A stretch of DNA of 64,000 nt, taken from NCBI RefSeq assembly GCF_023168405.1, contig NZ_AP025285.1, positions 1,238,001 through 1,302,000 of the forward strand, given 5' to 3'. Source of the DNA: Leptogranulimonas caecicola (GTDB lineage: Bacteria; Actinomycetota; Coriobacteriia; Coriobacteriales; Atopobiaceae). This document shows, in pieces, positions 1-64,000 of the stretch (positions within the stretch are counted from its first letter, which is position 1; each line of letters begins with the position of its first letter). A program made the position numbers and the translations under genes. Below the pieces are notes generated by a model. That model saw only the letters and a list, made by a program, of their open reading frames with translations, was not told the DNA's origin and did not search any database.

Positions 1-1096
1 GATCTAGTTCTGTTGCCTGCCGAGAAACACTCTCCCTGGTTTTGTGGAAGTACGCTTGAGCAGCTACCTCAAAGGAGTGTGACAGCACATCCACTTGAGA
101 CTTTTGCACCTGCACAAGACCTTGTGGAGCAACCAGCACAGGCTTTGCAGCCCAGCTGTTGATCTGGGCTTCTATAGTCGCCAAAAACTTGTCGATCGCT
201 CGATCCAAATTATAGGCCTGCTCTTCTTGATGCACAGAGGCACGCTCAAATATGAGATTCATCGCGCGACAGAGGCGCCCATCACGCTCATCGATCTTAT
301 CGGTAAGCTGTCCTATAGAGGGGGCGACAGAAGCTGCGGCTGCCGTGGGTGTCAACTCTCGTCGATCAGCCACATCATCTGCAATGGTGACATCTGGCTC
401 ATGGCCTATACCTGTCACCACAGGGACCAGGCAGGCAGCTATGGCTCGCGCCACGCGCTCATCATTGAAGGTCATCAAGTCTTCGTAGGAGCCACCGCCA
501 CGCACTAAAAGAATAGCGTCAGGTTTGGAAGCGGCGGCCTTTTCCAAGGCGTCCACAATGCACCCAGGGGCATCTACGCCCTGCACCATAGTTCCAAAGA
601 CGTCGATGGCTACTAACGGGTTGCGATCCGCAAGCGTACGCTTTACGTCTTCTATTACAGATCCCGTAAGAGAAGTGACCACTGCCACACGTTCGCAGAA
701 TACTGGAACCCGCCGCTTGTGCGAAGGGCTTGTAAGCCCCTCTGCATCAAGCTTGGCTTTGAGCAGGCGTACCTTTTGGCGCAGCAATCCATCGCCTCGA
801 AGAGCCACCTGACTTACAATGAAGTCGAATGATCCGCGGTTAGGATAAATCGAGAATTTTCCTCGTACAACGATCTCAAGACCGTCTTCGAGAGGTATGG
901 GCAGTGAGCGATAAATACTCGCCCATACCACCACATTCATAGAGCAAAGACCATCTTTGATCTGAAAATAGCAATGGCCTCGATTGGTGGGCCCTCGAAA
1001 AGAGGTAACCTCACCTATCACCGTAAGCGTAGGAACCGTCTCGAGGACAGCTTTTGCCTTGTTGAGTGCCTCAGATACCGAGATGGGCTCCGCCAT
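1..1096 (-). CDS. xseA: Exodeoxyribonuclease VII large subunit (partial, 3' end off window)
   Basis: Large subunit of exonuclease VII, which degrades single-stranded DNA in the cytoplasm together with XseB. The reading frame opens with ATG at 1096 (MAEPISVSEALNKAKAVLET), preceded by AGGGA about 7 nt upstream inside the end of the previous gene. About 365 codons are visible: an N-terminal OB-fold region (GEVTSFRGPTNRGHCYFQIKD) and then the catalytic region with VVTSLTGSVIEDV, RGGGSYEDL and TGIGHEPDVTIADDVAD, all typical of XseA. It runs off the left edge, so the C-terminal tail is missing. It is co-directional with and directly behind the metallopeptidase gene. The small subunit xseB lies about 40 kb away at 41763-42182. 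Confidence 0.93.
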   Translation of the reverse strand, partial: MAEPISVSEALNKAKAVLETVPTLTVIGEVTSFRGPTNRGHCYFQIKDGLCSMNVVVWASIYRSLPIPLEDGLEIVVRGKFSIYPNRGSFDFIVSQVALRGDGLLRQKVRLLKAKLDAEGLTSPSHKRRVPVFCERVAVVTSLTGSVIEDVKRTLADRNPLVAIDVFGTMVQGVDAPGCIVDALEKAAASKPDAILLVRGGGSYEDLMTFNDERVARAIAACLVPVVTGIGHEPDVTIADDVADRRELTPTAAAASVAPSIGQLTDKIDERDGRLCRAMNLIFERASVHQEEQAYNLDRAIDKFLATIEAQINSWAAKPVLVAPQGLVQVQKSQVDVLSHSFEVAAQAYFHKTRESVSRQATELD

Positions 1097-1098
1097 GA

Positions 1099-1791
1099 CT
1101 AATCCCTGTTGTTGGTCTGGCCCAAGAGATACAGCAGTTGCAAGCAAGAGACCAATGCTGCAGCTACATAGGTAAGCGCAGCTGCAAACAGCACTTGTCG
1201 AGAACCAGTGACCACCTCTTGGCTAAAGCCAGCCTGAGAAATATAAGAGAGCGCGCGGCGGGATGCGTCAAACTCCACAGGCAGCGTTACAAGTTGGAAG
1301 AGCACCGAAGCGGCAAAAAGTATAATTGCCAGATTGATAAGTCCACTCATAGCCATCGAGATGCCGATAATAAAGACGATCATCCAGACATTGCTCGCGA
1401 AGTTCACTACAGGGACCAAGGCGGTGCGGATGCGCCCTGGAACATAGCCCTTATCAAACTGCACTGCATGCCCTGCCTCGTGGCAGGCTACGGCTACCGA
1501 AGCCACAGAGCTGCCCTGGAAATTTGCAGGGGACAGATGAAGAGAGTTGTCACGAGGGTCGAAGTGGTCTGTGAGCTCCCCGGGAACAGGCTCGATACCT
1601 ACACCATCAACGCCATTGGCTGCAAGCATGGCACGAGCAACGTCAGCGCCTGTCCTCGAGGTACCTAAAGGGACCCGAGACCACTTGCGATAGGTACTGT
1701 TGATGTACCACTGAGTAAGACCACCCAGCACAAGAGAGACAATAACGAGCAAAAAGTAAGAGCCGTTATAACCCATATAAAAATACGGCAT
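1099..1791 (-). CDS. Neutral zinc metallopeptidase, YugP family
   Basis: Membrane-bound zinc metallopeptidase of the YugP type; the substrate is unknown. The zinc-binding HEAGH motif is at about residues 104-108, after an N-terminal membrane segment (SYFLLVIVSLVLGGL). Further hydrophobic segments follow (VWMIVFIIGISMAMSGLIN, LAIILFAASVLFQLV, VLFAAALTYVAAALVSCL). A frame start exists at 1803, but ATG at 1791 (MPYFYMGYNG) is better because GGTGGAGG lies just before it. It ends 2 nt before xseA, so the two are probably co-transcribed. A LexA-like palindrome sits in its promoter region (1866-1877). Confidence 0.85.
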   Translation of the reverse strand: MPYFYMGYNGSYFLLVIVSLVLGGLTQWYINSTYRKWSRVPLGTSRTGADVARAMLAANGVDGVGIEPVPGELTDHFDPRDNSLHLSPANFQGSSVASVAVACHEAGHAVQFDKGYVPGRIRTALVPVVNFASNVWMIVFIIGISMAMSGLINLAIILFAASVLFQLVTLPVEFDASRRALSYISQAGFSQEVVTGSRQVLFAAALTYVAAALVSCLQLLYLLGQTNNRD

Positions 1792-1843
1792 GAATACCTC
1801 CACCTACAGGGGGCACGGTTAGAGACCCTGTCATTGAAGTCAC

Positions 1844-1907
1844 ATTCTACACCAGTGCACATTTAGAACATGTGTTCGTATTGCGATTTTAGAAACATGC
1901 TTCTAAA
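1844..1907 (-). promoter_or_regulatory. Promoter region of the metallopeptidase-xseA unit with two palindromes, one LexA-like
   Basis: On the minus strand a -10-like TAGAAT (1844-1849) lies 53 nt before the metallopeptidase start. Upstream is the palindrome GAAC-ATGT-GTTC at 1866-1877; read on the minus strand it is CGAACACATGTTCT, one base off the Gram-positive SOS box CGAACRNRYGTTYC. A second palindrome TTTAGAA-ACATGC-TTCTAAA is at 1888-1907. The latter may instead be the end of the rnd transcript's neighbourhood or a second operator. Exonuclease VII is a DNA-repair enzyme, so SOS control would be sensible, but this is inference from one site. Confidence 0.45.
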
Positions 1908-1928
1908 GGATGCGTCAGCTATGGCTTG

Positions 1929-3059
1929 CTAAAGAAGTTCCACATGGTTGTCCTTTACGGTAAGCCCCACTTGGCCCGCCAAAAGATTTCGCAACGGCTT
2001 GCCTAGAACCTCTTCCCTCCATCCCTCAGAGAGCTTGGTGCTCTCTGGGTCTTTCATAAAGTCGAGCAAGTCGTCGCGGCTAGCCATAAGCGGACCTGCA
2101 ATGCCTGTATGCTCAGAAATCACCCTCATATAGGCATGCATGAGATCTACCACGCATTCTTCCTCGGGAGTCGAACGCCTATGCTTGGGGACTGGCGGCA
2201 GATCTACGGGTTTACACTTTTTACCAAGCCCCACAGCCACGATCACTGCATGGGCATCCTTCTCGCTTAGGCCCACTACCCCTCGAATGCTTCGAAGACG
2301 CTCAACGGTAGTAGGCATTAGTTTGGAAATCTCTATCACTACTTCGTCAGACAAAAGCCATTTTCGAGGAATGTTACGTTTTGCAGCTTTTCGCTCACGC
2401 CAGGCTGCGAGTTCCCTTGCAACCGCGAGCTGTGTACGAGTGAGCGTACCGATGCGTTTAACATGCAGGTATGCGCTCGCGGGATCATGGCCACCTACTT
2501 CATTGACGCTCAAAGCCTGCATTTCCGGCAATACCCAGCTCAATCGATCCAGCTCGACGAGCTTATCCATCAAGCATTTGTAGACGGCGGGCAGATACCG
2601 CACGTCATCTTCTGCATACCCCACCTGCATAGGGTCTAGGGGGCGCCTTGACCAATCTGTAAGGCTTTGACTTTTTGGGAGGTGGATTCCGCAAATGGCT
2701 TCCACTAAAGGACCGTAGCCTATTTGCATACGATAGCCGGCATAGGCAGCAGCCACCTGCGTATCAAAGATGGGTTCTGGGATCTTCCCAAACAGCCGGA
2801 CGAATACCTCAAGGTCCTGGCTACAGGCATGGATGACTTTGGGAACCGTGCGGTCGAACAGCAACTCTTCTAAAAGATCTAAGTCCTTTAGACGAATAAC
2901 GTCGATGGCCGCCTGCTCTTCAGCGGTACCCACTTGCAACAGACAGGGTGTGGGATAGTAGGTTTTTTCTCGTAGGAACTCAGTGTCTACCGCAAGAATT
3001 GGAGAGGAAGCTGCACGCTCGCAAAACGAGGAAAGCTGCTGAGGTGTATCGATTAACAA
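1929..3059 (-). CDS. rnd: Ribonuclease D
   Basis: 3'-5' exoribonuclease of the DEDDy family that trims tRNA and other stable RNA precursors. The exonuclease motifs are visible: Exo I AVDTEF (Asp25 and Glu27), Exo II VIHACSQDLEVF, Exo III YAEDDVRYL with the Tyr and Asp. An HRDC domain follows at roughly residues 205-290 (LAVARELAAWRERKAAKRN). 376 aa is normal for the family. The start is a TTG at 3059 with GGGAG about 8 nt before it. It is divergent from the lipid kinase gene. Confidence 0.93.
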   Translation of the reverse strand: MLIDTPQQLSSFCERAASSPILAVDTEFLREKTYYPTPCLLQVGTAEEQAAIDVIRLKDLDLLEELLFDRTVPKVIHACSQDLEVFVRLFGKIPEPIFDTQVAAAYAGYRMQIGYGPLVEAICGIHLPKSQSLTDWSRRPLDPMQVGYAEDDVRYLPAVYKCLMDKLVELDRLSWVLPEMQALSVNEVGGHDPASAYLHVKRIGTLTRTQLAVARELAAWRERKAAKRNIPRKWLLSDEVVIEISKLMPTTVERLRSIRGVVGLSEKDAHAVIVAVGLGKKCKPVDLPPVPKHRRSTPEEECVVDLMHAYMRVISEHTGIAGPLMASRDDLLDFMKDPESTKLSEGWREEVLGKPLRNLLAGQVGLTVKDNHVELL

Positions 3060-3126
3060 AATGCGACTCCCATAAGAAGTGGGGCTTTAGGTGATGGTCA
3101 CGCTGGGCGGCCCTTGCTAACCTCTC

Positions 3127-3176
3127 TATAATCGGTCAAGACACGACGGGCAGAAAAGCGAAGGTGAGGGCTCTCT
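3127..3176 (+). promoter_or_regulatory. Possible promoter (-10 only) and RBS of the lipid kinase gene
   Basis: A perfect TATAAT is at 3127-3132, 45 nt before the ATG; no good -35 is seen at 16-18 nt upstream, so the promoter call is weak. AAGGTGAGG about 6 nt before the ATG is a good ribosome binding site. Confidence 0.35.
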
Positions 3177-4157
3177 ATGAGATCCCTGATTCTACATAAT
3201 GAAAAAGCCGGATTCAGTTCCGACGCTATCTATATGTTTGTGCGAAGCATCACCCACCCTGGAGATTCTTGCGAATTCCGCTCCTTGAGCGATGGATGGA
3301 ATGCAGAAGATGCGCTTAAGGATGCAGAGGAGTTTGACCAAGTGGTCATCTCAGGAGGAGATGGCACCACTGCCTCTCTCCTTTACGCCGCAAAAGACAA
3401 GGATTTGAATGTCTGCGTCTTTCCCTCGGGCACAGCCAATCTGTTCTTCTCCAATCTAGGTAATTCGCCTGAACCTGCAGCAGTGGCGCGAGCCTGCCGC
3501 ATCGGTCGTACGTTTGACTGCGATCTAGGAGGGATAAGCTGGGCAGATCCTCAAGGACAAGAACACCATTGCGGTTTTACTTTGATGACGGGTTCTGGCT
3601 TTGACGCAAGTCTTATGCGTGCGGCCGTACCCAACAAAAAGGCCATGGGCGAAAGTGCCTACTTCCTCGCAGCTTTTGACAACAGCCATCCACCAGTAGT
3701 GACCTTTACCATAGAGCTGGACGACCAAACGGTGGTACGCGAAGGCATTGCCTGCATCGTAGCCAATTGCGCCATGATTCAAGGGGACATAGAGATCATG
3801 CCCGATTGTAGGCTGGATGACGGGCTGCTCGATGTCATCGTACTGGAAACTAATGACGCCGTAGGACTATTGCGTCCCTTGCTCTTTGGCCTTATCGATC
3901 ATCATGGGGCCAATTTAGGACGTCCTCGTCTGGAGCGTTTCCGTACCAAGCGAGTGCATGTAAGCTCCAGCAAGCCCATACCTCTACAGATCGATGGCGA
4001 TGCTCTCGATTATGAGATCTCACAATTCTCAGCGCGAGTACTGCCAGAGCGCGTATCGGTTATTGTGGACTCGTTCTCTCCCTACTACCCCCAAGATCAC
4101 GACGATCTCGAGCCTCGATTCCCTGGATCGGAAATTGAAGCGTTCCCCCATTCTTAG
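3177..4157 (+). CDS. Diacylglycerol kinase family lipid kinase
   Basis: Lipid kinase of the YegS/DgkB (BmrU) family; probably phosphorylates diacylglycerol or a related lipid at the membrane. The N-terminal catalytic domain carries the nucleotide-binding SGGDGTT at about residues 59-65 and FPSGTANLF further on. The C-terminal part (QIDGDALDY, VIV end) matches the family's beta-sandwich domain. 326 aa is a typical length. It stands alone on the plus strand and ends at a bidirectional terminator shared with rmlA. The precise substrate cannot be told from sequence. Confidence 0.85.
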   Translation: MRSLILHNEKAGFSSDAIYMFVRSITHPGDSCEFRSLSDGWNAEDALKDAEEFDQVVISGGDGTTASLLYAAKDKDLNVCVFPSGTANLFFSNLGNSPEPAAVARACRIGRTFDCDLGGISWADPQGQEHHCGFTLMTGSGFDASLMRAAVPNKKAMGESAYFLAAFDNSHPPVVTFTIELDDQTVVREGIACIVANCAMIQGDIEIMPDCRLDDGLLDVIVLETNDAVGLLRPLLFGLIDHHGANLGRPRLERFRTKRVHVSSSKPIPLQIDGDALDYEISQFSARVLPERVSVIVDSFSPYYPQDHDDLEPRFPGSEIEAFPHS

Positions 4158-4184
4158 AGCTTCGCATCCTATGCCTTACCAGCA

Positions 4185-4220
4185 AAAGCCCTGAAGCTCC
4201 CACTGAAGCTCCAGGGCTTT
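4185..4220. terminator. Bidirectional terminator between the lipid kinase gene and rmlA
   Basis: Convergent genes meet here. AAAGCCCTG (4185-4193) pairs perfectly with CAGGGCTTT (4212-4220), extended inward by AGCT/AGCT after one mismatch. The A/T edges give a U-rich 3' end in both directions. Confidence 0.8.
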
Positions 4221-4252
4221 GTTTAGGCATTTCTTGGCGTCAAGCCAACCTT

Positions 4253-5134
4253 TTAACGACGAGTAGACAAGGCGATCTTCTCGAGGTAGCGACCATACTC
4301 GGTCTTCTTGAGACCGTCTGCCAGCTTAAGCAGTTGGGCTCGTTTGATCCAGCCAGCGTCGTAGACGATCTCTTCGAGCGCAGCAACTTTGACGCCGGTA
4401 GCCTCTTGCACTACGCGGATGTACTCGCCCACTGCGAAGAGAGAATCGACGGTACCGGTATCAAACCAAGCAAAGCCGCGATCCAGCTGCTCGACCTTGA
4501 GTTTTTTATCCTCAAGATACATACGGTTGAGATCGGTAATCTCAAGCTCTCCACGGGTGGAGGGCTGCAGACGACTTACGTAGTCGCCCACACCCTTGTC
4601 ATAGAAGTAGAGGCCGGTAACGCAATAATTGGAGCGAGGCTCAGCGGGCTTCTCCTCCAAAGAAATGGCATTGCCTGCATCGTCAAAGTCCACTACCCCA
4701 AAATGCTGGGGGTCATCAACACGGTAGCCAAAGATGGTGGCATACCCGGCCTTGGCGTTGTCGATGGCACGGGCGAGCTTCTTTGCGAAGCCAGAGCCGT
4801 AGAAGACGTTGTCGCCCAGGACCAAAGCCACTTCGTCACCCGCGATGAAGTCAGAAGCGATCACCAAGGCCTCTGCAATGCCGCCACGAGTGGGCTGGGG
4901 CTTATAGGAAAGATTGATGCCAAGCTGGCTGCCGTCGCCAAAAAGCTCTTGGAACGCGCCCAGGTGCTCTGGCTTGGAGATGATGAGAATGTCGCGAATA
5001 CCAGCCTCGAGCAGCACCGACATGGAGTAATAGATCAGCGGCTTGTCATACACAGGCAACAGCTGCTTAGAGGTGGCTCGAGTAATGGGATACATGCGCT
5101 TACCGTGGCCGCCCGCCAGAACGATACCTTTCAT
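4253..5134 (-). CDS. rmlA: Glucose-1-phosphate thymidylyltransferase
   Basis: Makes dTDP-glucose from glucose-1-phosphate and dTTP, the first step of dTDP-rhamnose synthesis for surface polysaccharide. The protein begins MKGIVLAGGHGKRMYPIT and continues SKQLLPVYDKPLIYY; VLGDNVFYG and GFAWFDTGT are also present, all RmlA hallmarks. The usual GTRL of the first motif reads GKRM here. The frame is open to 5251, but ATG at 5134 has GGGAGGT at the right distance and gives 293 aa, the family length. No rmlB, rmlC or rmlD is nearby. Confidence 0.92.
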   Translation of the reverse strand: MKGIVLAGGHGKRMYPITRATSKQLLPVYDKPLIYYSMSVLLEAGIRDILIISKPEHLGAFQELFGDGSQLGINLSYKPQPTRGGIAEALVIASDFIAGDEVALVLGDNVFYGSGFAKKLARAIDNAKAGYATIFGYRVDDPQHFGVVDFDDAGNAISLEEKPAEPRSNYCVTGLYFYDKGVGDYVSRLQPSTRGELEITDLNRMYLEDKKLKVEQLDRGFAWFDTGTVDSLFAVGEYIRVVQEATGVKVAALEEIVYDAGWIKRAQLLKLADGLKKTEYGRYLEKIALSTRR

Positions 5135-5184
5135 TACAGAAGGACCTCCCTTTCCCGGGTCAGAGGTTCTACAAACAATTATGT

Positions 5185-5208
5185 ATGACGAATCGGAAGA
5201 ATCGTCAT
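5185..5208 (-). promoter_or_regulatory. Inverted repeat in the rmlA leader
   Basis: ATGACGA (5185-5191) and TCGTCAT (5202-5208) form a perfect 7-bp inverted repeat with a 10-nt spacer, 51 nt before the rmlA start. It could be an operator or a leader hairpin. Further upstream the minus strand has tandem TATACT boxes (near 5253-5264) that may be -10 elements; no clear -35 was found. Nothing else was recognised in 5135-5371. Confidence 0.35.
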
Positions 5209-5371
5209 GAGCGCGAATAGAAGAAACCCATTGATGCCACGAACACAGCATCTAGTATAAGTATAGCGGTTGACAATAGAGGGACTTACCAGCCTGGCCC
5301 AAAGCTATCTGCCATTTCAGCCAGCAGGCTAATCGACAAATAGCCATACCTTCTTTTGTTCATTAAGCTTC

Positions 5372-6187
5372 TTAGCCTAATGCAGAAAGATCAAGCTCCC
5401 CATTGCCAGAGTTATCAAAATCTGCAAGATATACTCCCACCGACCTGGTCATTTCCCGCGAGAAATCGGAGTTGTACTTGCGTGCACAGAACGCCTGCGC
5501 CCAGGACTCAAAATCTTGAGAACCCCTGCGTGCCCCCACAATCTCATGAAGATCTTCTGGGGACCTGTCTTGATAGCTATCCACCATCACCATGGCGCAC
5601 TCGGGAGAGCGTGACGGCTTCTGACGCTCCAGCTGCTTTTGAGTGGGATAGCCAAAGACCACCAGAGTGGCCGGAAACACAAAGGATGGCAGATGGAGCA
5701 GCTCACGCATAGCCTCGGCGTTTTCCATGAAGTCGCCTATGTAGCAAGATCCCACCCCTAGCGACCACGCAGCACTCACTGCATTTTGCGCTGCGATCAA
5801 AGTGTCATCTACAGCCAGCAGAAGGTCCCCCACGCCTGGCTGTCGGATCTTCTCGGCACCGGCGGCCCTATAGATCTGCGGCCAATAGCGGCAGTCGGCC
5901 ACAAAAGCCAGCACCAACGGGGCGGCATCAATAAAAGGCTGATCGTCGCAGAGAAGCGCGAGCTTTTGCCGGATCTTCTCGTCTTTGATTTCGATAATTG
6001 AATAAAGCTGCTGATTGCCTGCCGTAGGCGCCTCAAAAGCTGCTTCTAAGATAGATTCGCGCACCTGAGGGCTCAGCGGCTCAGGCCTAAAGACGCGCAC
6101 CGATTTTCTCTCTTGCAACTCTCGGGTAGTGACAGTGGACGCCAATAGAGAATCTGGCAGCGGGTTTTGGGGGTCATCTGCGGTCAT
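5372..6187 (-). CDS. Nitroreductase family oxidoreductase
   Basis: FMN-dependent nitroreductase-fold protein, probably an NAD(P)H oxidoreductase; the substrate is unknown. The N-terminal FMN-binding pattern RKSVRVFRPEPL and FEAPTAGNQQ is at about residues 28-65, and WSLGVGSCYIGDF and VVFGYPTQ occur in the middle, as in NfsA/FRP-like members. The C-terminal part (EIVGARRGSQDFESWAQAF) is an extension without an assigned role. The frame is open to 6244, but ATG at 6187 (MTADDPQNPL) has GAGGAG about 6 nt before it. It follows folD closely and may share its transcript. Confidence 0.82.
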   Translation of the reverse strand: MTADDPQNPLPDSLLASTVTTRELQERKSVRVFRPEPLSPQVRESILEAAFEAPTAGNQQLYSIIEIKDEKIRQKLALLCDDQPFIDAAPLVLAFVADCRYWPQIYRAAGAEKIRQPGVGDLLLAVDDTLIAAQNAVSAAWSLGVGSCYIGDFMENAEAMRELLHLPSFVFPATLVVFGYPTQKQLERQKPSRSPECAMVMVDSYQDRSPEDLHEIVGARRGSQDFESWAQAFCARKYNSDFSREMTRSVGVYLADFDNSGNGELDLSALG

Positions 6188-6250
6188 TAGGCTCTCCTCT
6201 CTCGCTTCGAGAAGTCTCTCCCGACCGCTCAAAGCCTTTGGCAACTACCG

Positions 6251-7102
6251 CTAAAAATGGGCGTTCTGACGCTCTGCGGCAGAAACCAGGTGCTCCGCCA
6301 GGACTGCCGTAGTCACCGCGCCCACTCCTCCAGGAACCGGCGTCGCTGCAGCTATATCACCCAGGCGATCCCACACCGCATCGCCGGCCATCGATCCGTC
6401 TTCACGGCTGTTGCACGACACGTCTACAAGCCAACAACCAGAAGGGAGCACCTCCTGATCCAATGCGCCCAAAACCCCCATCGCGCTTACCACAAGATCA
6501 GCCTGCGAGCAGGCATCCTTGAGACTCGGTGTCTTTGAATGGGCCTGAGTCACCGTAGCGTCGCGCGCCAGCAGCAAAGAAGCCACAGGACGCCCCACCA
6601 CTGCCGAGCGGCCCAGCACGCTGGCTCGGCTCCCCCGATACTCAAAGCCGTAATGGTTAAGAAGTCGAATGACAGCATCTGCAGTGCAAGGAGCGAACAC
6701 GCCCGGATTGCCGAGAAACACCCCCGCCAAGCTCGCATCGCTCATGCCGTCGACATCTTTGAGCGCAGAGGCGTGATCGGCAGCCTCTTGTTCATCGAGA
6801 TGCGCGGGCAGAGGCCTGAGCAGCAGGATGCCATGGATCTGGTCGTCGGCCGAGAGGCGATCCAGGGTCTCATTGAGTTCTGGCTGGGTTGCCTTATCGC
6901 TCAAAGAGATCACCGCCACCTTGCAATGGGCGGCTTCAAGCCGCCGAATGGCAGCCTGCCGATACCAGCGATTCGCCGAGTCATCCCCCACCTCGACGAT
7001 GGCGAGCTGTGGGGTCACCCCTCTGTCTGCAAGAGCCTGCACGCGGACAGACAAGGCGCTCATCAACGCATCAGCCACAGGCTTACCTTTAAGCTCAATC
7101 AC
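6251..7102 (-). CDS. folD: FolD-like methylenetetrahydrofolate dehydrogenase (cyclohydrolase residues altered)
   Basis: Folate one-carbon enzyme, normally bifunctional (5,10-methylene-THF dehydrogenase and methenyl-THF cyclohydrolase). GILLLRPLPAHLD, KDVDGMSD, VLGRSAVVGRPVASLL and TPVPGGVGAVTTAVL mark the family. Aligned without gaps to the E. coli segment VGDNPASQIYVASK, the Tyr is kept (VGDDSANRWYRQAA), but the catalytic Lys is Ala and the Gln of QLPLP is Leu; both matter for cyclohydrolase activity. The start is GTG at 7102 (VIELKGKPV), overlapping the stop of the upstream cyclodeaminase gene by 8 nt, with AAAGGA as RBS. The frame reading further back to 7252 is not needed. Confidence 0.88.
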   Translation of the reverse strand: MIELKGKPVADALMSALSVRVQALADRGVTPQLAIVEVGDDSANRWYRQAAIRRLEAAHCKVAVISLSDKATQPELNETLDRLSADDQIHGILLLRPLPAHLDEQEAADHASALKDVDGMSDASLAGVFLGNPGVFAPCTADAVIRLLNHYGFEYRGSRASVLGRSAVVGRPVASLLLARDATVTQAHSKTPSLKDACSQADLVVSAMGVLGALDQEVLPSGCWLVDVSCNSREDGSMAGDAVWDRLGDIAAATPVPGGVGAVTTAVLAEHLVSAAERQNAHF

Positions 7103-7727
7103 GGCGGAGTCCTTTCTCGGCAAGGTCCATGGCGTTTCGAGCCTCACCGTCTCCTTGCCTGCGTAGCTGGTCGAGCTGCCGGTTGATTCGCTGGGCCAGC
7201 GAGCGATCCTGCATCCAACAGGTATTAGCCAGCGTGGTAGCAGCGGCGCCATCGATTGCCGCTCGTAAAAGAGCTGCTGCTACCGTGACATCGGATGCTG
7301 CCATTGATGTGCCCTCCGCGGCGATCTTTTGGCACAGAAAAAGCGCTTGGGCAGCCAGCTCCATAATGGCCAAGGGCGCCCGTGTAGCAGCATAAAGATT
7401 TGCCTCTAGGACGGCTGCGCGCTTCTCGGCAAGTTCTGGGGTATTGCGCGGGAGTTTAAGCGCAGCAGCCACGGCCTGGTAGCCTTGAGCGTCCTCATCG
7501 GCAAGCTCCAAAAAGCGCTTGCGCAGAACTTGAAGATGGCTTGTATGCTCCTCCATTTGGGGCCATACCTGCTGGTATCGGGAGTTTTGCAGTGTAAGCT
7601 CCACCACCATCTGCAGTTGGGCGGCGCCAATGGCCGCCGCTAAGGCGCTCGAAGCACCCCCGCCAGGCGCAGGAGAGGGAGAGCCCAGCTCTTCCAAATA
7701 GTCGTTGATGGATCTATCCCAGCTCAT
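7095..7727 (-). CDS. Cyclodeaminase/cyclohydrolase family protein (FTCD-C/FchA type)
   Basis: Homologue of the C-terminal domain of formimidoyltransferase-cyclodeaminase. Stand-alone members such as FchA act as methenyl-THF cyclohydrolases. The start MSWDRSINDYLEELGSPSPA followed by GGGASSALAAAIGAAQ is the family signature. The ATG at 7727 (preceded by GGGGTGG) gives 210 aa, the usual length; the frame to 7838 adds a non-conserved extension. It overlaps folD by 8 nt and is translationally coupled to it. It may supply the hydrolase step that the altered FolD lacks. Confidence 0.88.
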   Translation of the reverse strand: MSWDRSINDYLEELGSPSPAPGGGASSALAAAIGAAQLQMVVELTLQNSRYQQVWPQMEEHTSHLQVLRKRFLELADEDAQGYQAVAAALKLPRNTPELAEKRAAVLEANLYAATRAPLAIMELAAQALFLCQKIAAEGTSMAASDVTVAAALLRAAIDGAAATTLANTCWMQDRSLAQRINRQLDQLRRQGDGEARNAMDLAEKGLRRD

Positions 7728-7854
7728 GGCCACCCCTTTTGACAGTAAGAAACTTAGGTGAGGGTCGCAGAAGCGCTTTCGCAGCAACCGCGCGCCTTTT
7801 TCTGTGCCATCTAAGGGTACCCCAGAGGCTGGGTGCACTCGATAAGGTTCGACA

Positions 7855-7886
7855 TAAGAAAAGCGACCCGACTTGAGCCGGGCCGC
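7855..7886 (-). terminator. Terminator of the 90-aa gene
   Basis: On the minus strand GCGGCCCG and CGGGTCGC (7863-7886) form an 8-bp stem with one G-U, followed by TTTTCTTA. It lies about 70 nt past the stop of the small gene. A second perfect 10-bp hairpin, GCCTCTTGGG/CCCAAGAGGC at 7919-7948, precedes it but has no T-run on this strand. Confidence 0.7.
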
Positions 7887-7957
7887 CTATTAGGGGGGCA
7901 CAAGATGAGAGCGCTCTTGCCTCTTGGGTTGCGCGTTGCCCAAGAGGCCTTTAGAAG

Positions 7958-8230
7958 CTAGATCATGCCGTAGAAACGCACCGTCTCAAGAGCGTCTTCA
8001 AACTCCATGCCGTGAGGCAGGATCACACGCTCAGTGCCGCCACGATAGCCAGCGCGCACACGCTCGTCGAAGGACGCGAATTGCACGCCACGATTGGAGC
8101 TACGGGTAAGCGGATCATCGCACACGGTATACTCATCATCGGTGATACCGGTGGTCTGCAGCGCCCGGCGCACGATGGTTTTAGTGGACGAATTCGCAGC
8201 GTAGTTCTCATTTAGAACAACCCAGGACAT
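7958..8230 (-). CDS. Small protein of unknown function (90 aa)
   Basis: Not recognised. The frame encodes 90 aa starting MSWVVLNENYAANSST and ending RFYGMI; no signal peptide, membrane segment or metal-binding motif is seen. One Cys lies in EYTVCDDP. It is supported as a real gene by a strong RBS (AGGGGAGG about 5 nt before ATG 8230), isolated position with its own terminator, and coding-like composition. The 3' third contains ERVILPHGMEFEDALETV, which looks like a short amphipathic domain. Flanking genes (divIVA and folate genes) do not suggest a job. Confidence 0.7.
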   Translation of the reverse strand: MSWVVLNENYAANSSTKTIVRRALQTTGITDDEYTVCDDPLTRSSNRGVQFASFDERVRAGYRGGTERVILPHGMEFEDALETVRFYGMI

Positions 8231-8411
8231 ATATTCCTCCCCTTAGGTAGTGATGCTTTCATTTTGAAATGGGAGGACACAAGGTTTATGAAGGGACTAT
8301 ACACAATTGCCAACGGCAAGGATGAGTCCGTGAACGGCCAGTATGCGTTCAGCTTTGTCGCATTTTTTCTGAAATATATGTACCTAGGAGCCTATCTTGA
8401 AGGCTACGCAG

Positions 8412-8448
8412 GAAAAAGGGCCCCGCTCTCTCAAAGAAAACGGGGTCC
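8412..8448 (-). terminator. Terminator of divIVA
   Basis: On the minus strand GGACCCCG pairs with CGGGGCC (8419-8448) and is followed by CTTTTTCC. It lies 41 nt after the divIVA stop. The rest of 8231-8488 shows only a possible -10 (TATAGT on the minus strand near 8299) for the 90-aa gene. Confidence 0.75.
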
Positions 8449-8488
8449 AATAGATGCCTTTTCGCGTTGGATGTACCCAACGGCAGGA

Positions 8489-9154
8489 CTAGTCTAGGTC
8501 GTCCATGTTGGCCGGTGCTACAGGAGCATAGACAGTGGCGTTTACATCCACCGACTCTGCAGCGACAGGAGCGTCATAGCGAGGGGCAGATCCGGCAGGA
8601 GTGGTGAGCATCTGCGAGGGGAAGACAGACTCTGCATCATCCATGAAGTGCTGGAGGAGCTGCTTGTACTCGGTACGGAACTCCTCGCGAGAAGCCTTGA
8701 GACGGTCGATCTCGTCCAGCTCGTTTTGCTTCTCTGCCAGCGCCTGGCGGATGACCTCGCGAGCCTTTTGATCTGCGTCATTCTTGATCTTGTCTGCATT
8801 GTCGCGGGCCTCAGAGATCATGCGGTCTGCAGCCTGCTGGGCAACAATGAGGGCCTGGGAGATCTGGCGCTCAGAGGCCATGGAGCCACTAGGTTGAGAG
8901 ACCGCCAAAAGCGAGGGCGAGGAGGACTGGCCCTGCTCCTGAAGCTCCTGCTGAAGTTGAGCGATTTGAGAGCGAGCAGCGTCAAGAGCCTGATCTGAAG
9001 CGGTGAGGCGACCCTTGAGGTCTGCGATTTTTTGGAGCATAGCGTCTACCTCGACAGCCAGCTCCTCCAAGAAGGCGTCGACCTCCTTGGTGTCATAACC
9101 GTGCTTGGACGGCGTAAAGGCAAGCTGCTCGATGTCTGCGGGTGTGATTGCCAT
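8489..9154 (-). CDS. divIVA: DivIVA domain protein
   Basis: Coiled-coil polarity/septum protein that binds curved membrane and recruits wall-growth machinery (Wag31 in actinobacteria). The N-terminal domain ITPADIEQLAFTPSKHGYDTKEVDAFLEEL is diagnostic. A first coiled coil covers about residues 30-80, then a Ser/Gln-rich linker, then a second long coiled coil (ISQALIVAQQAADRMISEA...), and an acidic end (NMDDLD). ATG at 9154 has AGGAAAGGGA in front; the frame to 9196 is not needed. It is the last gene of the ftsZ-sepF-yggT-divIVA block. Confidence 0.92.
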   Translation of the reverse strand: MAITPADIEQLAFTPSKHGYDTKEVDAFLEELAVEVDAMLQKIADLKGRLTASDQALDAARSQIAQLQQELQEQGQSSSPSLLAVSQPSGSMASERQISQALIVAQQAADRMISEARDNADKIKNDADQKAREVIRQALAEKQNELDEIDRLKASREEFRTEYKQLLQHFMDDAESVFPSQMLTTPAGSAPRYDAPVAAESVDVNATVYAPVAPANMDDLD

Positions 9155-9316
9155 TCTGGTTCCCTTTCCTGAGGATGGCCTGGTGTGATCGAACATACGA
9201 ACTAAAGAATACTACCTCAGGACCAGCCTCGAGATACCCCTGGGCGCCAAGAATGCAAGGTAAACCCGCAAAAGTGTGAGATAAGCGGTATCTTTCGGGC
9301 TGCAGAGGCAACCTAA

Positions 9317-9592
9317 TTAGAACATCAAGAGCAGGCGCACCACCAAATTTTGGATAAGGCCCAACGCCAAGATGGCGATGACGGGTGAGAAGTCGATGCC
9401 TCCCAAAGGTGGGATAAAGCGCCTGAAGATATTCATATAGGGAGCCACGATGCGATTGATCGCAGTGGCCAGATCATCAACAAAGCCACCGGGCCTGCGA
9501 GGAATCCAAGACAGGATGCACCAAGCCAAGATAATGAACTCGTAGATGTCGATAAAAGTACTGAGTGCACGAATAAGTTGCAAACGAAGCAT
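9317..9592 (-). CDS. YggT family membrane protein
   Basis: Small integral membrane protein found beside sepF and divIVA in many bacteria; its exact role in division or envelope function is not settled. Two hydrophobic segments are seen: FIDIYEFIILAWCILSWIP near the N terminus and FSPVIAILALGLIQNLVVRLLL at the C terminus, separated by RIVAPYMNIFRRFIPPLGGID, the family signature. ATG at 9592 gives 91 aa, the normal size; the frame to 9688 runs into proC. It starts 8 nt after the proC stop. Confidence 0.88.
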   Translation of the reverse strand: MLRLQLIRALSTFIDIYEFIILAWCILSWIPRRPGGFVDDLATAINRIVAPYMNIFRRFIPPLGGIDFSPVIAILALGLIQNLVVRLLLMF

Positions 9593-9599
9593 GAGGTTC

Positions 9600-10436
9600 C
9601 TAGCCGTTTTGGGAAAGCTTGCACGCACGAGCCAATGCTGCCTCCACAGCTTTAAAGCTACCCTCGGCCATGAGGGGCTCGAGCTCATGGAGGGCTGCAG
9701 AAGTAGTGCCTCCAGGAGACGTCACCCGCTCCATATAAGCGCGGGGGTGCTCCTGGGATTGAGAGAGCATGGAGGATACACCACCCATGGTGGTGTTGAG
9801 AAGATCGCGGGCTTGGGCAGCCGGAAGACCAGCATCAATAGCCGCGCGAGTAAGTGTGTCAACCAGCAAAGCAAAGAACGCAGGCGCGCAGCCTACTACC
9901 GCACCCTCGACTTCCAGGCGCTCTTCTGTCATGGCAGCAGCAGATCCTAGGGCCCCAAAGAGCTCCAGGCACAGTTGCACGTCATTCTCGGTAGCCCAGA
10001 GACCGGGGGCCACAGCCGAGGCGCCCTGGCGCACTGCCACAGGCAGATTGGGCATTACGCGCACGATGCGCTCTCCCTCCCCCAGCGCCTCTTGAAGGGT
10101 GCCCAGGGTGACCCCTGCCGCAATCGAAACGATAAGGGAGCCAGAAAGGGCATCCCCCACCTCATCGATGAGGTTATTGAGCACCTGGGGTTTCACTGCC
10201 AGGATGCACAGGTCGGGAGAGGCCTCGAGGATGTCTTTGGCCTTTGGCGAGATAGCGACACCCACCTCGGAGCGAAGGGCTTCCAGCTTGGAGGGGTTGT
10301 GGTCGGCCACAGAGATATGGCTGGCAGGACAGAGACCAGAGGCCACCAAACCGCGAGCAATGGCGGAGCCCATGGAACCGCCGCCAAGGATGGCGATGGT
10401 GACCTGGGAAGCTTTCGAAGTTGAGGGAGAAGTCAT
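9600..10436 (-). CDS. proC: Pyrroline-5-carboxylate reductase
   Basis: Last step of proline synthesis: NAD(P)H reduction of pyrroline-5-carboxylate in the cytoplasm. The N-terminal Rossmann motif ILGGGSMGSAIARGL is at about residues 15-29. RVMPNLPVAVRQGASAV in the middle and TSPGGTTSAALHELE near the C terminus match the ProC signature. 278 aa is typical. It is placed between sepF and yggT, with 5 nt to sepF, a position also seen in other Gram-positive genomes. Confidence 0.93.
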   Translation of the reverse strand: MTSPSTSKASQVTIAILGGGSMGSAIARGLVASGLCPASHISVADHNPSKLEALRSEVGVAISPKAKDILEASPDLCILAVKPQVLNNLIDEVGDALSGSLIVSIAAGVTLGTLQEALGEGERIVRVMPNLPVAVRQGASAVAPGLWATENDVQLCLELFGALGSAAAMTEERLEVEGAVVGCAPAFFALLVDTLTRAAIDAGLPAAQARDLLNTTMGGVSSMLSQSQEHPRAYMERVTSPGGTTSAALHELEPLMAEGSFKAVEAALARACKLSQNG

Positions 10437-10441
10437 AGGGT

Positions 10442-11116
10442 TTAGGCCTCGATGATTCGATCGGATACAAGCTTGTCGAGATCGGCTTGAGAAAGCTCAA
10501 TGCCTGCCGGAAGCACCACAAAGACGCGATCGCCCAGCTCTTCTACCGAGCCGTTGACGCCGCAGGAGAGACCAAAGCAGAAGTCCAAAATGCGCTTGGC
10601 GATCTCGATCTGAGTGTTTTTGAAGGACAGCACCACAGGCTGGTTGGTGCGCACGCGGCGGATGACCATCTGCACATCATCGTAGCTGGTGGGCTTCAAG
10701 ACGTAGGGAGGCAGCTTTCCGGAGTTCACGCGGGGCACAGGAGTAAGGCCAATGTCGCCGGGAGTCACGGTGGATTGGCCGCCTAACACCGAGGTGGAGG
10801 GACGATCATCCAGAGCGCGATGAGTGCTTCCTACGCCCCAGCTCTCCTCGCTCATGCGCTGAGAGGTGGAGAACCCCCCGGCAGAAGGAGAAGGAACCCC
10901 CTCATCTACCGGGCGACCAGAACGCGTGTAGACCGAGACGCTCTCTGCCTCAGGGCGGGAGGTGTTGCCCAATACGCCGCTGGTGGGATGGTCGTTTGCG
11001 GGGTAGTCGTCGTAGGGCTGATCATAGCCGTCGTAGGACTCATCGTAGTCATCGTAATCGTTGTAGTTTTGCGACTGGCCCATAAGGCGGTCGCGAAGGT
11101 TGTCCAGAATGCTCAT
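10442..11116 (-). CDS. sepF: Cell division protein SepF
   Basis: Membrane-associated FtsZ anchor and ring-bundling protein, important where FtsA is absent, as in this window. The N-terminal amphipathic start MSILDNLRDRLMG is followed by an acidic Tyr/Asp-rich linker to about residue 130. Then comes the SepF domain VLKPTSYDDVQMVIRRVRTN...VVLSFKNT...ARRILDF-type core and the glycine-containing end (GDRVFVVLPAGIEL). The linker is long compared with Firmicutes SepF. ATG at 11116 has GAGGAGAG in front. Confidence 0.9.
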   Translation of the reverse strand: MSILDNLRDRLMGQSQNYNDYDDYDESYDGYDQPYDDYPANDHPTSGVLGNTSRPEAESVSVYTRSGRPVDEGVPSPSAGGFSTSQRMSEESWGVGSTHRALDDRPSTSVLGGQSTVTPGDIGLTPVPRVNSGKLPPYVLKPTSYDDVQMVIRRVRTNQPVVLSFKNTQIEIAKRILDFCFGLSCGVNGSVEELGDRVFVVLPAGIELSQADLDKLVSDRIIEA

Positions 11117-11216
11117 GAGTCTCTCCTCGCCTGCGGTAGTGGTGTGTTTACTCTAGATCGACAGCTGTGCCCGCAGCCTAAGAAGACCGAGCAGTGCCAG
11201 CAACAGGTATCAGAAA

Positions 11217-11232
11217 GGGTACCTAAGTACCC
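11217..11232 (-). terminator. Weak hairpin after yggS
   Basis: On the minus strand GGGTAC-TTAG-GTACCC is followed by TTTCTG, just past the yggS stop and before sepF. The stem is only 6 bp, so it may attenuate rather than stop the operon. Confidence 0.4.
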
Positions 11233-11242
11233 CTTGCTGACG

Positions 11243-11998
11243 CTAGTCGCTCGCTGGCGTGTACTGAGGATCGAAGACGATGCGACCTAGGCGAACCAGT
11301 GTCGCGCCCTCCTCGATGGCCATCTCGAAGTCGTCGCTCATGCCACAGGACAGAACCGGCAGCGAAGCTGCAGTGTTAGTTTCAAGACTATCACGAAGCT
11401 CCCTTAAACCGCGGAAGGTCACACGATCCTCTGCGGGCTCATGGGCAGGCGCCATGGTCATGAGGCCCTGAGGCTCGATGCCTTCCAAATCTAACAGGCG
11501 CTCCATCCACTGAGCCAGCTCCTCTGGAGCAAAGCCGCTCTTAGTGGACTCGCCGCTCACATTGACCTCAAAGAGCACAGGTACGACGAGGTTTTTCTCG
11601 GTAGCACGGGCGCTAATGGCCTCTGCCAGATGCACCGAGCTCACCGACTGGATGCGCGCAGCAGTCCCCAGCACCGCATTGATCTTGTTCTTTTGCAGGT
11701 TGCCGATCATGTCGAAGGGCGGCGGGGTAATGCCCTGCTCTTGGAACTCGGAGAGTTTGCGCACCAGCTCCTGGGGGCGGTTCTCGGCAAAGTGGGTGTA
11801 ACCTGCCTCCATGGCCTGGATCACCTGAGAGACACCTACGGTCTTGGATACGGCATAGATGTCCACATCCTCGGCGCTGCGACCCGAGCGCTGGCAGGCA
11901 TCGTGTACCTTCTGGATGATCTCTTGACGACGCTGGGCCAAAAACTCTTTATAACTGTTGGGATCCATCGAGATCGCGGACGTGGAACTGGGTGTCAT
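11243..11998 (-). CDS. YggS family PLP-binding protein
   Basis: Pyridoxal-phosphate homeostasis protein with alanine-racemase-like TIM barrel. The PLP lysine is in YAVSKTVGV at about residue 52. HFAENRPQELVRK, MIGNLQKNKI, LFEVNVSGESTKSG and LSCGMSDDFEMAIEEGATLVRLG are the classic YggS blocks. ATG at 11998 overlaps the phoU stop as ATGA; a second in-frame ATG (MDPNSYKEF) is at 11968. The family is normally next to sepF in actinobacteria, as here. Confidence 0.92.
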   Translation of the reverse strand: MTPSSTSAISMDPNSYKEFLAQRRQEIIQKVHDACQRSGRSAEDVDIYAVSKTVGVSQVIQAMEAGYTHFAENRPQELVRKLSEFQEQGITPPPFDMIGNLQKNKINAVLGTAARIQSVSSVHLAEAISARATEKNLVVPVLFEVNVSGESTKSGFAPEELAQWMERLLDLEGIEPQGLMTMAPAHEPAEDRVTFRGLRELRDSLETNTAASLPVLSCGMSDDFEMAIEEGATLVRLGRIVFDPQYTPASD

Positions 11999-12903
11999 GA
12001 AGCATCATCGGCTTTCTGGGATTTGCGGCGAGCCTTCTCTTCTTTGGCACGGGCGGCAGCGTTGGCAGCCATCTCCAATGCCTGGGCCAGGTTTCCGGCG
12101 ATCTCCTCATCGTCGAGGATGGGGTTGGTGGAGGTGCCCACCTCGATCTCGGGAATCTGGTTTACCACGGTCTCAATCTTGTCTGCACCCATGGTGAAGG
12201 CGGCATTCTGGGAGGCATAAAGGTCTTCCAGCTCTTCCTCGTCCATGTCTGCCAGCACCGCAAGCTCTGCGCGGCTGCCGGTGAGCAAGAAAACCAGACG
12301 CTCGCCCACCTCTACAGAGTTGTCGGAGATGCGCTCCAGCATGCGCGCGGCCATCATGACGCGGCTCACAGCATCGATGTCGTCGTCGGGGCCCAGGTGC
12401 GAGAAGCTGGAATAGAAGCTCTTGTAGAGGTCGTCCACCGGGCGGTCGAACTCAGGGAGCTCTGCGGCCTCGGCGATGTCGTTGTCCACGATGGCCTCGA
12501 CGGTGGTTCCCAGCACGCGATAGACCAGATGGGCCTGGCTGGCCAGAAGGTCCAGCATTTGGCGGGGAATCTCGCGGCCGACGCAGCGCTTGGTGGTCTT
12601 GGCGATGTTGCGCACATGGTTGCTCATGCGAGCCAGGTTGAAATTGACATAGATCACAAACTGCAAGAGGCGCATATCTGAGGCCACCGGGTTTTGCAGC
12701 ACGATGAGGTTATAGGCGCGATCCTCCAGATCCGCGCAGCGGCTGTCGATGGCGCGGGTAGCTTTTTTCACCTCTCGCGCCTTGGCCTTGTCGCCCTCCA
12801 CCAGCGAATCCACCGCCTTGTGGAGCTGAAGATCGATCTCTGTGTAAATGGCGACCAGCTCCTGGCGGAGACGGGCGAGCTGCTTGTCAAATTGCTCTCT
12901 CAT
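11995..12903 (-). CDS. phoU: Phosphate uptake regulator PhoU (extended C terminus)
   Basis: Cytoplasmic regulator that links the Pst transporter to phosphate signalling. Two PhoU helical repeats are visible, starting MREQFDKQLARLRQELVAIYTEIDLQLHKAV and again in the part HLGPDDDIDAVSRVMMAARMLERISDNSVEVGERL. After about residue 215 there is an extra 85-aa tail rich in Ala/Glu (EEIAGNLAQALEMAANAAARAKEE), longer than standard PhoU. It is downstream of pstB with a large hairpin between them, and coupled to yggS by an ATGA overlap. No PhoB/PhoR pair is in the window. Confidence 0.9.
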   Translation of the reverse strand: MREQFDKQLARLRQELVAIYTEIDLQLHKAVDSLVEGDKAKAREVKKATRAIDSRCADLEDRAYNLIVLQNPVASDMRLLQFVIYVNFNLARMSNHVRNIAKTTKRCVGREIPRQMLDLLASQAHLVYRVLGTTVEAIVDNDIAEAAELPEFDRPVDDLYKSFYSSFSHLGPDDDIDAVSRVMMAARMLERISDNSVEVGERLVFLLTGSRAELAVLADMDEEELEDLYASQNAAFTMGADKIETVVNQIPEIEVGTSTNPILDDEEIAGNLAQALEMAANAAARAKEEKARRKSQKADDAS

Positions 12904-12938
12904 CTAGAGATCCTTTCTTGTGGGAGGTGCAGGAGTCG

Positions 12939-12984
12939 CTGCCGAGAAAGGCTTCCTCAAAGGAAGGGAGGGGTTTCTCGGCAG
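12939..12984. terminator. Long hairpin built from two inverted TGCCGAGAA words between pstB and phoU
   Basis: CTGCCGAGAAA (12939-12949) pairs over 11 bp with TTTCTCGGCAG (12974-12984); inside, TTCCT and AGGAA form a second stem. There is no T-run afterwards, so it may be an attenuator, RNA stabiliser or processing site between pstB and phoU rather than a simple terminator. Both arms are copies of the repeated word described separately. Confidence 0.6.
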
Positions 12985-13023
12985 GGAGGGCGGTGCGGAT
13001 CCCCGACCAGCCAAGCGCGGGGC

Positions 13024-13827
13024 TTAGCCAAAGCGGCCGGTGATGTAGTCCTCGGTGCGCTGGTCGCGCGGAGAGGAGAAGATTTCGCTGGTAACGCCGT
13101 ACTCGATGAGGGTGGCGGGCTCGCCGGCATGCTCTTGCAGGAAGAAGGCCATGTAATCGGAGACGCGGGCGGCCTGCTGCATGTTGTGGGTGACGATGAT
13201 GATGGTCATCTCGGGAGCGAGCTCGTACATGAGGTCCTCGACCTTTTGGACCGAGGTGGGGTCGATGGCGCTGCAGGGCTCGTCCATGAGCAAGACGTCG
13301 GGTTGCACTGCCAGCACACGGGCGATGCAGAGACGCTGCTGCTGGCCGCCGGAGAGCGCCAGGCCGTTCTTGTTGAGCTGGTTGGAGACTTCCTTCCAGA
13401 GGTTGGCGCGCTTCAACGACTCCTCGACGATACCATCGAGATCGCTCTTGGAGGTCACGCCCTGGAGCCTGGGGCCAAAGGCCACGTTATCGTAGATGGA
13501 CTTGGGGAAGGGGTTGGGCTGCTGGAAGATCATGCCCACGCGGCGGCGCAGGTCCACAGGGTCGACCCCGGGACCGTAGATGTCGTTGCCGTCCAGCTCC
13601 ATGGTGCCTTGGGTGCGTGTTCCTTCGATGAGGTCGTTCATGCGGTTTATGCAGCGCAGGAAGGTGGACTTGCCGCAGCCCGAGGGGCCGATGAACGATG
13701 TGATCTTGTTTTGGGCGATATCCATGGTTACGCCTGTCAAGGCATGGAAGCTGCCGTACCAAAAGTCGAAGTCCGCCACATGGATGCCGGTCTTCTCGTT
13801 CTTGGGGGCGTCGCGATACTCGGTCAT
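13024..13827 (-). CDS. pstB: Phosphate ABC transporter ATP-binding protein
   Basis: ATPase subunit of the high-affinity phosphate transporter, acting on the cytoplasmic face of PstCA. Walker [21 protein letters not shown]-loop [10 protein letters not shown], signature [19 protein letters not shown] and Walker [14 protein letters not shown] are in the right order, and the H-loop is [13 protein letters not shown]. 267 aa is standard. It starts 3 nt after the pstCA stop. Confidence 0.96.
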
Positions 13828-13830
13828 GGG

Positions 13831-15795
13831 CTATTTACCTCCGGTCTTTTTCGCACTCTTGCGCGACAGATAGCGTGCGAAGAGGTTAAACGCGAGGATC
13901 ATGAGCATGAGCAGCAGGGCGGTGCCGTAGGCAGCCTGCATGTTAATGCCGTCGTTAGCGAGCAGGTACAGATGGATGGTCATGGGGCGGCCGGAATCCA
14001 TGGGTGTGATGGGCAGGTTGATGGCCTGGCCCATGGTATAAAGCACTACCGCCGTCTCGCCCACGGCGCGGCCGATGGCCAACACGATGCCTGTGGCAAT
14101 GCGGGGGAACGCGGAGGGAAGCACCACTCGGCTTACTACCTGCCATTTGGTAGCTCCCAGGCCATAGGCGCCCCAACGGATGTAGCGAGGCACTGCGCGG
14201 ATGGCTTCCTCGGTGGTGCGCATGACGATAGGCAGCATCATGAGGGCCAGCGCCAGAGCGGCGGAGAGCATGGAGAGGCCAAAGCCAAAGGCCTCCACAA
14301 AGAGGGCGAAGCCAAAGAGGCCCATAACGATGGAGGGCACCGAGGCCAAGGTGTCGGTGGCATAGCGAATGAAGTTCACCAGACGGCCCTGCTTGGCATA
14401 CTCAGCCAGATAGACTGCCGCCAACACTGCGATGGGGGTGCAGATGAGCATGGCCAGCACTGTGACATAGAGGGAGGAGACGATGGTGGGGAAAATGCCT
14501 CCCTCTGCGTTGACGCCTTGAGGCCAGCCAAAAATGAAGTCCAGGCTCATAACGGGCAGGCCGTTGACCAGCACAAAGAGAATGATGAGCACCAACACAC
14601 CGGTAGTAACGGCGCCGGTGGCCCTAAAGACGCCCAACATGGTGGCGTTGGTGGCATTCTTGGAAACCTTAGGTTTGGCGCCTGAGGCCAGAAGGCGCTT
14701 GATGCGCTGGCGGGAGTGCTCCTGTTCTTTCTCGAGCTCCGGGAGGTTGGAGGGAGCTTTTGCCACATCTTCTGCCAGCTCATAGTCGGTGGCTTTAGCG
14801 CGGTAGTCTTTCTCGGCACGCTCTTTGACAGCTTTGGCAGTGTCCACCTTGGCCTCGCGAGGACGGCTGATAAGGCGCACGATGCCCACCAAGCCAGCAG
14901 AGATGATAAAGAGCACTACGCCCATGCCAAAGAGAGCGGAGCGGTGGAGGCCAGAGGAGTAGCCCATGTCGAGCGCGATCTGGCTGGTGAGGGTGGAGAT
15001 GGGGCTGGAGATGTTCTCGGGAATGACGGGAGCGTTTCCCACCACCATGAGCACGGCCATAGTCTCACCGATGGCGCGGCCCATGCCCAGCACCACCGCA
15101 TTGACGATGCCCAGCTTGGCCGCGGGAAGCACCACTTTATATATGGTCTGCCATTTGGTGGCGCCCATGGAATAGCTCGCTTCGCGCACGCCCATGGGGA
15201 TGGAGCGCAAGGCGTCCATGGTGAGGGTGGTGATGGTGGGCACGATCATGATGGCCAGCACCAGCCAGGCGGTGAGAGCGCCAAAACCCAAGCCTCCGGT
15301 GAGGTCGGCCAGCCAGGGGCGCAGGATTACCAGGCCAAAGAAGCCATAGATGACCGAAGGTACGCCAGCCAGCAGGTCCACCGCCGTCGAGACGATATTG
15401 GAGAGGCGCTTGTTGGCGATCTCGGTGAGGTAGACGGCGCAGCCAATGGCCAGAGGCACGCCAATAACCAAGGCGCCGGCAGTGACGATGATGGAGCCCA
15501 CCAGAAGCGCCATGATGCCGTAATGCCCGGAGGAAGGCGCCCAGTCCATGCCAAAGAAGGACAGCAGGCCGATGTCTGAGAGCACAGGCAGCGCCTTGTA
15601 GAGCGTGAAGGCGAAGATAAGCAGCACCGCGAGCACCGCCACGCAGGCACAGGCCAAAAACAGCGCTTCCAACGCGCGCTCTTTGATCATAGTGGAGCGG
15701 CTTACCAACTGAAGCTGACGACTATGGGCACCCGAGGTATTGGGGTCGATGTCTTCTAGATGGGGCGGCTTTTGCAGCTTTTTCTCTTTGGCCAT
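13831..15795 (-). CDS. Fused phosphate permease PstC-PstA
   Basis: A single 654-aa permease joining both membrane subunits of the Pst transporter. Residues about 25-310 are PstC-like (GYSSGLHRSALFG end, EAA loop EASYSMGATKWQTIYKVVLP). Residues about 385-650 are PstA-like (second EAA loop GAYGLGATKWQVVSRVVLP, then GRAVGETAVVLYTMG). About 12 hydrophobic segments in total fit 6+6. A charged linker of about 70 residues (KERAEKDYRAKATDYELAEDV) lies between, and carries one copy of the repeated word at 14810. No internal stop or restart is needed. It lies between pstS and pstB, so a separate pstC or pstA is not missing. Confidence 0.93.
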   Translation of the reverse strand: MAKEKKLQKPPHLEDIDPNTSGAHSRQLQLVSRSTMIKERALEALFLACACVAVLAVLLIFAFTLYKALPVLSDIGLLSFFGMDWAPSSGHYGIMALLVGSIIVTAGALVIGVPLAIGCAVYLTEIANKRLSNIVSTAVDLLAGVPSVIYGFFGLVILRPWLADLTGGLGFGALTAWLVLAIMIVPTITTLTMDALRSIPMGVREASYSMGATKWQTIYKVVLPAAKLGIVNAVVLGMGRAIGETMAVLMVVGNAPVIPENISSPISTLTSQIALDMGYSSGLHRSALFGMGVVLFIISAGLVGIVRLISRPREAKVDTAKAVKERAEKDYRAKATDYELAEDVAKAPSNLPELEKEQEHSRQRIKRLLASGAKPKVSKNATNATMLGVFRATGAVTTGVLVLIILFVLVNGLPVMSLDFIFGWPQGVNAEGGIFPTIVSSLYVTVLAMLICTPIAVLAAVYLAEYAKQGRLVNFIRYATDTLASVPSIVMGLFGFALFVEAFGFGLSMLSAALALALMMLPIVMRTTEEAIRAVPRYIRWGAYGLGATKWQVVSRVVLPSAFPRIATGIVLAIGRAVGETAVVLYTMGQAINLPITPMDSGRPMTIHLYLLANDGINMQAAYGTALLLMLMILAFNLFARYLSRKSAKKTGGK

Positions 15796-15799
15796 GAAG

Positions 15800-16768
15800 C
15801 TACTCCCCTCCCTTTCTCTCGGCAGAAATGGGGATGTAGCCCGCGTCGCGGATGGTTTGGGCCATCTCGTCAGAGACTACCAGTGCGATGTATTCCTTGG
15901 CCGTGCCGGAGGGCTCGCCCTTGGTGAAGAAGTACAGATAGCGGGAGACCGGATAGGCGCCGGCCTCCACCGCCGCCTCACTGGGCTCGACGCTGTTGAC
16001 TGCCAGCGCCTTAACCTTCGCAGAGGTGAAGGCGGAGTCCACAAAGCCCAGCGAGATGTAGCCGATGGCGCCGGGAGTGCGGCTCACCACGTCGCGCACC
16101 TGACCGGTACCAGGCAGCACTGCCGCAGCAGGGTCGAAGCGCGTGTCGCCCATGACGATGGTCTTGAAGGCCTCACGAGTACCCGAGGCCTCGTCGCGAT
16201 TGACCACCAAGATTGGCAGGTCCTCTCCGCCCAGCTCTTTCCAGTTGGTGATCTGACCGGCATAGATGGCCCGCAGCTGATCCATGGTGACGTTGGCCAC
16301 ACGGTTTTGTGTGTTCACAATCACTGCGATGCCGTCAGTAGCGATCTCTGTGGTGACCAGCTCGCCGGTGCTCTTCTCGGCCTCTGTGAGGTCGCGGCTG
16401 GAAGTGGCGATATCTGCCGTACCGTTGAGCACGCTTTCGATGCCCGCCGACGAGCCCAAGCCACTCACCAGCACGTGGATACCCGTATGCTCGGTAAACT
16501 GCTCTGCGGCGATCTCTGCGATGGGCATGACGGTGGTGGAACCCGCCACCGTGAGCTCACCGACCGAGGCTCCAGAGCCGGCGCATCCCGTGCTGCCGAG
16601 AAGCACCGCCAAGGCCACCAGAACGCTTAGCAACCCTGGGACAAAGGCGTGGCGGGCGCCATCCAGGCAACGGCGCCGTGACGGCCGCACAGACCCCGCT
16701 CTTTCCGATAGGAGAAAAACCGGTCTGTGTGAGCCGGTGTGGAAATCCCGATGTTGTGTATGTTGCAC
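15800..16768 (-). CDS. pstS: Phosphate-binding lipoprotein PstS (start uncertain)
   Basis: Extracytoplasmic phosphate receptor. VAGSTTVMPIAEIAAEQF, GSSAGIESVLNGTADIATSSRDL, ITNWKELGGEDLPI, RDEASGTREAF and TPGAIGYISLGFV are PstS blocks. A lipoprotein signal ([17 protein letters not shown]) precedes the mature start. The only ATG in frame upstream (16768) overlaps pgeF by 142 nt and would give an Arg-rich leader. A TTG at 16633, right at the pgeF stop, gives a minimal signal peptide without charged residues. Neither has a convincing RBS. The overlap with pgeF is consistent with an insertion of the pst genes behind pgeF. Confidence 0.9.
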   Translation of the reverse strand: MQHTQHRDFHTGSHRPVFLLSERAGSVRPSRRRCLDGARHAFVPGLLSVLVALAVLLGSTGCAGSGASVGELTVAGSTTVMPIAEIAAEQFTEHTGIHVLVSGLGSSAGIESVLNGTADIATSSRDLTEAEKSTGELVTTEIATDGIAVIVNTQNRVANVTMDQLRAIYAGQITNWKELGGEDLPILVVNRDEASGTREAFKTIVMGDTRFDPAAAVLPGTGQVRDVVSRTPGAIGYISLGFVDSAFTSAKVKALAVNSVEPSEAAVEAGAYPVSRYLYFFTKGEPSGTAKEYIALVVSDEMAQTIRDAGYIPISAERKGGE

Positions 16769-17460
16769 GGCATAACCCCTGCACTCGTAAGCGATTGTTC
16801 GATAGCAGCGGCTAAAGACAGGTGCCTGTCATCAACCTTGACCATGCTACCAAAGCTTGTTTCGAACCGATTAAGTAGTTCCTCCGACACCTCATAGTCA
16901 CAACCTGCAATATGGGGACCAATAAAGGCTTCCACTTGAGAGGTTGTATACCCTTTGAGCTCGCAGAGCCGCACCGCCGCTTTGGCAGCGATAGAAGCAA
17001 ACGTGCCTTTCCATCCAGAATGCACCACTGCAAATCCATCTTGAACACAGAGCACAACGGGAACGCAGTCGGCAAAGCACAGAAGCACCGGAACATCTGC
17101 GGCGGTGCACAGAATGCCATCAGCGCCTGCACGAGCCTCGACCCTAGCGGCACAGATGGCCTCAGGCGCATTTGAAGTGATTTCTACCAAATGGTCCCCA
17201 TGAACCTGCTTGGGCACCACAAGGTTCTTCTCGGCAGCCTGAGCGCCCATCGCACAGAGCACGCGATGGCGGTTCTCGGTCACGCAACCCGGATCATCGC
17301 CTACCGCATCGCCCAAGTTGAGAGAGGCGAATGGCGCAGCAGAGACTCCCCCATTTCTCTCTGTAAACGCGAACGTGACACCGTCCGCGCGGTGAAAACC
17401 GCCATTCAGGGTCACGCCATTACAAGTCTTAGTCTCAAAGGAGGCTTGCGCCTTAGCCAC
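16627..17460 (-). CDS. pgeF: Peptidoglycan editing factor PgeF (YfiH, polyphenol oxidase/laccase-like)
   Basis: Copper/zinc-binding laccase-fold protein now linked to correcting misincorporated amino acids in wall precursors. [25 protein letters not shown] at the start, [31 protein letters not shown] and [12 protein letters not shown] carry the family His/Cys ligands; the end has [19 protein letters not shown] at 17460 overlaps the ftsZ stop by 8 nt, so it is translationally coupled to ftsZ, as usual in actinobacteria. Confidence 0.92.
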
Positions 17461-18553
17461 GAGAGCGCCTCAAGAAATCGGGAATATCAAACTCTTTGTC
17501 TGCAAAGCCCGAGGAGGCAGGCTTTGGAGCCGGCGCTGGGGTGTGGGGCTTGGGGGAAGCGCCAAAGGAGCCCATGGAAAGCTGGGGCTGGACGGAGCCG
17601 TCGTTGAAGCCGGTAGCGATGACGGTGACGCGCACCTGATCGCCCAGGCTCTCATCGATAACGGTACCAAAGATGATGTTGGCATCGGGATCGACGTTTT
17701 GAGAGATGACCTCCGCGGCGTCGTTGATCTCCTGAATGCCCAGGTCCTTGTTGCCAGCAATGGAAAGGAGCACACGAGTGGCGCCATCCACCGAGCTCTC
17801 CAGAAGGCGGCTGGAAATGGCCTCTTGAGCGGCGTCAGAGGCGCGGGAGTCACCAGAGGCGATGCCGATGCCCATCATGGCAGTGCCAGCACCGCGCATG
17901 ATGGTGCAGACGTCTGCAAAGTCCAGGTTGATGAGGCCGGGAACGGTGATGAGATCGGTGATGCCCTGAGTGCCCTGGCAAAGCACGTCGTCTGCCAAGC
18001 GGAAGGCCTCAAGCATGGTGGTCTTCTTCTCGGCGATGTCCAAAAGGCGATCGTTAGGGATCACGATGAGGGTGTCCACGTTCTCTGCCAGCGTATCCAC
18101 GCCGTTCACTGCCTGCTGGCTGCGCTTGCGGCCCTCGAAGGTGAAGGGACGGGTGACTACGGCCACAGTGAGCGCCTTGATGTCGTTCTTGGCGATGTCT
18201 GCCACCACGGGGGCAGCGCCGGTACCCGTACCGCCGCCCTCGCCGGCAGTGATGAACACCATGTCGGAGCCTGCCAATGCAGCCTTGATCTCGTCGCGAG
18301 AGTCCTCTGCCGCCTGCTGGCCAACCTCAGGGTTGGCACCGGCGCCGAGACCCTTGGTGAGATCGGTGCCGATATGCACCTTGATGTCTGCATCAGAGAG
18401 TGCCAGTGCCTGGGCATCGGTATTGATGGCGACAAACTCGACGCCGCGAATGCCCTCCTCGATCATGCGGTTAACGGCATTGGTGCCGCCACCGCCCACG
18501 CCTACAACCTTGATTACGGCGAGGTAGTTATTGGGCGCGTCGGTGTCGTTCAT
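17453..18553 (-). CDS. ftsZ: Cell division protein FtsZ
   Basis: Tubulin-like GTPase that forms the division ring. The glycine-rich [11 protein letters not shown] is at residues 20-30 and the tubulin signature [10 protein letters not shown] at about 106-115. The core ends near residue 315, followed by a short linker and a clear C-terminal docking peptide [14 protein letters not shown] at 18553 has GAGGAGGAACT in front and gives 366 aa; the frame to 18751 is not needed. No FtsA gene is seen in the window, so SepF is the probable tether. Confidence 0.97.
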
Positions 18554-18860
18554 AGTTCCTCCTCGGGGCTCGGTCCCAACCCGATGCTTGGTGCTGCGTT
18601 GATAGTGGTAAGGCATCGCAAGACGCCTTGGGGTGGTGTGGACGTTGAGTCCGCGCCGATGGTGGCTTATGGAAGAGCGCCCCTTGAAAACCCTCAAGCT
18701 CAAGTAGACGTCTATAAACCATCTAAATCGTCTAATAGTGGCACAAAGCAAAGGAGAGCGTCAACCCCTTTGACGAATCCATGAACGCCCCAGCTCACAA
18801 GGGCTGCTTTGCAACCTTCAACCTATTCTTGAAGCTTAAACTTAGCAGCTGTAAGAAACC
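18554..18860 (-). other. ftsQ-ftsZ intergenic region, probable ftsZ promoter
   Basis: 307 nt without a convincing gene. On the minus strand TTGACG (near 18769-18774) is followed after about 21 nt by TATTAG, and further by TTTATAG; spacing is not ideal, so a dedicated ftsZ promoter is likely but not located. No hairpin with a T-run was found after ftsQ. Confidence 0.4.
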
Positions 18861-20099
18861 CTAGGATGTAGTTTGGTCCTGAGGGTTTTGGCTGTCGGAG
18901 CCTCCAGTAGGTTCTGAACCGCCATTCCCTTGGCTTGAGCCTGAGCCTTCAGAACCCTGGGCTCCCTCAGAGCCGCTTTGGCTCCCCGACGCCCCTTGGC
19001 CTTGAGCTGGCTGGCCGGATGCTGCAGCCTCTTGGCCTTGCGCAGCCGCTCCATCGTTGCTGGCGACCACTCCTGTGCCTGCACCCACAGACGAGCTGGA
19101 GATCTGACGATAGCTGGGCTTTGCGGGATTTCGCACGTTGATGTAGGTGAGCTGGTTGGGATGGGCGCCCATGAGCTCATTGATAACCGCCTCTTTGGAA
19201 GAGATCTGATTGGGAGCCCCGAGCGAGATCTCCAACCCAGAGGAAAGCACACAGGAGATGGCTTCCTCGCTCGCAGCGGAATAGGACACGATCTGCGAGG
19301 CCAGGCCTTGAGAGAAGGTAGTCTGGTATTGGATGCAGTCCAATATGGGGGCATCGGTGGTTTTGGCGCCAGCCTTAGGATCCACCGTAGAAGGCGTATC
19401 GCGGATGAGCAGACAGCCGTCTTCTTTAGCCTGCGCCAGCGCCACCTGTACCAGGTCTCCCCCGTCCAGCGCCTGAGCGGGCATAGGCTCGATCCAAGCG
19501 CCGTCCTCGCTCAAGTACCAGGCGCTGTTGCCTGAGGGAATGGTGACGATGGCAAAGACTTGACGCTCCTCCACAGAGATGGTGAGCTCTCCGGGGAACT
19601 TCCGGCTCACATGCACCGACTTTACCCAGGGGTTTTTTACCAGGTTCTCCTCGATCTTGGCAGTGTCCACATTAAGCAGCGTGGCGTTATCTGGCACCGC
19701 TGCCAACTTGAGGATGTTCTCCTGAGTCAAATGATTGGTGGCCTCGGCGTTTATCTGCTGCACCGGCAAGATGGGAGTGAGGCTCAGCGCGAACAGGCCG
19801 CCGATAATAACGCCCACTGCCACAAGCGCCACCAAGGCCCAAAGCAAAGGACGTGGCAGAGCCCGCTGGGATTTGCTCTGATCGGTAAGGCCTAGTCCCG
19901 CTACCGAGAGATGACCCACTCGTTTAGTCTCCCGAGAAGTGCCCGCAGCCCGCAAAGGACGGGGCGGCCTCGAAGAGTTGAGGCTCGAAGCTTTGGGGGA
20001 AGCCGGCCGTGAAGGACGGCGCGTGGCCCTGCGGGGGGAGGAAGAGGAGGTCCTAGGACGAGAACCCGAGGAACTTGACCTGCGGTCTGAGCGTGACAC
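18861..20099 (-). CDS. ftsQ: Cell division protein FtsQ/DivIB with long hydrophilic tail
   Basis: Bitopic divisome protein linking FtsL/FtsB-type partners to the ring. A basic Ser/Arg-rich cytoplasmic part (about 1-84) is followed by one membrane segment (LLWALVALVAVGVIIGGLFA), then a POTRA domain (LPVQQINAEATNHLTQENIL...NPWVKSVHVSRKFPGELTISV) and the FtsQ beta domain. From about residue 350 there is a tail of Gly, Ser, Gln and Glu (QGQEAAASGQPAQGQGAS), which makes it much longer than usual. GTG at 20099 has AAAGGAGGG at ideal distance and overlaps murB by 47 nt. Confidence 0.9.
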   Translation of the reverse strand: MSRSDRRSSSSGSRPRTSSSSPRRATRRPSRPASPKASSLNSSRPPRPLRAAGTSRETKRVGHLSVAGLGLTDQSKSQRALPRPLLWALVALVAVGVIIGGLFALSLTPILPVQQINAEATNHLTQENILKLAAVPDNATLLNVDTAKIEENLVKNPWVKSVHVSRKFPGELTISVEERQVFAIVTIPSGNSAWYLSEDGAWIEPMPAQALDGGDLVQVALAQAKEDGCLLIRDTPSTVDPKAGAKTTDAPILDCIQYQTTFSQGLASQIVSYSAASEEAISCVLSSGLEISLGAPNQISSKEAVINELMGAHPNQLTYINVRNPAKPSYRQISSSSVGAGTGVVASNDGAAAQGQEAAASGQPAQGQGASGSQSGSEGAQGSEGSGSSQGNGGSEPTGGSDSQNPQDQTTS

Positions 20100-20970
20100 C
20101 GGATCCCTCCTTTACCTGGGTTTGCATCTCGTCGATGAGTCGCAATACGTCTTGGGCAGAAGCCCCGCCTTCGTTGACGATGTGGTTGGGATAGGCCTCC
20201 GAGATGAGAGCGGCACCGAAGCGCTTCCCTTTAAGTCCTGCGCGACCTATGAGGTTTGCAGCGCTGTCGTGGGCGGTATCGCAAAAGATGCCGCCACAGG
20301 TGGCAACTCCCATGGGCTGCTGCATCTTGCGACGATAGAGCCTGCGGTCTATACGCTCGGACACCTGGGCTTTGGTGGAAGGATCCAGAGCGAGCTCCAC
20401 CTCAAGCAAGATGGACGTTGCCGGGATCGAGGAGGTGCGATAGCCCCACTCGATGTCATGGCCGTCCAGCCTGCAAAGCCCCTGGCCCGGCACGTGGCAC
20501 ACCACCCCTCGCACACAGGAGCCAATCCACTGATGGCGCGATCCGGCATTTTGAGAAACCGCGCCTCCCAATGTGCCAGGTATCCCTGCCAGCATCTCGA
20601 TGCCCGAGAGCTCGCATTGGAGCGCCACGTTGACCGCCTGGGCGGTGAGCGCGCCGGCACCCACATGCATCACCGAAGCCTCTTCGTCCACCGCGATGCG
20701 AGAGAACTCACGTCCCAGCAATAGCACGCAGCCATCGTAGCCTCCGTCGGCTGCGATGATGTTGGTGCCTTTGCCCAGCACCACCCAAGGAACCGATTCC
20801 TCTTGAAGAGTGGTAAGCACGCGGGCCAACGACGGATAACTATGCACCTTGGCCACCAAAGCCGCGGGGCCGCCCACACGAAGGGACGTGCGCCGAGAAA
20901 GGCGCTCATCCTTGATGATCTCTGCATCGTAGGCGCCCGAGAGCGCCATATAGGCATTAAAAAGGCTCAT
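20053..20970 (-). CDS. murB: UDP-N-acetylenolpyruvoylglucosamine reductase (MurB), active-site motifs altered
   Basis: FAD enzyme that makes UDP-MurNAc. The FAD-binding parts are present (RVGGPAALV, LGKGTNIIAADGGYDG, MLAGIPGTLGGAVSQNAGS, EWGYRTSSI). The usual proton-donor motif G-S-x-F-K/Q-x-P reads GGIFCDT, and the C-terminal L-E-x-E-V motif reads LRPQV. By eye, both the catalytic Ser and the catalytic Glu are replaced. A Cys (ATCGG) precedes the first motif and could take over a role. 305 aa and the position between murC and ftsQ are normal. Confidence 0.85.
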   Translation of the reverse strand: MSLFNAYMALSGAYDAEIIKDERLSRRTSLRVGGPAALVAKVHSYPSLARVLTTLQEESVPWVVLGKGTNIIAADGGYDGCVLLLGREFSRIAVDEEASVMHVGAGALTAQAVNVALQCELSGIEMLAGIPGTLGGAVSQNAGSRHQWIGSCVRGVVCHVPGQGLCRLDGHDIEWGYRTSSIPATSILLEVELALDPSTKAQVSERIDRRLYRRKMQQPMGVATCGGIFCDTAHDSAANLIGRAGLKGKRFGAALISEAYPNHIVNEGGASAQDVLRLIDEMQTQVKEGSGVTLRPQVKFLGFSS

Positions 20971-21083
20971 GAGGCTCCCTCAAGGCTCCGATAGCTGCTG
21001 GTCCTTATTCTCACAGAAAAGCTGAGGCACCTTAAGCACCTGGATGCCCGGGAGGTACCTCAGCTCATAAACAATCCTAGCGA

Positions 21084-22496
21084 TTACTCAGAGGAGGCAT
21101 CGCGCTCCTGCATGGCCTCGATGAATTCCGGGCCTACCATGGTGACGTCACCTGCACCCATGGTGATCACCAGGTCACCTGGACGCACTACCTCCATCAA
21201 GGCAGGCACGATGTCGCTGCGGCCCGCCACGTAGCGGACCTCGCCCACCTGGCCCGACTCCTCCACTGCAGTGGCCACAGTCTTGCCAGAGATGCCGGGA
21301 ATAGGCATCTCCCCTGCCGAGAAGACATCCATTACCAAAAGGACGTCTGCATTGGAAAACGCCTGGCCAAATTGAGAGGCCAAAGCCTGGGTGCGGCTAT
21401 AGCGGTGGGGCTGGAAGGCTACAACCACGCGATCGAAGTCCAAACCCGCTGCAGCCTTGAGAGTAGCCTCGACCTCAGTGGGATGGTGGCCATAGTCATC
21501 CACCACGCAGATGTTATCGATATCCCCCACATGGGTAAAGCGGCGGCGAACGCCGGAGAAGGTGGAGAGCGCCTCTGCTGCCTTGGCGCAATCAAGACCC
21601 AAAGCCCACGCCACCGCAATGGCAGCAGTGGCGTTGAGCTGGTTGTGAGCGCCGGGGTTGCTCTTGATGGTGACGGTGACCACCTGGCCGTTGGGCAGGG
21701 TGACATCTACAGTGCTTGCCAGCTTATGAGTCTGGGCGCGAGGGGCGCAGACGATGTCGTTTTGGCCACCGAAGCCATAAGTGAGGGTCGTGCGACCGGT
21801 TTGGTACGCCAGCTCGGGCACATGGGGGTTCTCACCGCACACGATAACCGTGCCATCAGGGCCCACCGAGCTCATGAACTGGGAGAAGGTCTCCTCGATG
21901 GCCTCCAGAGAGCCGTAGTGGTCCAGATGGTCTGCCTCGATATTGGTGACCACCACAATGGAGGGATCCAACAGAAGGAAGGAAGCATCGGACTCGTCAG
22001 CCTCTGCCACATAGAGATCGCCTTCGCCGTTGCGGCCGTTGGTGTGATAGCCTTCCACGATGCCGCCGATGAGGAAGGAGGGGTCTAAGCCCATGGCGTC
22101 CAACATGGTGGCCACCATAGAAGAAGTAGTGGTCTTGCCATGAGTACCTGCTACCGCCACGGTTCTGCGGCCTGCGCCCAGGGCTGCCAGCATCTTGGCC
22201 CTAGGCCAAATGGGGATGTTGAGCTCCTTGGCACGGACAACCTCAGGGTTGGTATCGGGGATGGCGGTGGAGGTCACGATGACGTCAGGCTCTTGGCTGT
22301 CGATGGTGGCCGCCTCATGGCCAATGGCCACCTCTACGCCCGAGCGGCGCAGGTCACGCACATAGCGCGACTCTTTAAGGTCTGAGCCGGTCACCTGGCA
22401 GCCGCGCTCGTGCAATACCTTGGCAATGCCGCTCATGCCAGCGCCGCCAATGCCTACAAAATGGGCGTGGTTAAAGGGCAAGCTCGTGTCTGCCAT
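21084..22496 (-). CDS. murC: UDP-N-acetylmuramate-L-alanine ligase
   Basis: Adds L-Ala to UDP-MurNAc in the cytoplasm. The N-terminal nucleotide motif FVGIGGAGMSGIAKVL starts at about residue 13. The ATP loop is AVAGTHGKTTTSSMVATML, followed by VAEADESDASFLLL, NIEADHLDHY, and the C-terminal VVDDYGHHPTEVEATL and FQPHRYSRT, all MurC-specific. 470 aa is standard. It is 83 nt after the murG gene in transcription order, with AAGGAG in front of its ATG. Confidence 0.96.
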   Translation of the reverse strand: MADTSLPFNHAHFVGIGGAGMSGIAKVLHERGCQVTGSDLKESRYVRDLRRSGVEVAIGHEAATIDSQEPDVIVTSTAIPDTNPEVVRAKELNIPIWPRAKMLAALGAGRRTVAVAGTHGKTTTSSMVATMLDAMGLDPSFLIGGIVEGYHTNGRNGEGDLYVAEADESDASFLLLDPSIVVVTNIEADHLDHYGSLEAIEETFSQFMSSVGPDGTVIVCGENPHVPELAYQTGRTTLTYGFGGQNDIVCAPRAQTHKLASTVDVTLPNGQVVTVTIKSNPGAHNQLNATAAIAVAWALGLDCAKAAEALSTFSGVRRRFTHVGDIDNICVVDDYGHHPTEVEATLKAAAGLDFDRVVVAFQPHRYSRTQALASQFGQAFSNADVLLVMDVFSAGEMPIPGISGKTVATAVEESGQVGEVRYVAGRSDIVPALMEVVRPGDLVITMGAGDVTMVGPEFIEAMQERDASSE

Positions 22497-22579
22497 AAAA
22501 AAGCTCCTTAGTTGCTAATCTCTGCCAATGCCTAAGGCTTTTGGCGCAGTATTGCCTTTGACTCTACCTTCTTCGAGCC

Positions 22580-23710
22580 CTAATGGCCGCGTTTACCCAG
22601 TTTCTCCGTCTCATCAGCTAAACGCTGAGCGGCTCTATCTTGGGCCAGGTCGGCTGCAGCCTTGTGCATAGCCTCCCGCGCCTGAGGATGATCCAGCAGG
22701 TCAAAGAGCACATCGTCAAAGGCAGCGCCGGAAAGCTCGTCATCTGTCACCAGCTTGGCCGCCTTGGCGCCCACCAAAAACTGTGCATTGACCGTTTGGT
22801 GGTCTGCGGTGGCAAAGGGATAGGGCACCAAGATGGAGGGCACCGCCGCAGCAGAGATCTCAGCGATAGAAGAGGCGCCCGCCCGGGAGACCACTAGGTC
22901 AGCGGCAGCCAGCAGGTCGCCCATGTTCTCAATATAGGGCACCGCGTGGTAGCGCTGCTGCTCCGATGGAGTGAGGTTGAGGGTGGAGACCACCTGCTCA
23001 TAGCCGTCGCGACCGGTAGAATGCACCACATGGAGATTCTCGCGCGCCATCAAGCTTGGGCGCACCCGTTCCATGGCCTCGTTGATGGAAGCGGCTCCCA
23101 GAGAGCCGCCAAACACCAGCAGCAATGTGGCGTCTTCAGGAATGTCCAGAGAGGCGCGGCCTTTGGCTCCGTCGCCATCGATCACCGAGCGTCTCACGGG
23201 GTTTCCCGTCACCACGATGGAGGTGCCTGCTCCTGCATGAGCCGCCAGGGCGTGAGTGGCCTGAGGCAAGGCCGCAGCGACCACCGAGGCCTTCGAGGCC
23301 AGCGTCTTGTTCGCGAGACCCGGCACCGAGTTTTGCTCGTGCAGCATCACCGGCACCCCGTGGCCGGTGCACCAAGACAACAGGGGCATCTCCACATAGG
23401 CGCCAAAGCCCACGGCCACATCGGGAGCGCCTGCCATGGCAAAGTGGCGGCTCACCTCATGACGGGCCGAAGCCATGCGCCCCAGAGCGCTCAGGGCCGT
23501 CCAGGGACGGGAACGGTCGAAGCCCGAGACCTTGATGGGCACGAAATCGAAGCCTGCCTGAGGTACCAAAGTGCCCTCGAGCTTGGCAGACTGGCCAAAA
23601 AAGGTCACATGATGGCCACGGTCCCTCAGCTCTTCTGCCAGAGCCAGTGCCGGGTTGATATGTCCTGCAGTCCCACCGGCAGCAATGGCTACCTCAAGAG
23701 TGTCTGCCAT
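22580..23710 (-). CDS. murG: UDP-GlcNAc transferase MurG
   Basis: Glycosyltransferase making lipid II from lipid I on the inner membrane face. GGTAGHINPALALAEEL near the N terminus binds the acceptor side; HEQNSVPGLANK, GGSLGAASINEA and SRAGASSIAEISAAAVPSILVPYP are the donor-site motifs. ATG at 23710 lies 17 nt inside the end of ftsW, so it is coupled to it; GGAGGAATC precedes the start. Confidence 0.95.
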   Translation of the reverse strand: MADTLEVAIAAGGTAGHINPALALAEELRDRGHHVTFFGQSAKLEGTLVPQAGFDFVPIKVSGFDRSRPWTALSALGRMASARHEVSRHFAMAGAPDVAVGFGAYVEMPLLSWCTGHGVPVMLHEQNSVPGLANKTLASKASVVAAALPQATHALAAHAGAGTSIVVTGNPVRRSVIDGDGAKGRASLDIPEDATLLLVFGGSLGAASINEAMERVRPSLMARENLHVVHSTGRDGYEQVVSTLNLTPSEQQRYHAVPYIENMGDLLAAADLVVSRAGASSIAEISAAAVPSILVPYPFATADHQTVNAQFLVGAKAAKLVTDDELSGAAFDDVLFDLLDHPQAREAMHKAAADLAQDRAAQRLADETEKLGKRGH

Positions 23711-25346
23711 GATTCCTCCTGTTTGGATCTTTTTGGCTCCCCCGTCCCGATCCCCCGCGTTCCCTTACCTGGGGACCAGAGCGAGGTCTCAGCCGTTCTG
23801 TGGAGCTTGGACCCAAGTCTATGCGTTCCCAGCCGCCAGAGCTTCGACGAGGGCGAGGTTTTGGCGCCAAGGATGAAGAGGTCACCCTTTTGGCCGAAGG
23901 GCGCTTCTCGGCAGCAGACGCAGCAGAGCCCCGCCCAGGTCCCAAGGTGTTCTGGGGGCGCGCTTCAGACCCTTGCCGAGAAGAGCCTCCCTCCACCAGG
24001 CGCAACGAACGAGGCTGGGCCTCTCCTGCGGTTGAGCCCTCCACGCCCGAGGCGCGCCTGGAAGCCCCCGCGGCCACCTTAAGAGAGCGGCGGCGCTGAT
24101 CGTGAACGGTTTCGGGCAGACGGCTGTGGAAGGATACCGATAAGATCACGCCTACCTGCATGAGTGCGGCCATAAGAGCGGTGCCGCCATAGGAGATGAA
24201 GGGCAAGGCCTTGCCCGATTGAGGAAAGATTCCTATGACGCCCGCCACGTTGAGCACCATGGAGTAAAAGATGAGCAGTGTGATGCCCGAGGCCAAGAGG
24301 GTGCCCATGAGGTCGGGAGCCTGCTTGGCGATGCGCAGGCCAGCCACCAGCAGCATCCCAAAGAGCACGAAGACCACCAGGCAGCCCACCAAGCCCAGCT
24401 CCTCGCCGATGACGGCGAAGACCATGTCATTGTGGGCCTCGGGAAGGTAGCCGTACTTCTGGCGTCCCAAACCGAGCCCTACGCCCAGAAGGCCGCCGGA
24501 TCCAAAGCCATAGAAGCCCTGCGTGAGCTGATAACCGGTCTTGTTGCTGTCGGCCCAAGGGTCAAACATCACCAGCAGGCGCTGGCGGGAGTAGTCATCT
24601 TTGAGCGACAGCGCTAAATAACCTACTGCGCAGATCGCCGCTATCCCCATCACCAGCCGGGTAGGGACGCCCGCCATTAGGGCCAGGCTAAGGATTACCA
24701 GGCCAAGAACCAAGGTAGTGCCCTTATCGGGCTGGAAGAGAATAAGGGCTAAAGGCAGCGCCACCATGAGGCCGCCCTTCCAGGCGAAGTCCTTGAAGTC
24801 CCAATGGGCCTGATCGCCCCAGAACTGGGCGAAGATGGCTGCGGCGGCGGCCACCACATAGATTTTGGCGAACTCCGAGGGCTGGAAGGATATGGGTCCC
24901 AGGCGGATCCAGCGGGTGGCGCCATGGGAGTCCAGGCCAAAGAGATGCACGCCCAAAAGAAGGCCTACGCTCAACAGACAGAGCACATAGAGGGGCCAGC
25001 CGCCCATCAATTTGCGGTAATCCAGCTTGGCCAGAACGACGCAGAACACTACTCCCAACACACAGCTTCTGAGCTGGGTGTTAAAGAATGCGGAAGGGTT
25101 TTCGCCGTCTGAGAGCAGGCCTTTGATGGATGAGGCCGAATAGACCATCACTAGGCCTAAGGCCACCAGCCCCACCACCGCAAGGATGAAGAAGAGTCGT
25201 GGCTCCATGATGCGCGCAGGGACGCCCAGGATGCGACGATCGGCATCGTCGAGCCAGGCGCCGATGCGCCCCAGAAGCCCGTTTGGGGCCGGAGTGCGGC
25301 GTCTGGATTCTTGGGGTTGTGAAGAAACGTTGCTCCGTGAGGTCAT
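23694..25346 (-). CDS. ftsW: Lipid II polymerase FtsW with long basic C-terminal tail
   Basis: SEDS-family peptidoglycan glycosyltransferase of the divisome. About ten membrane segments occur in residues 50-415, with the family motifs MVYSASSIKG, FQPSEFAKIYVV, DKGTTLV, EAHNDMVFAVIGEELG and SYGGTALM. From about residue 418 there is a 130-aa Arg/Ser/Gly-rich tail (SLKVAAGASRRASGVEG...RNHGRHS), not part of the SEDS core. This tail contains two oppositely oriented copies of the repeated word (23905, 23974). The second ATG (25346) has better RBS spacing than the one at 25352. Confidence 0.93.
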   Translation of the reverse strand: MTSRSNVSSQPQESRRRTPAPNGLLGRIGAWLDDADRRILGVPARIMEPRLFFILAVVGLVALGLVMVYSASSIKGLLSDGENPSAFFNTQLRSCVLGVVFCVVLAKLDYRKLMGGWPLYVLCLLSVGLLLGVHLFGLDSHGATRWIRLGPISFQPSEFAKIYVVAAAAAIFAQFWGDQAHWDFKDFAWKGGLMVALPLALILFQPDKGTTLVLGLVILSLALMAGVPTRLVMGIAAICAVGYLALSLKDDYSRQRLLVMFDPWADSNKTGYQLTQGFYGFGSGGLLGVGLGLGRQKYGYLPEAHNDMVFAVIGEELGLVGCLVVFVLFGMLLVAGLRIAKQAPDLMGTLLASGITLLIFYSMVLNVAGVIGIFPQSGKALPFISYGGTALMAALMQVGVILSVSFHSRLPETVHDQRRRSLKVAAGASRRASGVEGSTAGEAQPRSLRLVEGGSSRQGSEARPQNTLGPGRGSAASAAEKRPSAKRVTSSSLAPKPRPRRSSGGWERIDLGPSSTERLRPRSGPQVRERGGSGRGSQKDPNRRNHGRHS

Positions 25347-25357
25347 GGGCATCCTGT

Positions 25358-26791
25358 CTAGTGGCCAGGCTGGTCTAGGTCAAGTGTTAACACCAGCTCT
25401 TTGAAGCGGCGTCCGCGCTCCTCGAAGCCGGAAAACTCATCGTAGGAAGAGCAGGCAGGAGATAAGAGCACCACATCGCCAGGAACGGCAAGATTCTTGG
25501 CAATCGTAAGAGCCTCGGCCATGTGGGGGGCCTGCAGAAGCGTAGCCAAACCCTGGCCTGAGAGCGCCTCGAAGAAACGGTCGGAGGCCTCCCCGTAGGT
25601 GACCGTTGCCTTGCAGCTAGCTTTGATGGCATCCACAAACTCATCCAGCTGGCCGCCCTTGTCATGGCCGCCCGCCAAAAGGATCACCCTGCCCGGCTCG
25701 AAAGCCCTGAGGGCCGTCACTACCGCATCGGTATTGGTGGCTTTGGAATCGTTGATGTAGCGCACCCCGTCGATGGTAGCCACCGGCTCGATGCGATGCT
25801 CCAGCGGGGCGAAGGCCTTGAGCCCTTGGCGCACGCCCTTGACAGAAGCCCCTGCAAAGAGCGCTGCCGCAGAGGCTGCCAACCCGTTGGCCACGTTGTG
25901 AGGGCCCTCGATACGCAGGTCTGAGACGGCCACGAGCTCATAGCGCTCGCCGATAAGCTCTACCACCAAAAGCCCGTCGTCCACATAGGCGCGGCAGGGC
26001 GAATCGGGAATCTGAGATGCCGACACCCGGCATACCACCAATCCGCGATCATCCAGCTGGCGAGCGAGAGCAGCGCAGTGAGGATCGTCCACATCCAAAA
26101 TGGCCAGGTCTCCCTCGTCCAGATTGGCAAAGATCTTCTCTTTGGCAGCCAGGTAGTTCTCAAAGGTTTTATGCCACTCGCCGTGGTCTGGGGTGACGTT
26201 GAGCAGGCACGCCACTCGAGGATGCAGCTTGGAGGTAGTAGCCAGCTGGAAGCTGGAAAGCTCTGCCACAAACCAAGTTTGAGGATCGCGCTCGGCGATT
26301 TGGGTCACTACATTGGTGCCAATGTTTCCGACCGCCACAGCGCCAATGCCCGAGCTCTTGAGCAGCTCGCAGGCAAGCGACGTGGTAGTGGTCTTGCCGT
26401 TGGTGCCAGTAATGCCAATCCAGCGCTCCGGACTCTCCCGCCAGGCAAACTCCGGCTCCCCTATGACCTCATGGGCATGGGCCTTGGCGTTGGCGAAAAA
26501 GTCAGAGAACTCCGAGATGCCCGGGCTCACCAACGCCAAATCATAGGTGCCGAGAAGATCTTCTGTGCCTACCAGCACGCAGGCTCCTGCATCGCGAAGC
26601 TCTTGAGCCAGAGGGCCTTCCTGGGACTTTTTGCCTCCCACCACCGTGACTGAACGCACTCGCGTGGGCCCCAGCTCCAGCAGATAGGTGGCTACAGCAC
26701 GGCCTGTGGCACCTAACCCCAATACACAAACGTCACCCAAATAGGGGGAGATGGGAACAGCAGTGGGTCCTAAAGGAGCGATGGCGTTCAT
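25358..26791 (-). CDS. murD: UDP-N-acetylmuramoyl-L-alanine-D-glutamate ligase
   Basis: Adds D-Glu to the wall precursor. The N-terminal Rossmann motif VCVLGLGATGRAVATYL, the ATP loop GITGTNGKTTTTSLACELL, LLNVTPDHGEWH and the C-terminal YINDSKATNTDAVVTALRAF, LLAGGHDKG and LLSPACSSYDEF are all MurD blocks. The frame is open to 26872, but ATG at 26791 (MNAIAPLGPTAV) with AAAGGGTG in front fits best and gives 477 aa. It is 11 nt from ftsW. Confidence 0.95.
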   Translation of the reverse strand: MNAIAPLGPTAVPISPYLGDVCVLGLGATGRAVATYLLELGPTRVRSVTVVGGKKSQEGPLAQELRDAGACVLVGTEDLLGTYDLALVSPGISEFSDFFANAKAHAHEVIGEPEFAWRESPERWIGITGTNGKTTTTSLACELLKSSGIGAVAVGNIGTNVVTQIAERDPQTWFVAELSSFQLATTSKLHPRVACLLNVTPDHGEWHKTFENYLAAKEKIFANLDEGDLAILDVDDPHCAALARQLDDRGLVVCRVSASQIPDSPCRAYVDDGLLVVELIGERYELVAVSDLRIEGPHNVANGLAASAAALFAGASVKGVRQGLKAFAPLEHRIEPVATIDGVRYINDSKATNTDAVVTALRAFEPGRVILLAGGHDKGGQLDEFVDAIKASCKATVTYGEASDRFFEALSGQGLATLLQAPHMAEALTIAKNLAVPGDVVLLSPACSSYDEFSGFEERGRRFKELVLTLDLDQPGH

Positions 26792-26904
26792 GAAACACCC
26801 TTTCATAGCACCAGAGCCTCGCGGGCCTTCAAAGGTCATAAGGGCAGGGGCTCTGGTAAGTGGGACAAGCAAAAGAACCTATGGGCGCGCACGCAAAAGG
26901 AGGC

Positions 26905-27936
26905 TTAACCCAATTGGAAGTAGAGAGCAAAGCCCAAGGCAGCAAACGCGGCCGAAATGATCCAGAAGCGAATCACCACTTTGGTCTCGCTCCACCCTTT
27001 CTTCTCGAAATGGTGGTGCAGGGGCGCCATTAGAAAGACGCGCTTGCCGGTGGCCTTGAAGCTGGCCACCTGAATCATCACCGAGAGGGCTTCGCAAATG
27101 AACAAGCCACCCATGATGAGGGAGGTGACCTCGGTCTTGGTAAGCACCGCCAAAGCTGCGAAAGCCGCGCCCAAGGCCAAAGACCCGGTGTCTCCCATAA
27201 AGATCTGCGCAGGGTAGCAATTGAACCAGAGAAAGCCCACGCAAGAGCCGCCCACAGCCGCGGCAAAAACAGCCAGGGGAAGCTCGTTGTAGCGGAAGCA
27301 CACCATGGCCATGAAGATCATGACCACCAGCACCGAGCCTGCTGCCAAGCCGTCAAGGCCGTCGGTGAGGTTTACCGCATTAGAGAGGCCGGCCAAAAGC
27401 AGGAAGACGAAGACGACGTAGAGCCAGGGGATGTCAAAGGTGCCCCCCTCATAGGGAATAGAGGTGGTGAGCACTCCCAAATCGATGGAGAGACCGCCTG
27501 GAAAAGCCACTACCGGAGCAATGTCTGCCCAGTTCACCGCAGCCAAGCAGAAACCCACAGAGATCGCCGTGAGGCCGATCATCTTTTGTGAAGGAGTGAG
27601 GCCCAAAGAGCGGCCATGGGAGACAGACTCGATATCGTCTGCCAAACCCAAAAAAGCCGTGGCATAGGTCACGACGACCGCCAGCACCAAGTCTGGGGTC
27701 CATTGGCCAAAGAGCACCAGCGTCACCAAGATGGCGGCCAACATAGCGGCGCCCCCCATGGTAGGCGTGCCTTGCTTTACCAGATGCGTGTTGGGGCCAT
27801 CGGCACGCACCTGCTGCCCTACGCCCCGGTTGTGCATGAAGCTGATGAAGGGCGGCAAGAACAACAGTGAAATCACTACCGCACAGCCAAAGGTCAAAAG
27901 GATGGTGTAGGTGGGATAGGCGTGGACTGCAAGCAC
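26905..27936 (-). CDS. mraY: Phospho-N-acetylmuramoyl-pentapeptide transferase
   Basis: Integral membrane enzyme making lipid I from UDP-MurNAc-pentapeptide and undecaprenyl phosphate. About ten membrane segments; motifs GTPTMGGAAML, FLGLADDIE with the Asp pair, NLTDGLDGLAAG, FMGDTGSLALGAAFAAL and MAPLHHHFEKKGWSETKVVIRFW are diagnostic. GTG at 27936 shares one base with the murF stop and has GGAGG 10 nt upstream. 343 aa is normal. Confidence 0.96.
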   Translation of the reverse strand: MLAVHAYPTYTILLTFGCAVVISLLFLPPFISFMHNRGVGQQVRADGPNTHLVKQGTPTMGGAAMLAAILVTLVLFGQWTPDLVLAVVVTYATAFLGLADDIESVSHGRSLGLTPSQKMIGLTAISVGFCLAAVNWADIAPVVAFPGGLSIDLGVLTTSIPYEGGTFDIPWLYVVFVFLLLAGLSNAVNLTDGLDGLAAGSVLVVMIFMAMVCFRYNELPLAVFAAAVGGSCVGFLWFNCYPAQIFMGDTGSLALGAAFAALAVLTKTEVTSLIMGGLFICEALSVMIQVASFKATGKRVFLMAPLHHHFEKKGWSETKVVIRFWIISAAFAALGFALYFQLG

Positions 27937-29381
27937 TAGGATCGCACCTCCTCGACAAAGGCGTCGAGGCCCACAAAACGCGAGCCCTTGGCCAATACCA
28001 AGTCACCAGCCTCAAGGACCGGCCCCACAATGGAAGCCGCTGCGGCGGCCGTGGGGACGCGCACCAGCTTGTCCTCCGATAAGCCCATGGTAGAAGCAGC
28101 CTCTGCCATCGCATCGGCGTCTTTATCGCCTACCAGCACCAGCATGTCTATAGGCTTGGCAGCCAGGTAGGCGCCCATGAGGCCATGGAGGCGCGGGGCC
28201 TCGCCACCCAACTCGCCCACCTCGCCTATGACAGCGATGCGGCGCCCTTCACAGGAAAGCTCGCACAGCAGGTCTGCCGCCACCGCCAATGAGGAAGGGC
28301 TGGCATTGTAAGTGTCGTCGATGATGCGGAAGCCTCGAGCAGCCTGAATGATATGAGCTCGCATGGCTTGCGGCTCCAGGCTATCAAGCCCTGAGGCTGC
28401 CTGAGTCAAGGTGAGTCCTGCACGCTGGGCTAGGTCGAGGGCCAGAAGGTCGTCGATGACGCACTGGCGGCCGGTGAGCTTGAGCTCTTGATGCACGCGA
28501 TCGCCGCAGAAAGCCACGTCGAACGCAGGGCGGCCCTCGGGCGAGAGGGACACTTGAGAAGCGCAGATGCGGTCGTCCGGATGGAAGCCCACGCGGTCCA
28601 CCAACACTCCAGCAGCCTTAGCAGCCTCGCCAATGGAGGCGGTGAAGTCATCGCCCGAGGTAAGCGCCAACACCGGCTCAAGATCCACACAGCAAGGCAG
28701 CGAAGCGTCAGCCGCGAGCCAAGGGATAACCTCGCTCTTTGCGAGGGCAATGTTTTCTCGGCTTCCCAAGATGCCAATGTGGCTGGTGCCAATATTGGTG
28801 ATGCAGGCCATCTGGGGGCGCGCGCAACGAGCAATGGCGTCGATCTCGCCGGGATGGTTCATGCCCATCTCGCAGACGAAGACCTGGGTGTCATCGGGAG
28901 CTGACAGAATAGTGAGAGGTACACCGATGACCGAGTTGAAGTTGCCTACGTTCTTGTGCACGCAGTAGGTGGTGGCCAGCGCCTGGGCCAGAAGGTCCTT
29001 GGTGGTAGTCTTGCCTACCGAACCGGTGACTCCCAACACCGCCCAGTCCTGCTGGAGGCGGTAGTGCTCGGCCAGACCCAGAAGGAACGCGCCGGCATCG
29101 TCGTGTGCGGCGCGAATGAGGCAGCAGTCTTTCTCGGCAGCTTTGGCGCGCTCAGCCTCTGAGGGCTCGCGAGTCATTACCACGCACGCTGCGCCGGAGT
29201 CCATAGCTGGTAGAGCGTAGTCATTGCCATCTTGAGTCTCGCCCAGAAAGCACACGAAAACAGAGCCTGGGGTCACCAGGCGCGAATCCACCACAAAGCC
29301 GGAGACCTGGCGGGAGGGGTCGCCTGCCAAAATGACAGCACCACAGGTGGATGCCATGGTCTCGACGGAAGCACGATACAT
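27936..29381 (-). CDS. murF: UDP-N-acetylmuramoyl-tripeptide-D-alanyl-D-alanine ligase
   Basis: Adds D-Ala-D-Ala to complete the pentapeptide precursor. ATP loop GVTGSVGKTTTKDLLAQAL, NFNSVIGVPLTIL, CEMGMNHPGEI, NIGTSHIG and RIIDDTYNASPSSLAVAADLL mark MurF. ATG at 29381 (MYRASVETMAST) is preferred; AAAAGGAG lies about 10 nt before it, while the frame's first codon at 29405 is an unsupported TTG. No murE gene is found in the cluster, although its product makes the substrate. Confidence 0.94.
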   Translation of the reverse strand: MYRASVETMASTCGAVILAGDPSRQVSGFVVDSRLVTPGSVFVCFLGETQDGNDYALPAMDSGAACVVMTREPSEAERAKAAEKDCCLIRAAHDDAGAFLLGLAEHYRLQQDWAVLGVTGSVGKTTTKDLLAQALATTYCVHKNVGNFNSVIGVPLTILSAPDDTQVFVCEMGMNHPGEIDAIARCARPQMACITNIGTSHIGILGSRENIALAKSEVIPWLAADASLPCCVDLEPVLALTSGDDFTASIGEAAKAAGVLVDRVGFHPDDRICASQVSLSPEGRPAFDVAFCGDRVHQELKLTGRQCVIDDLLALDLAQRAGLTLTQAASGLDSLEPQAMRAHIIQAARGFRIIDDTYNASPSSLAVAADLLCELSCEGRRIAVIGEVGELGGEAPRLHGLMGAYLAAKPIDMLVLVGDKDADAMAEAASTMGLSEDKLVRVPTAAAAASIVGPVLEAGDLVLAKGSRFVGLDAFVEEVRS

Positions 29382-29429
29382 AAGAGCTCTAACTCCTTTT
29401 TTCAAGGGCGCGCGGGCCGAGCCAGGCGG

Positions 29430-31184
29430 CTAAGCGGTAGGGTCGACGCCCATGTCCATGAGAGACTCACCCATGATAGCCGAGAAAACCGGGGCCGCAG
29501 AATCTGCAGCAAGGTGAGGAACGCCGTTCAAAGCGACGTAGACCAGCACTTTGGCATCTGACGCAGGGGCAAAGCCCACCAAGGACGCAAAATAACTGTC
29601 CTGTTTGTACCCGCCAGACTCGTCGGCTTGCTCACCGGTGCCCGTCTTGGCCGCAATGTCATAACCCTCCACAGCAGCGTTCTTGGCGGTGCCTTCCACC
29701 ACGACGGTGCGCATGATGTCGGTCACTGCCTGGGCGGTAGCCTCGGAGCAGGCCTGGGGCCCGGTAGGCCAGTCTACCTGGGTGGTGCCTTCATAGATGA
29801 GGAAGTGGGGCGTGGTGAGAGTGCCTTTGTTGGCGATGGCCGACACGGCGCGCATCATCTGCACCGGCGGCAGGGCCACTGCCTGGCCAAAGGACATGGC
29901 GCCCAGGGTGGCAGAGGTATAGGCCGAGTAGGGCGTCACGATGCCGGCCACCTCGCCGGGGTAGTCGATGCCCGTGGGGCTGCCGATGCCAAACTTGGAG
30001 AGCCCGGAAGAGAAAGCCTCGGCTCCCTCAGCACGGCCCATGAGTACGGCGCCAACATTGGAGGAGCGCCGGATGATCTCGCGCACGGTCATGTCCTGGG
30101 TCTCCTTGCGGCGGTCGTCGTCGTGCACCGCGTCAGAGCCCACCTCGATGCTGCCGGGCACGTTGTAGACGGTGTCTGCATTGAAGACTCCGTTCTCGAT
30201 GCCGATGGCACAAGTGAGCACCTTCATGACCGATCCCGGCTCATAGGAGTCGGTCACCGTGCGCAAGGTGAGTTGCTCAGGCGTTACGGTGGAGGTGTCC
30301 TCAGGGTTCAAGAACGGCGTGGTGCACATGGCTAGGATCTCGCCGTTGGAGGGATCGGTCACCGCCGCAAAGCCCGACTCCGCGCTGTATTGGGCAACGC
30401 CGTCGGAGATCTGCTTCTCGGCGATCTGTTGAATGTTGATATCCAGCGAGATCACTATGTCCGTGCCGTTTTTGGCTGGGGTCTCACTGTAGGCGCCATT
30501 GGCGACGGGAACGCCGCCAGGGCCAACCTCTGTGACCCGCTCGCCGTTGGTGCCGGAAAGGATGTCGTTATATTGAAGCTCGAGGCCGGTGCGGCCCTCC
30601 CCCTCCGAGCCCACAAGGCCAATGACCTGCCCTGCCACAGCCCCGTAAGGATAGACGCGCTTCATGTCCATGAGCGAATAGACGCCGGTAAGCTCCTGTT
30701 TGGCCAGCTCTTGGACCACCTCTTGAGCCACCGAAGTGTCCACCTTTCGCTTGAGATAGACAAAGGTGGAGTCTTTTGTAAGGTCTGCCAGGTAATCTTG
30801 AGAGGTGCCCCCCAGCTTTTGAGCCAATACTTGGGCCACCGCCTGAGGGTCGCGCACGTCTTTGGGGTTGGTGTAGAGGGTGCGGCACTCCACCGAGGTA
30901 GCCAGCACATTGCCGTTGCGGTCATAGATGGTGCCGCGCTTGGCCTGAAGCACCTGGGTATTGGTATGGAGAGCCTTGGCCTGCTGGGCCCTCATGGGCC
31001 CGTCGATGAGCGAGAGATAGAACAACTTGGCGCAGGCCACGATGAAAAAGACCGCCACGCAGGCCAAGACTACCTTGATCCCGTGGTCAAAGGAGCCGCC
31101 AGAGGGACGCGACTCATCATAAGATGAACGACCCTCACCAGGCCTGGGGCGCTGGCGAGGGTGGAAGGATTGCTGTCTAGGCAC
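29430..31184 (-). CDS. ftsI: Class B penicillin-binding protein (FtsI/PBP3 type)
   Basis: Septal transpeptidase that works with FtsW. A Pro/Arg-rich cytoplasmic start (about 35 aa) leads to one membrane segment (KVVLACVAVFFIVACAKLFYL), a PBP dimer domain, and the transpeptidase domain with SVMK (about 318-321), SSN (about 374-376) and KTG (about 513-515). GTG at 31184 (VPRQQSFHP) has AAAGGTG in front and is preferred over the frame's first codon at 31235. No PASTA domains are seen. The gene order rsmH-ftsL-ftsI is canonical. Confidence 0.93.
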   Translation of the reverse strand: MPRQQSFHPRQRPRPGEGRSSYDESRPSGGSFDHGIKVVLACVAVFFIVACAKLFYLSLIDGPMRAQQAKALHTNTQVLQAKRGTIYDRNGNVLATSVECRTLYTNPKDVRDPQAVAQVLAQKLGGTSQDYLADLTKDSTFVYLKRKVDTSVAQEVVQELAKQELTGVYSLMDMKRVYPYGAVAGQVIGLVGSEGEGRTGLELQYNDILSGTNGERVTEVGPGGVPVANGAYSETPAKNGTDIVISLDINIQQIAEKQISDGVAQYSAESGFAAVTDPSNGEILAMCTTPFLNPEDTSTVTPEQLTLRTVTDSYEPGSVMKVLTCAIGIENGVFNADTVYNVPGSIEVGSDAVHDDDRRKETQDMTVREIIRRSSNVGAVLMGRAEGAEAFSSGLSKFGIGSPTGIDYPGEVAGIVTPYSAYTSATLGAMSFGQAVALPPVQMMRAVSAIANKGTLTTPHFLIYEGTTQVDWPTGPQACSEATAQAVTDIMRTVVVEGTAKNAAVEGYDIAAKTGTGEQADESGGYKQDSYFASLVGFAPASDAKVLVYVALNGVPHLAADSAAPVFSAIMGESLMDMGVDPTA

Positions 31185-31349
31185 GAAGGCACCTTTCTTA
31201 GAACACTGGGCAGAAATGGCCGCCCGATGTCCCAAAGTAGGGACTGCGCCTTGGCTCTTGAACGCTTATGCTACCGATAAAAACGTGCCACCGCACACTG
31301 GAGGCCTTCCAGGGGCAGGTGGCATGGGTTTCTCGGCAAGAAGGCGGCG

Positions 31350-31757
31350 TTAGGAGGCAGCAGGCACACTTACCGTAAGGGCTTCGCCGGCCCCGGCATA
31401 GACCATGCCAAGGTTTTGAGTGGCGATAGAGGAGATGCGCGAGTTGTTGGAGAGCACGGCCGATTCGATGCGCAGCTCGCGATTGGCGTCTTCGGCCTGA
31501 GAGAGCTGGGTCTTGGTCTCGGCGTTTGCCTGGAGGGTCTGCACCGTGGCGGCGGTAAGCGCCACGCGCGCACAGCACAGCACGAACATCAGGGCGCAAG
31601 CGGCGATAACCAGCTTGCAGATGTGCCAAAAGCGCGGGCTGACCCCCTGGCGTGCCGCAGCATCAAGACCTCGGCCTTCGACTACGTCGAAGGATGAGGG
31701 AGCTTGCTGTGGAGCGGCGGTGCCCAAAGGACGAGCCGCAGATCCCTGATAGATCAT
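31350..31757 (-). CDS. ftsL: FtsL-like division protein
   Basis: Small bitopic septum protein, called FtsL by position (between rsmH and ftsI) and architecture. It has a hydrophilic N terminus, one membrane segment at about residues 47-68 (LVIAACALMFVLCCARVALT), then a short leucine-zipper-like coiled coil (TLQANAETKTQLSQAEDANRELRIESAVLS) and the end NLGMVYAGAGEALTVSVP, resembling the FtsL/DivIC end. GGAGG lies 5 nt before the ATG. It is preceded by an unusual phased repeat (31775-31856). Confidence 0.85.
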   Translation of the reverse strand: MIYQGSAARPLGTAAPQQAPSSFDVVEGRGLDAAARQGVSPRFWHICKLVIAACALMFVLCCARVALTAATVQTLQANAETKTQLSQAEDANRELRIESAVLSNNSRISSIATQNLGMVYAGAGEALTVSVPAAS

Positions 31758-31774
31758 GGTGCCTCCAGAAAAGT

Positions 31775-31856
31775 GTGGTGCGTTGTGGTGCGATGTAGTG
31801 TGAAGTGGTGCGTTTAAGCTGCGTTGGTGGTGCGAGTGTGGTGTGAAGGTAGTGCC
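31775..31856. repeat. Phased GTGGTGYG repeat array upstream of ftsL
   Basis: Seven copies of GTGGTGCG or close variants on the plus strand start at 31775, 31785, 31795 (GTAGTGTG), 31805, 31827, 31838 (GTGGTGTG) and 31849 (GTAGTGCC). Steps are 10, 10, 10, 22, 11 and 11 nt, i.e. one helical turn. No reading frame explains it. It lies between rsmH and ftsL. It resembles in period, though not exactly in base sequence, the TGGGN-N5 boxes bound by MraZ. Confidence 0.75.
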
Positions 31857-31861
31857 CGCGC

Positions 31862-31903
31862 CTTTATCTGTGAGCTTCTTTAGGGGAGAAGCTCGAGATA
31901 AAG
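31862..31903. other. Strong hairpin between rsmH and ftsL
   Basis: CTTTATCT (31862-31869) pairs with AGATAAAG (31896-31903) and GAGCTTC (31872-31878) with GAAGCTC (31888-31894), giving 15 bp of perfect stem with a small internal bulge. There is no T-run after it on either strand, so it is more likely an RNA-processing or stabilising element than a terminator. Confidence 0.65.
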
Positions 31904-31934
31904 CAAGAAAGAATGGAGGCGCGCCAAAGGGCTT

Positions 31935-32882
31935 CTAGAGCTTTTGGGCTACTCGAAGCTTGGCGCTCCGTGCTCGGGGGTTGCACTCGATCTCATCTGC
32001 AGAAGCCTCTATGGGCCGCCGAGTGAGGACATCGAGTACCGGCACGTTCCCGCACACGCATACCGGGAGATCCGGCGGGCATGTGCACCCTTGGGAATAC
32101 TTGGCAAAGAGATGCTTTACCAGGCGATCCTCCAAAGAGTGATAGCTGATCACCGCGATGCGACCGCCGGGGTTGGCCCAGCGTATTGCCGCTTCGAGAC
32201 CCGTTTCCAGGACCTCCAGCTCGTGGTTCACCTCGATGCGCAGAGCCTGAAAGGTCTTGCGTGCAGGATGCTTGGCGCGGCGGTCTCGCGCTGGATAGGC
32301 GCTGGCTACAATGTCTGCCAAATCCAAGGTGGTCTCGATGGGTCTTTGCTCCCTGCGGCGGCAAATGGCCTCTGCAATTCGAGCTGCGTGCTTCTCGTCT
32401 CCATAGGCTTGAAGAATCCGGATGAGGTCGCCGCGAGAATAGGTCGCGACGATCTCTGCTGCGGTTTGGGTGTGAGTATCCGGGTCCATCCGCATATCGA
32501 GTGGAGCGTCCTCGTGGTAGGAGAAGCCCCGTTCTGGCCTATCAAGCTGCGGGCTCGATACGCCAATGTCGAACAGGAAGCCATCCACCCCGGGAACCTC
32601 AGCCTCGAGCAAAAGCTCGTCGAGCATGCCAAAGTTGCCCTTTAAAAAGAGGTGGTCCACTCCCGGAGCGGCCTCATCAAATCGAGCCGAGGCAGCTTCG
32701 AGGGCAGAGTCGTCCTGATCGATGCCCAAAGACAGGCCGCCTGGCGCCAAATGAGACGCAAGGACCAGCGTGTGACCTGCTCCTCCAAGAGTGCAGTCGC
32801 AGACCACCTGGCCAGGCTTTGGATCGAGAAGCTCGACCACTTCGTCGAGCAACACGGGTACGTGCCGATATTCTTCTGTCAA
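31935..32882 (-). CDS. rsmH: 16S rRNA (cytosine1402-N4)-methyltransferase
   Basis: S-adenosylmethionine-dependent methylation of 16S rRNA C1402. HVPVLLDEVVELLDP at the start, DCTLGGAGHT (SAM motif), DIGVSSPQLDRPERGFSYHEDAPLDMRMD, and the end with RIAVISYHSLEDRLVK and NPRARSAKLRVA are the RsmH blocks. The start is a TTG at 32882 with AGGAG about 10 nt before it. It follows mraZ by 12 nt. Confidence 0.95.
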   Translation of the reverse strand: MTEEYRHVPVLLDEVVELLDPKPGQVVCDCTLGGAGHTLVLASHLAPGGLSLGIDQDDSALEAASARFDEAAPGVDHLFLKGNFGMLDELLLEAEVPGVDGFLFDIGVSSPQLDRPERGFSYHEDAPLDMRMDPDTHTQTAAEIVATYSRGDLIRILQAYGDEKHAARIAEAICRRREQRPIETTLDLADIVASAYPARDRRAKHPARKTFQALRIEVNHELEVLETGLEAAIRWANPGGRIAVISYHSLEDRLVKHLFAKYSQGCTCPPDLPVCVCGNVPVLDVLTRRPIEASADEIECNPRARSAKLRVAQKL

Positions 32883-32894
32883 AGTCCCACGCTC

Positions 32895-33323
32895 CTAGTC
32901 GAACATCAAAGAATCCAGGTTCTCCTCGAAGGCAGCCTGAGCGGCCTCCCAGCGGTCCGTGTTCCAGATTTCGAAGTGATCGACGTTGCCCACGACGGTG
33001 ACTTCGCCCTCTAGCCCAAGGGCCTTGCGTTTGGATTCATCCACCTTGCCGAGCGCGATGCGTCCGGCCGAGTCGACATCCACCGTGACGGTGCGGCCGG
33101 TGAGACCGCCTCGAAGTTTGATGTCGTCGGGATTCCTGGGGTTGTAGCCATTGGGGAAATAGCTTGCAACCCAGGCTTGATGTCCCTCAGGCGTGAAGCC
33201 ATAGAGCGCATCCTTGAGGGGAACAAGGCAGACCTTGTCGTCGAACTCTCGACGCATGTCAGCAGGGAGCGTGAGGCGCACCTTGGAATCAAGGCTATGC
33301 GTTCTGCTGCCTGTCAAATACAT
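32895..33323 (-). CDS. mraZ: Transcriptional regulator MraZ
   Basis: DNA-binding protein with two swapped-hairpin AbrB-like domains that represses the division/wall cluster. HSLDSKVRLTLPADMRREF is the first domain signature and TVDVDSAGRIALGKVDESKRKALG the second; the end EIWNTDRWEAAQ is also typical. 142 aa is normal. It is the first gene of the dcw cluster, and its own promoter carries TGGGN boxes. Confidence 0.95.
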   Translation of the reverse strand: MYLTGSRTHSLDSKVRLTLPADMRREFDDKVCLVPLKDALYGFTPEGHQAWVASYFPNGYNPRNPDDIKLRGGLTGRTVTVDVDSAGRIALGKVDESKRKALGLEGEVTVVGNVDHFEIWNTDRWEAAQAAFEENLDSLMFD

Positions 33324-33382
33324 TGAGAGTCCCCCGCGTTAGGTCTTAGAGCAACTGGCTCCCCTCGCCGTTGCACATCTGC

Positions 33383-33411
33383 ATTCTAGGGTGAACGCCA
33401 CACCTAGGCAA
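33383..33411 (-). promoter_or_regulatory. mraZ promoter P1
   Basis: On the minus strand -35 TTGCCT (33406-33411), a 17-nt spacer and -10 TAGAAT (33383-33388), about 60 nt before the mraZ ATG. It is the best vegetative promoter for the whole dcw cluster. Confidence 0.7.
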
Positions 33412-33418
33412 CACTTCC

Positions 33419-33444
33419 TCCCACCTTCCCCCACCTCATCCCCA
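33419..33444 (-). promoter_or_regulatory. MraZ-type operator boxes at P1
   Basis: On the minus strand TGGGG, TGGGG and TGGGA follow each other with steps of 11 and 10 nt and end 8 nt before the -35. TGGGN direct repeats with 5-nt spacers are the known MraZ binding pattern in E. coli and mycoplasmas, so autoregulation is expected. Confidence 0.65.
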
Positions 33445-33489
33445 CCCCTAGATGTGGCGGTGGAATCCGGTAAAACCCACTCTATCTTG

Positions 33490-33518
33490 ATTTAGAACGG
33501 CTGTTCGCGACTTATCAA
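33490..33518 (-). promoter_or_regulatory. Possible second mraZ promoter with LexA-like palindrome
   Basis: On the minus strand TTGATA (33513-33518), a 17-nt spacer and CTAAAT (33490-33495). The palindrome GAAC-N4-GTTC occupies 33495-33506, inside the spacer. It shares ATTTAGAACNNNNGTTCG with the palindrome before the metallopeptidase/xseA unit (1866-1877). Confidence 0.4.
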
Positions 33519-33885
33519 TCAATTAAGTTAAGGCCATCGAAAACCTGTTCTAGAGTGGTGAAAAGAGCGGGTCGATTGGTCGCTATCCCTGCATGTTACT
33601 TTCTTTATTTAAGTTCTAGCAACCTGTGGCATTCTCAAAAAAGACGACCAGACCAGTTTTGAGAAATTTTCTTTTTCCGTTGTGTAAATTCACCTGAATG
33701 TAGCCTAAAAAGGGATGAGCGGCGCATTTTGAGCCTTGGCTGAGGTCCTTTGCTACCATGGCTTAGCTGGAATTATCAAACTTTGTTGTTATTGGCAAGC
33801 TAATCAGTAAGGTTTTGGGCCGCTTTTAGGGCATCCTAAAAGCCGGCAACCTTTATGAAGCGGCTCCATATTTGCGTCAGGTGGG

Positions 33886-34018
33886 TGGGGCAAAGTGGGA
33901 CGCTTTCCATATGAGCCTATCGGGTGAGGCAAAGTGAGGCATGAGTCCCTCCCCCACAAAAAGGTGGGACGAAGTGGGGAGGCGCTTCTCGGCAACAAAA
34001 AGGTGGGGCAAAGTGGGA
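33886..34018. repeat. Four phased TGGGN-N5-TGGGN box pairs
   Basis: Plus-strand pairs start at 33886/33896 (TGGGG, TGGGA), 33925/33935 (TGAGG, TGAGG), 33965/33975 (TGGGA, TGGGG) and 34004/34014 (TGGGG, TGGGA). Within a pair the step is always 10 nt; between pairs it is 29, 30 and 29 nt. The boxes and the CAAAG spacer are conserved while the DNA between pairs differs, as expected of binding sites. They match the MraZ box pattern but point away from mraZ. Confidence 0.75.
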
Positions 34019-34032
34019 CGCCCCCGAGAGTC

Positions 34033-34962
34033 CTAATGGGCCCTAGGATGAGCGGCAAAATAGACGCCCTGAAGATGGGTTTGGTCCACATGGGTGTAGA
34101 GCTGGGTGGTGGCCACATCGGCATGGCCTAGAATCTCCTGGACCACGCGCAGGTCGGCACCCCCCTGAAGCAGATGGGTGGCCAAGCTGTGGCGCAAGGT
34201 ATGGGGGTGAAGGCCCTGAATGCCCACGTAGGCCCCGTAGCGTTCCACCAGATGATGAACCCACTGGCGCGACAGGCGACTCCCCCGCTGGCTCAAAAAG
34301 ACGGCCCCCTGGCTATAGGCCGCCCTCCCTGCCGCCGAAAGGGGCCGCACCAGCTCTTGCCTGCCCTCCTGGATATAGGTCGTCAGGGCCTCTTTGGCGC
34401 TGCCGAGAAGAGGCACCAACCGCTCCTTGGATCCTTTGCCTACTACCCTTACCAGCTCCTCGGCTGGATAGACGGAGTCCAAGTTGAGCCCACAAAGCTC
34501 AGAGACCCTGAGTCCACAGCCATAGAGCACCTCGAGCAAAGCGCGGTCGCGCTGGCCGCAGGCGTCGGGAGCGAAGGGTTGGTCGAGCAAGGCTTCCACC
34601 TGCTGGATGGAGAGCACCTGAGGCAGATAGGCCGGCACTTGGGGCGCAGCCACATCGGAGGTGGGCAGCGAGTCGGACAGATGGTCGCCGGCGGCAAACT
34701 TGTGAAAGCTGCGGATAGCAGAGACCGCCCGCTTCACCGAGGAGGGCGCAGCTCCCCCTTCGCGCAGGCGTGCTACATGGCCCTCGATGACGTGGCGATC
34801 GACCTGGGAGAGTTGGGTGACGGAGTGCTCTGTCAGATCGTCCACATAACGATCTAGGTCGCGAGCGTAGGCTGCCACCGTGTTGGCAGCAGCCCCGCGC
34901 TCGACGGCCAGGTAATCAAGATAGTCCGAGACAGCTTGAGAGAGATCCATCGAAGTAGGCAA
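34033..34962 (-). CDS. xerD: Tyrosine recombinase XerD
   Basis: Site-specific recombinase resolving chromosome dimers at dif. An N-terminal SAM-like core-binding domain (SQAVSDYLDYLAVERGAAANTVAAYARDL) is followed by the catalytic domain with Arg (YGCGLRVSELCGL), Lys (GKGSKERLVPL), HTLRHSLATHLLQGGADL and LGHADVATTQLYTHV, so the R-K-H-R-H-Y set is complete. The first codon is TTG (34962); an in-frame ATG (MDLSQAVSD) at 34950 is equally possible, and neither has a clear RBS. It follows pyrG by 19 nt. Assigned to XerD rather than XerC by overall similarity only. Confidence 0.88.
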   Translation of the reverse strand: MPTSMDLSQAVSDYLDYLAVERGAAANTVAAYARDLDRYVDDLTEHSVTQLSQVDRHVIEGHVARLREGGAAPSSVKRAVSAIRSFHKFAAGDHLSDSLPTSDVAAPQVPAYLPQVLSIQQVEALLDQPFAPDACGQRDRALLEVLYGCGLRVSELCGLNLDSVYPAEELVRVVGKGSKERLVPLLGSAKEALTTYIQEGRQELVRPLSAAGRAAYSQGAVFLSQRGSRLSRQWVHHLVERYGAYVGIQGLHPHTLRHSLATHLLQGGADLRVVQEILGHADVATTQLYTHVDQTHLQGVYFAAHPRAH

Positions 34963-34981
34963 GCGGGCTTAGCTCAAGCGC

Positions 34982-36643
34982 TTAGTAGCCCAGATCTGCC
35001 GGCGGCTCAACCTCGTGGCGATCGATGCCGTCGTGATAGGCGATGGCAGCGCGCACGAACTCGCGGAAGAGCGGCTGGGGATGGGTGGGGCGGCTCTTGA
35101 ACTCCGGATGGAACTGGGAAGCGACGAACCAGGGGTGCACCTCTTCTGGCAGCTCGACCATCTCTACGAGGCGGTCGTCAGGAGACACACCCGAGAAGAC
35201 CAGCCCCGCACGGCGAAGCTCGTCACGATAGGCGTTGTTCACCTCATAGCGATGGCGATGGCGCTCGTAGACCAAATCCTCCCCGTAGGCCTCATGGGCC
35301 AAAGTGTCAGAGGCGACCTTGCAGGGATAAGCGCCAAGGCGCATGGTGCCGCCCTTATCGGTCACGTCTTCTTGATCGGGCATGAGGTCGATGACCGGAT
35401 AGGCGCAATCGGGCACGAACTCGGTGGAGCTGGCGTCTTCCATACCTGCCACATGGCGGGCGTACTCGCACACAGCCACCTGAAGGCCCAGGCAAATGCC
35501 CAGGAAGGGAACCTTGTGAGTGCGTGCGCGCTCGGCCGCTAAAATCTTTCCTTCCAGTCCGCGGATACCAAAGCCGCCGGGCACCAAGATGCCGTCTGCA
35601 GTGCCGAGGACTTCCTGGACATCCTCTGCGGTGAGATTCTCGCCGTCGATAAGATCGATATCGATGTGGCGGCCAAAGTAAACACCGGAGTGGTGGAGAG
35701 CCTCGATGATGGAGAGATAGGCATCAGGCAGCTGGGTGTATTTGCCCACCACCGCGATGCGCACGCTCTGAGGTTGAGCGTCTGCCTTGTGCATAGCCCG
35801 GGTAAAGGCGGTCCAGCGGCCAATGTTGAGCTCCCCGGGATCCAGCCCCAGACGCTCGCACACCTCTACGTCGAAACCCTGGTTGGCCAGGTGCATAGGC
35901 ACATCGTAGATGGAGGGGCAGTCAGAGTTTTCAAAGACATGGTCTGTCGGCACATCGCAGAAGTTGGCGATCTTGGCGCGTATGGCCTCGTCCACCTCGT
36001 GGTCGCTGCGGCATACGATAAAGTCCGGCTGGATGCCCATGGAGCGCAGTTCCTTGACAGAATGCTGGGTGGGCTTGGTTTTTACCTCGTGGGCGGCAGA
36101 GATATAGGGCACGAGGCTCACATGGATGAAGCAGACGTTCTCTGGCCCGCGCTCATTTCTAAACTGACGCATGGCCTCTACGAATGGCTGGCCCTCGATG
36201 TCGCCGATGGTGCCACCTAGCTCGGTGATGACCACATCTGCATCGGTATGCTCTTCGATCATGCGGAATTTGTCGCGAATGGCGTTGGTCACATGGGGCA
36301 CCACCTGCACGGTGCCGCCCAAGAAGTCTCCCGCGCGTTCGCGGGCGATAAGGGACTGATAGATGAGACCCGTGGTGAAGTTCGAGGCCCGGGTGAGGTT
36401 CTCATCGATGAAGCGCTCGTAGTGGCCTAGGTCCAGGTCCGTCTCTTTGCCGTCTTGGGTCACAAAGACCTCTCCGTGCTGGAAGGGGCTCATGGTGCCG
36501 GGATCCACGTTTAGGTAGGGATCCGCCTTTTGCATCATGACTTTGTAGCCACGGGATTTAAGCAGGCGTCCCAGCGATGCAGCCGTAATGCCCTTACCCA
36601 AAGAAGAAACGACGCCGCCAGTGACGAAAATATGCTTAGTCAT
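34982..36643 (-). CDS. pyrG: CTP synthase
   Basis: Makes CTP from UTP and glutamine. The synthetase domain begins KHIFVTGGVVSSLGKGITAASL and contains KADPYLNVDPGTMSPFQHGEV and ELGGTIGDIE. The glutamine amidotransferase domain (from about residue 295) has the nucleophile in LGICLGLQVAVCEYAR and HRHRYEVN near the end. ATG at 36643 gives 553 aa, the family length; the frame to 36721 is an unsupported extension. A -10-like TACAAT lies about 50 nt upstream. Confidence 0.96.
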   Translation of the reverse strand: MTKHIFVTGGVVSSLGKGITAASLGRLLKSRGYKVMMQKADPYLNVDPGTMSPFQHGEVFVTQDGKETDLDLGHYERFIDENLTRASNFTTGLIYQSLIARERAGDFLGGTVQVVPHVTNAIRDKFRMIEEHTDADVVITELGGTIGDIEGQPFVEAMRQFRNERGPENVCFIHVSLVPYISAAHEVKTKPTQHSVKELRSMGIQPDFIVCRSDHEVDEAIRAKIANFCDVPTDHVFENSDCPSIYDVPMHLANQGFDVEVCERLGLDPGELNIGRWTAFTRAMHKADAQPQSVRIAVVGKYTQLPDAYLSIIEALHHSGVYFGRHIDIDLIDGENLTAEDVQEVLGTADGILVPGGFGIRGLEGKILAAERARTHKVPFLGICLGLQVAVCEYARHVAGMEDASSTEFVPDCAYPVIDLMPDQEDVTDKGGTMRLGAYPCKVASDTLAHEAYGEDLVYERHRHRYEVNNAYRDELRRAGLVFSGVSPDDRLVEMVELPEEVHPWFVASQFHPEFKSRPTHPQPLFREFVRAAIAYHDGIDRHEVEPPADLGY

Positions 36644-36772
36644 ACGCTGGTACCTGCGCTTTCGCTGAAAAGTTGCCAAGACCATACGTCTGCTTATTGT
36701 AATACGCCAGCTGTCTCCCATTTAAGGTGGATACCTAGTTCACAGGATGGAAACTGCGAGACCTTAAGGCTC

Positions 36773-36810
36773 AAAAAGGCCTGTGATTCTCTGAGGGGAC
36801 CTTGCAGGCC
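36773..36810 (-). terminator. Intrinsic terminator upstream of pyrG
   Basis: On the minus strand GGCCTG and CAGGCC (36778-36810) form a stem followed by TTTTTGAG. It precedes pyrG by 130 nt with no minus-strand gene before it. It may be a leader attenuator of pyrG (as CTP-controlled pyrG leaders in Firmicutes) or may stop antisense transcripts of the DUF1846 gene. Confidence 0.45.
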
Positions 36811-36889
36811 AAGGTTAGAATGCCATGAGGGGCATACTCTATCTTGCGAGAAAAGAGTGGTTCCAGCCCACCGTGTAAGGAGGATATGA

Positions 36890-38356
36890 GTGAAGCAGGG
36901 ATTTGACAACGACGCCTACGTCACATTGCAGGCAGAGCGCATTCGTCAGCGCATCAGTGAGTTTGGCGGCAAGCTTTACCTGGAGTTTGGCGGCAAATTG
37001 GCAGACGACCACCATGCCTCCCGCGTCCTCCCTGGCTTCGCCCCCGATGTGAAGCTGCGCATGCTGCTCACCTTAAAAGAGGAGGCCGAGGTAGTCGTTG
37101 TGGTAAATGCCGCAGACATCGCCTCGGGCAAGGTGCGCAGCGATCTAGGCATCTCCTATGACGAAGATGCCCTGCGCCTAGTTCGTTTCTTCTCCTCGCT
37201 GGGACTGCCTGTAGCCGGCGTAGTGCTCACCCGCTATGCCTCCCAACCTGCAGCCGATGCCTTCCGCCGTCGCCTGGATGCCCTAGAGATTCCCTGCGCC
37301 CTCACCTATTCCATCGAGGGCTATCCCCACGATGTGGACGCCATCGTCTCCGAGACCGGCTTTGGCGCCAATGAGTTTTTGCCCACCAGCCGCCCTCTGG
37401 TGGTCGTCACCGCTCCTGGCCCGGGCTCTGGCAAGCTGGCCACCTGCCTGTCTCAGCTTTACCACGAGCACGCTCGCGGCATTCAGGCAGGCTATGCCAA
37501 GTACGAGACCTTCCCGGTATGGAACCTGCCCCTAGTCCATCCGGTCAACGTGGCCTATGAGGCTGCCACGGCAGATCTGGGCGACTCCAACGTCATCGAC
37601 CCCTTCCATCTGGACGCCTATGGCGTAAGCACGGTGAACTACAACCGCGACGTGGAGTCATTCCCGGTAGTGCGCGCCCTCATGGAGCGCATCTTGAACC
37701 AATGCCCCTACCAAAGCCCTACCGATATGGGCGTCAACATGGTGGCCTCAGGCATCGTGGATGACGAAGTGTGCCGCCAGGCCGCCCGCAAAGAGATCAT
37801 CCGTCGCTACTTCGCCGCCGCCTGCACCGTTAAGCGTACAGGAGCCGGCCAAGCCGCCTTCGATCGTCTCAAGCTGCTGGTGAAGCAGGTAGGCGTTGAG
37901 CCTGACACCTATCCTTTGCGCCTGGCCGCCCTCGAGCGTGCCGAGCAGACCTGCGCCCCAGCAGGCGCTCTGGAGCTTCCCAACGGCACCATTGTGACCG
38001 GCAAGACCTCCGACCTCATCGGCGCCGCCAGCTCCACCCTCTTAAACGCCCTTAAAGCAGTGGCCCGCGCCGGCGACGTGGAGGTACTGGCGCCAGAGGT
38101 CATCGAGCCCATCTGCCATCTCAAGACCCATTGCCTGGGCGCCCACAACCCCCGCCTCCATACCGACGAGACCCTTATAGCCCTCGCCCAATCCTCTGTG
38201 ACAGATCCTGTGGCCGCCCAGGTCTTCGCAAGCCTGGAATCGCTCAGGGACTGCGACGCGTTCTTCTCGGTCATGCTTTCGGATGCCGATAAGGACACCC
38301 TCCGCAAGCTGGGCATTCGGGTGAGCTGCGAGCCCGTTTCTGACTATCAGATCTAG
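36890..38356 (+). CDS. DUF1846 family protein
   Basis: Conserved cytoplasmic protein of unknown function, common in Firmicutes and some actinobacteria. The beginning KQGFDNDAYVTLQAERIRQR, the stretch LYLEFGGKLADDHHASRVLPGF and the centre APGPGSGKLATCLSQLYHE followed by GYAKYETFPVWNLPLVHPVN are the family's strongest blocks; the P-loop-like GPGSGK suggests nucleotide binding. 488 aa is the normal length. GTG at 36890 has AAGGAGG 6 nt upstream. It is the only plus-strand gene within the middle 50 kb. Confidence 0.9.
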   Translation: MKQGFDNDAYVTLQAERIRQRISEFGGKLYLEFGGKLADDHHASRVLPGFAPDVKLRMLLTLKEEAEVVVVVNAADIASGKVRSDLGISYDEDALRLVRFFSSLGLPVAGVVLTRYASQPAADAFRRRLDALEIPCALTYSIEGYPHDVDAIVSETGFGANEFLPTSRPLVVVTAPGPGSGKLATCLSQLYHEHARGIQAGYAKYETFPVWNLPLVHPVNVAYEAATADLGDSNVIDPFHLDAYGVSTVNYNRDVESFPVVRALMERILNQCPYQSPTDMGVNMVASGIVDDEVCRQAARKEIIRRYFAAACTVKRTGAGQAAFDRLKLLVKQVGVEPDTYPLRLAALERAEQTCAPAGALELPNGTIVTGKTSDLIGAASSTLLNALKAVARAGDVEVLAPEVIEPICHLKTHCLGAHNPRLHTDETLIALAQSSVTDPVAAQVFASLESLRDCDAFFSVMLSDADKDTLRKLGIRVSCEPVSDYQI

Positions 38357-38382
38357 GTTGCACCCTCCCCTTTCACGAGCTC

Positions 38383-38416
38383 AAAAAGGCGCCCGCGCAC
38401 TCTGTGCATGGGCGCC
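38383..38416 (-). terminator. Terminator of recN
   Basis: On the minus strand GGCGCCC and GGGCGCC (38388-38416) with inner GCGCAC/GTGCAT pairing are followed by TTTTTGAG. It lies between the convergent DUF1846 gene and recN. Confidence 0.75.
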
Positions 38417-38457
38417 CGTCGCTATCTGGGGTATTCTCAAGAAGCAGGAACCGGCCC

Positions 38458-40089
38458 TTAGGCGCCTTGGCGCGTCAGCAGCTCTTTGGCATAGGCGCGG
38501 CTGGATTCGGTGCGGTCGCCAGCCAGCATGCGAGCGATCTCGTCTACGCGGCCCTCGTTCTCCACCTGGGTAAGCTGGGTCTCAGGAACCCCGTCCACCT
38601 CCACCTTTGACACCACGTAATGAGAGTCGCCCATTACGGCCACCTGCGGCAGATGGGTCACACAGATCACCTGATGGGTGCGTGCCAGGTCTTTGAGCAC
38701 CGTGGCCAGCGCCACGGCCGTAGTGCCGCCCACCCCTGCATCCACCTCGTCGAAGACCAGGGTTTCCACACGGTCCGCCTCGCCCAGCACCACCTTGCAG
38801 GCCAGCATCACGCGGCTGATCTCGCCGCCCGAAGCCACTTTGCGAAGCGGCCTCAAGGTCATGCCCTCGCCAGGCCTGTACATAAGTTCTACCGAAGTTG
38901 GACCGGCCTGAGTCCATTCTCTGCGATCTAACACCTCCACCGCCAGCTCCACCGAGGCAGTGCCCATAGAGAGCCTGGCCATCTGCTCGGTGATGGCCGC
39001 CGCTAAAAGCGGGGCCTTTTGTTGGCGCACTTTAATCAGGTGGTCGGCGGCCGAGGCGAGGATCTTCTCGGCCGCCTCCAGGGCCTCTTGGGCCTCACGC
39101 TCGGCAGTGCCGGTGCCCTCTGCGGCATCGATGATCTCTTGGGCAGCCTGGCGCCTGGAAAAGACGTCATCCATGGTGGGACCAAAGGTGCGCATCAACC
39201 CTTGGAGGGCAGCCTGGCGACCTTGCATGGCGCGCAGGGCCGTAGGGTCAAGATCCACCTTGTCGCGATAGGCGCGAAGCTCGGCGGCAGCATCCTCGGC
39301 TTCTAGCTGGGCGGATTCCAGCGCGTCGGCCAGCTTGGCCAGCGTGTCATCCACATCGGCCGCCTGGCGCAGCTCGCGCACGGCTGAACCCAGCCTGTCG
39401 CTCACGCCGTCGTCTGCTAAGACGCATTCATAGGCATCGTTGGCAGCTTCGCGCAGCGTCTCGGCGTTCTCTGCCACCGGCAGGTCGCGATCCAGCTCTT
39501 CGAGCTCGCCGGCTACCGGGTTTACCTCGTCGATGCGATCACGCTCGAAACGGGCCTGCTCCAAGCGCTCTGAAGCCACCGACGCCAGGTCCTGCAGGCG
39601 TTTGAGCTCCTCTGCGGCCGCCCGAGCGCCAGAGAGCGCCTGGTTGTACTGAGCCAGCGCCTCTTGGGCCTGCTGGCCAATCCAGGCATCCAAAAGCTCC
39701 ACATGGCTCGCCACCGACAGCAGCCGCTGATGTTCATGCTGCCCGCAGAGATCCACCGTGGCGCCCAAGGTGGCCGCCAACTCCTTCACAGAGGAGATGG
39801 ATCCATCCATAGACACGCGCCCACGGCCTCGCACGTCCACTTTGCGCAGAGCTATATGGCCGTCCTCCTGGCCATCGTCGGTGAAAAAGCGCCCCTCCAC
39901 TGCAAGGCCTGGGGCGCCCTCGCGCACCATATCGGCATTGGCACGCTCTCCTACCAGCAGCTTTAAAGCAGTGAGCAGCGCAGTCTTGCCCGAGCCGCTC
40001 TCGCCGGTGATGACGGTGAGCCCATCGGCAAAAGTGATGTCTGCGTCGCGAATAAGGGCGACGTCTTGGGCATGAAGCTCATCGATCAT
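38458..40089 (-). CDS. recN: DNA repair protein RecN
   Basis: SMC-like ATPase in double-strand-break repair. Walker A region VITGESGSGKTALLTALKLLVGE near the N terminus, two coiled-coil halves (about 150-360), signature RKVASGGEISRVMLACK and Walker B TLVFDEVDAGVGGTTA near the C terminus, then CVTHLPQVAVMGD. 543 aa is normal. Its ATG overlaps the nadK stop as ATGA, an arrangement (nadK-recN) shared with many Gram-positive bacteria. Confidence 0.95.
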   Translation of the reverse strand: MIDELHAQDVALIRDADITFADGLTVITGESGSGKTALLTALKLLVGERANADMVREGAPGLAVEGRFFTDDGQEDGHIALRKVDVRGRGRVSMDGSISSVKELAATLGATVDLCGQHEHQRLLSVASHVELLDAWIGQQAQEALAQYNQALSGARAAAEELKRLQDLASVASERLEQARFERDRIDEVNPVAGELEELDRDLPVAENAETLREAANDAYECVLADDGVSDRLGSAVRELRQAADVDDTLAKLADALESAQLEAEDAAAELRAYRDKVDLDPTALRAMQGRQAALQGLMRTFGPTMDDVFSRRQAAQEIIDAAEGTGTAEREAQEALEAAEKILASAADHLIKVRQQKAPLLAAAITEQMARLSMGTASVELAVEVLDRREWTQAGPTSVELMYRPGEGMTLRPLRKVASGGEISRVMLACKVVLGEADRVETLVFDEVDAGVGGTTAVALATVLKDLARTHQVICVTHLPQVAVMGDSHYVVSKVEVDGVPETQLTQVENEGRVDEIARMLAGDRTESSRAYAKELLTRQGA

Positions 40090-40958
40090 GAGCGGTGACC
40101 TCCATAGAAGACGCGGGATACGCTGCGATAAAAGCTTTGGGAGGAATCGTCCAAAAGCACGATGTCGCCAGGGCCTTTACGGGAAATGACGCGCATGGCC
40201 GAAAGGCCCTCGGGGCAGCCCATGAGCCGACCGTCGCAAAAGACCTCGCGCTCTACCGGACGCTCAGTGGACAAAGCCACTTCCACCACATCTTGTGGGG
40301 ACGTGAGAAATGCGCGGGCTAGGATGGTGTGCGGCGCCACTGGCACGTTGACCATGCCCTGGAACTCCGGGGTCACAATGGGGCCGCCTGCCGAGAGGGC
40401 ATAGCCTGTCGACCCAGTCGCTGTAGAGACCACAAAGCCATCGGCGCGAAGCCTGTCGATATGATTGCCCGACACGAACACGTCGAACTCCACCATATTG
40501 CCCAGAGTGCCTCGCGTGACCGCCACCTCATTGAGGCAGAAGATATCCGATCTAATAGCAGGCGGCTCAGGTGACGGATGCTCGGGGTCGTTGTATTCAA
40601 TGGCCACCGACAAGGTCGACCGCCGGGAGATGTGGAGCTTTCCTTCCAAGGCGCGCTCTACCGCTTGGAGCGCGGTGTCTGAGCCGGCGCCGGTGAGAAA
40701 ACCCAGATGGCCATAGGAAAGCCCTAAGATGGGCACCTCTTCGTAGCCCACCATGCGAGCGGCTCGCAACAGCGTGCCATCGCCTCCCAGCGATACCACC
40801 AAGTCACAGTCAGAAGCGTCTTTAGCCCCCTCGGGGCAGTGTAGGTCGTCCTGAGCCCACACCGGCTCTACCCCATGGGCGTTAAGCCACTGGGCCACAT
40901 TGCGAGCGCCCTCTTGAGCCTGCAGCCGAGAGTAATTGGTGACCAGCAGGACCTTCAC
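40086..40958 (-). CDS. nadK: NAD kinase
   Basis: Phosphorylates NAD to NADP. The diacylglycerol-kinase-like motif LVVSLGGDGTLLRAARM, GLSYGHLGFLTG, FCLNEVAVTRG, and DGFVVSTATGSTGYALSAGGPIV are present. GTG at 40958 (VKVLLVTNYSR) has GGAGGA directly before it and is preferred to the ATG at 40973, which has no RBS. It is the middle gene of tlyA-nadK-recN. Confidence 0.94.
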   Translation of the reverse strand: MKVLLVTNYSRLQAQEGARNVAQWLNAHGVEPVWAQDDLHCPEGAKDASDCDLVVSLGGDGTLLRAARMVGYEEVPILGLSYGHLGFLTGAGSDTALQAVERALEGKLHISRRSTLSVAIEYNDPEHPSPEPPAIRSDIFCLNEVAVTRGTLGNMVEFDVFVSGNHIDRLRADGFVVSTATGSTGYALSAGGPIVTPEFQGMVNVPVAPHTILARAFLTSPQDVVEVALSTERPVEREVFCDGRLMGCPEGLSAMRVISRKGPGDIVLLDDSSQSFYRSVSRVFYGGHRS

Positions 40959-41010
40959 GTCTCCTCCAACCATGACAGAACAGACTACCAGCGGCGCTTG
41001 AGCGCCCTCC

Positions 41011-41760
41011 CTACAAGGGTTGATGCCCCTTCTGAGCCCAGAGCAGATACTCGTGATTGCCCTTGGTGCCGGTGATGGGGCTCTCCTCTACCCCACAGAT
41101 TCTAAAGCCACGCTCGACCAAGGCATGAGAGACCTTCTCGACAGCCTCGGCACGCGCTGCCTCATCGGTCACGATGCCGCCCTCGCCCACCAGCTCTTTG
41201 GCTACTTCGAACTGGGGCTTTACCAGCACCACAAGGGCGGAACGCTCGCAAAGCATCTCATCGATGGCCCCAAGCACACTGGTCACCGAGGTGAAAGAAA
41301 CGTCGCATACTGCCAGGTCGATAGAGCCTTTGGGCTTTAAGGTGGGCACCTGCAAGATGTTGGTGCGCTCCAGCAAGCAGACGCGAGGATCGTTTCTCAG
41401 ACGCCAGTCAAACTGGGCATAGCCCACATCTACCGCCAGCACCGAAGCCGCACCGCGGTCCAGCAGCACCTCGGTGAATCCTCCAGTAGAACAGCCCACG
41501 TCCATGCAAGCGAGGCCAGAAGGGTCGATGGAGAAGCTGTCTAGCGCCCCTTCAAGTTTGAGGGCGCCTCGGCCTACATGGGCCTTTTGGACCCGCACAT
41601 GAAGCTCGCAGCCAACCTTTACCTGGGTGCCCGCAGAGCGATAGCGAAATCCAGGGCCAGACACATCCCCTGCCATCACCGCCCTCATGGCTTCTTGAGG
41701 GGTGGCAAAGAATCCCTGGGCCACCAACTCTTGATCCAAACGACGCCTAGACGAGGCCAT
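41011..41760 (-). CDS. tlyA: TlyA family rRNA 2'-O-methyltransferase
   Basis: S4-domain plus FtsJ-like methyltransferase that methylates ribosomal RNA riboses (16S C1409 and/or 23S C1920 in characterised members). The S4 domain is at about residues 4-65 (RRLDQELVAQGFFATPQEAMRAVMAG), followed by KLEGALDSF, CMDVGCSTGGFTEVLLDRGA (SAM motif I), VGYAQFDWRLRNDPRV and LVKPQFEVAKE. ATG at 41760 is used; the frame beyond it runs into xseB. The spacing to xseB is 2 nt. Confidence 0.92.
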   Translation of the reverse strand: MASSRRRLDQELVAQGFFATPQEAMRAVMAGDVSGPGFRYRSAGTQVKVGCELHVRVQKAHVGRGALKLEGALDSFSIDPSGLACMDVGCSTGGFTEVLLDRGAASVLAVDVGYAQFDWRLRNDPRVCLLERTNILQVPTLKPKGSIDLAVCDVSFTSVTSVLGAIDEMLCERSALVVLVKPQFEVAKELVGEGGIVTDEAARAEAVEKVSHALVERGFRICGVEESPITGTKGNHEYLLWAQKGHQPL

Positions 41761-41762
41761 CG

Positions 41763-42182
41763 CTAGAGGCCACCTGCAGATGGACTCCAAGCGCCATCGT
41801 CCTTATCGTCAAGGGCATCTTGGAGGGCTTCCTCGGCCACTGTCTCGCCTTCCTGATGCTGCGGCGAAGCCATGGTCTCGCCAGCGGAGAGAGCCTCTTG
41901 GCCCTCCTTGGCCAAGAGCTCAGAGGCTTCTTGGCCACCTTGAGCCTCTTGGGCTTCTACCAGGTCTTTTGCTGACAGGTCTGCCAGGCGCTCCTTCTCG
42001 GCAGGGGAAAAATTGGTGCGATCTACCAGCTCCACTGCCTTTGAGCCAAGGTTAATGGCTTCGTCAAAGAGATCCAACGAACGCTCTAGCGATGTGTCTT
42101 TGGCTTTGACATCTTTGACGATCTCATCTAGGCGAGCCGTGACCGATTCGAAATCGTTATAGGCGTGATCTTGGTGTGCCAT
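41763..42182 (-). CDS. xseB: Exodeoxyribonuclease VII small subunit with extended C terminus
   Basis: Partner of XseA. The conserved helical core is in residues 8-75 (YNDFESVTARLDEIVKDVK...LERSLDLFDEAINLGSKA). Usual XseB is about 80 aa; here about 60 extra residues follow, rich in Glu, Ala and Gln (EAQEAQGGQEASELLAKEG). The junction (SPAEKERLADL) carries one copy of the repeated word at 41995. It lies between nusB and tlyA. Confidence 0.9.
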   Translation of the reverse strand: MAHQDHAYNDFESVTARLDEIVKDVKAKDTSLERSLDLFDEAINLGSKAVELVDRTNFSPAEKERLADLSAKDLVEAQEAQGGQEASELLAKEGQEALSAGETMASPQHQEGETVAEEALQDALDDKDDGAWSPSAGGL

Positions 42183-42191
42183 AGAAACCTT

Positions 42192-42758
42192 CTACGCCTC
42201 CGAGATGTCTGAGTCTGCAGCCTCAGCCGAGGCATCGTCTGCCAGAGCAGCATCTGCAGCCTCGGGTCCTGCCCAAGCATCCTCAGCCTCAGAAGCCTCT
42301 GAGGCCACTTCCTCTTGGCCTTTGCGCAAAATGTCTATGCCCTGGGCGCGGTCGCGGACGATGCGGCCCAGAATGCCGTTTACAAAGCTATAGGACTCGT
42401 CGCCACCAAAGTCATGGGCCATTTTGACAGCCTCATTGATGACCACCGAATCCTCTACGCTCTCCTCAAAGAGCAGCTCATAGAGGGCGAGACGCAAGAT
42501 ATTGCGATCCACTGAGTGCATACGAGAGAGCGCCCAGCGCTCGGAGTAGGCAGCAAGCACTGGATCGATTTGTGCCAAGTGGTCCTCGCAAAGGCATGCA
42601 AGCTCTTGGGCGTAGTCGCTTGCAGGGCCATTGGTCACCAGGTATTCGTCTTCTAGCACACGACGCACGGGACGCTTGACGCCCTCTGCCTGAAACAGCA
42701 GCTGGAGCGCCTGGTTGCGCGAGAGGGCGCGGGTGCCCTGAGGAGGTTGGTAAGCCAC
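42192..42758 (-). CDS. nusB: Transcription antitermination factor NusB
   Basis: All-helical RNA-binding factor for rRNA antitermination. RALSRNQALQLLFQAEG at the start, and RNILRLALYELLFEESVEDSVVINEAVKMAHDFGGDESYSFVNGILGRIVRD are the NusB core. An Ala/Glu/Asp-rich tail of about 40 residues follows. GTG at 42758 has AAGGAG about 6 nt upstream. It is 3 nt after the asp23 stop. Confidence 0.94.
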   Translation of the reverse strand: MAYQPPQGTRALSRNQALQLLFQAEGVKRPVRRVLEDEYLVTNGPASDYAQELACLCEDHLAQIDPVLAAYSERWALSRMHSVDRNILRLALYELLFEESVEDSVVINEAVKMAHDFGGDESYSFVNGILGRIVRDRAQGIDILRKGQEEVASEASEAEDAWAGPEAADAALADDASAEAADSDISEA

Positions 42759-42761
42759 GAA

Positions 42762-43121
42762 TTACTCCTTGGGGAAGATCAGGTCATCGATGCGAATGTT
42801 GACGGCGTTCACACCTACGCCCACCTGGGTCTCGATGGCTTCGCATACCGCCTCGCGGATGTCTTCTGCCACCTCAGGGAAGGTGAAGCCAAAGAAAACC
42901 GCCACCGGCAGGGTGATGTCGAGCTTGCCGTCCATTACCTCGCAGGTCACCGTGTCATCGGTGACGGTGGGGCGAGCAGTAAACATAGTGATGAGACTGG
43001 TGGCAACGTTGTGCCCGTTCACATAGGCCACGCCGTCTACCTTCTCTGCAGCCACGGTCACGATGGAGGCAAGCACGTTATTAGAGATGGAGAAACCGTC
43101 GATCTGGATATCATCCGCCAT
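42762..43121 (-). CDS. Asp23/Gls24 family envelope stress protein
   Basis: Small cytoplasmic protein of the Asp23 family, membrane-associated in staphylococci and often next to nusB or efp. The family core is DGFSISNNVLASIVTVAAEKVDGVAYVNG and DITLPVAVFFGFTFPEVAEDIREAVCEAIETQVGVGVNAVNIRIDDLIF. 119 aa is typical. No membrane segment is seen. Confidence 0.88.
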   Translation of the reverse strand: MADDIQIDGFSISNNVLASIVTVAAEKVDGVAYVNGHNVATSLITMFTARPTVTDDTVTCEVMDGKLDITLPVAVFFGFTFPEVAEDIREAVCEAIETQVGVGVNAVNIRIDDLIFPKE

Positions 43122-43276
43122 GGATGCCCCTTTCTATAGAAGCTGGCGCGGGGCCAGCCACACAAGCCTAAGGATGCTTGTTGCGCTAGTAGGCTCAAGT
43201 ATACGTCTCAAGCCTCTCTTAGAAATGATGCCCTTAGGAATCCCACGGCACACCGCGATCGGCAGCATTTGGTCAA

Positions 43277-43316
43277 AAAAGAGAAAAGAGGCACCCTCTG
43301 CAAGGAGAGCGCCTCT
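43277..43316 (-). terminator. Terminator of efp
   Basis: On the minus strand GAGGCGCTCTCC...AGAGGGTGCCTC (arms AGAGGC/GCCTCT at 43287-43316) is followed by TTTTCTCTTTTTTG. It lies 31 nt after the efp stop. Confidence 0.75.
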
Positions 43317-43346
43317 CACTCACGCAATCAACCAGAGCAGGCGGCC

Positions 43347-43910
43347 TTAGACGCGGGACACAAACTTGCCGTCGCGGGTATCCACCTTGATCTTCTCTCC
43401 CACGTTGAGGTACATGGGCACCTGGATCTGAGCGCCGGTCTCGATGACGGCGGGCTTGGTGCCGCCCTGGACGGTGTCGCCCTTGAAGCCAGGGTCTGTC
43501 TCAGTGATCTCGCACTCGATGAACATGGGAGGAGTCACACCCAGAAGCTCATCGTCTGCGTAGAGGAGCTGGCAGATGTCGTTTTCCAGCAGCCACTTGG
43601 CGTTGTCGCCAATGTAGTCTGCAGAAAGAGGCAGCTGCTCATAGGTCTCAGTGTCCATGAAGTAGTAGTCCTGGCCATCATTGTAGAGATACTGATACTC
43701 CTTGGTGACCAGCTGGACGTTCTCAAACTTGCTGCCTGCGTTGCAGGTCTGGTCGATGACGCGGCCGTTTTTGAGGTCCTTGATCTTATAGCGGACAAAA
43801 GCGCCGCCCTTGCCAGGCTTCACATGCTGAAACTCGACGATGGTATAGATCTTGTCCTTGATCTTGAGGCCCATGCCGTTTTTGAAATCTGCGGTGCTAA
43901 TGGTTGCCAC
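43347..43910 (-). CDS. efp: Elongation factor P
   Basis: Relieves ribosome stalling at polyproline. ISTADFKNGMGLKIKDKIYTIVEFQHVKPGKGGAFVRYKIKD is domain I, with the tip Lys in HVKPGKGGAF. IDTETYEQLPL-type (MDTETYEQLPLS) and the end VPMYLNVGEKIKVDTRDGKFVSRV complete the three domains. 187 aa is normal. The start is GTG at 43910 with AAGGAG 8 nt upstream. No modification enzyme (EpmA or YmfI type) is nearby. Confidence 0.96.
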   Translation of the reverse strand: MATISTADFKNGMGLKIKDKIYTIVEFQHVKPGKGGAFVRYKIKDLKNGRVIDQTCNAGSKFENVQLVTKEYQYLYNDGQDYYFMDTETYEQLPLSADYIGDNAKWLLENDICQLLYADDELLGVTPPMFIECEITETDPGFKGDTVQGGTKPAVIETGAQIQVPMYLNVGEKIKVDTRDGKFVSRV

Positions 43911-43982
43911 GTGGTACGCTCCTTCGAATGCTCACGGACGCATCTTTGCCAAAAAGCCGATGCGCCAAAAAATTGCGCGAAC

Positions 43983-44010
43983 AGTATACCCCGTTGGTGT
44001 GCATGGTCCA
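43983..44010 (-). promoter_or_regulatory. Probable efp promoter
   Basis: On the minus strand -35 TGGACC (44005-44010), a 16-nt spacer and -10 TATACT (43983-43988), 73 nt before the GTG. The leader then contains a hairpin GCGCATC...GATGCGT. Confidence 0.5.
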
Positions 44011-44311
44011 TGAAGCGGTGGCCCACTGGTACGCAGCCCGTAATAATGAGCCGCTTCATGCATGGGACGCCACCGACCCCTCGCCTCTTTGGTGCAGACC
44101 GTTCGAGCCTCCTACCACATCAGATCTATAGATAGGCCAGACTCGATATCAGTGTCTGCTGAGAAGTACGATCTATGCGTCAGCCAAGCGTTATGCCCCT
44201 GTTTTACTCATTTTATTTATTATATACAATATATAATTGTATTTAACGACAAAGCCGCTGGCTACAGCCGCAAGCATAAGTGCCCAAAACACAATCCGGT
44301 TTAGGCTATAC

Positions 44312-44341
44312 ATCTATTCTCATAAATTTATATGAATAGAT
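44312..44341. promoter_or_regulatory. Near-palindrome after manO
   Basis: ATCTATTC (44312-44319) and GAATAGAT (44334-44341) are perfect 8-bp arms; the AT-rich centre is nearly symmetric. There is no T-run, so an operator is more likely than a terminator. Confidence 0.4.
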
Positions 44342-44365
44342 CTGAGATGGGAGTCTTCGGCACCT

Positions 44366-44824
44366 TTAAGCGCGAGAACCTCGGGAAAAGAGGATCTTAA
44401 ACCAACTCCCAATGCGCCTGCCTACCGAGCGAAAGTTCCCCATATTTTGATGAAGCTTTTCTCGGCCCAGATGGGAAGCCAGGCAGCGCACAAGGTTTTG
44501 TCCATCGGAGACCACGAATTCAAGGGGATCAGTTTGATCGGTGGCAATGCGAATAGATCGCACATAATGCGTGCCTACAATATCCACTGTGATCGAAGTG
44601 ATGTTGTGCCAGGGGATCTGAATGTAGCCCACCTGGTTGTCGGCCACAAATTCCACGCCCGCATCTCCGCAGACCAGATGGCCCGGTTTGGGAAAGAGCA
44701 TGCCCGCAAAGGTGTTGGCGCGCACCACCAAATCCACCTCGTGGTTGAGGTCCTGTGAGCGGCGTTCCTGAGTGACGACGTCGTCTGTGGCCAGCGAGCT
44801 CACGTCTTGTTTGCGACCAAACAT
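44366..44824 (-). CDS. manO: DUF956 family protein (ManO-like)
   Basis: Small protein regularly found at the end of mannose-PTS operons of lactic acid bacteria, where it is called ManO and thought to tune man expression. The core is NHEVDLVVRANTFAGMLFPKPGHLVCGDAGVEF...QIPWHNITSITVDIVG...IRIATDQ, matching DUF956. ATG at 44824 has AAAGGA about 10 nt upstream; the frame's GTG at 44833 sits too close to it. A hairpin terminator separates it from manZ, so it is probably made from partial read-through. Confidence 0.85.
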   Translation of the reverse strand: MFGRKQDVSSLATDDVVTQERRSQDLNHEVDLVVRANTFAGMLFPKPGHLVCGDAGVEFVADNQVGYIQIPWHNITSITVDIVGTHYVRSIRIATDQTDPLEFVVSDGQNLVRCLASHLGREKLHQNMGNFRSVGRRIGSWFKILFSRGSRA

Positions 44825-44845
44825 CTTTGTCACTTCCTTTGGAGT

Positions 44846-44889
44846 TCAAAAAGAAGGTGGGACCTTCCTTGTCGAGAAGATCCCACCTT
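44846..44889 (-). terminator. Terminator between manZ and manO
   Basis: On the minus strand AAGGTGGGA and TCCCACCTT (44854-44889) form a perfect 9-bp stem followed by CTTTTTGAA. It lies after the manZ stop and just before the manO RBS. Confidence 0.8.
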
Positions 44890-44917
44890 ACACTACCCGC
44901 GCTTGCGGGAGGCGATC

Positions 44918-45931
44918 TTAGAAGATACCTACCAGAGCACCCAGAATACCCACGGCGAAGAGGCCGAAGATGATGGCGATGGGGTTAACCTTCTTCTTGA
45001 GCAGCCACATGCACAGGAAGGTGAGAGCCAGAGGCAGAAGGCCAGGCAGCAGCTGGTCGAGCACCGACTGCAGTGTGGTGGTACTCATGAGACGCCAGGT
45101 GCCGGGGTCGGCAGCAGTGGCGGCATCGACGTTTTGCACAACCGCATAGCCGCTGGAGGCGATGGACTGGAAGCTGTTGAGGCCGTTGGCCAGGACGTCC
45201 TGGGTCACAGGGGCGCCGTTGGCGATGCCGTTCAGAGCATTCACCAGCTCGTCAGCCGCGGGGAAGGAGTTGGCGGTAGAGCCCATGTCGGCCGTGGAGA
45301 AGACCACAGAGGACATGTCGATCGAGGTCCAGCGAGGGATGAGTACGCCCATGATGAACATACCCAAGACAGAAGCGCCGGTGGTCACGCGCTGGAGCAA
45401 GCCGCCGCCCAGGTCCTCGGAGATGGAGGCACCGGCCTTATAGCCAAACTCCTGGGTGTACCAGAGGAAGGCAAGGCGGATGACGTTCCACAGCACGAAG
45501 AAGAGGATGGGGCCCAAGATGTTGCCGGTGAGGGCCAGAGAGGCCGCGAAGGCGCCGAGGACAGGGCGCAGGGTGCCCCAGAAGATGGGGTCGCCAACGC
45601 CGGCCAGGGGGCCCATCATGCCGATCTTGACGCCTTGGATGGCAGCATCGTCTACGGGAGCGCCGTTGGCACGGGACTCCTCGAGAGAAAGCTCGACGCC
45701 AAAGACGGGAGCGGCCACATAGGGGTGGGTGTTGAAGAACTCCAGATGGCGCTTCAAGAAGGCGGCCTGGTCTTCCTTGTTGGGATAGAGCTTCTCCACA
45801 ACGCCGTTCATGCCGTAGCACCAACCGACGTTCTGCATACGCTCGTAGTTCCAGTTGGCCTGAAGGTACTGGCTCCTCAGGCATACGCGACGGCGATCAG
45901 CGACGGAAAGCGTGATCTTGTTATCAGCCAT
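44918..45931 (-). CDS. manZ: Mannose-family PTS transporter subunit IID
   Basis: Membrane subunit of a mannose/fructose/sorbose-type PTS. SQYLQANWNYERMQNVGWCYGMNGVVEKLYPNKED at the start and HLEFFNTHPYVAAPVFGVELSLEE, GVKIGMMGPLAGVGDPIFWGTLRPVLGA are the IID hallmarks. Several hydrophobic segments follow, and a large insertion (about 200-290) has a soluble look. 337 aa is slightly longer than the E. coli protein. It follows manY by 20 nt. Confidence 0.94.
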   Translation of the reverse strand: MADNKITLSVADRRRVCLRSQYLQANWNYERMQNVGWCYGMNGVVEKLYPNKEDQAAFLKRHLEFFNTHPYVAAPVFGVELSLEESRANGAPVDDAAIQGVKIGMMGPLAGVGDPIFWGTLRPVLGAFAASLALTGNILGPILFFVLWNVIRLAFLWYTQEFGYKAGASISEDLGGGLLQRVTTGASVLGMFIMGVLIPRWTSIDMSSVVFSTADMGSTANSFPAADELVNALNGIANGAPVTQDVLANGLNSFQSIASSGYAVVQNVDAATAADPGTWRLMSTTTLQSVLDQLLPGLLPLALTFLCMWLLKKKVNPIAIIFGLFAVGILGALVGIF

Positions 45932-45951
45932 TGGTCTAATCTCCCTTCGGG

Positions 45952-46761
45952 TTACTCGTAGTCGTTCAGGATGTCGTCCAGAGCGTCGCCGCCGGCAGAG
46001 GCAGTGGCAGCAGCAGCGCCATTACCGCCTCCGTTGAACTCAGGCGACAGATCCAGATAGACGAGGGCCAGGCAGACGCCGATGATACCCATGGCGATGA
46101 GGCCCAGCTCGGAAAGGGAGGCCAGCGCGAAGCCCAGGAAGAAGAAGGGCCACACTTTGGCGTTGGCCATCATGTTCATGACCATCGCATAGCCTACGAC
46201 TACGATGAAGCCGCCAGCGGTGGAAAGACCGGTGGTGATCCAGGCGGGAATGGCCTCGAGGGCAGCCTGGACGGCCTCGGTGGGCACAGCCCAGATGAGG
46301 GCGGCGGGGATGGCGATACGAAGGCCCTGAAGCATCAGGCCGGCGATGTTCATGGCATCGACGCCCTTGACGTTGCCAGACTCAGCCTGACGGTCGGCAG
46401 CGTGGGCGATACCGGTGGTGATGGTACGCACGAAAATGGTAAGCACGGTACCGGCTACTGCCAGAGGAATGGCGATAGCCACGGCCTGCTCCACGTCCAT
46501 GCCCTGGTGGCAGACGAGGATGCCGGCGCCAATAGAGGCGAGAGCAGCGTCAGGGGCGACAGCTGCGCCGATGTTCATCCAACCCAAAGCGATGAGCTGC
46601 AAAGAACCGGCGAGCATGATGCCCTCTACAGGGTGGCCAGTGGCCAGGCCAATGAGGGTGCAGGCGACGATGGGCTGGTGGAACTCCCATTGGTCAAGTA
46701 CAGATTCCATGCCGGCAAGAAATGCGACGACAAGGACCAAAATGAGCGAAAGAACGTCCAT
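45952..46761 (-). CDS. manY: Mannose-family PTS transporter subunit IIC
   Basis: Sugar-conducting membrane subunit. AGMESVLDQWEFHQPIVACTLIGLATGHPVEGIMLAGSLQLIALGWMNIGAAVAPDAALASI is the typical IIC start; seven or more hydrophobic segments follow. The C terminus has a Gly/Ala/Asp-rich tail. GTAAGGAGG lies about 6 nt before the ATG at 46761. Confidence 0.94.
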   Translation of the reverse strand: MDVLSLILVLVVAFLAGMESVLDQWEFHQPIVACTLIGLATGHPVEGIMLAGSLQLIALGWMNIGAAVAPDAALASIGAGILVCHQGMDVEQAVAIAIPLAVAGTVLTIFVRTITTGIAHAADRQAESGNVKGVDAMNIAGLMLQGLRIAIPAALIWAVPTEAVQAALEAIPAWITTGLSTAGGFIVVVGYAMVMNMMANAKVWPFFFLGFALASLSELGLIAMGIIGVCLALVYLDLSPEFNGGGNGAAAATASAGGDALDDILNDYE

Positions 46762-46792
46762 TGCTCCTCCTTACGGGCAACTATGAGGACGG

Positions 46793-47776
46793 TTAGGGCA
46801 TCATGTGGTTCTTCTCGATGAGGCCAAAGAGATCCTGGCCGCTATCGGAAGGAACCTTCTTGGTGTCGAAGGTGGTGCCGTTGTCGCGCATGGCGATAAA
46901 GGCTTGCACGTCTTCCTCAGACACAGCAATGGCCTGAGAGATCATGGTCTTGCCCACAGAGTGCGCGATGGAGCCCACATTGATGTGCTCGATGGGCACA
47001 CCGGCCTCCTCCACCGCCAAGGCATCCTCGGGGTTCTCAAAGAGCACCAGGGCCTTGACCTCGCCAAAGCGAGGATCGTGGTAGCACTTCACAAACTGGG
47101 CGATAGTGGTGACGTTGGCCTTGACCCCTGGAGGCGCAGCCTGAGTGATCAGGTTCTTGCGCAGCTTGTCATGAGCCACTGCGTCGGAGACCACGATGAT
47201 GCGATTGCAGCCAACGGTACGGGCCCAGTTGGTGGCCACCTGACCGTGGAGCAAACGGGAGTCGATGCGCACGTGCACCAGCTTCATCTGGCCATCGCCA
47301 AGCACGGTCCCCTCGGGGATCGCAGAAGCTGCACCAGAAGCAGCGGCAGCAGAAGCGCCCTTGGGCTTAGGCTGTAGCTCCTCAGGCTTTACGCGCACGC
47401 CGCGGCGGCCCTCCACAAAGACCTTGGTAGCGATCTCATGAGCGGTACCCAAAGAGAAGCGGCCAGTGTAGGCCTCGATGAGCATGGGCAAGTTGAGACC
47501 CGTCACAATGGCCCACTTGTCATGACCCTCCGAGAAGGCGCTGCACTGATTAAAGGGGGTGCCACCCCAAAGGTCCACGAGGAAGAGCACTTCTTCCTGG
47601 GCCTCCTTGTCGAAGCTGGCGACAGCGTCTGCCAACTTCTGCCTGAAGTCATCGGGTCCTTCGCTGGGCATCAACGTCACTGCGCACACGTTCTCCTGGT
47701 CCCCAAAGACCATGGAGCCGGATTGCTTGATGCCGGTGGCGAACTCGCCATGGCTTGCCAGGACAATACCTACCAT
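46793..47776 (-). CDS. manX: Mannose-family PTS transporter subunit IIAB
   Basis: Cytoplasmic phosphotransfer subunit. The IIA domain (about 1-135) begins MVGIVLASHGEFATGI with the phospho-His at residue 9. An Ala/Pro-rich linker follows. The IIB domain (about 165-328) has VHVRIDSRLLHGQVATNWART, with the second phospho-His in LLHGQ. ATG at 47776 has GGAGGCT upstream; the frame to 47818 is an extension. Sugar specificity (mannose, glucose, fructose, amino sugars) cannot be read from sequence. No levR/manR activator is nearby. Confidence 0.94.
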   Translation of the reverse strand: MVGIVLASHGEFATGIKQSGSMVFGDQENVCAVTLMPSEGPDDFRQKLADAVASFDKEAQEEVLFLVDLWGGTPFNQCSAFSEGHDKWAIVTGLNLPMLIEAYTGRFSLGTAHEIATKVFVEGRRGVRVKPEELQPKPKGASAAAASGAASAIPEGTVLGDGQMKLVHVRIDSRLLHGQVATNWARTVGCNRIIVVSDAVAHDKLRKNLITQAAPPGVKANVTTIAQFVKCYHDPRFGEVKALVLFENPEDALAVEEAGVPIEHINVGSIAHSVGKTMISQAIAVSEEDVQAFIAMRDNGTTFDTKKVPSDSGQDLFGLIEKNHMMP

Positions 47777-47830
47777 GTCATAGCCTCCTAAATGACTGCT
47801 AGGAACGGACATGTGCAAAACGCGTTTTCA

Positions 47831-47866
47831 TATTAATGCACGGATTGTGAATGCCGCAACACAATC
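47831..47866 (-). promoter_or_regulatory. man operon promoter with inverted repeat
   Basis: On the minus strand -35 TTGCGG (47854-47859), a 17-nt spacer and -10 TTAATA (47831-47836), about 50 nt before the manX ATG. The perfect inverted repeat GATTGTG-N10-CACAATC (47843-47866) covers the -35, a position expected of a repressor site. The binding protein is unknown. Confidence 0.5.
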
Positions 47867-47905
47867 CCAGCTGAACGGTATGAAATGCCACTCTCGGATT
47901 AATCG

Positions 47906-47933
47906 TTGCAATTATCTGCGGGTTATATATAAT
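47906..47933 (+). promoter_or_regulatory. Strong plus-strand promoter between manX and pepP
   Basis: -35 TTGCAA (47906-47911), a 16-nt spacer and a perfect -10 TATAAT (47928-47933). No protein gene follows on the plus strand. Confidence 0.65.
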
Positions 47934-47939
47934 ATCTGA

Positions 47940-48081
47940 CACTATGTCTCTTAGTTTTATATGACCTTTATCTGGTAGTCATTCATTCTTTGAATTAGCG
48001 GTTTTGTCTTGCTTTTCTTAGGCCAACGCATGCCTACTGAAATTTCGATCGGTAAGCTCTTCTACGTTTACCGAATTTTTT
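47940..48081 (+). ncRNA. Candidate small RNA divergent from the mannose PTS operon
   Basis: A transcript from the promoter at 47906-47933 would start near 47940 and end at the hairpin TCGGTAA/TTACCGA (48049-48074) followed by TTTTTT, giving about 140 nt. Only tiny frames exist (6, 5 and 17 codons); the last runs into the terminator. Its position beside manXYZ recalls sugar-stress small RNAs that act on PTS genes, but that parallel is inference. Expression is not shown. Confidence 0.5.
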
Positions 48082-48143
48082 AGGGTCTTTCAAAACAAAC
48101 TTTTTCTTAAAGCTTCCTCCTTTTTCCTCTTTAGAGGACCTGC

Positions 48144-48180
48144 CGAGAAAAACCTCCCCCGCAAAACAGTGGGAGAGGTT
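48144..48180 (-). terminator. Terminator of pepP
   Basis: On the minus strand AACCTCTCCC and GGGGGAGGTT (48151-48180, one mismatch) are followed by TTTTCTCGG. The T-run runs into a copy of the repeated word. Confidence 0.7.
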
Positions 48181-48238
48181 CTTGAAAGTGCGAGCTATAA
48201 AGTCTGTTGCGAAACCTTTAGACCAATAAAAAAGTGCT

Positions 48239-49357
48239 TTACCGACCCACAGATACCAGCTCGTGGTCGAGCCGCGTGAACGGCTCGTAGCCCTTCTCGG
48301 TCACGATGCCGGTGTCTTCGATGCGCACGCCAAACTCGCCGGGCAGATAGATGCCGGGCTCAATGGTGACCACAGATCCTTCAGGCACGGGCTTTTCCCA
48401 GGAGAGGGCAAAGCTGGGGCTCTCGTGGATCTCGATACCCACGCCGTGGCCCAAGCCGTGGCCAAAGTAATCGCCATAGCCTGCGTCGCCAATAACTTTC
48501 TGGGCAATGCGGTGGATGTCTGCACCAACGACATCCGGGGCCACTGCCGCGGCAGCCTCTTCATGGGCGCGCTTGACCACTTCGTAGACCTCCCGCTGTT
48601 TGGGGGTAGGCTCCCCCACCACTACGGTGCGGGTCATGTCGGCATGATAGTCGTGGTAGAGCGCGCCATAGTCCATGGTGATGAAGTCGCCTTCTTTGAC
48701 AGCGTACTCGCTGGGCTGGGCGTGGGGATTGGCGCCGTCGGGACCTGCGGCGATAATGGAGGCAAAGGAGACGGCATCGGCGCCTTGGGCCAGCATGTAG
48801 TTCTCCAGCTCGCCGCGGATTTGCTGCTCGGTCATACCGGGCTTGATGTAGGCGCAGATGTGCTCGAAGGCATCGTCGGTGATCTCTTGGGCGCGGCGCA
48901 AAAGCGAAAGCTCCTCGGCGTCCTTCACCATGCGCAGGGCCTGCAAGTCGCCATGAAGCACGGGCGTCAAGCACTGGGTGGACGCCTGCTCGACCTCATG
49001 GGCGAAGTCCTGGGCAAAACCCAGGCTCACCGTGTCTTCCAAAGCCACCACATGACAGCGCTGGGCAACGGTGAGTTTGGCCGCCCAGGCAGGGGCGCCC
49101 ACACGTTCCATATCGATCTGCCAGAAGGTATCAAGTCCCAGGCGTTCCTGGAAGGTGTTGTAATAGCGGGAGTCGGTATGAAGCCACGCGCCCTCACCGG
49201 TAATGAACGCGGTATGGGCTACCTCGTCGTCAAAGGTGCGCTCTGCACCGGTGAGCCATCGAAGATCGGCGTTGTTGCGAAGGATCACGGCGTCGTAGCC
49301 GCGCTCTGCCATCAGGCTGCGCAGACGCGCCAGGCGGCCTTCGGTAGATGAAGCCAT
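48239..49357 (-). CDS. pepP: M24 family Xaa-Pro aminopeptidase/dipeptidase
   Basis: Cytoplasmic metallopeptidase cleaving next to proline. The N-terminal creatinase-like domain (about 1-130) is followed by the pita-bread domain: MTEQQIRGELENYMLAQGA, metal ligands in FITMDYGALYHDYHADMTRTV (two Asp), GHGLGHGVGIEIHESP (His), GSVVTIEPGIYLPGEFGVRIED (two Glu). 372 aa is typical for PepP/PepQ-type. AAAGGA precedes the ATG. The exact specificity is not certain. Confidence 0.9.
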   Translation of the reverse strand: MASSTEGRLARLRSLMAERGYDAVILRNNADLRWLTGAERTFDDEVAHTAFITGEGAWLHTDSRYYNTFQERLGLDTFWQIDMERVGAPAWAAKLTVAQRCHVVALEDTVSLGFAQDFAHEVEQASTQCLTPVLHGDLQALRMVKDAEELSLLRRAQEITDDAFEHICAYIKPGMTEQQIRGELENYMLAQGADAVSFASIIAAGPDGANPHAQPSEYAVKEGDFITMDYGALYHDYHADMTRTVVVGEPTPKQREVYEVVKRAHEEAAAAVAPDVVGADIHRIAQKVIGDAGYGDYFGHGLGHGVGIEIHESPSFALSWEKPVPEGSVVTIEPGIYLPGEFGVRIEDTGIVTEKGYEPFTRLDHELVSVGR

Positions 49358-49434
49358 GGGGAGTCCTTTCTCTCACGGTCCGTTAAAGTCCGTCCCCTAG
49401 CTTAGCCATTTAGCCAGCTGCTTGGGCGTACAAG

Positions 49435-50745
49435 CTATCCCTCGCTTTGATTTTGTGACAGAAGCGCGCTTCTGGCCTGGCACCAGGCCTCCAGGTGCTC
49501 ATCGAGCACCTCATCAGGGATGGATGCCAAACGTACGCGGCCAATGTCGTGAGGCACCGCGATCATGGGCTTACCTGAAAGCCTTACGCTCTCCTGCAGG
49601 ATGGCTTCCTTGAGCGTGCCGGGATCTACCTGGCAGGCCAGCTCACCTATGCCCAGCCGGTCCAGCAGGGCATCTTGTGCAAACACGAAGTCTACCGATG
49701 TGCCCACCGCACCCACCCCAAGGCGAGAGGCGAAGCGCAATCCTTCGCCGCGAAGCGCTGACAGAGGGGCATGAGGCACCAGGCCAGCCAGAGCGCGAGC
49801 AAAGACCTCGCCGTAGGAAAGCGACTGGCGCACCGCCACAGAGGAGGAGGCATTCACTCGGCCAAAGCCGCGGGCTGCCTCAAGAGCTTGGGTTTGCGTG
49901 GTCTCGATATCTGCTGCAGCGATTGCCTCCGAGCGAATGACCAGGTCGTTAAAGGCATCTTTGGACTCACAGACCGCAGCCACCACCATTAGCACCCGGC
50001 CATGAAGCGTGGACTCCACAGAAGAAGTGAGCTGGCAGATCTCCGGATCGCTATAGCACATGGCCATGCGAGTGCGGAAATTCACTGCAGCAGAGTCGGC
50101 GCCTGCGGCCAAAGGCTTAGGCCGAGAAGGACAGCAAATGAGTGCGTCGAGCCCTAAGGGAACAGCAGCCAGCGACATGCCGCCGCACCAGGTGCTGGAG
50201 ACAAAGACATCCTCGGAGACAGAGGCCAGCCCTCCGATGGCTACGCAAATGTCGCCAGGATTGATATGCTCTTGCGCCAACGCCTCGTAGGTGGGGGCCA
50301 GGCCCTCCACCAAACCTGCGTCCCGAGCGTCGTTTTGAGGCAGGCGCACCACACGGAAGCCTGCGTCTATGACGATGCGCGACAGCTCTTCCACCAGCTC
50401 CGGGTGAGCCGAGGCTTCTACCATGAAGACAGCCCGACGAGCGCGACCCGTACAGATCTTGAGGTCACGGCCAAAGCGGTCCAACACAGAGGGCCCTAGG
50501 CGCAGATCGCAGGAGATGCCGTTGGAAGCCACCGACTGGCGGTGGATGCGAGGAGGCTCTGGCGCAGGCACGTCTGCCGCGTGGGCTAAGACCTCAGGAC
50601 TCAGCCCTGAAGTCGCCTCACTGGGAGCCGCCAAAGGGCTGGAAGCCGCGCCGGCTGCGCCCTTCTCGGCAGCCAAAGGCTCAGAGGTTGCGGAGGCGGC
50701 AGGGATGGCGTCGGCAGTGGATGCAGCAGGTTCGAGGTGGCTCAT
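49435..50745 (-). CDS. 3-dehydroquinate synthase-like protein lacking catalytic motifs
   Basis: Homologous in layout to AroB and overlapping aroK (ATGA), as aroB often does. A 70-aa Ala/Pro/Ser-rich start precedes the fold. The parts RRAVFMVEASAHPELVEEL and DICVAIGGLASVSEDVFVSSTW correspond to the AroB NAD region, but GGGVVGD is lost. The zinc-ligand motifs NFGHTxGHA and RHGEAV read SYGEVFARA and LRGEGL, and the Glu of FAEVIKH is not found. By eye all three metal ligands are missing, so it is either a pseudoenzyme or a much diverged enzyme. One repeated word lies in the N-terminal tail (50663). Confidence 0.7.
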   Translation of the reverse strand: MSHLEPAASTADAIPAASATSEPLAAEKGAAGAASSPLAAPSEATSGLSPEVLAHAADVPAPEPPRIHRQSVASNGISCDLRLGPSVLDRFGRDLKICTGRARRAVFMVEASAHPELVEELSRIVIDAGFRVVRLPQNDARDAGLVEGLAPTYEALAQEHINPGDICVAIGGLASVSEDVFVSSTWCGGMSLAAVPLGLDALICCPSRPKPLAAGADSAAVNFRTRMAMCYSDPEICQLTSSVESTLHGRVLMVVAAVCESKDAFNDLVIRSEAIAAADIETTQTQALEAARGFGRVNASSSVAVRQSLSYGEVFARALAGLVPHAPLSALRGEGLRFASRLGVGAVGTSVDFVFAQDALLDRLGIGELACQVDPGTLKEAILQESVRLSGKPMIAVPHDIGRVRLASIPDEVLDEHLEAWCQARSALLSQNQSEG

Positions 50746-51302
50746 AGCAGCCCTTCTTCCCAGAGCAGCGCACCGCAGTCGCAGGCTACCTGCTCGAAGG
50801 TTTTTCCAGTAATTGAAACGGTATAGTCGGCCACAGACATGTAGAGGGGCCGCCGCTCCTCATAGAGCCGGGCAGCATGGGCGCGATCGCCCAGGTCGGG
50901 CCTGCGATGGGTGGAGCGTATTTGAGCCAGTGAGTCCTCGAAGGTGCCGTCCAGAAAGACCACATGGCCAAGCTCGCGCAAGAGCTCGCGGTTCTCCCGG
51001 GTGGCCACCGTGCCTCCTCCGCAGGCCACCAAAAGCGACTTCTCCTGCTTGAGGCCAAGGAGGGCCTTGTGCTCCTCGGCCCTGAAGGCCTGCTCGCCGT
51101 ACTCGATCCACACGCCGGGCAGCGTGCCATGGAGCCTGCGCTCCACCACGCGATCCAAATCTACCGTGCGACGGCGAAACATGCACCCCAAATTGCGCAC
51201 CACGGTGGACTTGCCCGAGCCAGAGAATCCCACAAACAGCAGATGGTCGCAGTCTTCATGAATAACCAGCCCATCTCCCAGCGCGCGCGCCGGTGTGCCC
51301 AT
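50742..51302 (-). CDS. aroK: Shikimate kinase
   Basis: Phosphorylates shikimate in aromatic amino acid synthesis. Walker A LLFVGFSGSGKSTVVRNLG, substrate-binding TVDLDRVVERR and FRAEEHKALL, VACGGGTVATRENRELL, and the lid RPDLGDRAHAARLYEERRPLY are all present. ATG at 51302 has GAGGAGG upstream and gives 186 aa, the normal size; the longer frame to 51506 runs through unsupported sequence. Confidence 0.92.
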   Translation of the reverse strand: MGTPARALGDGLVIHEDCDHLLFVGFSGSGKSTVVRNLGCMFRRRTVDLDRVVERRLHGTLPGVWIEYGEQAFRAEEHKALLGLKQEKSLLVACGGGTVATRENRELLRELGHVVFLDGTFEDSLAQIRSTHRRPDLGDRAHAARLYEERRPLYMSVADYTVSITGKTFEQVACDCGALLWEEGLL

Positions 51303-51372
51303 AGGTCCTCCTCTCGCTCGTCTCAGGTGCTTCCTACCGATACTAACACCCCGCGCCCCACACCTTCTCAGC

Positions 51373-51861
51373 TCATCGAAGTCCTGCCTCCGTGACCCAC
51401 CACCACACAAGGCCGCAGCCTGCACAGATCCAAGGGCCTGCAGCAAAGTGGGTTTTCTTGCCGATAAGAGCCACCATTCCCCCTGCACCACAGCCCAAAA
51501 GCCCACCCAGAAAGCCTACCAGCGGGCCAGCTGCAGCCGTAAGGCACGCAAGAAGCTTGATGTCGCCCAGGCCCATGAGGGAGATGTTGCGGTGCCGACA
51601 GGCCAGCTCCAGCGCTGAGGCTGCCCCCAAAAAGACCAGCGCAGAGCCTGTGCAGACTGCAGGATGCGGCAACACGCCCCAAAGTGCAGGCCCCAAAGGA
51701 GCACTGGCAACAGCCAGGACAAGAGGGTCTCCCCACAGGCGCGCCCCCTGAAAGCCCAAGGCCAGAACCCCCGAAGCCACAAGCAGGCCGTTGGGCAGGC
51801 GGCGCCAGCGAAGATCGTTGAGAGAAGCGGCAACAAGCAACGCCGCCCAGATCCCCCACAT
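51373..51861 (-). CDS. Prepilin peptidase-like A24 protein
   Basis: Membrane aspartyl peptidase of the A24 family, lacking the methyltransferase domain, as in TadV/CpaA. The two catalytic Asp motifs are seen: SLNDLRWRRLPN near the N terminus and MGLGDIKLLACL (GxGD) near residue 98. Six hydrophobic segments fit the fold. 162 aa is usual for the short type. No pilin, Tad or competence gene is in the window, so the substrate is elsewhere. The ATG has only a weak AAGGG. Confidence 0.85.
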   Translation of the reverse strand: MWGIWAALLVAASLNDLRWRRLPNGLLVASGVLALGFQGARLWGDPLVLAVASAPLGPALWGVLPHPAVCTGSALVFLGAASALELACRHRNISLMGLGDIKLLACLTAAAGPLVGFLGGLLGCGAGGMVALIGKKTHFAAGPWICAGCGLVWWWVTEAGLR

Positions 51862-51873
51862 GTGAGTCGGCCC

Positions 51874-52446
51874 TTAGTGGGCGTCCTGGAGGGGACAGAC
51901 GGGCTTCTCGGCCAAGTGGGCAGCAGAAGCCTCGGGAGTCGACGGGGCTGCCTGATGATAAGAGGTGTCTTTTAAGGCCAGTTTTTCCATCTGACGGAAG
52001 ATGCGAGTGTACCAGAGCTCCTTGGTGCTTTGGGGATCCACCAGTATGGAAGGGATCCCAGCCAGACGGGCAGCCATGAGATCGGTAAATACTTGGTCGC
52101 CAATGAGTACCGTTTGGCTTCTGGGCACACCCATCCTTTTGCAGGCATGCCAAAGGGCGAAAGGCGCTGGCTTCATGGCGTGATCCACTCGGGAGATGCC
52201 CAGCTCCTGAGCAGAAGCCTCCACCTGGGCGCTATGGAAGTTGTTGGACACAAAGCACACAGCGATGGAAGCGGCCTTCACCCGATCGATCCAGGCAGCC
52301 ACCGATGCCGGGGCACTTGAGGCATCTCCGGGCACACAGGTATTGTCGCGATCCACCAACACCAGGCGAATATTGTGATCTACCAGCGCTGATACGGGGA
52401 TGTCCGAGATGGCGTGAACGCGCATCCATGGGGTTGCTAAAGGCAT
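51874..52446 (-). CDS. YqeG family HAD-IIIA phosphatase
   Basis: Phosphatase of the HAD superfamily, related to phosphatidylglycerophosphatase GEP4/YqeG. The HAD motif I LVLVDRDNTCVPGD is at about residues 28-41, motif II VCFVSNN, motif III KPAPFAL, and motif IV VLIGDQVFTDLMAARLAG. 190 aa includes a 30-aa Ala/Pro-rich tail. AAGGAG lies 10 nt before ATG 52446. It sits between mltG and the prepilin peptidase gene. Confidence 0.87.
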   Translation of the reverse strand: MPLATPWMRVHAISDIPVSALVDHNIRLVLVDRDNTCVPGDASSAPASVAAWIDRVKAASIAVCFVSNNFHSAQVEASAQELGISRVDHAMKPAPFALWHACKRMGVPRSQTVLIGDQVFTDLMAARLAGIPSILVDPQSTKELWYTRIFRQMEKLALKDTSYHQAAPSTPEASAAHLAEKPVCPLQDAH

Positions 52447-52451
52447 GGGCT

Positions 52452-53831
52452 CTAAGCTCCTTGATCGGCTTTGGCCTTGTCGATGGCCGCCAAATGCTCC
52501 TCATAAGTCTGCGAGAAGGTGTGGTTGGAGTAGGAGCCGTTCTCGATGATGAGGAAGTAGTAATAGTTGGTGGACGCCGGGGCCAACGCCGCCTGGATGC
52601 ACTCGATGGAAGGGGTGCAGATGGGCGTAGGCGGAAGCCCCTTGTTGAGATAGCTGTTGTAGGGCGACTCTTTGAGCAGGTCGTCTGCGGTAACCTCGCC
52701 CCCGGTGACATAGCCCATGGTGGCATCGGACTGCAATGCCATGCCGTCGCGCAGACGGTTGTAGAGCACCGAGGCCACCAGCGGCCTGTCGCTCTCCGAG
52801 ACCGCCTCGCGCTCGATAATGGACGCCACCTTAAGGATGTCATAGTCAGTCATCGTGACATTGTAGGTCTGCTGGATGGCCTCCTCGCCGGCAGCGAAAT
52901 CCACCTTGGACACCGCCTGCTGATAGCGATCCAGCATGGCTTTTATGACGCTTTTGGCATCTACCGTGAATCCGGAGAAGTCATAGGTGGAAGCCCAAAG
53001 GAATCCTTCCAACGAGTCATCTTGAGCTGCGGCCAAGAAGGGGTAGGACCCCACCCAAAGGGATGCCTTGGCCTGGTCCATGAAATCTTGGGCGGGAATA
53101 CCCAAGGCAGACTCCACTGCAGCAGCGGTTTTTGCCACCGTGAGGCCCTCGGGAATGGTCACGCGATTGGCCGAGGTATTGGGTCCCTTCGTGAGCTGGT
53201 CCACGATGGCTTCCACCGGCGTTCCAGCAGCGAAGACATAGGTGCCCGGCTTCAAGGACTGATCTGCCTTGGCAGCCGCCACCGCCTTGGTGAAAGTAGC
53301 GGTATCGCTTACCAACCGTGCGTCCACAAAGGCCTGGGCAATCACATCTGTGCCGGCGCCTTCGGGGATCTGCACCTCGATTTGGCCTTCAGTCGCAAGG
53401 CCCGGACCCTGTGGCTCCGGAGCGCTTTGGCAGCCGCGCACCGCAACCATAATGAGTGCGCCAAGCGCCACCGCGACGACGAGGCCGACGATCAAAATAC
53501 CCGCACCCGCGAGATTTCTGCGTCCAGCAGAAGCGCTGTTGACACCTGACACACGGCCACGAGGCTGCCCTACCCTACCAGCGCCCGAAAGCGCGCCGTG
53601 CACCTGGGTCCTCTGCATGGTGCGCTCCGACACCCGCCGAGTGGTTGTCCCTGAAGCCACGCGAGGTTCAGGCTGGTGCCCCTTTGCCTGCCGAGAAGAG
53701 CTCGCCCTGGGTTGATTGGAGCCCAAGGAGTGGGCAGGCTGTCGTGGCGTTGAAGATCTTTGAGGCTGGCGGCCGCCGCAAGTAGTCCCTGAATCCTCAG
53801 GGCCTGTCTGTGATCGCCAGTGATTTGCCAT
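52452..53831 (-). CDS. mltG: Endolytic transglycosylase MltG
   Basis: Membrane-bound enzyme that cuts nascent peptidoglycan. About 110 Arg/Ser/Gln-rich cytoplasmic residues precede one membrane segment (AGAGILIVGLVVAVALGALIM). The YceG domain then has VTIPEGLTVAKTAAAV, the catalytic Glu in LKVASIIEREAVSESDRPLVASVLYNRL, MALQSDATMGYV, PYNSYLNKGLPPTPI and NYYYFLIIENGSYSNHTFSQTYEEH. A repeated word lies in the cytoplasmic part (53689). It is followed in the operon by yqeG and preceded by ruvX. Confidence 0.93.
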   Translation of the reverse strand: MANHWRSQTGPEDSGTTCGGRQPQRSSTPRQPAHSLGSNQPRASSSRQAKGHQPEPRVASGTTTRRVSERTMQRTQVHGALSGAGRVGQPRGRVSGVNSASAGRRNLAGAGILIVGLVVAVALGALIMVAVRGCQSAPEPQGPGLATEGQIEVQIPEGAGTDVIAQAFVDARLVSDTATFTKAVAAAKADQSLKPGTYVFAAGTPVEAIVDQLTKGPNTSANRVTIPEGLTVAKTAAAVESALGIPAQDFMDQAKASLWVGSYPFLAAAQDDSLEGFLWASTYDFSGFTVDAKSVIKAMLDRYQQAVSKVDFAAGEEAIQQTYNVTMTDYDILKVASIIEREAVSESDRPLVASVLYNRLRDGMALQSDATMGYVTGGEVTADDLLKESPYNSYLNKGLPPTPICTPSIECIQAALAPASTNYYYFLIIENGSYSNHTFSQTYEEHLAAIDKAKADQGA

Positions 53832-53837
53832 GCCGTC

Positions 53838-54257
53838 TTACCCTTTGTTCGTCTTGGCGTCGAGGTGGGATTGTAAGAAAAGCGATGCAGCCACCATATC
53901 GACCTTGCCGCGCATGGACTTCTCTGAGAGCCCCTGCTCTCTCAAGATACGCTTGGCTTCCCGAGAGGACAGGCGTTCGTCGGCAAACTCCAGGGGAAGT
54001 CCGCAGGCCTGTGCGATGGCGCGGGCCTCCCCCTCAATGCGCGCCGCCTGCGGCCCCTCCTCACCAGACAAAGTGAGGGGGTGGCCGCAGACCAGCACGT
54101 CGGGTTCATGGTCTTCCAAAATCCGCCTAAAACTGCGAGCCTGAGCGCGGACTTCCTGAGCAGGAAGCACGCATACCGGCGAGGCAACGGTGCCGGTGAC
54201 ATCGCTTGCTGCGATGCCCACCCGCTTCTCGCCAATATCTAAGGCCAGGTAGCGCAC
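53838..54257 (-). CDS. ruvX: RuvX/YqgF family nuclease (putative Holliday junction resolvase)
   Basis: RNase H-fold nuclease linked to 16S rRNA 5' processing and possibly Holliday junctions. LALDIGEKRVGIAASDVTG, DVLVCGHPLTLSGEEG, LEFADERLSSREAKRIL and VDMVAASLFLQSHLD are the YqgF motifs with the acidic residues kept. GTG at 54257 lies 1 nt after the alaS stop. alaS-ruvX-mltG is a common order. Confidence 0.92.
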   Translation of the reverse strand: MRYLALDIGEKRVGIAASDVTGTVASPVCVLPAQEVRAQARSFRRILEDHEPDVLVCGHPLTLSGEEGPQAARIEGEARAIAQACGLPLEFADERLSSREAKRILREQGLSEKSMRGKVDMVAASLFLQSHLDAKTNKG

Positions 54258-54258
54258 G

Positions 54259-56925
54259 TTATTGTTCCTGAGTCAGGCGCTCGCGCACCGCATCGAGGGC
54301 CTGGACGATGACCGCAGGGCCAGGCAGGCCGCCCTGAGCCATGGCAGGCTTGCCGCCGCCGCGGCCGCCAAAGGCGCTGGTTACCGCCTTTACCAGGGCA
54401 CCGGCATCAAAGCCGGCGGCCACAGCCTCTTTGGTGCCGGCAGCCAAAAGCGAGGTCTTGCCCTCGTCAGACTGGGAGACCAAGAAGCAGGCGATAGGAC
54501 CTTTGGCCTGCTCGCGCAGAGTGTCCCACACACCGCGCAGATCGTGGGCGTCGCGGCCGTCCATACGGGCCACCACAGCCTTGTAACCATCGCACTGGAG
54601 AGCGGCAGCCAGTGCGTCCACTGCAGCATTGGCGCCCGCGCCAGACAGGGCACGCTTGAGCTTTGCCTTGAGATCGCGCTCGCGAGCCAGCATATCGTCC
54701 ACGGCGCCCGCCACAGAAGCCGGGCGGCTCTTGAGGGCAGCAGCCGCGGCATCCAGCGCATCCAGGCGGCTGTTCACGAAGGAAAGGGCGCCCAGAGAGG
54801 TGACTGCCTCAATACGACGTGCGGCGCTGCCAATGGAGCTCTCGGAAGTGATCTTGAAGATGCCCAGCTCGGAGGTATTAGAGGCATGAAGACCGCCACA
54901 AAGCTCTGCAGAGAAGGGCTGCGGGCCCTCACCTGCACGCACGACGCGCACTTCCTCGCCGTACTTCTCGCCAAAGAGGGCCACCGCGCCCGAAGCCTTG
55001 GCGTCCTCCAAGCTCATGAGCTGGGTGGTCACCGGCAACGCCAGGAAGATCTGCTGGTTGACCAGGTCTTCTACCTGGGCGATTTGGGCCTGAGAAAGAG
55101 CCTCGAAGTGAGTAAAGTCAAAGCGCAGGCGATCGGGGGCTACCAGCGAGCCTGCCTGATGCACGTGGTCGCCCAGCACCTTCTTAAGAGCAGCGTCCAA
55201 CAGGTGGGTGGCAGTGTGGTTGCGACGGATAAGCTCGCGGCGGCGATCGTCCACCTCGGCGGTGACGATGTCGCCCACACGCACGAAGCCGCCCTTGATG
55301 GCGCCTTCGTGGGCAATGAGGCCGTCATGGGAGACGGTGTTCTCTACCTCCATGCGAAACTCGATGCCAGAGAGCTCGCCGGTATCGCCGACCTCGCCGC
55401 CCATCTCGGCATAGAAGGGGGTGCGATCAAGCACGACCTCCACCTTGTCGCCGGTCTCGGCACGCAAGACGCTCTCGCCGTCGCGCACAATGGACAACAC
55501 GGTGCAGCCGCGAAGCTCGCTCTCCTCATAGCCGCAAAACTCGGTGGCATCCACCGAGTCAGAGAGCGCCGTCCATACGTCAACCTGGCTCCAGGCATCA
55601 GAATCGGTGGCGCCGGCGGCGCGAGCACGGGTGCGCTGGGCCTCCATGTCGGCGTCAAAAGCAGCCTGATCGATGTCGTGGCCGGCATTGAGGGCGATCT
55701 CGCGGGTGAGGTCTACCGGGAATCCGTAGGTGTCGTGAAGGGTGAAAGCCACATGGCCCGAGAGAGTCTCTCCCTCGCCCAGTTTGTCCAGCTCCTGCTC
55801 CAGATAGAGGCGACCGGTCTCGATGACCGAGGAGAAACGGGCTTCCTCTGCGCGCACGGTGCCCTGGATCAAGGCGGAGTTGTCCACCAACTCAGGATAG
55901 ACATCGCCCATAAGGCGTGTGACCTCGGCCACATAGTCACAGAGGAACGCCTCCTCGATGCCCAGCAGGCGGCCGTGGAACACGGCGCGGCGCAGCAGGC
56001 GGCGCAACACATAGCCGCGACCCTCGTTGGAAGGCAGGATGCCGTCGCCAATCATGAAGCTCACGGCGCGGCTGTGATCTGCAATGATGCGCAGCGAGAC
56101 ATCTGCGGCAGGGTCTTCGCCGTACTTCTTGCCAGAAAGCCTCTCTCCTACCTCGATGAGGGAGTGCATAAGATCGCCGTCATAATTGGAAGACTTATGC
56201 TGCATGATAGCCGCCATGCGCTCTAGGCCCATGCCGGTGTCCACGTTTTGGTGAGGCAGGTCTACCAGCGTACCGTCCTCTTGGCGGTCGAACTGGGTGA
56301 ACACCAAATTCCAAAACTCCAGGAAGCGGTCGCAGTCGCAGCCAGGGGCGCAGGTGGGGCTGCCGCAGCCCACCTCTTCGCCCTGGTCGAAGTAGATCTC
56401 CGAGCATGGGCCGCAGGGGCCGGTGGGTCCGGCGGCCCAGAAGTTGTCCTCCTCGCCCAAGCGTGAGATGTGGTCTTTAGCCACGCCCAGCGACTCCCAG
56501 ATCTCAGCGCAATCGTCGTCGTCCTCAAAGACAGTGAAGTAGAGACGATCCTGGGGCAGGTGAAGATGGTTGACAATATAGTCAAACGCCCATTCGCAGG
56601 CCTGGCGCTTGGAATAGCCGCCAAAGGCAAAGTTGCCCAGCATCTCGAAGAAGGAGAGATGGCGACCGTCCAGGCCAATGGCGTCGATGTCGTTGGTGCG
56701 CAGGCACTTTTGGCAAGAAGTGGCGCCGATGCCCTCCTTCAAGGTCTTGGTGCCCAGATAGTATTGCTTGAACTGGTTCATGCCGGCGTTGGCCAAAAGC
56801 AGCGACGGGTCATCGGGCACCAGCGAAGAAGACGGGAACTTCTTGCAGCCGTGCTCTTCAAAAAAGTCCAAGAACGACGAGCGAATCTCGGCAGTGGTCA
56901 TAGTGGGAAAGTCAGAGGTAGACAA
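54259..56925 (-). CDS. alaS: Alanyl-tRNA synthetase
   Basis: Charges tRNA-Ala. The N-terminal catalytic domain starts IRSSFLDFFEEHGCKKFPSSSLVPDDPSLL and has NAGMNQFK; the editing domain has RRNHTATHLLDAALKKVLG and CGGLHASNTSELGIFKI; the C-Ala domain is at the end. 888 aa is full length. The start is a TTG at 56925 with GAGGAGG ideally spaced; an in-frame ATG at 56901 lacks one. The gap to the AI-2E gene is too short for a T-box. Confidence 0.96.
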   Translation of the reverse strand: MSTSDFPTMTTAEIRSSFLDFFEEHGCKKFPSSSLVPDDPSLLLANAGMNQFKQYYLGTKTLKEGIGATSCQKCLRTNDIDAIGLDGRHLSFFEMLGNFAFGGYSKRQACEWAFDYIVNHLHLPQDRLYFTVFEDDDDCAEIWESLGVAKDHISRLGEEDNFWAAGPTGPCGPCSEIYFDQGEEVGCGSPTCAPGCDCDRFLEFWNLVFTQFDRQEDGTLVDLPHQNVDTGMGLERMAAIMQHKSSNYDGDLMHSLIEVGERLSGKKYGEDPAADVSLRIIADHSRAVSFMIGDGILPSNEGRGYVLRRLLRRAVFHGRLLGIEEAFLCDYVAEVTRLMGDVYPELVDNSALIQGTVRAEEARFSSVIETGRLYLEQELDKLGEGETLSGHVAFTLHDTYGFPVDLTREIALNAGHDIDQAAFDADMEAQRTRARAAGATDSDAWSQVDVWTALSDSVDATEFCGYEESELRGCTVLSIVRDGESVLRAETGDKVEVVLDRTPFYAEMGGEVGDTGELSGIEFRMEVENTVSHDGLIAHEGAIKGGFVRVGDIVTAEVDDRRRELIRRNHTATHLLDAALKKVLGDHVHQAGSLVAPDRLRFDFTHFEALSQAQIAQVEDLVNQQIFLALPVTTQLMSLEDAKASGAVALFGEKYGEEVRVVRAGEGPQPFSAELCGGLHASNTSELGIFKITSESSIGSAARRIEAVTSLGALSFVNSRLDALDAAAAALKSRPASVAGAVDDMLARERDLKAKLKRALSGAGANAAVDALAAALQCDGYKAVVARMDGRDAHDLRGVWDTLREQAKGPIACFLVSQSDEGKTSLLAAGTKEAVAAGFDAGALVKAVTSAFGGRGGGKPAMAQGGLPGPAVIVQALDAVRERLTQEQ

Positions 56926-56991
56926 GAGATCCTCCTCATAGGGCTGCCAGGGACGCTCCCCAAAGCAGCATTGCTGGGCACAGATTCATTC

Positions 56992-57020
56992 ATTCTAATT
57001 CAGAGCCGCCTTCTTGGCAG
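56992..57020 (-). promoter_or_regulatory. Probable alaS promoter
   Basis: On the minus strand -35 CTGCCA (57015-57020), a 17-nt spacer and -10 TAGAAT (56992-56997), 67 nt before the TTG start. Confidence 0.5.
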
Positions 57021-57056
57021 CGCTCGCGCCTCTATTGCTACGGCATCGCCATTCTC

Positions 57057-58568
57057 TTAGAGCTCGCCTTTATCTTTGGAGCTGGGATGCACGGGTTTCT
57101 CGGCAGGTGAGCCCTGAGAGTCCCGAGCCTCTTCCTGAGGATCCCGGGGCTCATCAGAGGCCTCTTCTTGCCGAGAAGATCTCGCTTTGGGGGCTTGGGA
57201 GCCAGAGGTGGATTCAGAGTGAGCCTTGGGATGCTCTACAAAAAGCCGTAGCTCCTCGGCCCGCTCGCGCACGATCTCGCCCACCGAGGGCTTAGCGGGC
57301 TCGCCGCCGGGCGCAGCAGAGACGTCACCCTCGTTTTCGTCGGGAATGAGGCGGCTTGTGACAAAGAAACTGTCATCGTCGAGGGCGTCGCAGCTGGGAG
57401 CGATGGAGCCATCGGCGTGATGAAAGGGCGTCCCTTGGAAGATGGCTCCGTGGTAAGAGACGATCTGGCGTCCGGTACGGGTCTCGAAGTAGTAGATGAA
57501 CACACCTTTGATGGCTGCAGACACCGGGATGGAGATGGCCATGCCCACCGCACCGCCAAGGGAGGAACCCAACACGATGGCCAAAAGGCTCATGGCTGGA
57601 TGCACTTGGACAGCAGAGCGCATGACTACAGGGCTCACCACGTTGTCGGTGATGTTTTCTGCCACCATAGCCACAATGAGCGTCCAGAACGCGCAAAGGG
57701 GACTCACAAACAGCGCGGTGACCGTGGCGATGGCAGCGGCGATCCAGGGGCCAATGACCGGCACAAAGTGCAGAAGGCCGGTGAGGGTGCCCATGAGGGG
57801 CGCGTAGGGCTGACCTACCACGATGTAGCCCAAGAACGCGAGGCTGCCTCCTACCAGGGAGGTGATCACGATGCCACGCATGTAGCCGCCCATAGAACGG
57901 CTCGCCACCGCCAAGAGCAGCATGAGGTCATCTTCATGCTTGGGGCCTGCCACGATGGCGAACTCGCGCACGATGCGGGGGTAATCGCGGGCCAGCCAGT
58001 AGGCCAGCACCAGTCCCAGGAAGAACATGAAGAAGGTGTTCACCAGGTTCATGAGGTTGGGAATGAGGCCGGAAGAGATTTGGGAGGCCATGTCGTTGGC
58101 AAAGCGGGTGCCCATGGTGGAAAAGCCGTCCACCAGCGCAGAGATGTTGGTTTGAAACTCTGCAGTCTCAGTGGTGCCGTAACGCTCAAAGAGGCTGCGC
58201 AGCCAGTCCTGAAGCTCCCGGAAGTAGCCAGGAATGCGCTGGAGCAGAGTATTGAGCTGCTCTAGGGTAAGGGGCCCCAGTATCGCCAGCACGCCTATGG
58301 CCACACCCAGCACGATGAGCAGGGCCAAGATCGCGCCTAGCGCGCGGCCCACTCCTTTGGTTTCCAGCCAGTTGACGATGGGGCTGCAGATGAAGCCAAC
58401 GATGATGCCTACGGCCAAAAACTCGATGGCCGGGGCGATGTAGCCCAACGCCCACACCACGCACACGAAGATGACGATAAAGCCGATGGCCGTCCACACA
58501 CGAATCATGCGAAGACGGTCCTCGGCCGAGATATCCTGGATTGAATGATGAGCAAGGGGACGCGCCAT
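57057..58568 (-). CDS. AI-2E family (PerM-like) membrane protein with hydrophilic tail
   Basis: Polytopic membrane protein of the AI-2E/PerM family; members are linked to export of small molecules or Na/H antiport, and the role here is not known. About eight hydrophobic segments (IGFIVIFVCVVWALG, AIEFLAVGIIVGFICSPIVNWLE, ...). The conserved GLLHFVPVIGPWIAAAIATVTAL and NVVSPVVMRSAVQVHPAMSLLAIVLGSSLGGAVGM are present. From about residue 385 a 120-aa charged, disordered tail follows, holding two inverted copies of the repeated word (57097, 57169). Confidence 0.9.
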   Translation of the reverse strand: MARPLAHHSIQDISAEDRLRMIRVWTAIGFIVIFVCVVWALGYIAPAIEFLAVGIIVGFICSPIVNWLETKGVGRALGAILALLIVLGVAIGVLAILGPLTLEQLNTLLQRIPGYFRELQDWLRSLFERYGTTETAEFQTNISALVDGFSTMGTRFANDMASQISSGLIPNLMNLVNTFFMFFLGLVLAYWLARDYPRIVREFAIVAGPKHEDDLMLLLAVASRSMGGYMRGIVITSLVGGSLAFLGYIVVGQPYAPLMGTLTGLLHFVPVIGPWIAAAIATVTALFVSPLCAFWTLIVAMVAENITDNVVSPVVMRSAVQVHPAMSLLAIVLGSSLGGAVGMAISIPVSAAIKGVFIYYFETRTGRQIVSYHGAIFQGTPFHHADGSIAPSCDALDDDSFFVTSRLIPDENEGDVSAAPGGEPAKPSVGEIVRERAEELRLFVEHPKAHSESTSGSQAPKARSSRQEEASDEPRDPQEEARDSQGSPAEKPVHPSSKDKGEL

Positions 58569-58570
58569 AA

Positions 58571-59407
58571 CTAGCCCATCAGACCTTCGGGATCAATATG
58601 ATCTTGTACTTTTTTGAGAGTGCGGCGCAGGAAGCGGGAGACCTGCACCTGGCTTACCCCTAGACGGTTGGCTATCTCTACCTGGGTCAACCCGTCTTTG
58701 AAGCGCATGGTGAGCACCTCTTGCTCGCGGGGCGAGAAGGAGGAGATGGCCTCTTGGATGACCATGCGGTCGTCGCTGGCCACCAGGTCCTTGTCCTCTG
58801 TGGCGTAGCGGTCGAGCACCGAGGGGGCATCCTCGTTCTCAGAGCTCCCAGATTCCAGAGGCACCGAGCTGTAGGCGCTGGAAGACTCCATGGCCTCCAA
58901 GACCTCGTCTACAGAGACGTCTAAGTATTTGGCGATCTCATCCACCGAGGGAGAGCGTTGCAGGTCGCAGGTAAGCTCGTCTGTAGCCTGATTGACCTTG
59001 GCAGAAAGCTCTTGCAGGCGACGGGGCACGCGCACAGACCAGCCCTTGTCGCGGAAGTGTCGCTTGATCTCGCCCATGATGGTGGGCGTGGCATAGGTGG
59101 TGAACTCCAGGCCGCGCTCAGGCTCGAAGCGGTCAATGGCCTTGATGAGGCCGATGGTGCCCACCTGGATAAGGTCGTCCAGAGACTCGCCGCGGTTCTT
59201 GAACTTGGAAGCCAAAAAACGCACCAGGTTGAGGTGGCTCACGATAAGCTGCTCGCGAGCATCCTCGTCCCCTTCTTCTTTGTATCGGCAGAAAAGCTCC
59301 CGGGTGCGCTCCTTGTCCCAGGCAAGCTTGCCCCTGCCTGCACCGGCAGAGACGCGCCTGGCATAGGCGCCGTGGGTGCGGGAGACTTGAGGCTTGCTCT
59401 CGGTCAC
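58571..59407 (-). CDS. Sigma-70 family factor, SigB/SigF type
   Basis: Alternative RNA polymerase sigma factor. Region 2: LNLVRFLASKFKNRGESLDDLIQVGTIGLIKAIDRFEPERGLEFTTYATPTIMGEIKRHFRD. Region 3: VRVPRRLQELSAKVNQA. Region 4: SFSPREQEVLTMRFKDGLTQVEIANRLGVSQVQVSRFLRRTLKKVQ. All are complete. GTG at 59407 overlaps the anti-sigma stop (GTGA). The regulon is unknown; a SigB-type promoter was not found nearby. Confidence 0.93.
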   Translation of the reverse strand: MTESKPQVSRTHGAYARRVSAGAGRGKLAWDKERTRELFCRYKEEGDEDAREQLIVSHLNLVRFLASKFKNRGESLDDLIQVGTIGLIKAIDRFEPERGLEFTTYATPTIMGEIKRHFRDKGWSVRVPRRLQELSAKVNQATDELTCDLQRSPSVDEIAKYLDVSVDEVLEAMESSSAYSSVPLESGSSENEDAPSVLDRYATEDKDLVASDDRMVIQEAISSFSPREQEVLTMRFKDGLTQVEIANRLGVSQVQVSRFLRRTLKKVQDHIDPEGLMG

Positions 59408-59781
59408 GCAGAAACTCCCCTCGTCTTGACCACGGTGAGGGTGGATGCCTCATCGTCGATGGAGAACTCGTCGGTGACAGCGCCCAAGATGAGCTGGGCA
59501 TAGCCAAAGGAACCGTCTTCGTAGGCGTCTTCCACGTTGGCCTGCGCGCCCAGCGTGAAGACCATCTCAATGCGATCTTCATTGATGTCGAAGCGAATGC
59601 CTACCGACTCTTGCTCAGTGGCGGAGGCGTAGACGAAGCCCTCCTCTGCCGCCATGCGCACATCCTCGACGTCGTCGATAGACAAGCCGCAGACTACTGC
59701 GAGATTTGCCGCCAGCATGCGCACGGAGCGTGCGAACTCTGGCGCAGCAGGCGTTTTTAGCTCAACTGTCTTAGATTCCAT
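59404..59781 (-). CDS. RsbW/SpoIIAB-like anti-sigma factor with degenerate GHKL site
   Basis: Small GHKL-fold protein directly upstream of and overlapping its sigma gene, the classic anti-sigma layout. FARSVRMLAANLAVVCGLSIDDVEDVRMAAEEGFVYAS aligns with SpoIIAB around VSEAVTNAI, but the N-box Asn that holds Mg-ATP is Tyr (EGFVYA), and the DxGxG box reads TLGAQ. Hence binding to sigma is likely while the serine-kinase activity is not. No anti-anti-sigma gene accompanies it. 125 aa is slightly short of the usual 140. Confidence 0.82.
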   Translation of the reverse strand: MESKTVELKTPAAPEFARSVRMLAANLAVVCGLSIDDVEDVRMAAEEGFVYASATEQESVGIRFDINEDRIEMVFTLGAQANVEDAYEDGSFGYAQLILGAVTDEFSIDDEASTLTVVKTRGVSA

Positions 59782-59783
59782 GA

Positions 59784-60341
59784 TTACTTCTCCTCAGAGG
59801 CCGTGTCGCTGGTCGCGCTCTCAGTGGGATAGGTAAAGTAGCCCGCGTCTTGGGAGACCGTCTCAACAGAAGGCTCGATGTCTCCCTGCAGTTGCGCGGC
59901 CTTCTCGGCAGCGGAAGCCTCCAGGGCCTCTGTTCCTGCCTTGCCCTTCTTGCCCAGCTTGCCCACGGCTTTGGAAGCGGCGGCGGCGGCCTTGTCTACC
60001 ACGCCGGTCACCGCAGTGGTGGCATCGCTGGCAGCACCGGTGAGGGTGCCCACATCATTAAGGATATTATTAACCTGCAGCAGGTCCAGGGAAAGGGCGT
60101 CTACCGTGGTCTCCACCTTGCCCATAAGCGGCTTAACCTCCTGAATGGCGGGGTTAAGGTCTTCCACTGCCTGATCGACCTTTTTAATGGTGACATTGAC
60201 GTCTTGCACCGTCTTGTCTACCTGGCCCATAAGGTCGCCCACCTGGCCGCGCAGCTTGCGCACCGCAAGTGCGACCTCGACGCCCACCCACACGAAGGCA
60301 GCCATCAAAACGATAAGAACGATAAGCACTGCGAGGTCCAT
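59784..60341 (-). CDS. DUF948-containing membrane-anchored protein
   Basis: N-terminal membrane anchor (LAVLIVLIVLMAAFVWVGVEVALAV) followed by a long coiled coil typical of DUF948 (LRGQVGDLMGQVDKTVQDVNVTIKKVDQAVEDLNPAIQEVKPLMGKVETTVDALS). The rest is Ala/Lys-rich and acidic at the end. General-stress proteins such as YtxG have this layout, which suits its place before the sigma pair (3 nt to the anti-sigma gene). ATG at 60341 has AAAGGA upstream. One repeated word is in the tail (59902). Confidence 0.8.
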   Translation of the reverse strand: MDLAVLIVLIVLMAAFVWVGVEVALAVRKLRGQVGDLMGQVDKTVQDVNVTIKKVDQAVEDLNPAIQEVKPLMGKVETTVDALSLDLLQVNNILNDVGTLTGAASDATTAVTGVVDKAAAAASKAVGKLGKKGKAGTEALEASAAEKAAQLQGDIEPSVETVSQDAGYFTYPTESATSDTASEEK

Positions 60342-60405
60342 AGGGGTCCTTTCTTGCTGCGTGCACGGCCATTTGCCAAGCTTATAAGCCAGTGTATGCG
60401 CTTGA

Positions 60406-60427
60406 GGGGGCGAGGCCCCCGTTTTTT
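60406..60427 (+). terminator. Plus-strand terminator-like hairpin between rarA and the DUF948 gene
   Basis: GGGGGC-GAG-GCCCCC (60406-60420) followed by GTTTTTT. All nearby genes are on the minus strand, so it has no evident partner; it may stop antisense transcription into rarA or act on the minus strand only as a hairpin. Confidence 0.5.
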
Positions 60428-60439
60428 CGTACCTATATC

Positions 60440-61783
60440 CTACCCATCCTCGCGCTCGGCGCGATCCCTGGCCGAAGCCTCCACACGCCAGGCCTCCCAA
60501 CCGCGGGGCGAAGGGGCGTAGAAGCTGCCAGGCTCAAGGCCGTCGGGCAGGTATTGCTGAGAAACCCAACCTCCAGGATAGTTATGGGGGTAGCGGTAGG
60601 GGCCGTATTCGTCCGAACCCGGGCGATGGCGATCCCTGAGATAAGGGGGCACTTCTCGGCGAGGGCCATGGCGCACTTCATGCAAGGCTGCGTCGATGCC
60701 CGCTTCACAGGCGTTGGACTTGGGGGCCAGCGCCAGGTAGGTGGCCGCCTGGGCCAGGTTGATGCGGCATTCGGGATAGCCAATGACCTCGGCGGCTTTA
60801 AAGGCAGCCTCGGCTACCAAAAGAGCCTGGGGGTCTGCGTTGCCAACGTCTTCCGAGGCGCAGATGAGGATGCGGCGAGCGATGAAGCGGGGGTCTTCGC
60901 CAACGTCAATCATGCGGGCAAGCCAATAGAGCGCGGCGTCGGGATCGCTGCCGCGCATGGACTTGATGAAGGCGCTGATGACGTCGTAGTGCATGTCGCC
61001 GCCCTTGTCGTAGGGCAGCCCTCGGCGGGGGTTAGCCTCCTCCACCGCATGGACAGAGATCTCGATAGGGCCCTTATCCGGCGCCTGTTGGGGCAGCCGG
61101 CCGTCGGGCGTGGCCATCTGGGCGGCCAACTCTAAGGTGGTAAGGGCCGATCGCGCATCTCCCCCCGCCAACGTCACCACAGCTTCCAGAGCGTCATCCG
61201 ACAGCTCGAAGGCGCCGTTGAGCCCTTGGGGAGCCTTCAGGGCCCGCTTCACGATAGCGGCGACAGCCTCGTTATCCAGCGCCGTGAGCTCCACCACGCG
61301 GCTGCGGGACAAAAGCGCCGAGTTCACCTCAAAATAGGGGTTCTCGGTAGTGGCGCCTACCAACACCACGATGCGATCTTCCACCGCATGAAGCAGGGCG
61401 TCTTGCTGCGAGCGATTGAACCTGTGGATCTCGTCCACAAAAAGGATGGTGCGCTGGCCGTCTATGAGCAGGCGCTGCTCTGCGGCGCCGATGGCCTCCC
61501 GCAGGTCTTTCACCGTACCGGTGACCGCCGACACCTCCACAAACTGTGCTTGAGTGGTAGCTGCGATAATGCGAGCCAGAGTGGTTTTGCCCGTGCCCGC
61601 AGGGCCATAAAGGATGAGGGAAGACAGGGTATCGTGATCAATGGCGCGCCTGAGCCACGAGCCCTCGCCCACTGCCTGGGCTTGGCCCATGAACTCCTCC
61701 AGCGACTGGGGGCGCATCCTGGCCGCCAAAGGGGCGTTCTGATCTTTTTTAAGCCGCTCTTGAGCGGAAAATAACGTATCCAT
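60440..61783 (-). CDS. rarA: Replication-associated recombination protein A (RarA/MgsA)
   Basis: AAA+ ATPase acting at stalled forks. Walker A ILYGPAGTGKTTLARIIA, Walker B TILFVDEIHRFNRSQQDALLHAVED, VLVGATTENPYFEVNSALLSRSRVVEL (sensor), the tetramerisation domain with AFIKSMRGSDPDAALYWLARMI, and the C-terminal YRYPHNYPGGWVSQQYLPDGL are diagnostic. ATG at 61783 (MDTLFSAQERLKKDQ) is chosen by similarity; there is no clear RBS, so it may be weakly translated or leaderless. Confidence 0.94.
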   Translation of the reverse strand: MDTLFSAQERLKKDQNAPLAARMRPQSLEEFMGQAQAVGEGSWLRRAIDHDTLSSLILYGPAGTGKTTLARIIAATTQAQFVEVSAVTGTVKDLREAIGAAEQRLLIDGQRTILFVDEIHRFNRSQQDALLHAVEDRIVVLVGATTENPYFEVNSALLSRSRVVELTALDNEAVAAIVKRALKAPQGLNGAFELSDDALEAVVTLAGGDARSALTTLELAAQMATPDGRLPQQAPDKGPIEISVHAVEEANPRRGLPYDKGGDMHYDVISAFIKSMRGSDPDAALYWLARMIDVGEDPRFIARRILICASEDVGNADPQALLVAEAAFKAAEVIGYPECRINLAQAATYLALAPKSNACEAGIDAALHEVRHGPRREVPPYLRDRHRPGSDEYGPYRYPHNYPGGWVSQQYLPDGLEPGSFYAPSPRGWEAWRVEASARDRAEREDG

Positions 61784-61861
61784 GGATAAGCATTGTAAGC
61801 CTAATACCAATAGGTGAGAATCAAGCTTTACGCATCTACTTCACGCGTCCCGGGAGGCCCT

Positions 61862-62632
61862 ATGGACACCCACACCCCTCCTGCACAAAACCGACCGCTT
61901 ATTGGCCTGTGCGGCCGCACCGACCCCACCTGCGAATACCTGCTCTATTTTCGCAGCTACGCCCAGCGCGTCTTCGAAGCCGGAGGCTTGCCGGTGGGGC
62001 TTCCTTATCACGAGACGGCGGCAGCCTGCGCCCCAGAGATCGCCGAGCGCTTCGACGGCGTCCTGTTCACCGGCGGCGCCGACATAGACACCGCCTCCTT
62101 TGGCGGCAATGCCTACGACGACCGCACCCATCACGCCCTAGGTCAGACGATGCCCCTGCGCGACGAGTTCGAAGGGGCGCTTTTGCAGGCCTGTTGGGAT
62201 CAAGACGTCCCTTGCCTGGGGGTCTGCCGAGGCGTTCAAGTGATGAACGTGGGCCGTGGAGGCACCCTGGTGCGCGACGTGAGCGAGCAGCTCTGGAGCC
62301 ACGGCGCCACCCTGGACGTGCACTTGCAGCCGGAGCCCTTCGAAACGCCTGTGCACCAGGTCTACATAGAGCCCAATAGCCGCTTGGCCCAGATCTTGGG
62401 AGCGTTGGAGACCTCGGTAAACTCCCTGCATCACCTGGCCATCTCCACCGTGCCCGAGGGCGCCCATGTGACCGCCCGGGCAGATGACGGCACCCCGGAG
62501 GCCTTGGAGTTTCCCGACCGCACCTTCTTCTTGGGCGTCCAATGGCACCCAGAGATAATGGGGACCCAGCCACAGCTCTTCGAAGCCCTGGTAGATGCTG
62601 CCAATCAACGCCGCATCGCTAAAGGCCGCTAG
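61862..62632 (+). CDS. Gamma-glutamyl-gamma-aminobutyrate hydrolase family protein (peptidase C26)
   Basis: Class-I glutamine-amidotransferase-like hydrolase, PuuD-type. RPLIGLCGRTDPTCEYLLYFRSYAQRVFEAGGLPVGLPY at the start, VLFTGGADIDTASFGG, the nucleophile in PCLGVCRGVQVMNVGRGG, VNSLHHLAI and FLGVQWHPEIMG complete the Cys-His-Glu set. ATG at 61862 has GGGAGG upstream. 256 aa is typical. The substrate (gamma-Glu compounds) is inferred from the family only. Confidence 0.9.
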   Translation: MDTHTPPAQNRPLIGLCGRTDPTCEYLLYFRSYAQRVFEAGGLPVGLPYHETAAACAPEIAERFDGVLFTGGADIDTASFGGNAYDDRTHHALGQTMPLRDEFEGALLQACWDQDVPCLGVCRGVQVMNVGRGGTLVRDVSEQLWSHGATLDVHLQPEPFETPVHQVYIEPNSRLAQILGALETSVNSLHHLAISTVPEGAHVTARADDGTPEALEFPDRTFFLGVQWHPEIMGTQPQLFEALVDAANQRRIAKGR

Positions 62633-62762
62633 GCCTTCTCGCCCGCCGGCTCGCCGCGCATCGCCTGGCCAAGAAGCCCATATATCCGCCTACGCACCTC
62701 GCCCGCGCCCTGGGGGCCACTGCCATATCAAATGGAATAGCCTGCCATGTTCACGCGTTCAA

Positions 62763-62794
62763 GTACTCTAAGTCTGTTTGATAAATTAGAGTAC
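62763..62794. promoter_or_regulatory. Perfect inverted repeat upstream of the OPT transporter gene
   Basis: GTACTCTAA (62763-62771) and TTAGAGTAC (62786-62794) are perfect 9-bp arms with a 14-nt spacer. It lies 96 nt before the OPT start with no T-run, so it is a good operator candidate. Otherwise 62633-62889 shows only a weak AAGGCC/GGCCTT hairpin at 62624-62639. Confidence 0.55.
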
Positions 62795-62889
62795 CCCCTG
62801 AGCGCGCCTGTGCCGGTTGCTCCCTTCTCGCTTGACTGCGGCCCCCAATGCTCGCGCTCTGCCGTTCCCGGCCTCAAAGGAGACGCCCC

Positions 62890-64000
62890 ATGGCCTCTGC
62901 CACGCCTCAAGAATCTCGCGCGCTCACGGGCCGCGCCCTCGTCATTGGCGCCCTGGGCAGCGCGCTGCTCACTGCCAGCTCGCTCTTCATCGCCCTCAAG
63001 ATGGGGGCCCTGCCTTGGCCCATCGTCTTTGCAGCCTTGGCGTCCATCGTCGCCCTCAGGGCGCTGGGCAGCCACAACCTCCACGAGGCCAACGTATGCC
63101 ATGCCGCCATGAGCGCCGGTGCCATGGTGGCCGGAGGGCTGGCCTTCACCATCCCCGGCCTCTGGATGCTTGGCCCTTCCTACCAGGTGACGTTGCCCCA
63201 GGTGCTTTTGGCTTCGCTCTCGGGCACCCTCTTGGGCCTCTGCGCCTCGGCGGCGCTTCAGGCCCACTTCATTCGCGAGCGCCGTCTGGCCTACCCCATT
63301 GGCGTCTCTGCCGCAGAGACCCTCAAGGCTGCCGACGATGCCAAAGCCGGCGACGCCCCCGTGCTTTTTGGGGCCATGGGCTTATCGGCACTCTATGCGC
63401 TGGTCCGCGACAACCTGGGGGTATTGCCCGCCGTCATCGGCACCGGCTCGGTGATCCCCGGCGTCACGCTGGGCATCTACAACTCCCCTATGATGGCCGC
63501 CATGGGCTTCATGGTGGGCGTCGCCCCTGCGCTGGTGTGGTTTTTGGGCGCCCTCGTCGGCAACATTGGCATCGCGGGCATCCTGCCGGCACTGGGGCTC
63601 ATCGCCCAAGAAGACGCTTCGGCCATCCAGTCGAGCCTGGGCCTGGGCCTTATGCTGGGCGTAGGCGCAGGAGCTATCGTCTCCGGGCTGCTTCCCCTCA
63701 TCAAGCGTCGCATGGCTTCAGGCGCCTCTGCTGCCGAGAAGATCTCCGATGCCGAGGCTGCACGTCGCCTCTTTGTCCCCCGCTCTATGGTGGCCCTGGC
63801 CATGGTGGTAGTGGCCACCGCCCTCTGTGTGGGGCTTAACTTGGGGCTGGGGGCCTCGGTGGTCGTCATTGTGGGCGCTTGGTTTAGCGTGTACCTTTCG
63901 GCCTGGCTCACCGGCACCACCGGTGTGAACCCCATGGAGATCTTTGGAGTGTTGGTGCTTCTGTTGGTGCGCCTGTGCTTTGCCCAGATGTCCATGGAGA
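62890..64000 (+). CDS. OPT family oligopeptide transporter (partial, 3' end off window)
   Basis: Polytopic transporter of the OPT family, which take up oligopeptides or metal chelates with protons. ATG at 62890 has AAGGAG upstream; the visible 370 codons start MASATPQESRALTGRAL. They contain ALLTASSLFIALKMGALPWP, the conserved ANVCHAAMSAGAMVAGGLAFTIPGLWML, RERRLAYPIGVSAAETLK, IPGVTLGIYNSPMMAAMGFMVGV and WLTGTTGVNPMEIFG. About ten hydrophobic segments are visible; the gene is cut at the right edge. A repeated word encodes SAAEKI in a cytoplasmic loop (63732). Confidence 0.9.
   Translation, partial: MASATPQESRALTGRALVIGALGSALLTASSLFIALKMGALPWPIVFAALASIVALRALGSHNLHEANVCHAAMSAGAMVAGGLAFTIPGLWMLGPSYQVTLPQVLLASLSGTLLGLCASAALQAHFIRERRLAYPIGVSAAETLKAADDAKAGDAPVLFGAMGLSALYALVRDNLGVLPAVIGTGSVIPGVTLGIYNSPMMAAMGFMVGVAPALVWFLGALVGNIGIAGILPALGLIAQEDASAIQSSLGLGLMLGVGAGAIVSGLLPLIKRRMASGASAAEKISDAEAARRLFVPRSMVALAMVVVATALCVGLNLGLGASVVVIVGAWFSVYLSAWLTGTTGVNPMEIFGVLVLLLVRLCFAQMSME

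Follow-up and report, generated by a model that had tools for sequence, protein, structure and literature searches.

In most bacteria MraZ stands at the head of the division cluster, and the purpose of its ring and its mode of control are open questions. Direct GTG repeats at 10-nt steps are described at the mraZ promoter of E. coli, Mollicutes and Burkholderia (PMC8475190, PMC7761207; Eraso 2014 and Fisunov 2016, cited in PMC8475190), and each repeat is recognised by MraZ, an octameric, toroidal complex (PMC7761207). The protein is a repressor in E. coli, and its loss lowers dcw expression in Neisseria elongata (PMC8475190, PMC9395523). Work on MraZ is described as far from complete (PMC9395523). 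The locus, analysed here by comparison of sequences, carries, besides a box run at the mraZ promoter, a distant array of boxes of the same type. The original prediction had called such distal arrays undescribed, and in the searchable literature, in which subscription journals are thinly covered, we likewise came across no paper that describes MraZ operators in a distal or inverted position, or looping by MraZ. The protein and the boxes are known; their distal arrangement appears undescribed in the searchable papers.

The mraZ locus and layout of the distal array

The window (the whole 64-kb stretch of DNA that was analysed) belongs to a closed genome of 2.0 Mb from a member of the Atopobiaceae, the family that also includes Parafannyhessea umbonata. 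The gene order on the minus strand is pyrG, xerD, mraZ, mraW (rsmH), ftsL, ftsI and murF, where pyrG, ftsL, ftsI and murF were named from their translations and xerD, mraZ and rsmH by profile. The mraZ gene (32895..33323, minus strand), encoding the regulator of the division and cell wall cluster, is 99% identical to mraZ of the nearest named relative, Olsenella sp. KGMB02461. Its product contains two DxxxR motifs (DSKVR and DSAGR), belongs to the MraZ family by its score with Pfam PF02381 (56 bits, cut-off 23) and matches the solved MraZ structures 1n0e, 9qlr, 9sx6 and 9qlg. With NCBIfam TIGR00242 it scores 56.5 bits, below the cut-off of 98.35, which is mostly passed by MraZ proteins from other orders of the class and not by those of this family. 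The divergence of the protein (56 bits against a cut-off of 98) coincides with the unusual operator layout.

The mraZ promoter contains a run of four boxes (GTGGGGATGA, GTGGGGGAAG, GTGGGAGGAA and GTGTTGCCTA; 33405..33445, minus strand), whose GTG starts are located at 33445, 33434, 33424 and 33414 and which we presume to be the partner operator of the distal array. A TTGCCT within these boxes doubles as the -35 element, and the -10 hexamer TAGAAT follows at 33388-33383 on the same strand. The distal array is formed by eight TGRGR boxes on the plus strand (33886-34018), found exactly where the original prediction had placed them, with starts at 33886 (TGGGG), 33896 (TGGGA), 33925 (TGAGG), 33935 (TGAGG), 33965 (TGGGA), 33975 (TGGGG), 34004 (TGGGG) and 34014 (TGGGA), so the reported steps of 10, 29, 10, 30, 10, 29 and 10 nt are confirmed. 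The boxes form pair 1 (GTGGGGCAAAGTGGG, 33885..33899), which is nearest to mraZ, pair 2 (GTGAGGCAAAGTGAG, 33924..33938), pair 3 (GTGGGACGAAGTGGG, 33964..33978) and pair 4 (GTGGGGCAAAGTGGG, 34003..34017), all on the plus strand, the last of them nearest to xerD (34033..34962, minus strand), the upstream neighbour, which ends with a stop codon 14 nt away from the array. The array therefore does not occupy the position or the orientation of a dcw promoter operator: it is inverted relative to mraZ and its promoter boxes, both on the minus strand, as the original prediction had described, and lies ∼440 nt upstream of the latter. It contains no run of at least three consecutive boxes, only two-box pairs that are 24–25 nt apart. 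The boxes are indeed kept and the 24–25-nt stretches between pairs vary, but the 5-nt spacers within pairs, which had been described as differing, are kept as well (RCRAA). Similarly, the proposed helical phasing applies inside each pair and also to a 10-bp lattice, but at a helical repeat of 10.5 bp the 39, 40 and 39 nt between successive pairs make these drift by about a quarter turn each.

Identity of the distal boxes

The distal boxes resemble the promoter boxes of the family. A position weight matrix (PWM) for the 10-nt unit AARGTGKGNN, built from ∼90 mraZ promoters of the family, gives a score of 20.0 for the mraZ promoter of the window and pair scores of 15.7, 8.3, 18.0 and 21.1 for distal pairs 1 to 4. 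The second box of pair 2, the weakest pair, is GTGGG in the sister species. All four copies of the motif RTGGG-N5-RTGGG in the 64-kb window are at mraZ. Of the seven matches to the looser form GTGKG-NNN-AR-GTGKG across the 2.0-Mb genome, three belong to the array and another to the mraZ promoter. The sites are under constraint: compared with the sister species, 1 of 40 core positions of the boxes is changed, against 14 of 93 positions in the stretches between pairs (p 0.028). Taken as a whole, the array nevertheless changes faster than the remaining gap. Together with the 10-nt step, the promoter-like spacers, and recurrence across the order (described below), this concentration at the mraZ locus and conservation in the sister species strongly support the proposal that the boxes are operators of MraZ type, and MraZ very probably binds them.

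The array might instead have nothing to do with MraZ and be a C-rich RNA signal behind xerD, with Rho loading or terminator hairpins, or a chance or decaying tandem repeat. On the mraZ strand the array is rich in CCCAC, pair 4 is overlapped by one weak terminator-like hairpin, and AAAAAGG flanks are common to pairs 3 and 4, so part of the array was produced by tandem duplication. However, RNA folding of the array is no better than that of shuffled sequences (z -0.16 and -0.40), a strict 10-nt step with A/G-rich spacers like those of MraZ promoter boxes would be unexpected for Rho sites, and the genome contains no further such array. Nor is this a decaying repeat that is also found at unrelated sites, a possibility that the original prediction had itself raised against the idea: mraZ is the only place in the 2.0-Mb genome at which the pair motif is clustered, the motif is not dispersed, and Tandem Repeats Finder did not detect the array. 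An origin unconnected with MraZ is thus very improbable. A search for an RNA element gave no Rfam match across the window and only chance-level matches in the region, with folding z-scores of ∼0 on both strands.

Recurrence of distal pairs across Coriobacteriales

The conservation in relatives that had been put forward as a check is seen at two levels, since the box cores are kept in the sister species and inverted pairs recur across the order Coriobacteriales. In the survey, each region upstream of mraZ was bounded at its far end by the xerD stop codon where this was recognisable, or else by a length of 900 nt, and at its near end by position -185 relative to mraZ; the cut at the stop codon removed PWM matches inside xerD, which are coding sequence (e.g. 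in L094 and at -444 in L043). RTGGG-N5-RTGGG was counted, with dinucleotide shuffles as controls. An inverted pair between xerD and the mraZ promoter was present in 20 of 136 loci (shuffles: mean 0.85, maximum 4 in 100) and a forward pair in 8 of 136 (shuffles: 0.33). In one other Coriobacteriales family, sampled at one genome per genus, 12 of 29 loci contained an inverted pair (shuffles: 0.14). The result was replicated with 60 further loci of that family, some from genomes that share a genus with the first sample, of which 25 contained an inverted (shuffles: 0.32, maximum 3) and 6 a forward pair. Shared ancestry means that these counts are not fully independent, an effect that is reduced by the one-genome-per-genus sampling of the first family-wide test. 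In 14 related genomes the pair motif also falls on the mraZ upstream region far above background: it is the site of the only genome-wide match in G042, of four of the five in G035 and of two of the three, one in each orientation, in G037. As most of these genomes were picked for having distal pairs, the argument rests on the unbiased locus counts.

The distal pairs of these loci have the internal structure of promoter pairs. Each is a direct repeat of GTG cores at 10 nt, as in known MraZ operators, and this step was found in 25 loci of the replication set against at most 5 for any other step between 6 and 15 nt; it was preferred in the first set too. A 12-nt step, raised in the first set (13 loci), was absent as a preference from the replication (5 loci). 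Microsatellite-like, inverted runs of GTGGGG-type boxes at 12-nt steps are found at -430 to -360 in L056 and -380 to -310 in L048, and may be a version of the distal array that has degenerated or expanded; these low-complexity arrays were omitted from the spacer and distance tests. The spacer bases, which lie outside the search rule, have the same composition in distal and promoter pairs in both sets, with A at spacer position 4 in 58% (first set) and 80% (replication) against a background of 22–23%. Spacers of a locus's own promoter and own distal pairs differ by 1.97 mismatches, compared with 2.48 for shuffled partners (p 0.0014, ancestry not removed), and in L106, L142 and L148 a distal 15-mer is identical to the promoter 15-mer in the other orientation. 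Arrays with a pair spacing of ∼40 nt are found independently in other genera: L095 has four separated pairs at 39, 40 and 45 nt, and L142 and L236 each have three at 40 and 19 nt. Distal box runs longer than that of the window are also found in other genera, in L118 (∼12 boxes) and in L113 (three distal pairs).

The distribution is uneven. Within Atopobiaceae, strong GTGGG distal pairs are present in 4 of 89 loci and are mostly absent save in a few genera, and many relatives have no detectable distal pair. Considering these relatives and the minority of forward pairs (8/136 and 6/60), neither the site nor its inversion is obligatory. Outside the order, no distal pair was found at 60 mraZ loci of the class and phylum with the pair rule, which detects promoter boxes in just 7 of these 60; a triple-box rule, detecting them in 50 of 60, also gave no distal pairs.

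Orientation and spacing of the distal boxes

Inverted orientation predominates among the distal pairs, at 20 versus 8 loci in the first set and 25 versus 6 in the replication. This bears on the notion that the array only soaks up MraZ near its gene and buffers the promoter, with no contact between the sites. Such storage would agree with the presence of several extra boxes near the gene (8 here and ∼12 in L118), and orientation would be irrelevant to it, as might be expected from the distal pairs that are forward. It leaves the excess of inverted pairs unexplained, however, and we consider it rather improbable.

The orientation could also serve an opposite promoter under MraZ control, producing a transcript antisense to xerD or a small RNA, relative to which the distal boxes are oriented as the promoter boxes are to mraZ. 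The original prediction had offered control of a transcript in the other direction as an alternative, and the sequences following the boxes speak against it. A -10-like hexamer follows the last box in 35 of 38 promoter pairs and in just 1 of 25 distal pairs of the replication set (44 of 52 and 3 of 28, respectively, in the first set). Furthermore, the last distal box lacks the TTG of a -35 element, and what lies downstream is the coding sequence of xerD. Such a promoter is hence highly unlikely, and a divergent promoter was rejected for lack of a -10.

The distance between the promoter boxes and the nearest distal pair shows a weak helical preference. In 12 loci with distances of up to 230 bp, the values lie near multiples of 10.5 bp (R 0.68, p 0.002). 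When the prediction was fixed before new genomes were fetched, 14 of 20 distances fell within the predicted interval (8.6 expected, p 0.013), or 7 of 11 when the same replication was restricted to one locus per new genus, which is not significant (p 0.14). Helical phasing of the distal set relative to the promoter is thus no more than suggestive.

The main competing explanation is that MraZ, bound directly behind the upstream gene, acts as a roadblock or insulator that stops RNA polymerase from continuing out of xerD, or another neighbour, into mraZ, so that the cluster relies on its own promoter alone and the inversion reflects a polar roadblock. No more than 40 nt separate the xerD stop codon from the start of the nearest inverted pair in 6 of 17 loci (7, 7, 12, 15, 31 and 39 nt), and in the window the distance is 14 nt; in L017 a pair is found behind a different gene, and no strong intrinsic terminator is present between the upstream gene and mraZ. 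In the remaining 11 of 17 loci, however, the pair is 74–286 nt from the stop codon, and its position therefore does not follow the end of the gene. Nor would a roadblock lead one to expect the weak preference for whole turns in the promoter distance, and we regard this explanation as unlikely, albeit less so than the others.

The arrangement that we favour is looping between the two box sets. In terms of sequence, the array shares one feature with looping operators, namely an additional site for the regulator at a distance from the promoter, and we consider it somewhat probable that the array is an inverted distal auxiliary operator in MraZ autoregulation that loops with the promoter boxes. 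The looping suggested in the original prediction fits the predominant inversion and the weak helical preference of the distance; the bridging itself we infer. In this mechanism each subunit of the MraZ ring would read one 10-bp box, and MraZ would occupy the promoter boxes that overlap the -35 element and the distal pairs simultaneously. Because the two box sets face each other, the intervening DNA would fold back into a loop. A ring with subunits beyond those needed by the promoter run could hold the second, inverted run, and the inversion would make the two sites parallel on the ring in a hairpin-like loop. Against this mechanism, the predicted loop lengths vary from ∼150 to 590 bp. The loop would strengthen or stabilise the control of MraZ over the mraZ-mraW-ftsL-ftsI operon, presumably as tighter repression rather than activation.

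That MraZ bridges the distal and promoter sets, the mechanism we favour, has in our estimate about an even chance of being correct. More tentatively, and with slightly lower confidence, the MraZ ring of Coriobacteriales may in general join two inverted operators and thereby close a DNA loop upstream of the division cluster, around a region that in Atopobiaceae holds a LexA-type box as well. Such a putative looping switch for cell division has no description for any bacterium in the searchable papers. If correct, it would give the MraZ ring a concrete role, the bridging of distant sites. The recurrence of a second operator also shows that, in a whole order of bacteria, the organisation upstream of the division cluster extends across several hundred base pairs.

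Other elements between the array and mraZ

Several further elements were found between the two operators. A LexA-type palindrome (GAACNNNNGTTC, 33495..33506) lies upstream of the mraZ promoter, and a second, degenerate one is located at 33539-33550. In Atopobiaceae a LexA-type palindrome is present at -260 to -120 in 32 of 87 loci, mostly near -180, and in none of the 87 in the control stretch from -540 to -400. SOS control of the division cluster is possible.

In several Coriobacteriales families, the stretch that separates the distal boxes from the promoter region holds a conserved element, ACCTGCNGATTC, often with TC..CACAA after it (L020, L037, L056, L084, L092, L112 and L116, at approximately -350 to -240 from mraZ). 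A palindrome, CACAACATCTTGTG, is found beside the LexA-type box or replaces it; in L116, where its arms are long and perfect, it is located at approximately -210 to -170, and similar palindromes are present in L112, L037 and L043. It is possibly the site of another regulator. The gap in the window also contains a strong hairpin, GCTTTTAGGGCATCCTAAAAGC (∼33823-33845), which is kept in the sister species and could be terminator-like or a binding palindrome. A small gene in the 420-nt gap was considered and rejected, as the gap holds short unsupported frames only. Some of the regions are too short for other content between the operators; the intergenic region of L106 is 231 nt in all and has no room for such a gene.

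Comparison with known systems

The dcw leader of R. sphaeroides with the sRNA UpsM (PMC5089854) is similar in that the region upstream of mraZ is uncommonly long, whereas the region analysed here holds an array of DNA sites in non-promoter orientation, in which no RNA family or fold was found. When the distal array is compared with the known MraZ promoter boxes, it is apparent that both have GTG-core direct repeats, 10-nt steps and a unit of the AAAGTG[T/G] type, are located upstream of mraZ and presumably bind the same protein. However, the known MraZ sites are a single run of boxes at the promoter, and here a further set, made up of separated pairs, is inverted and lies at a distance from the promoter, behind the upstream gene. 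The combination of a main promoter operator with a distal auxiliary operator for one oligomeric regulator would be shared with the DNA-looping systems lac, gal, araC and deo. Their proteins are dimers or tetramers that use few half-sites, whereas MraZ is a ring that reads a run of 10-bp direct repeats. Therefore, the geometric reason for the inverted distal set of the mraZ locus would not be the one that applies in lac, gal, araC and deo.
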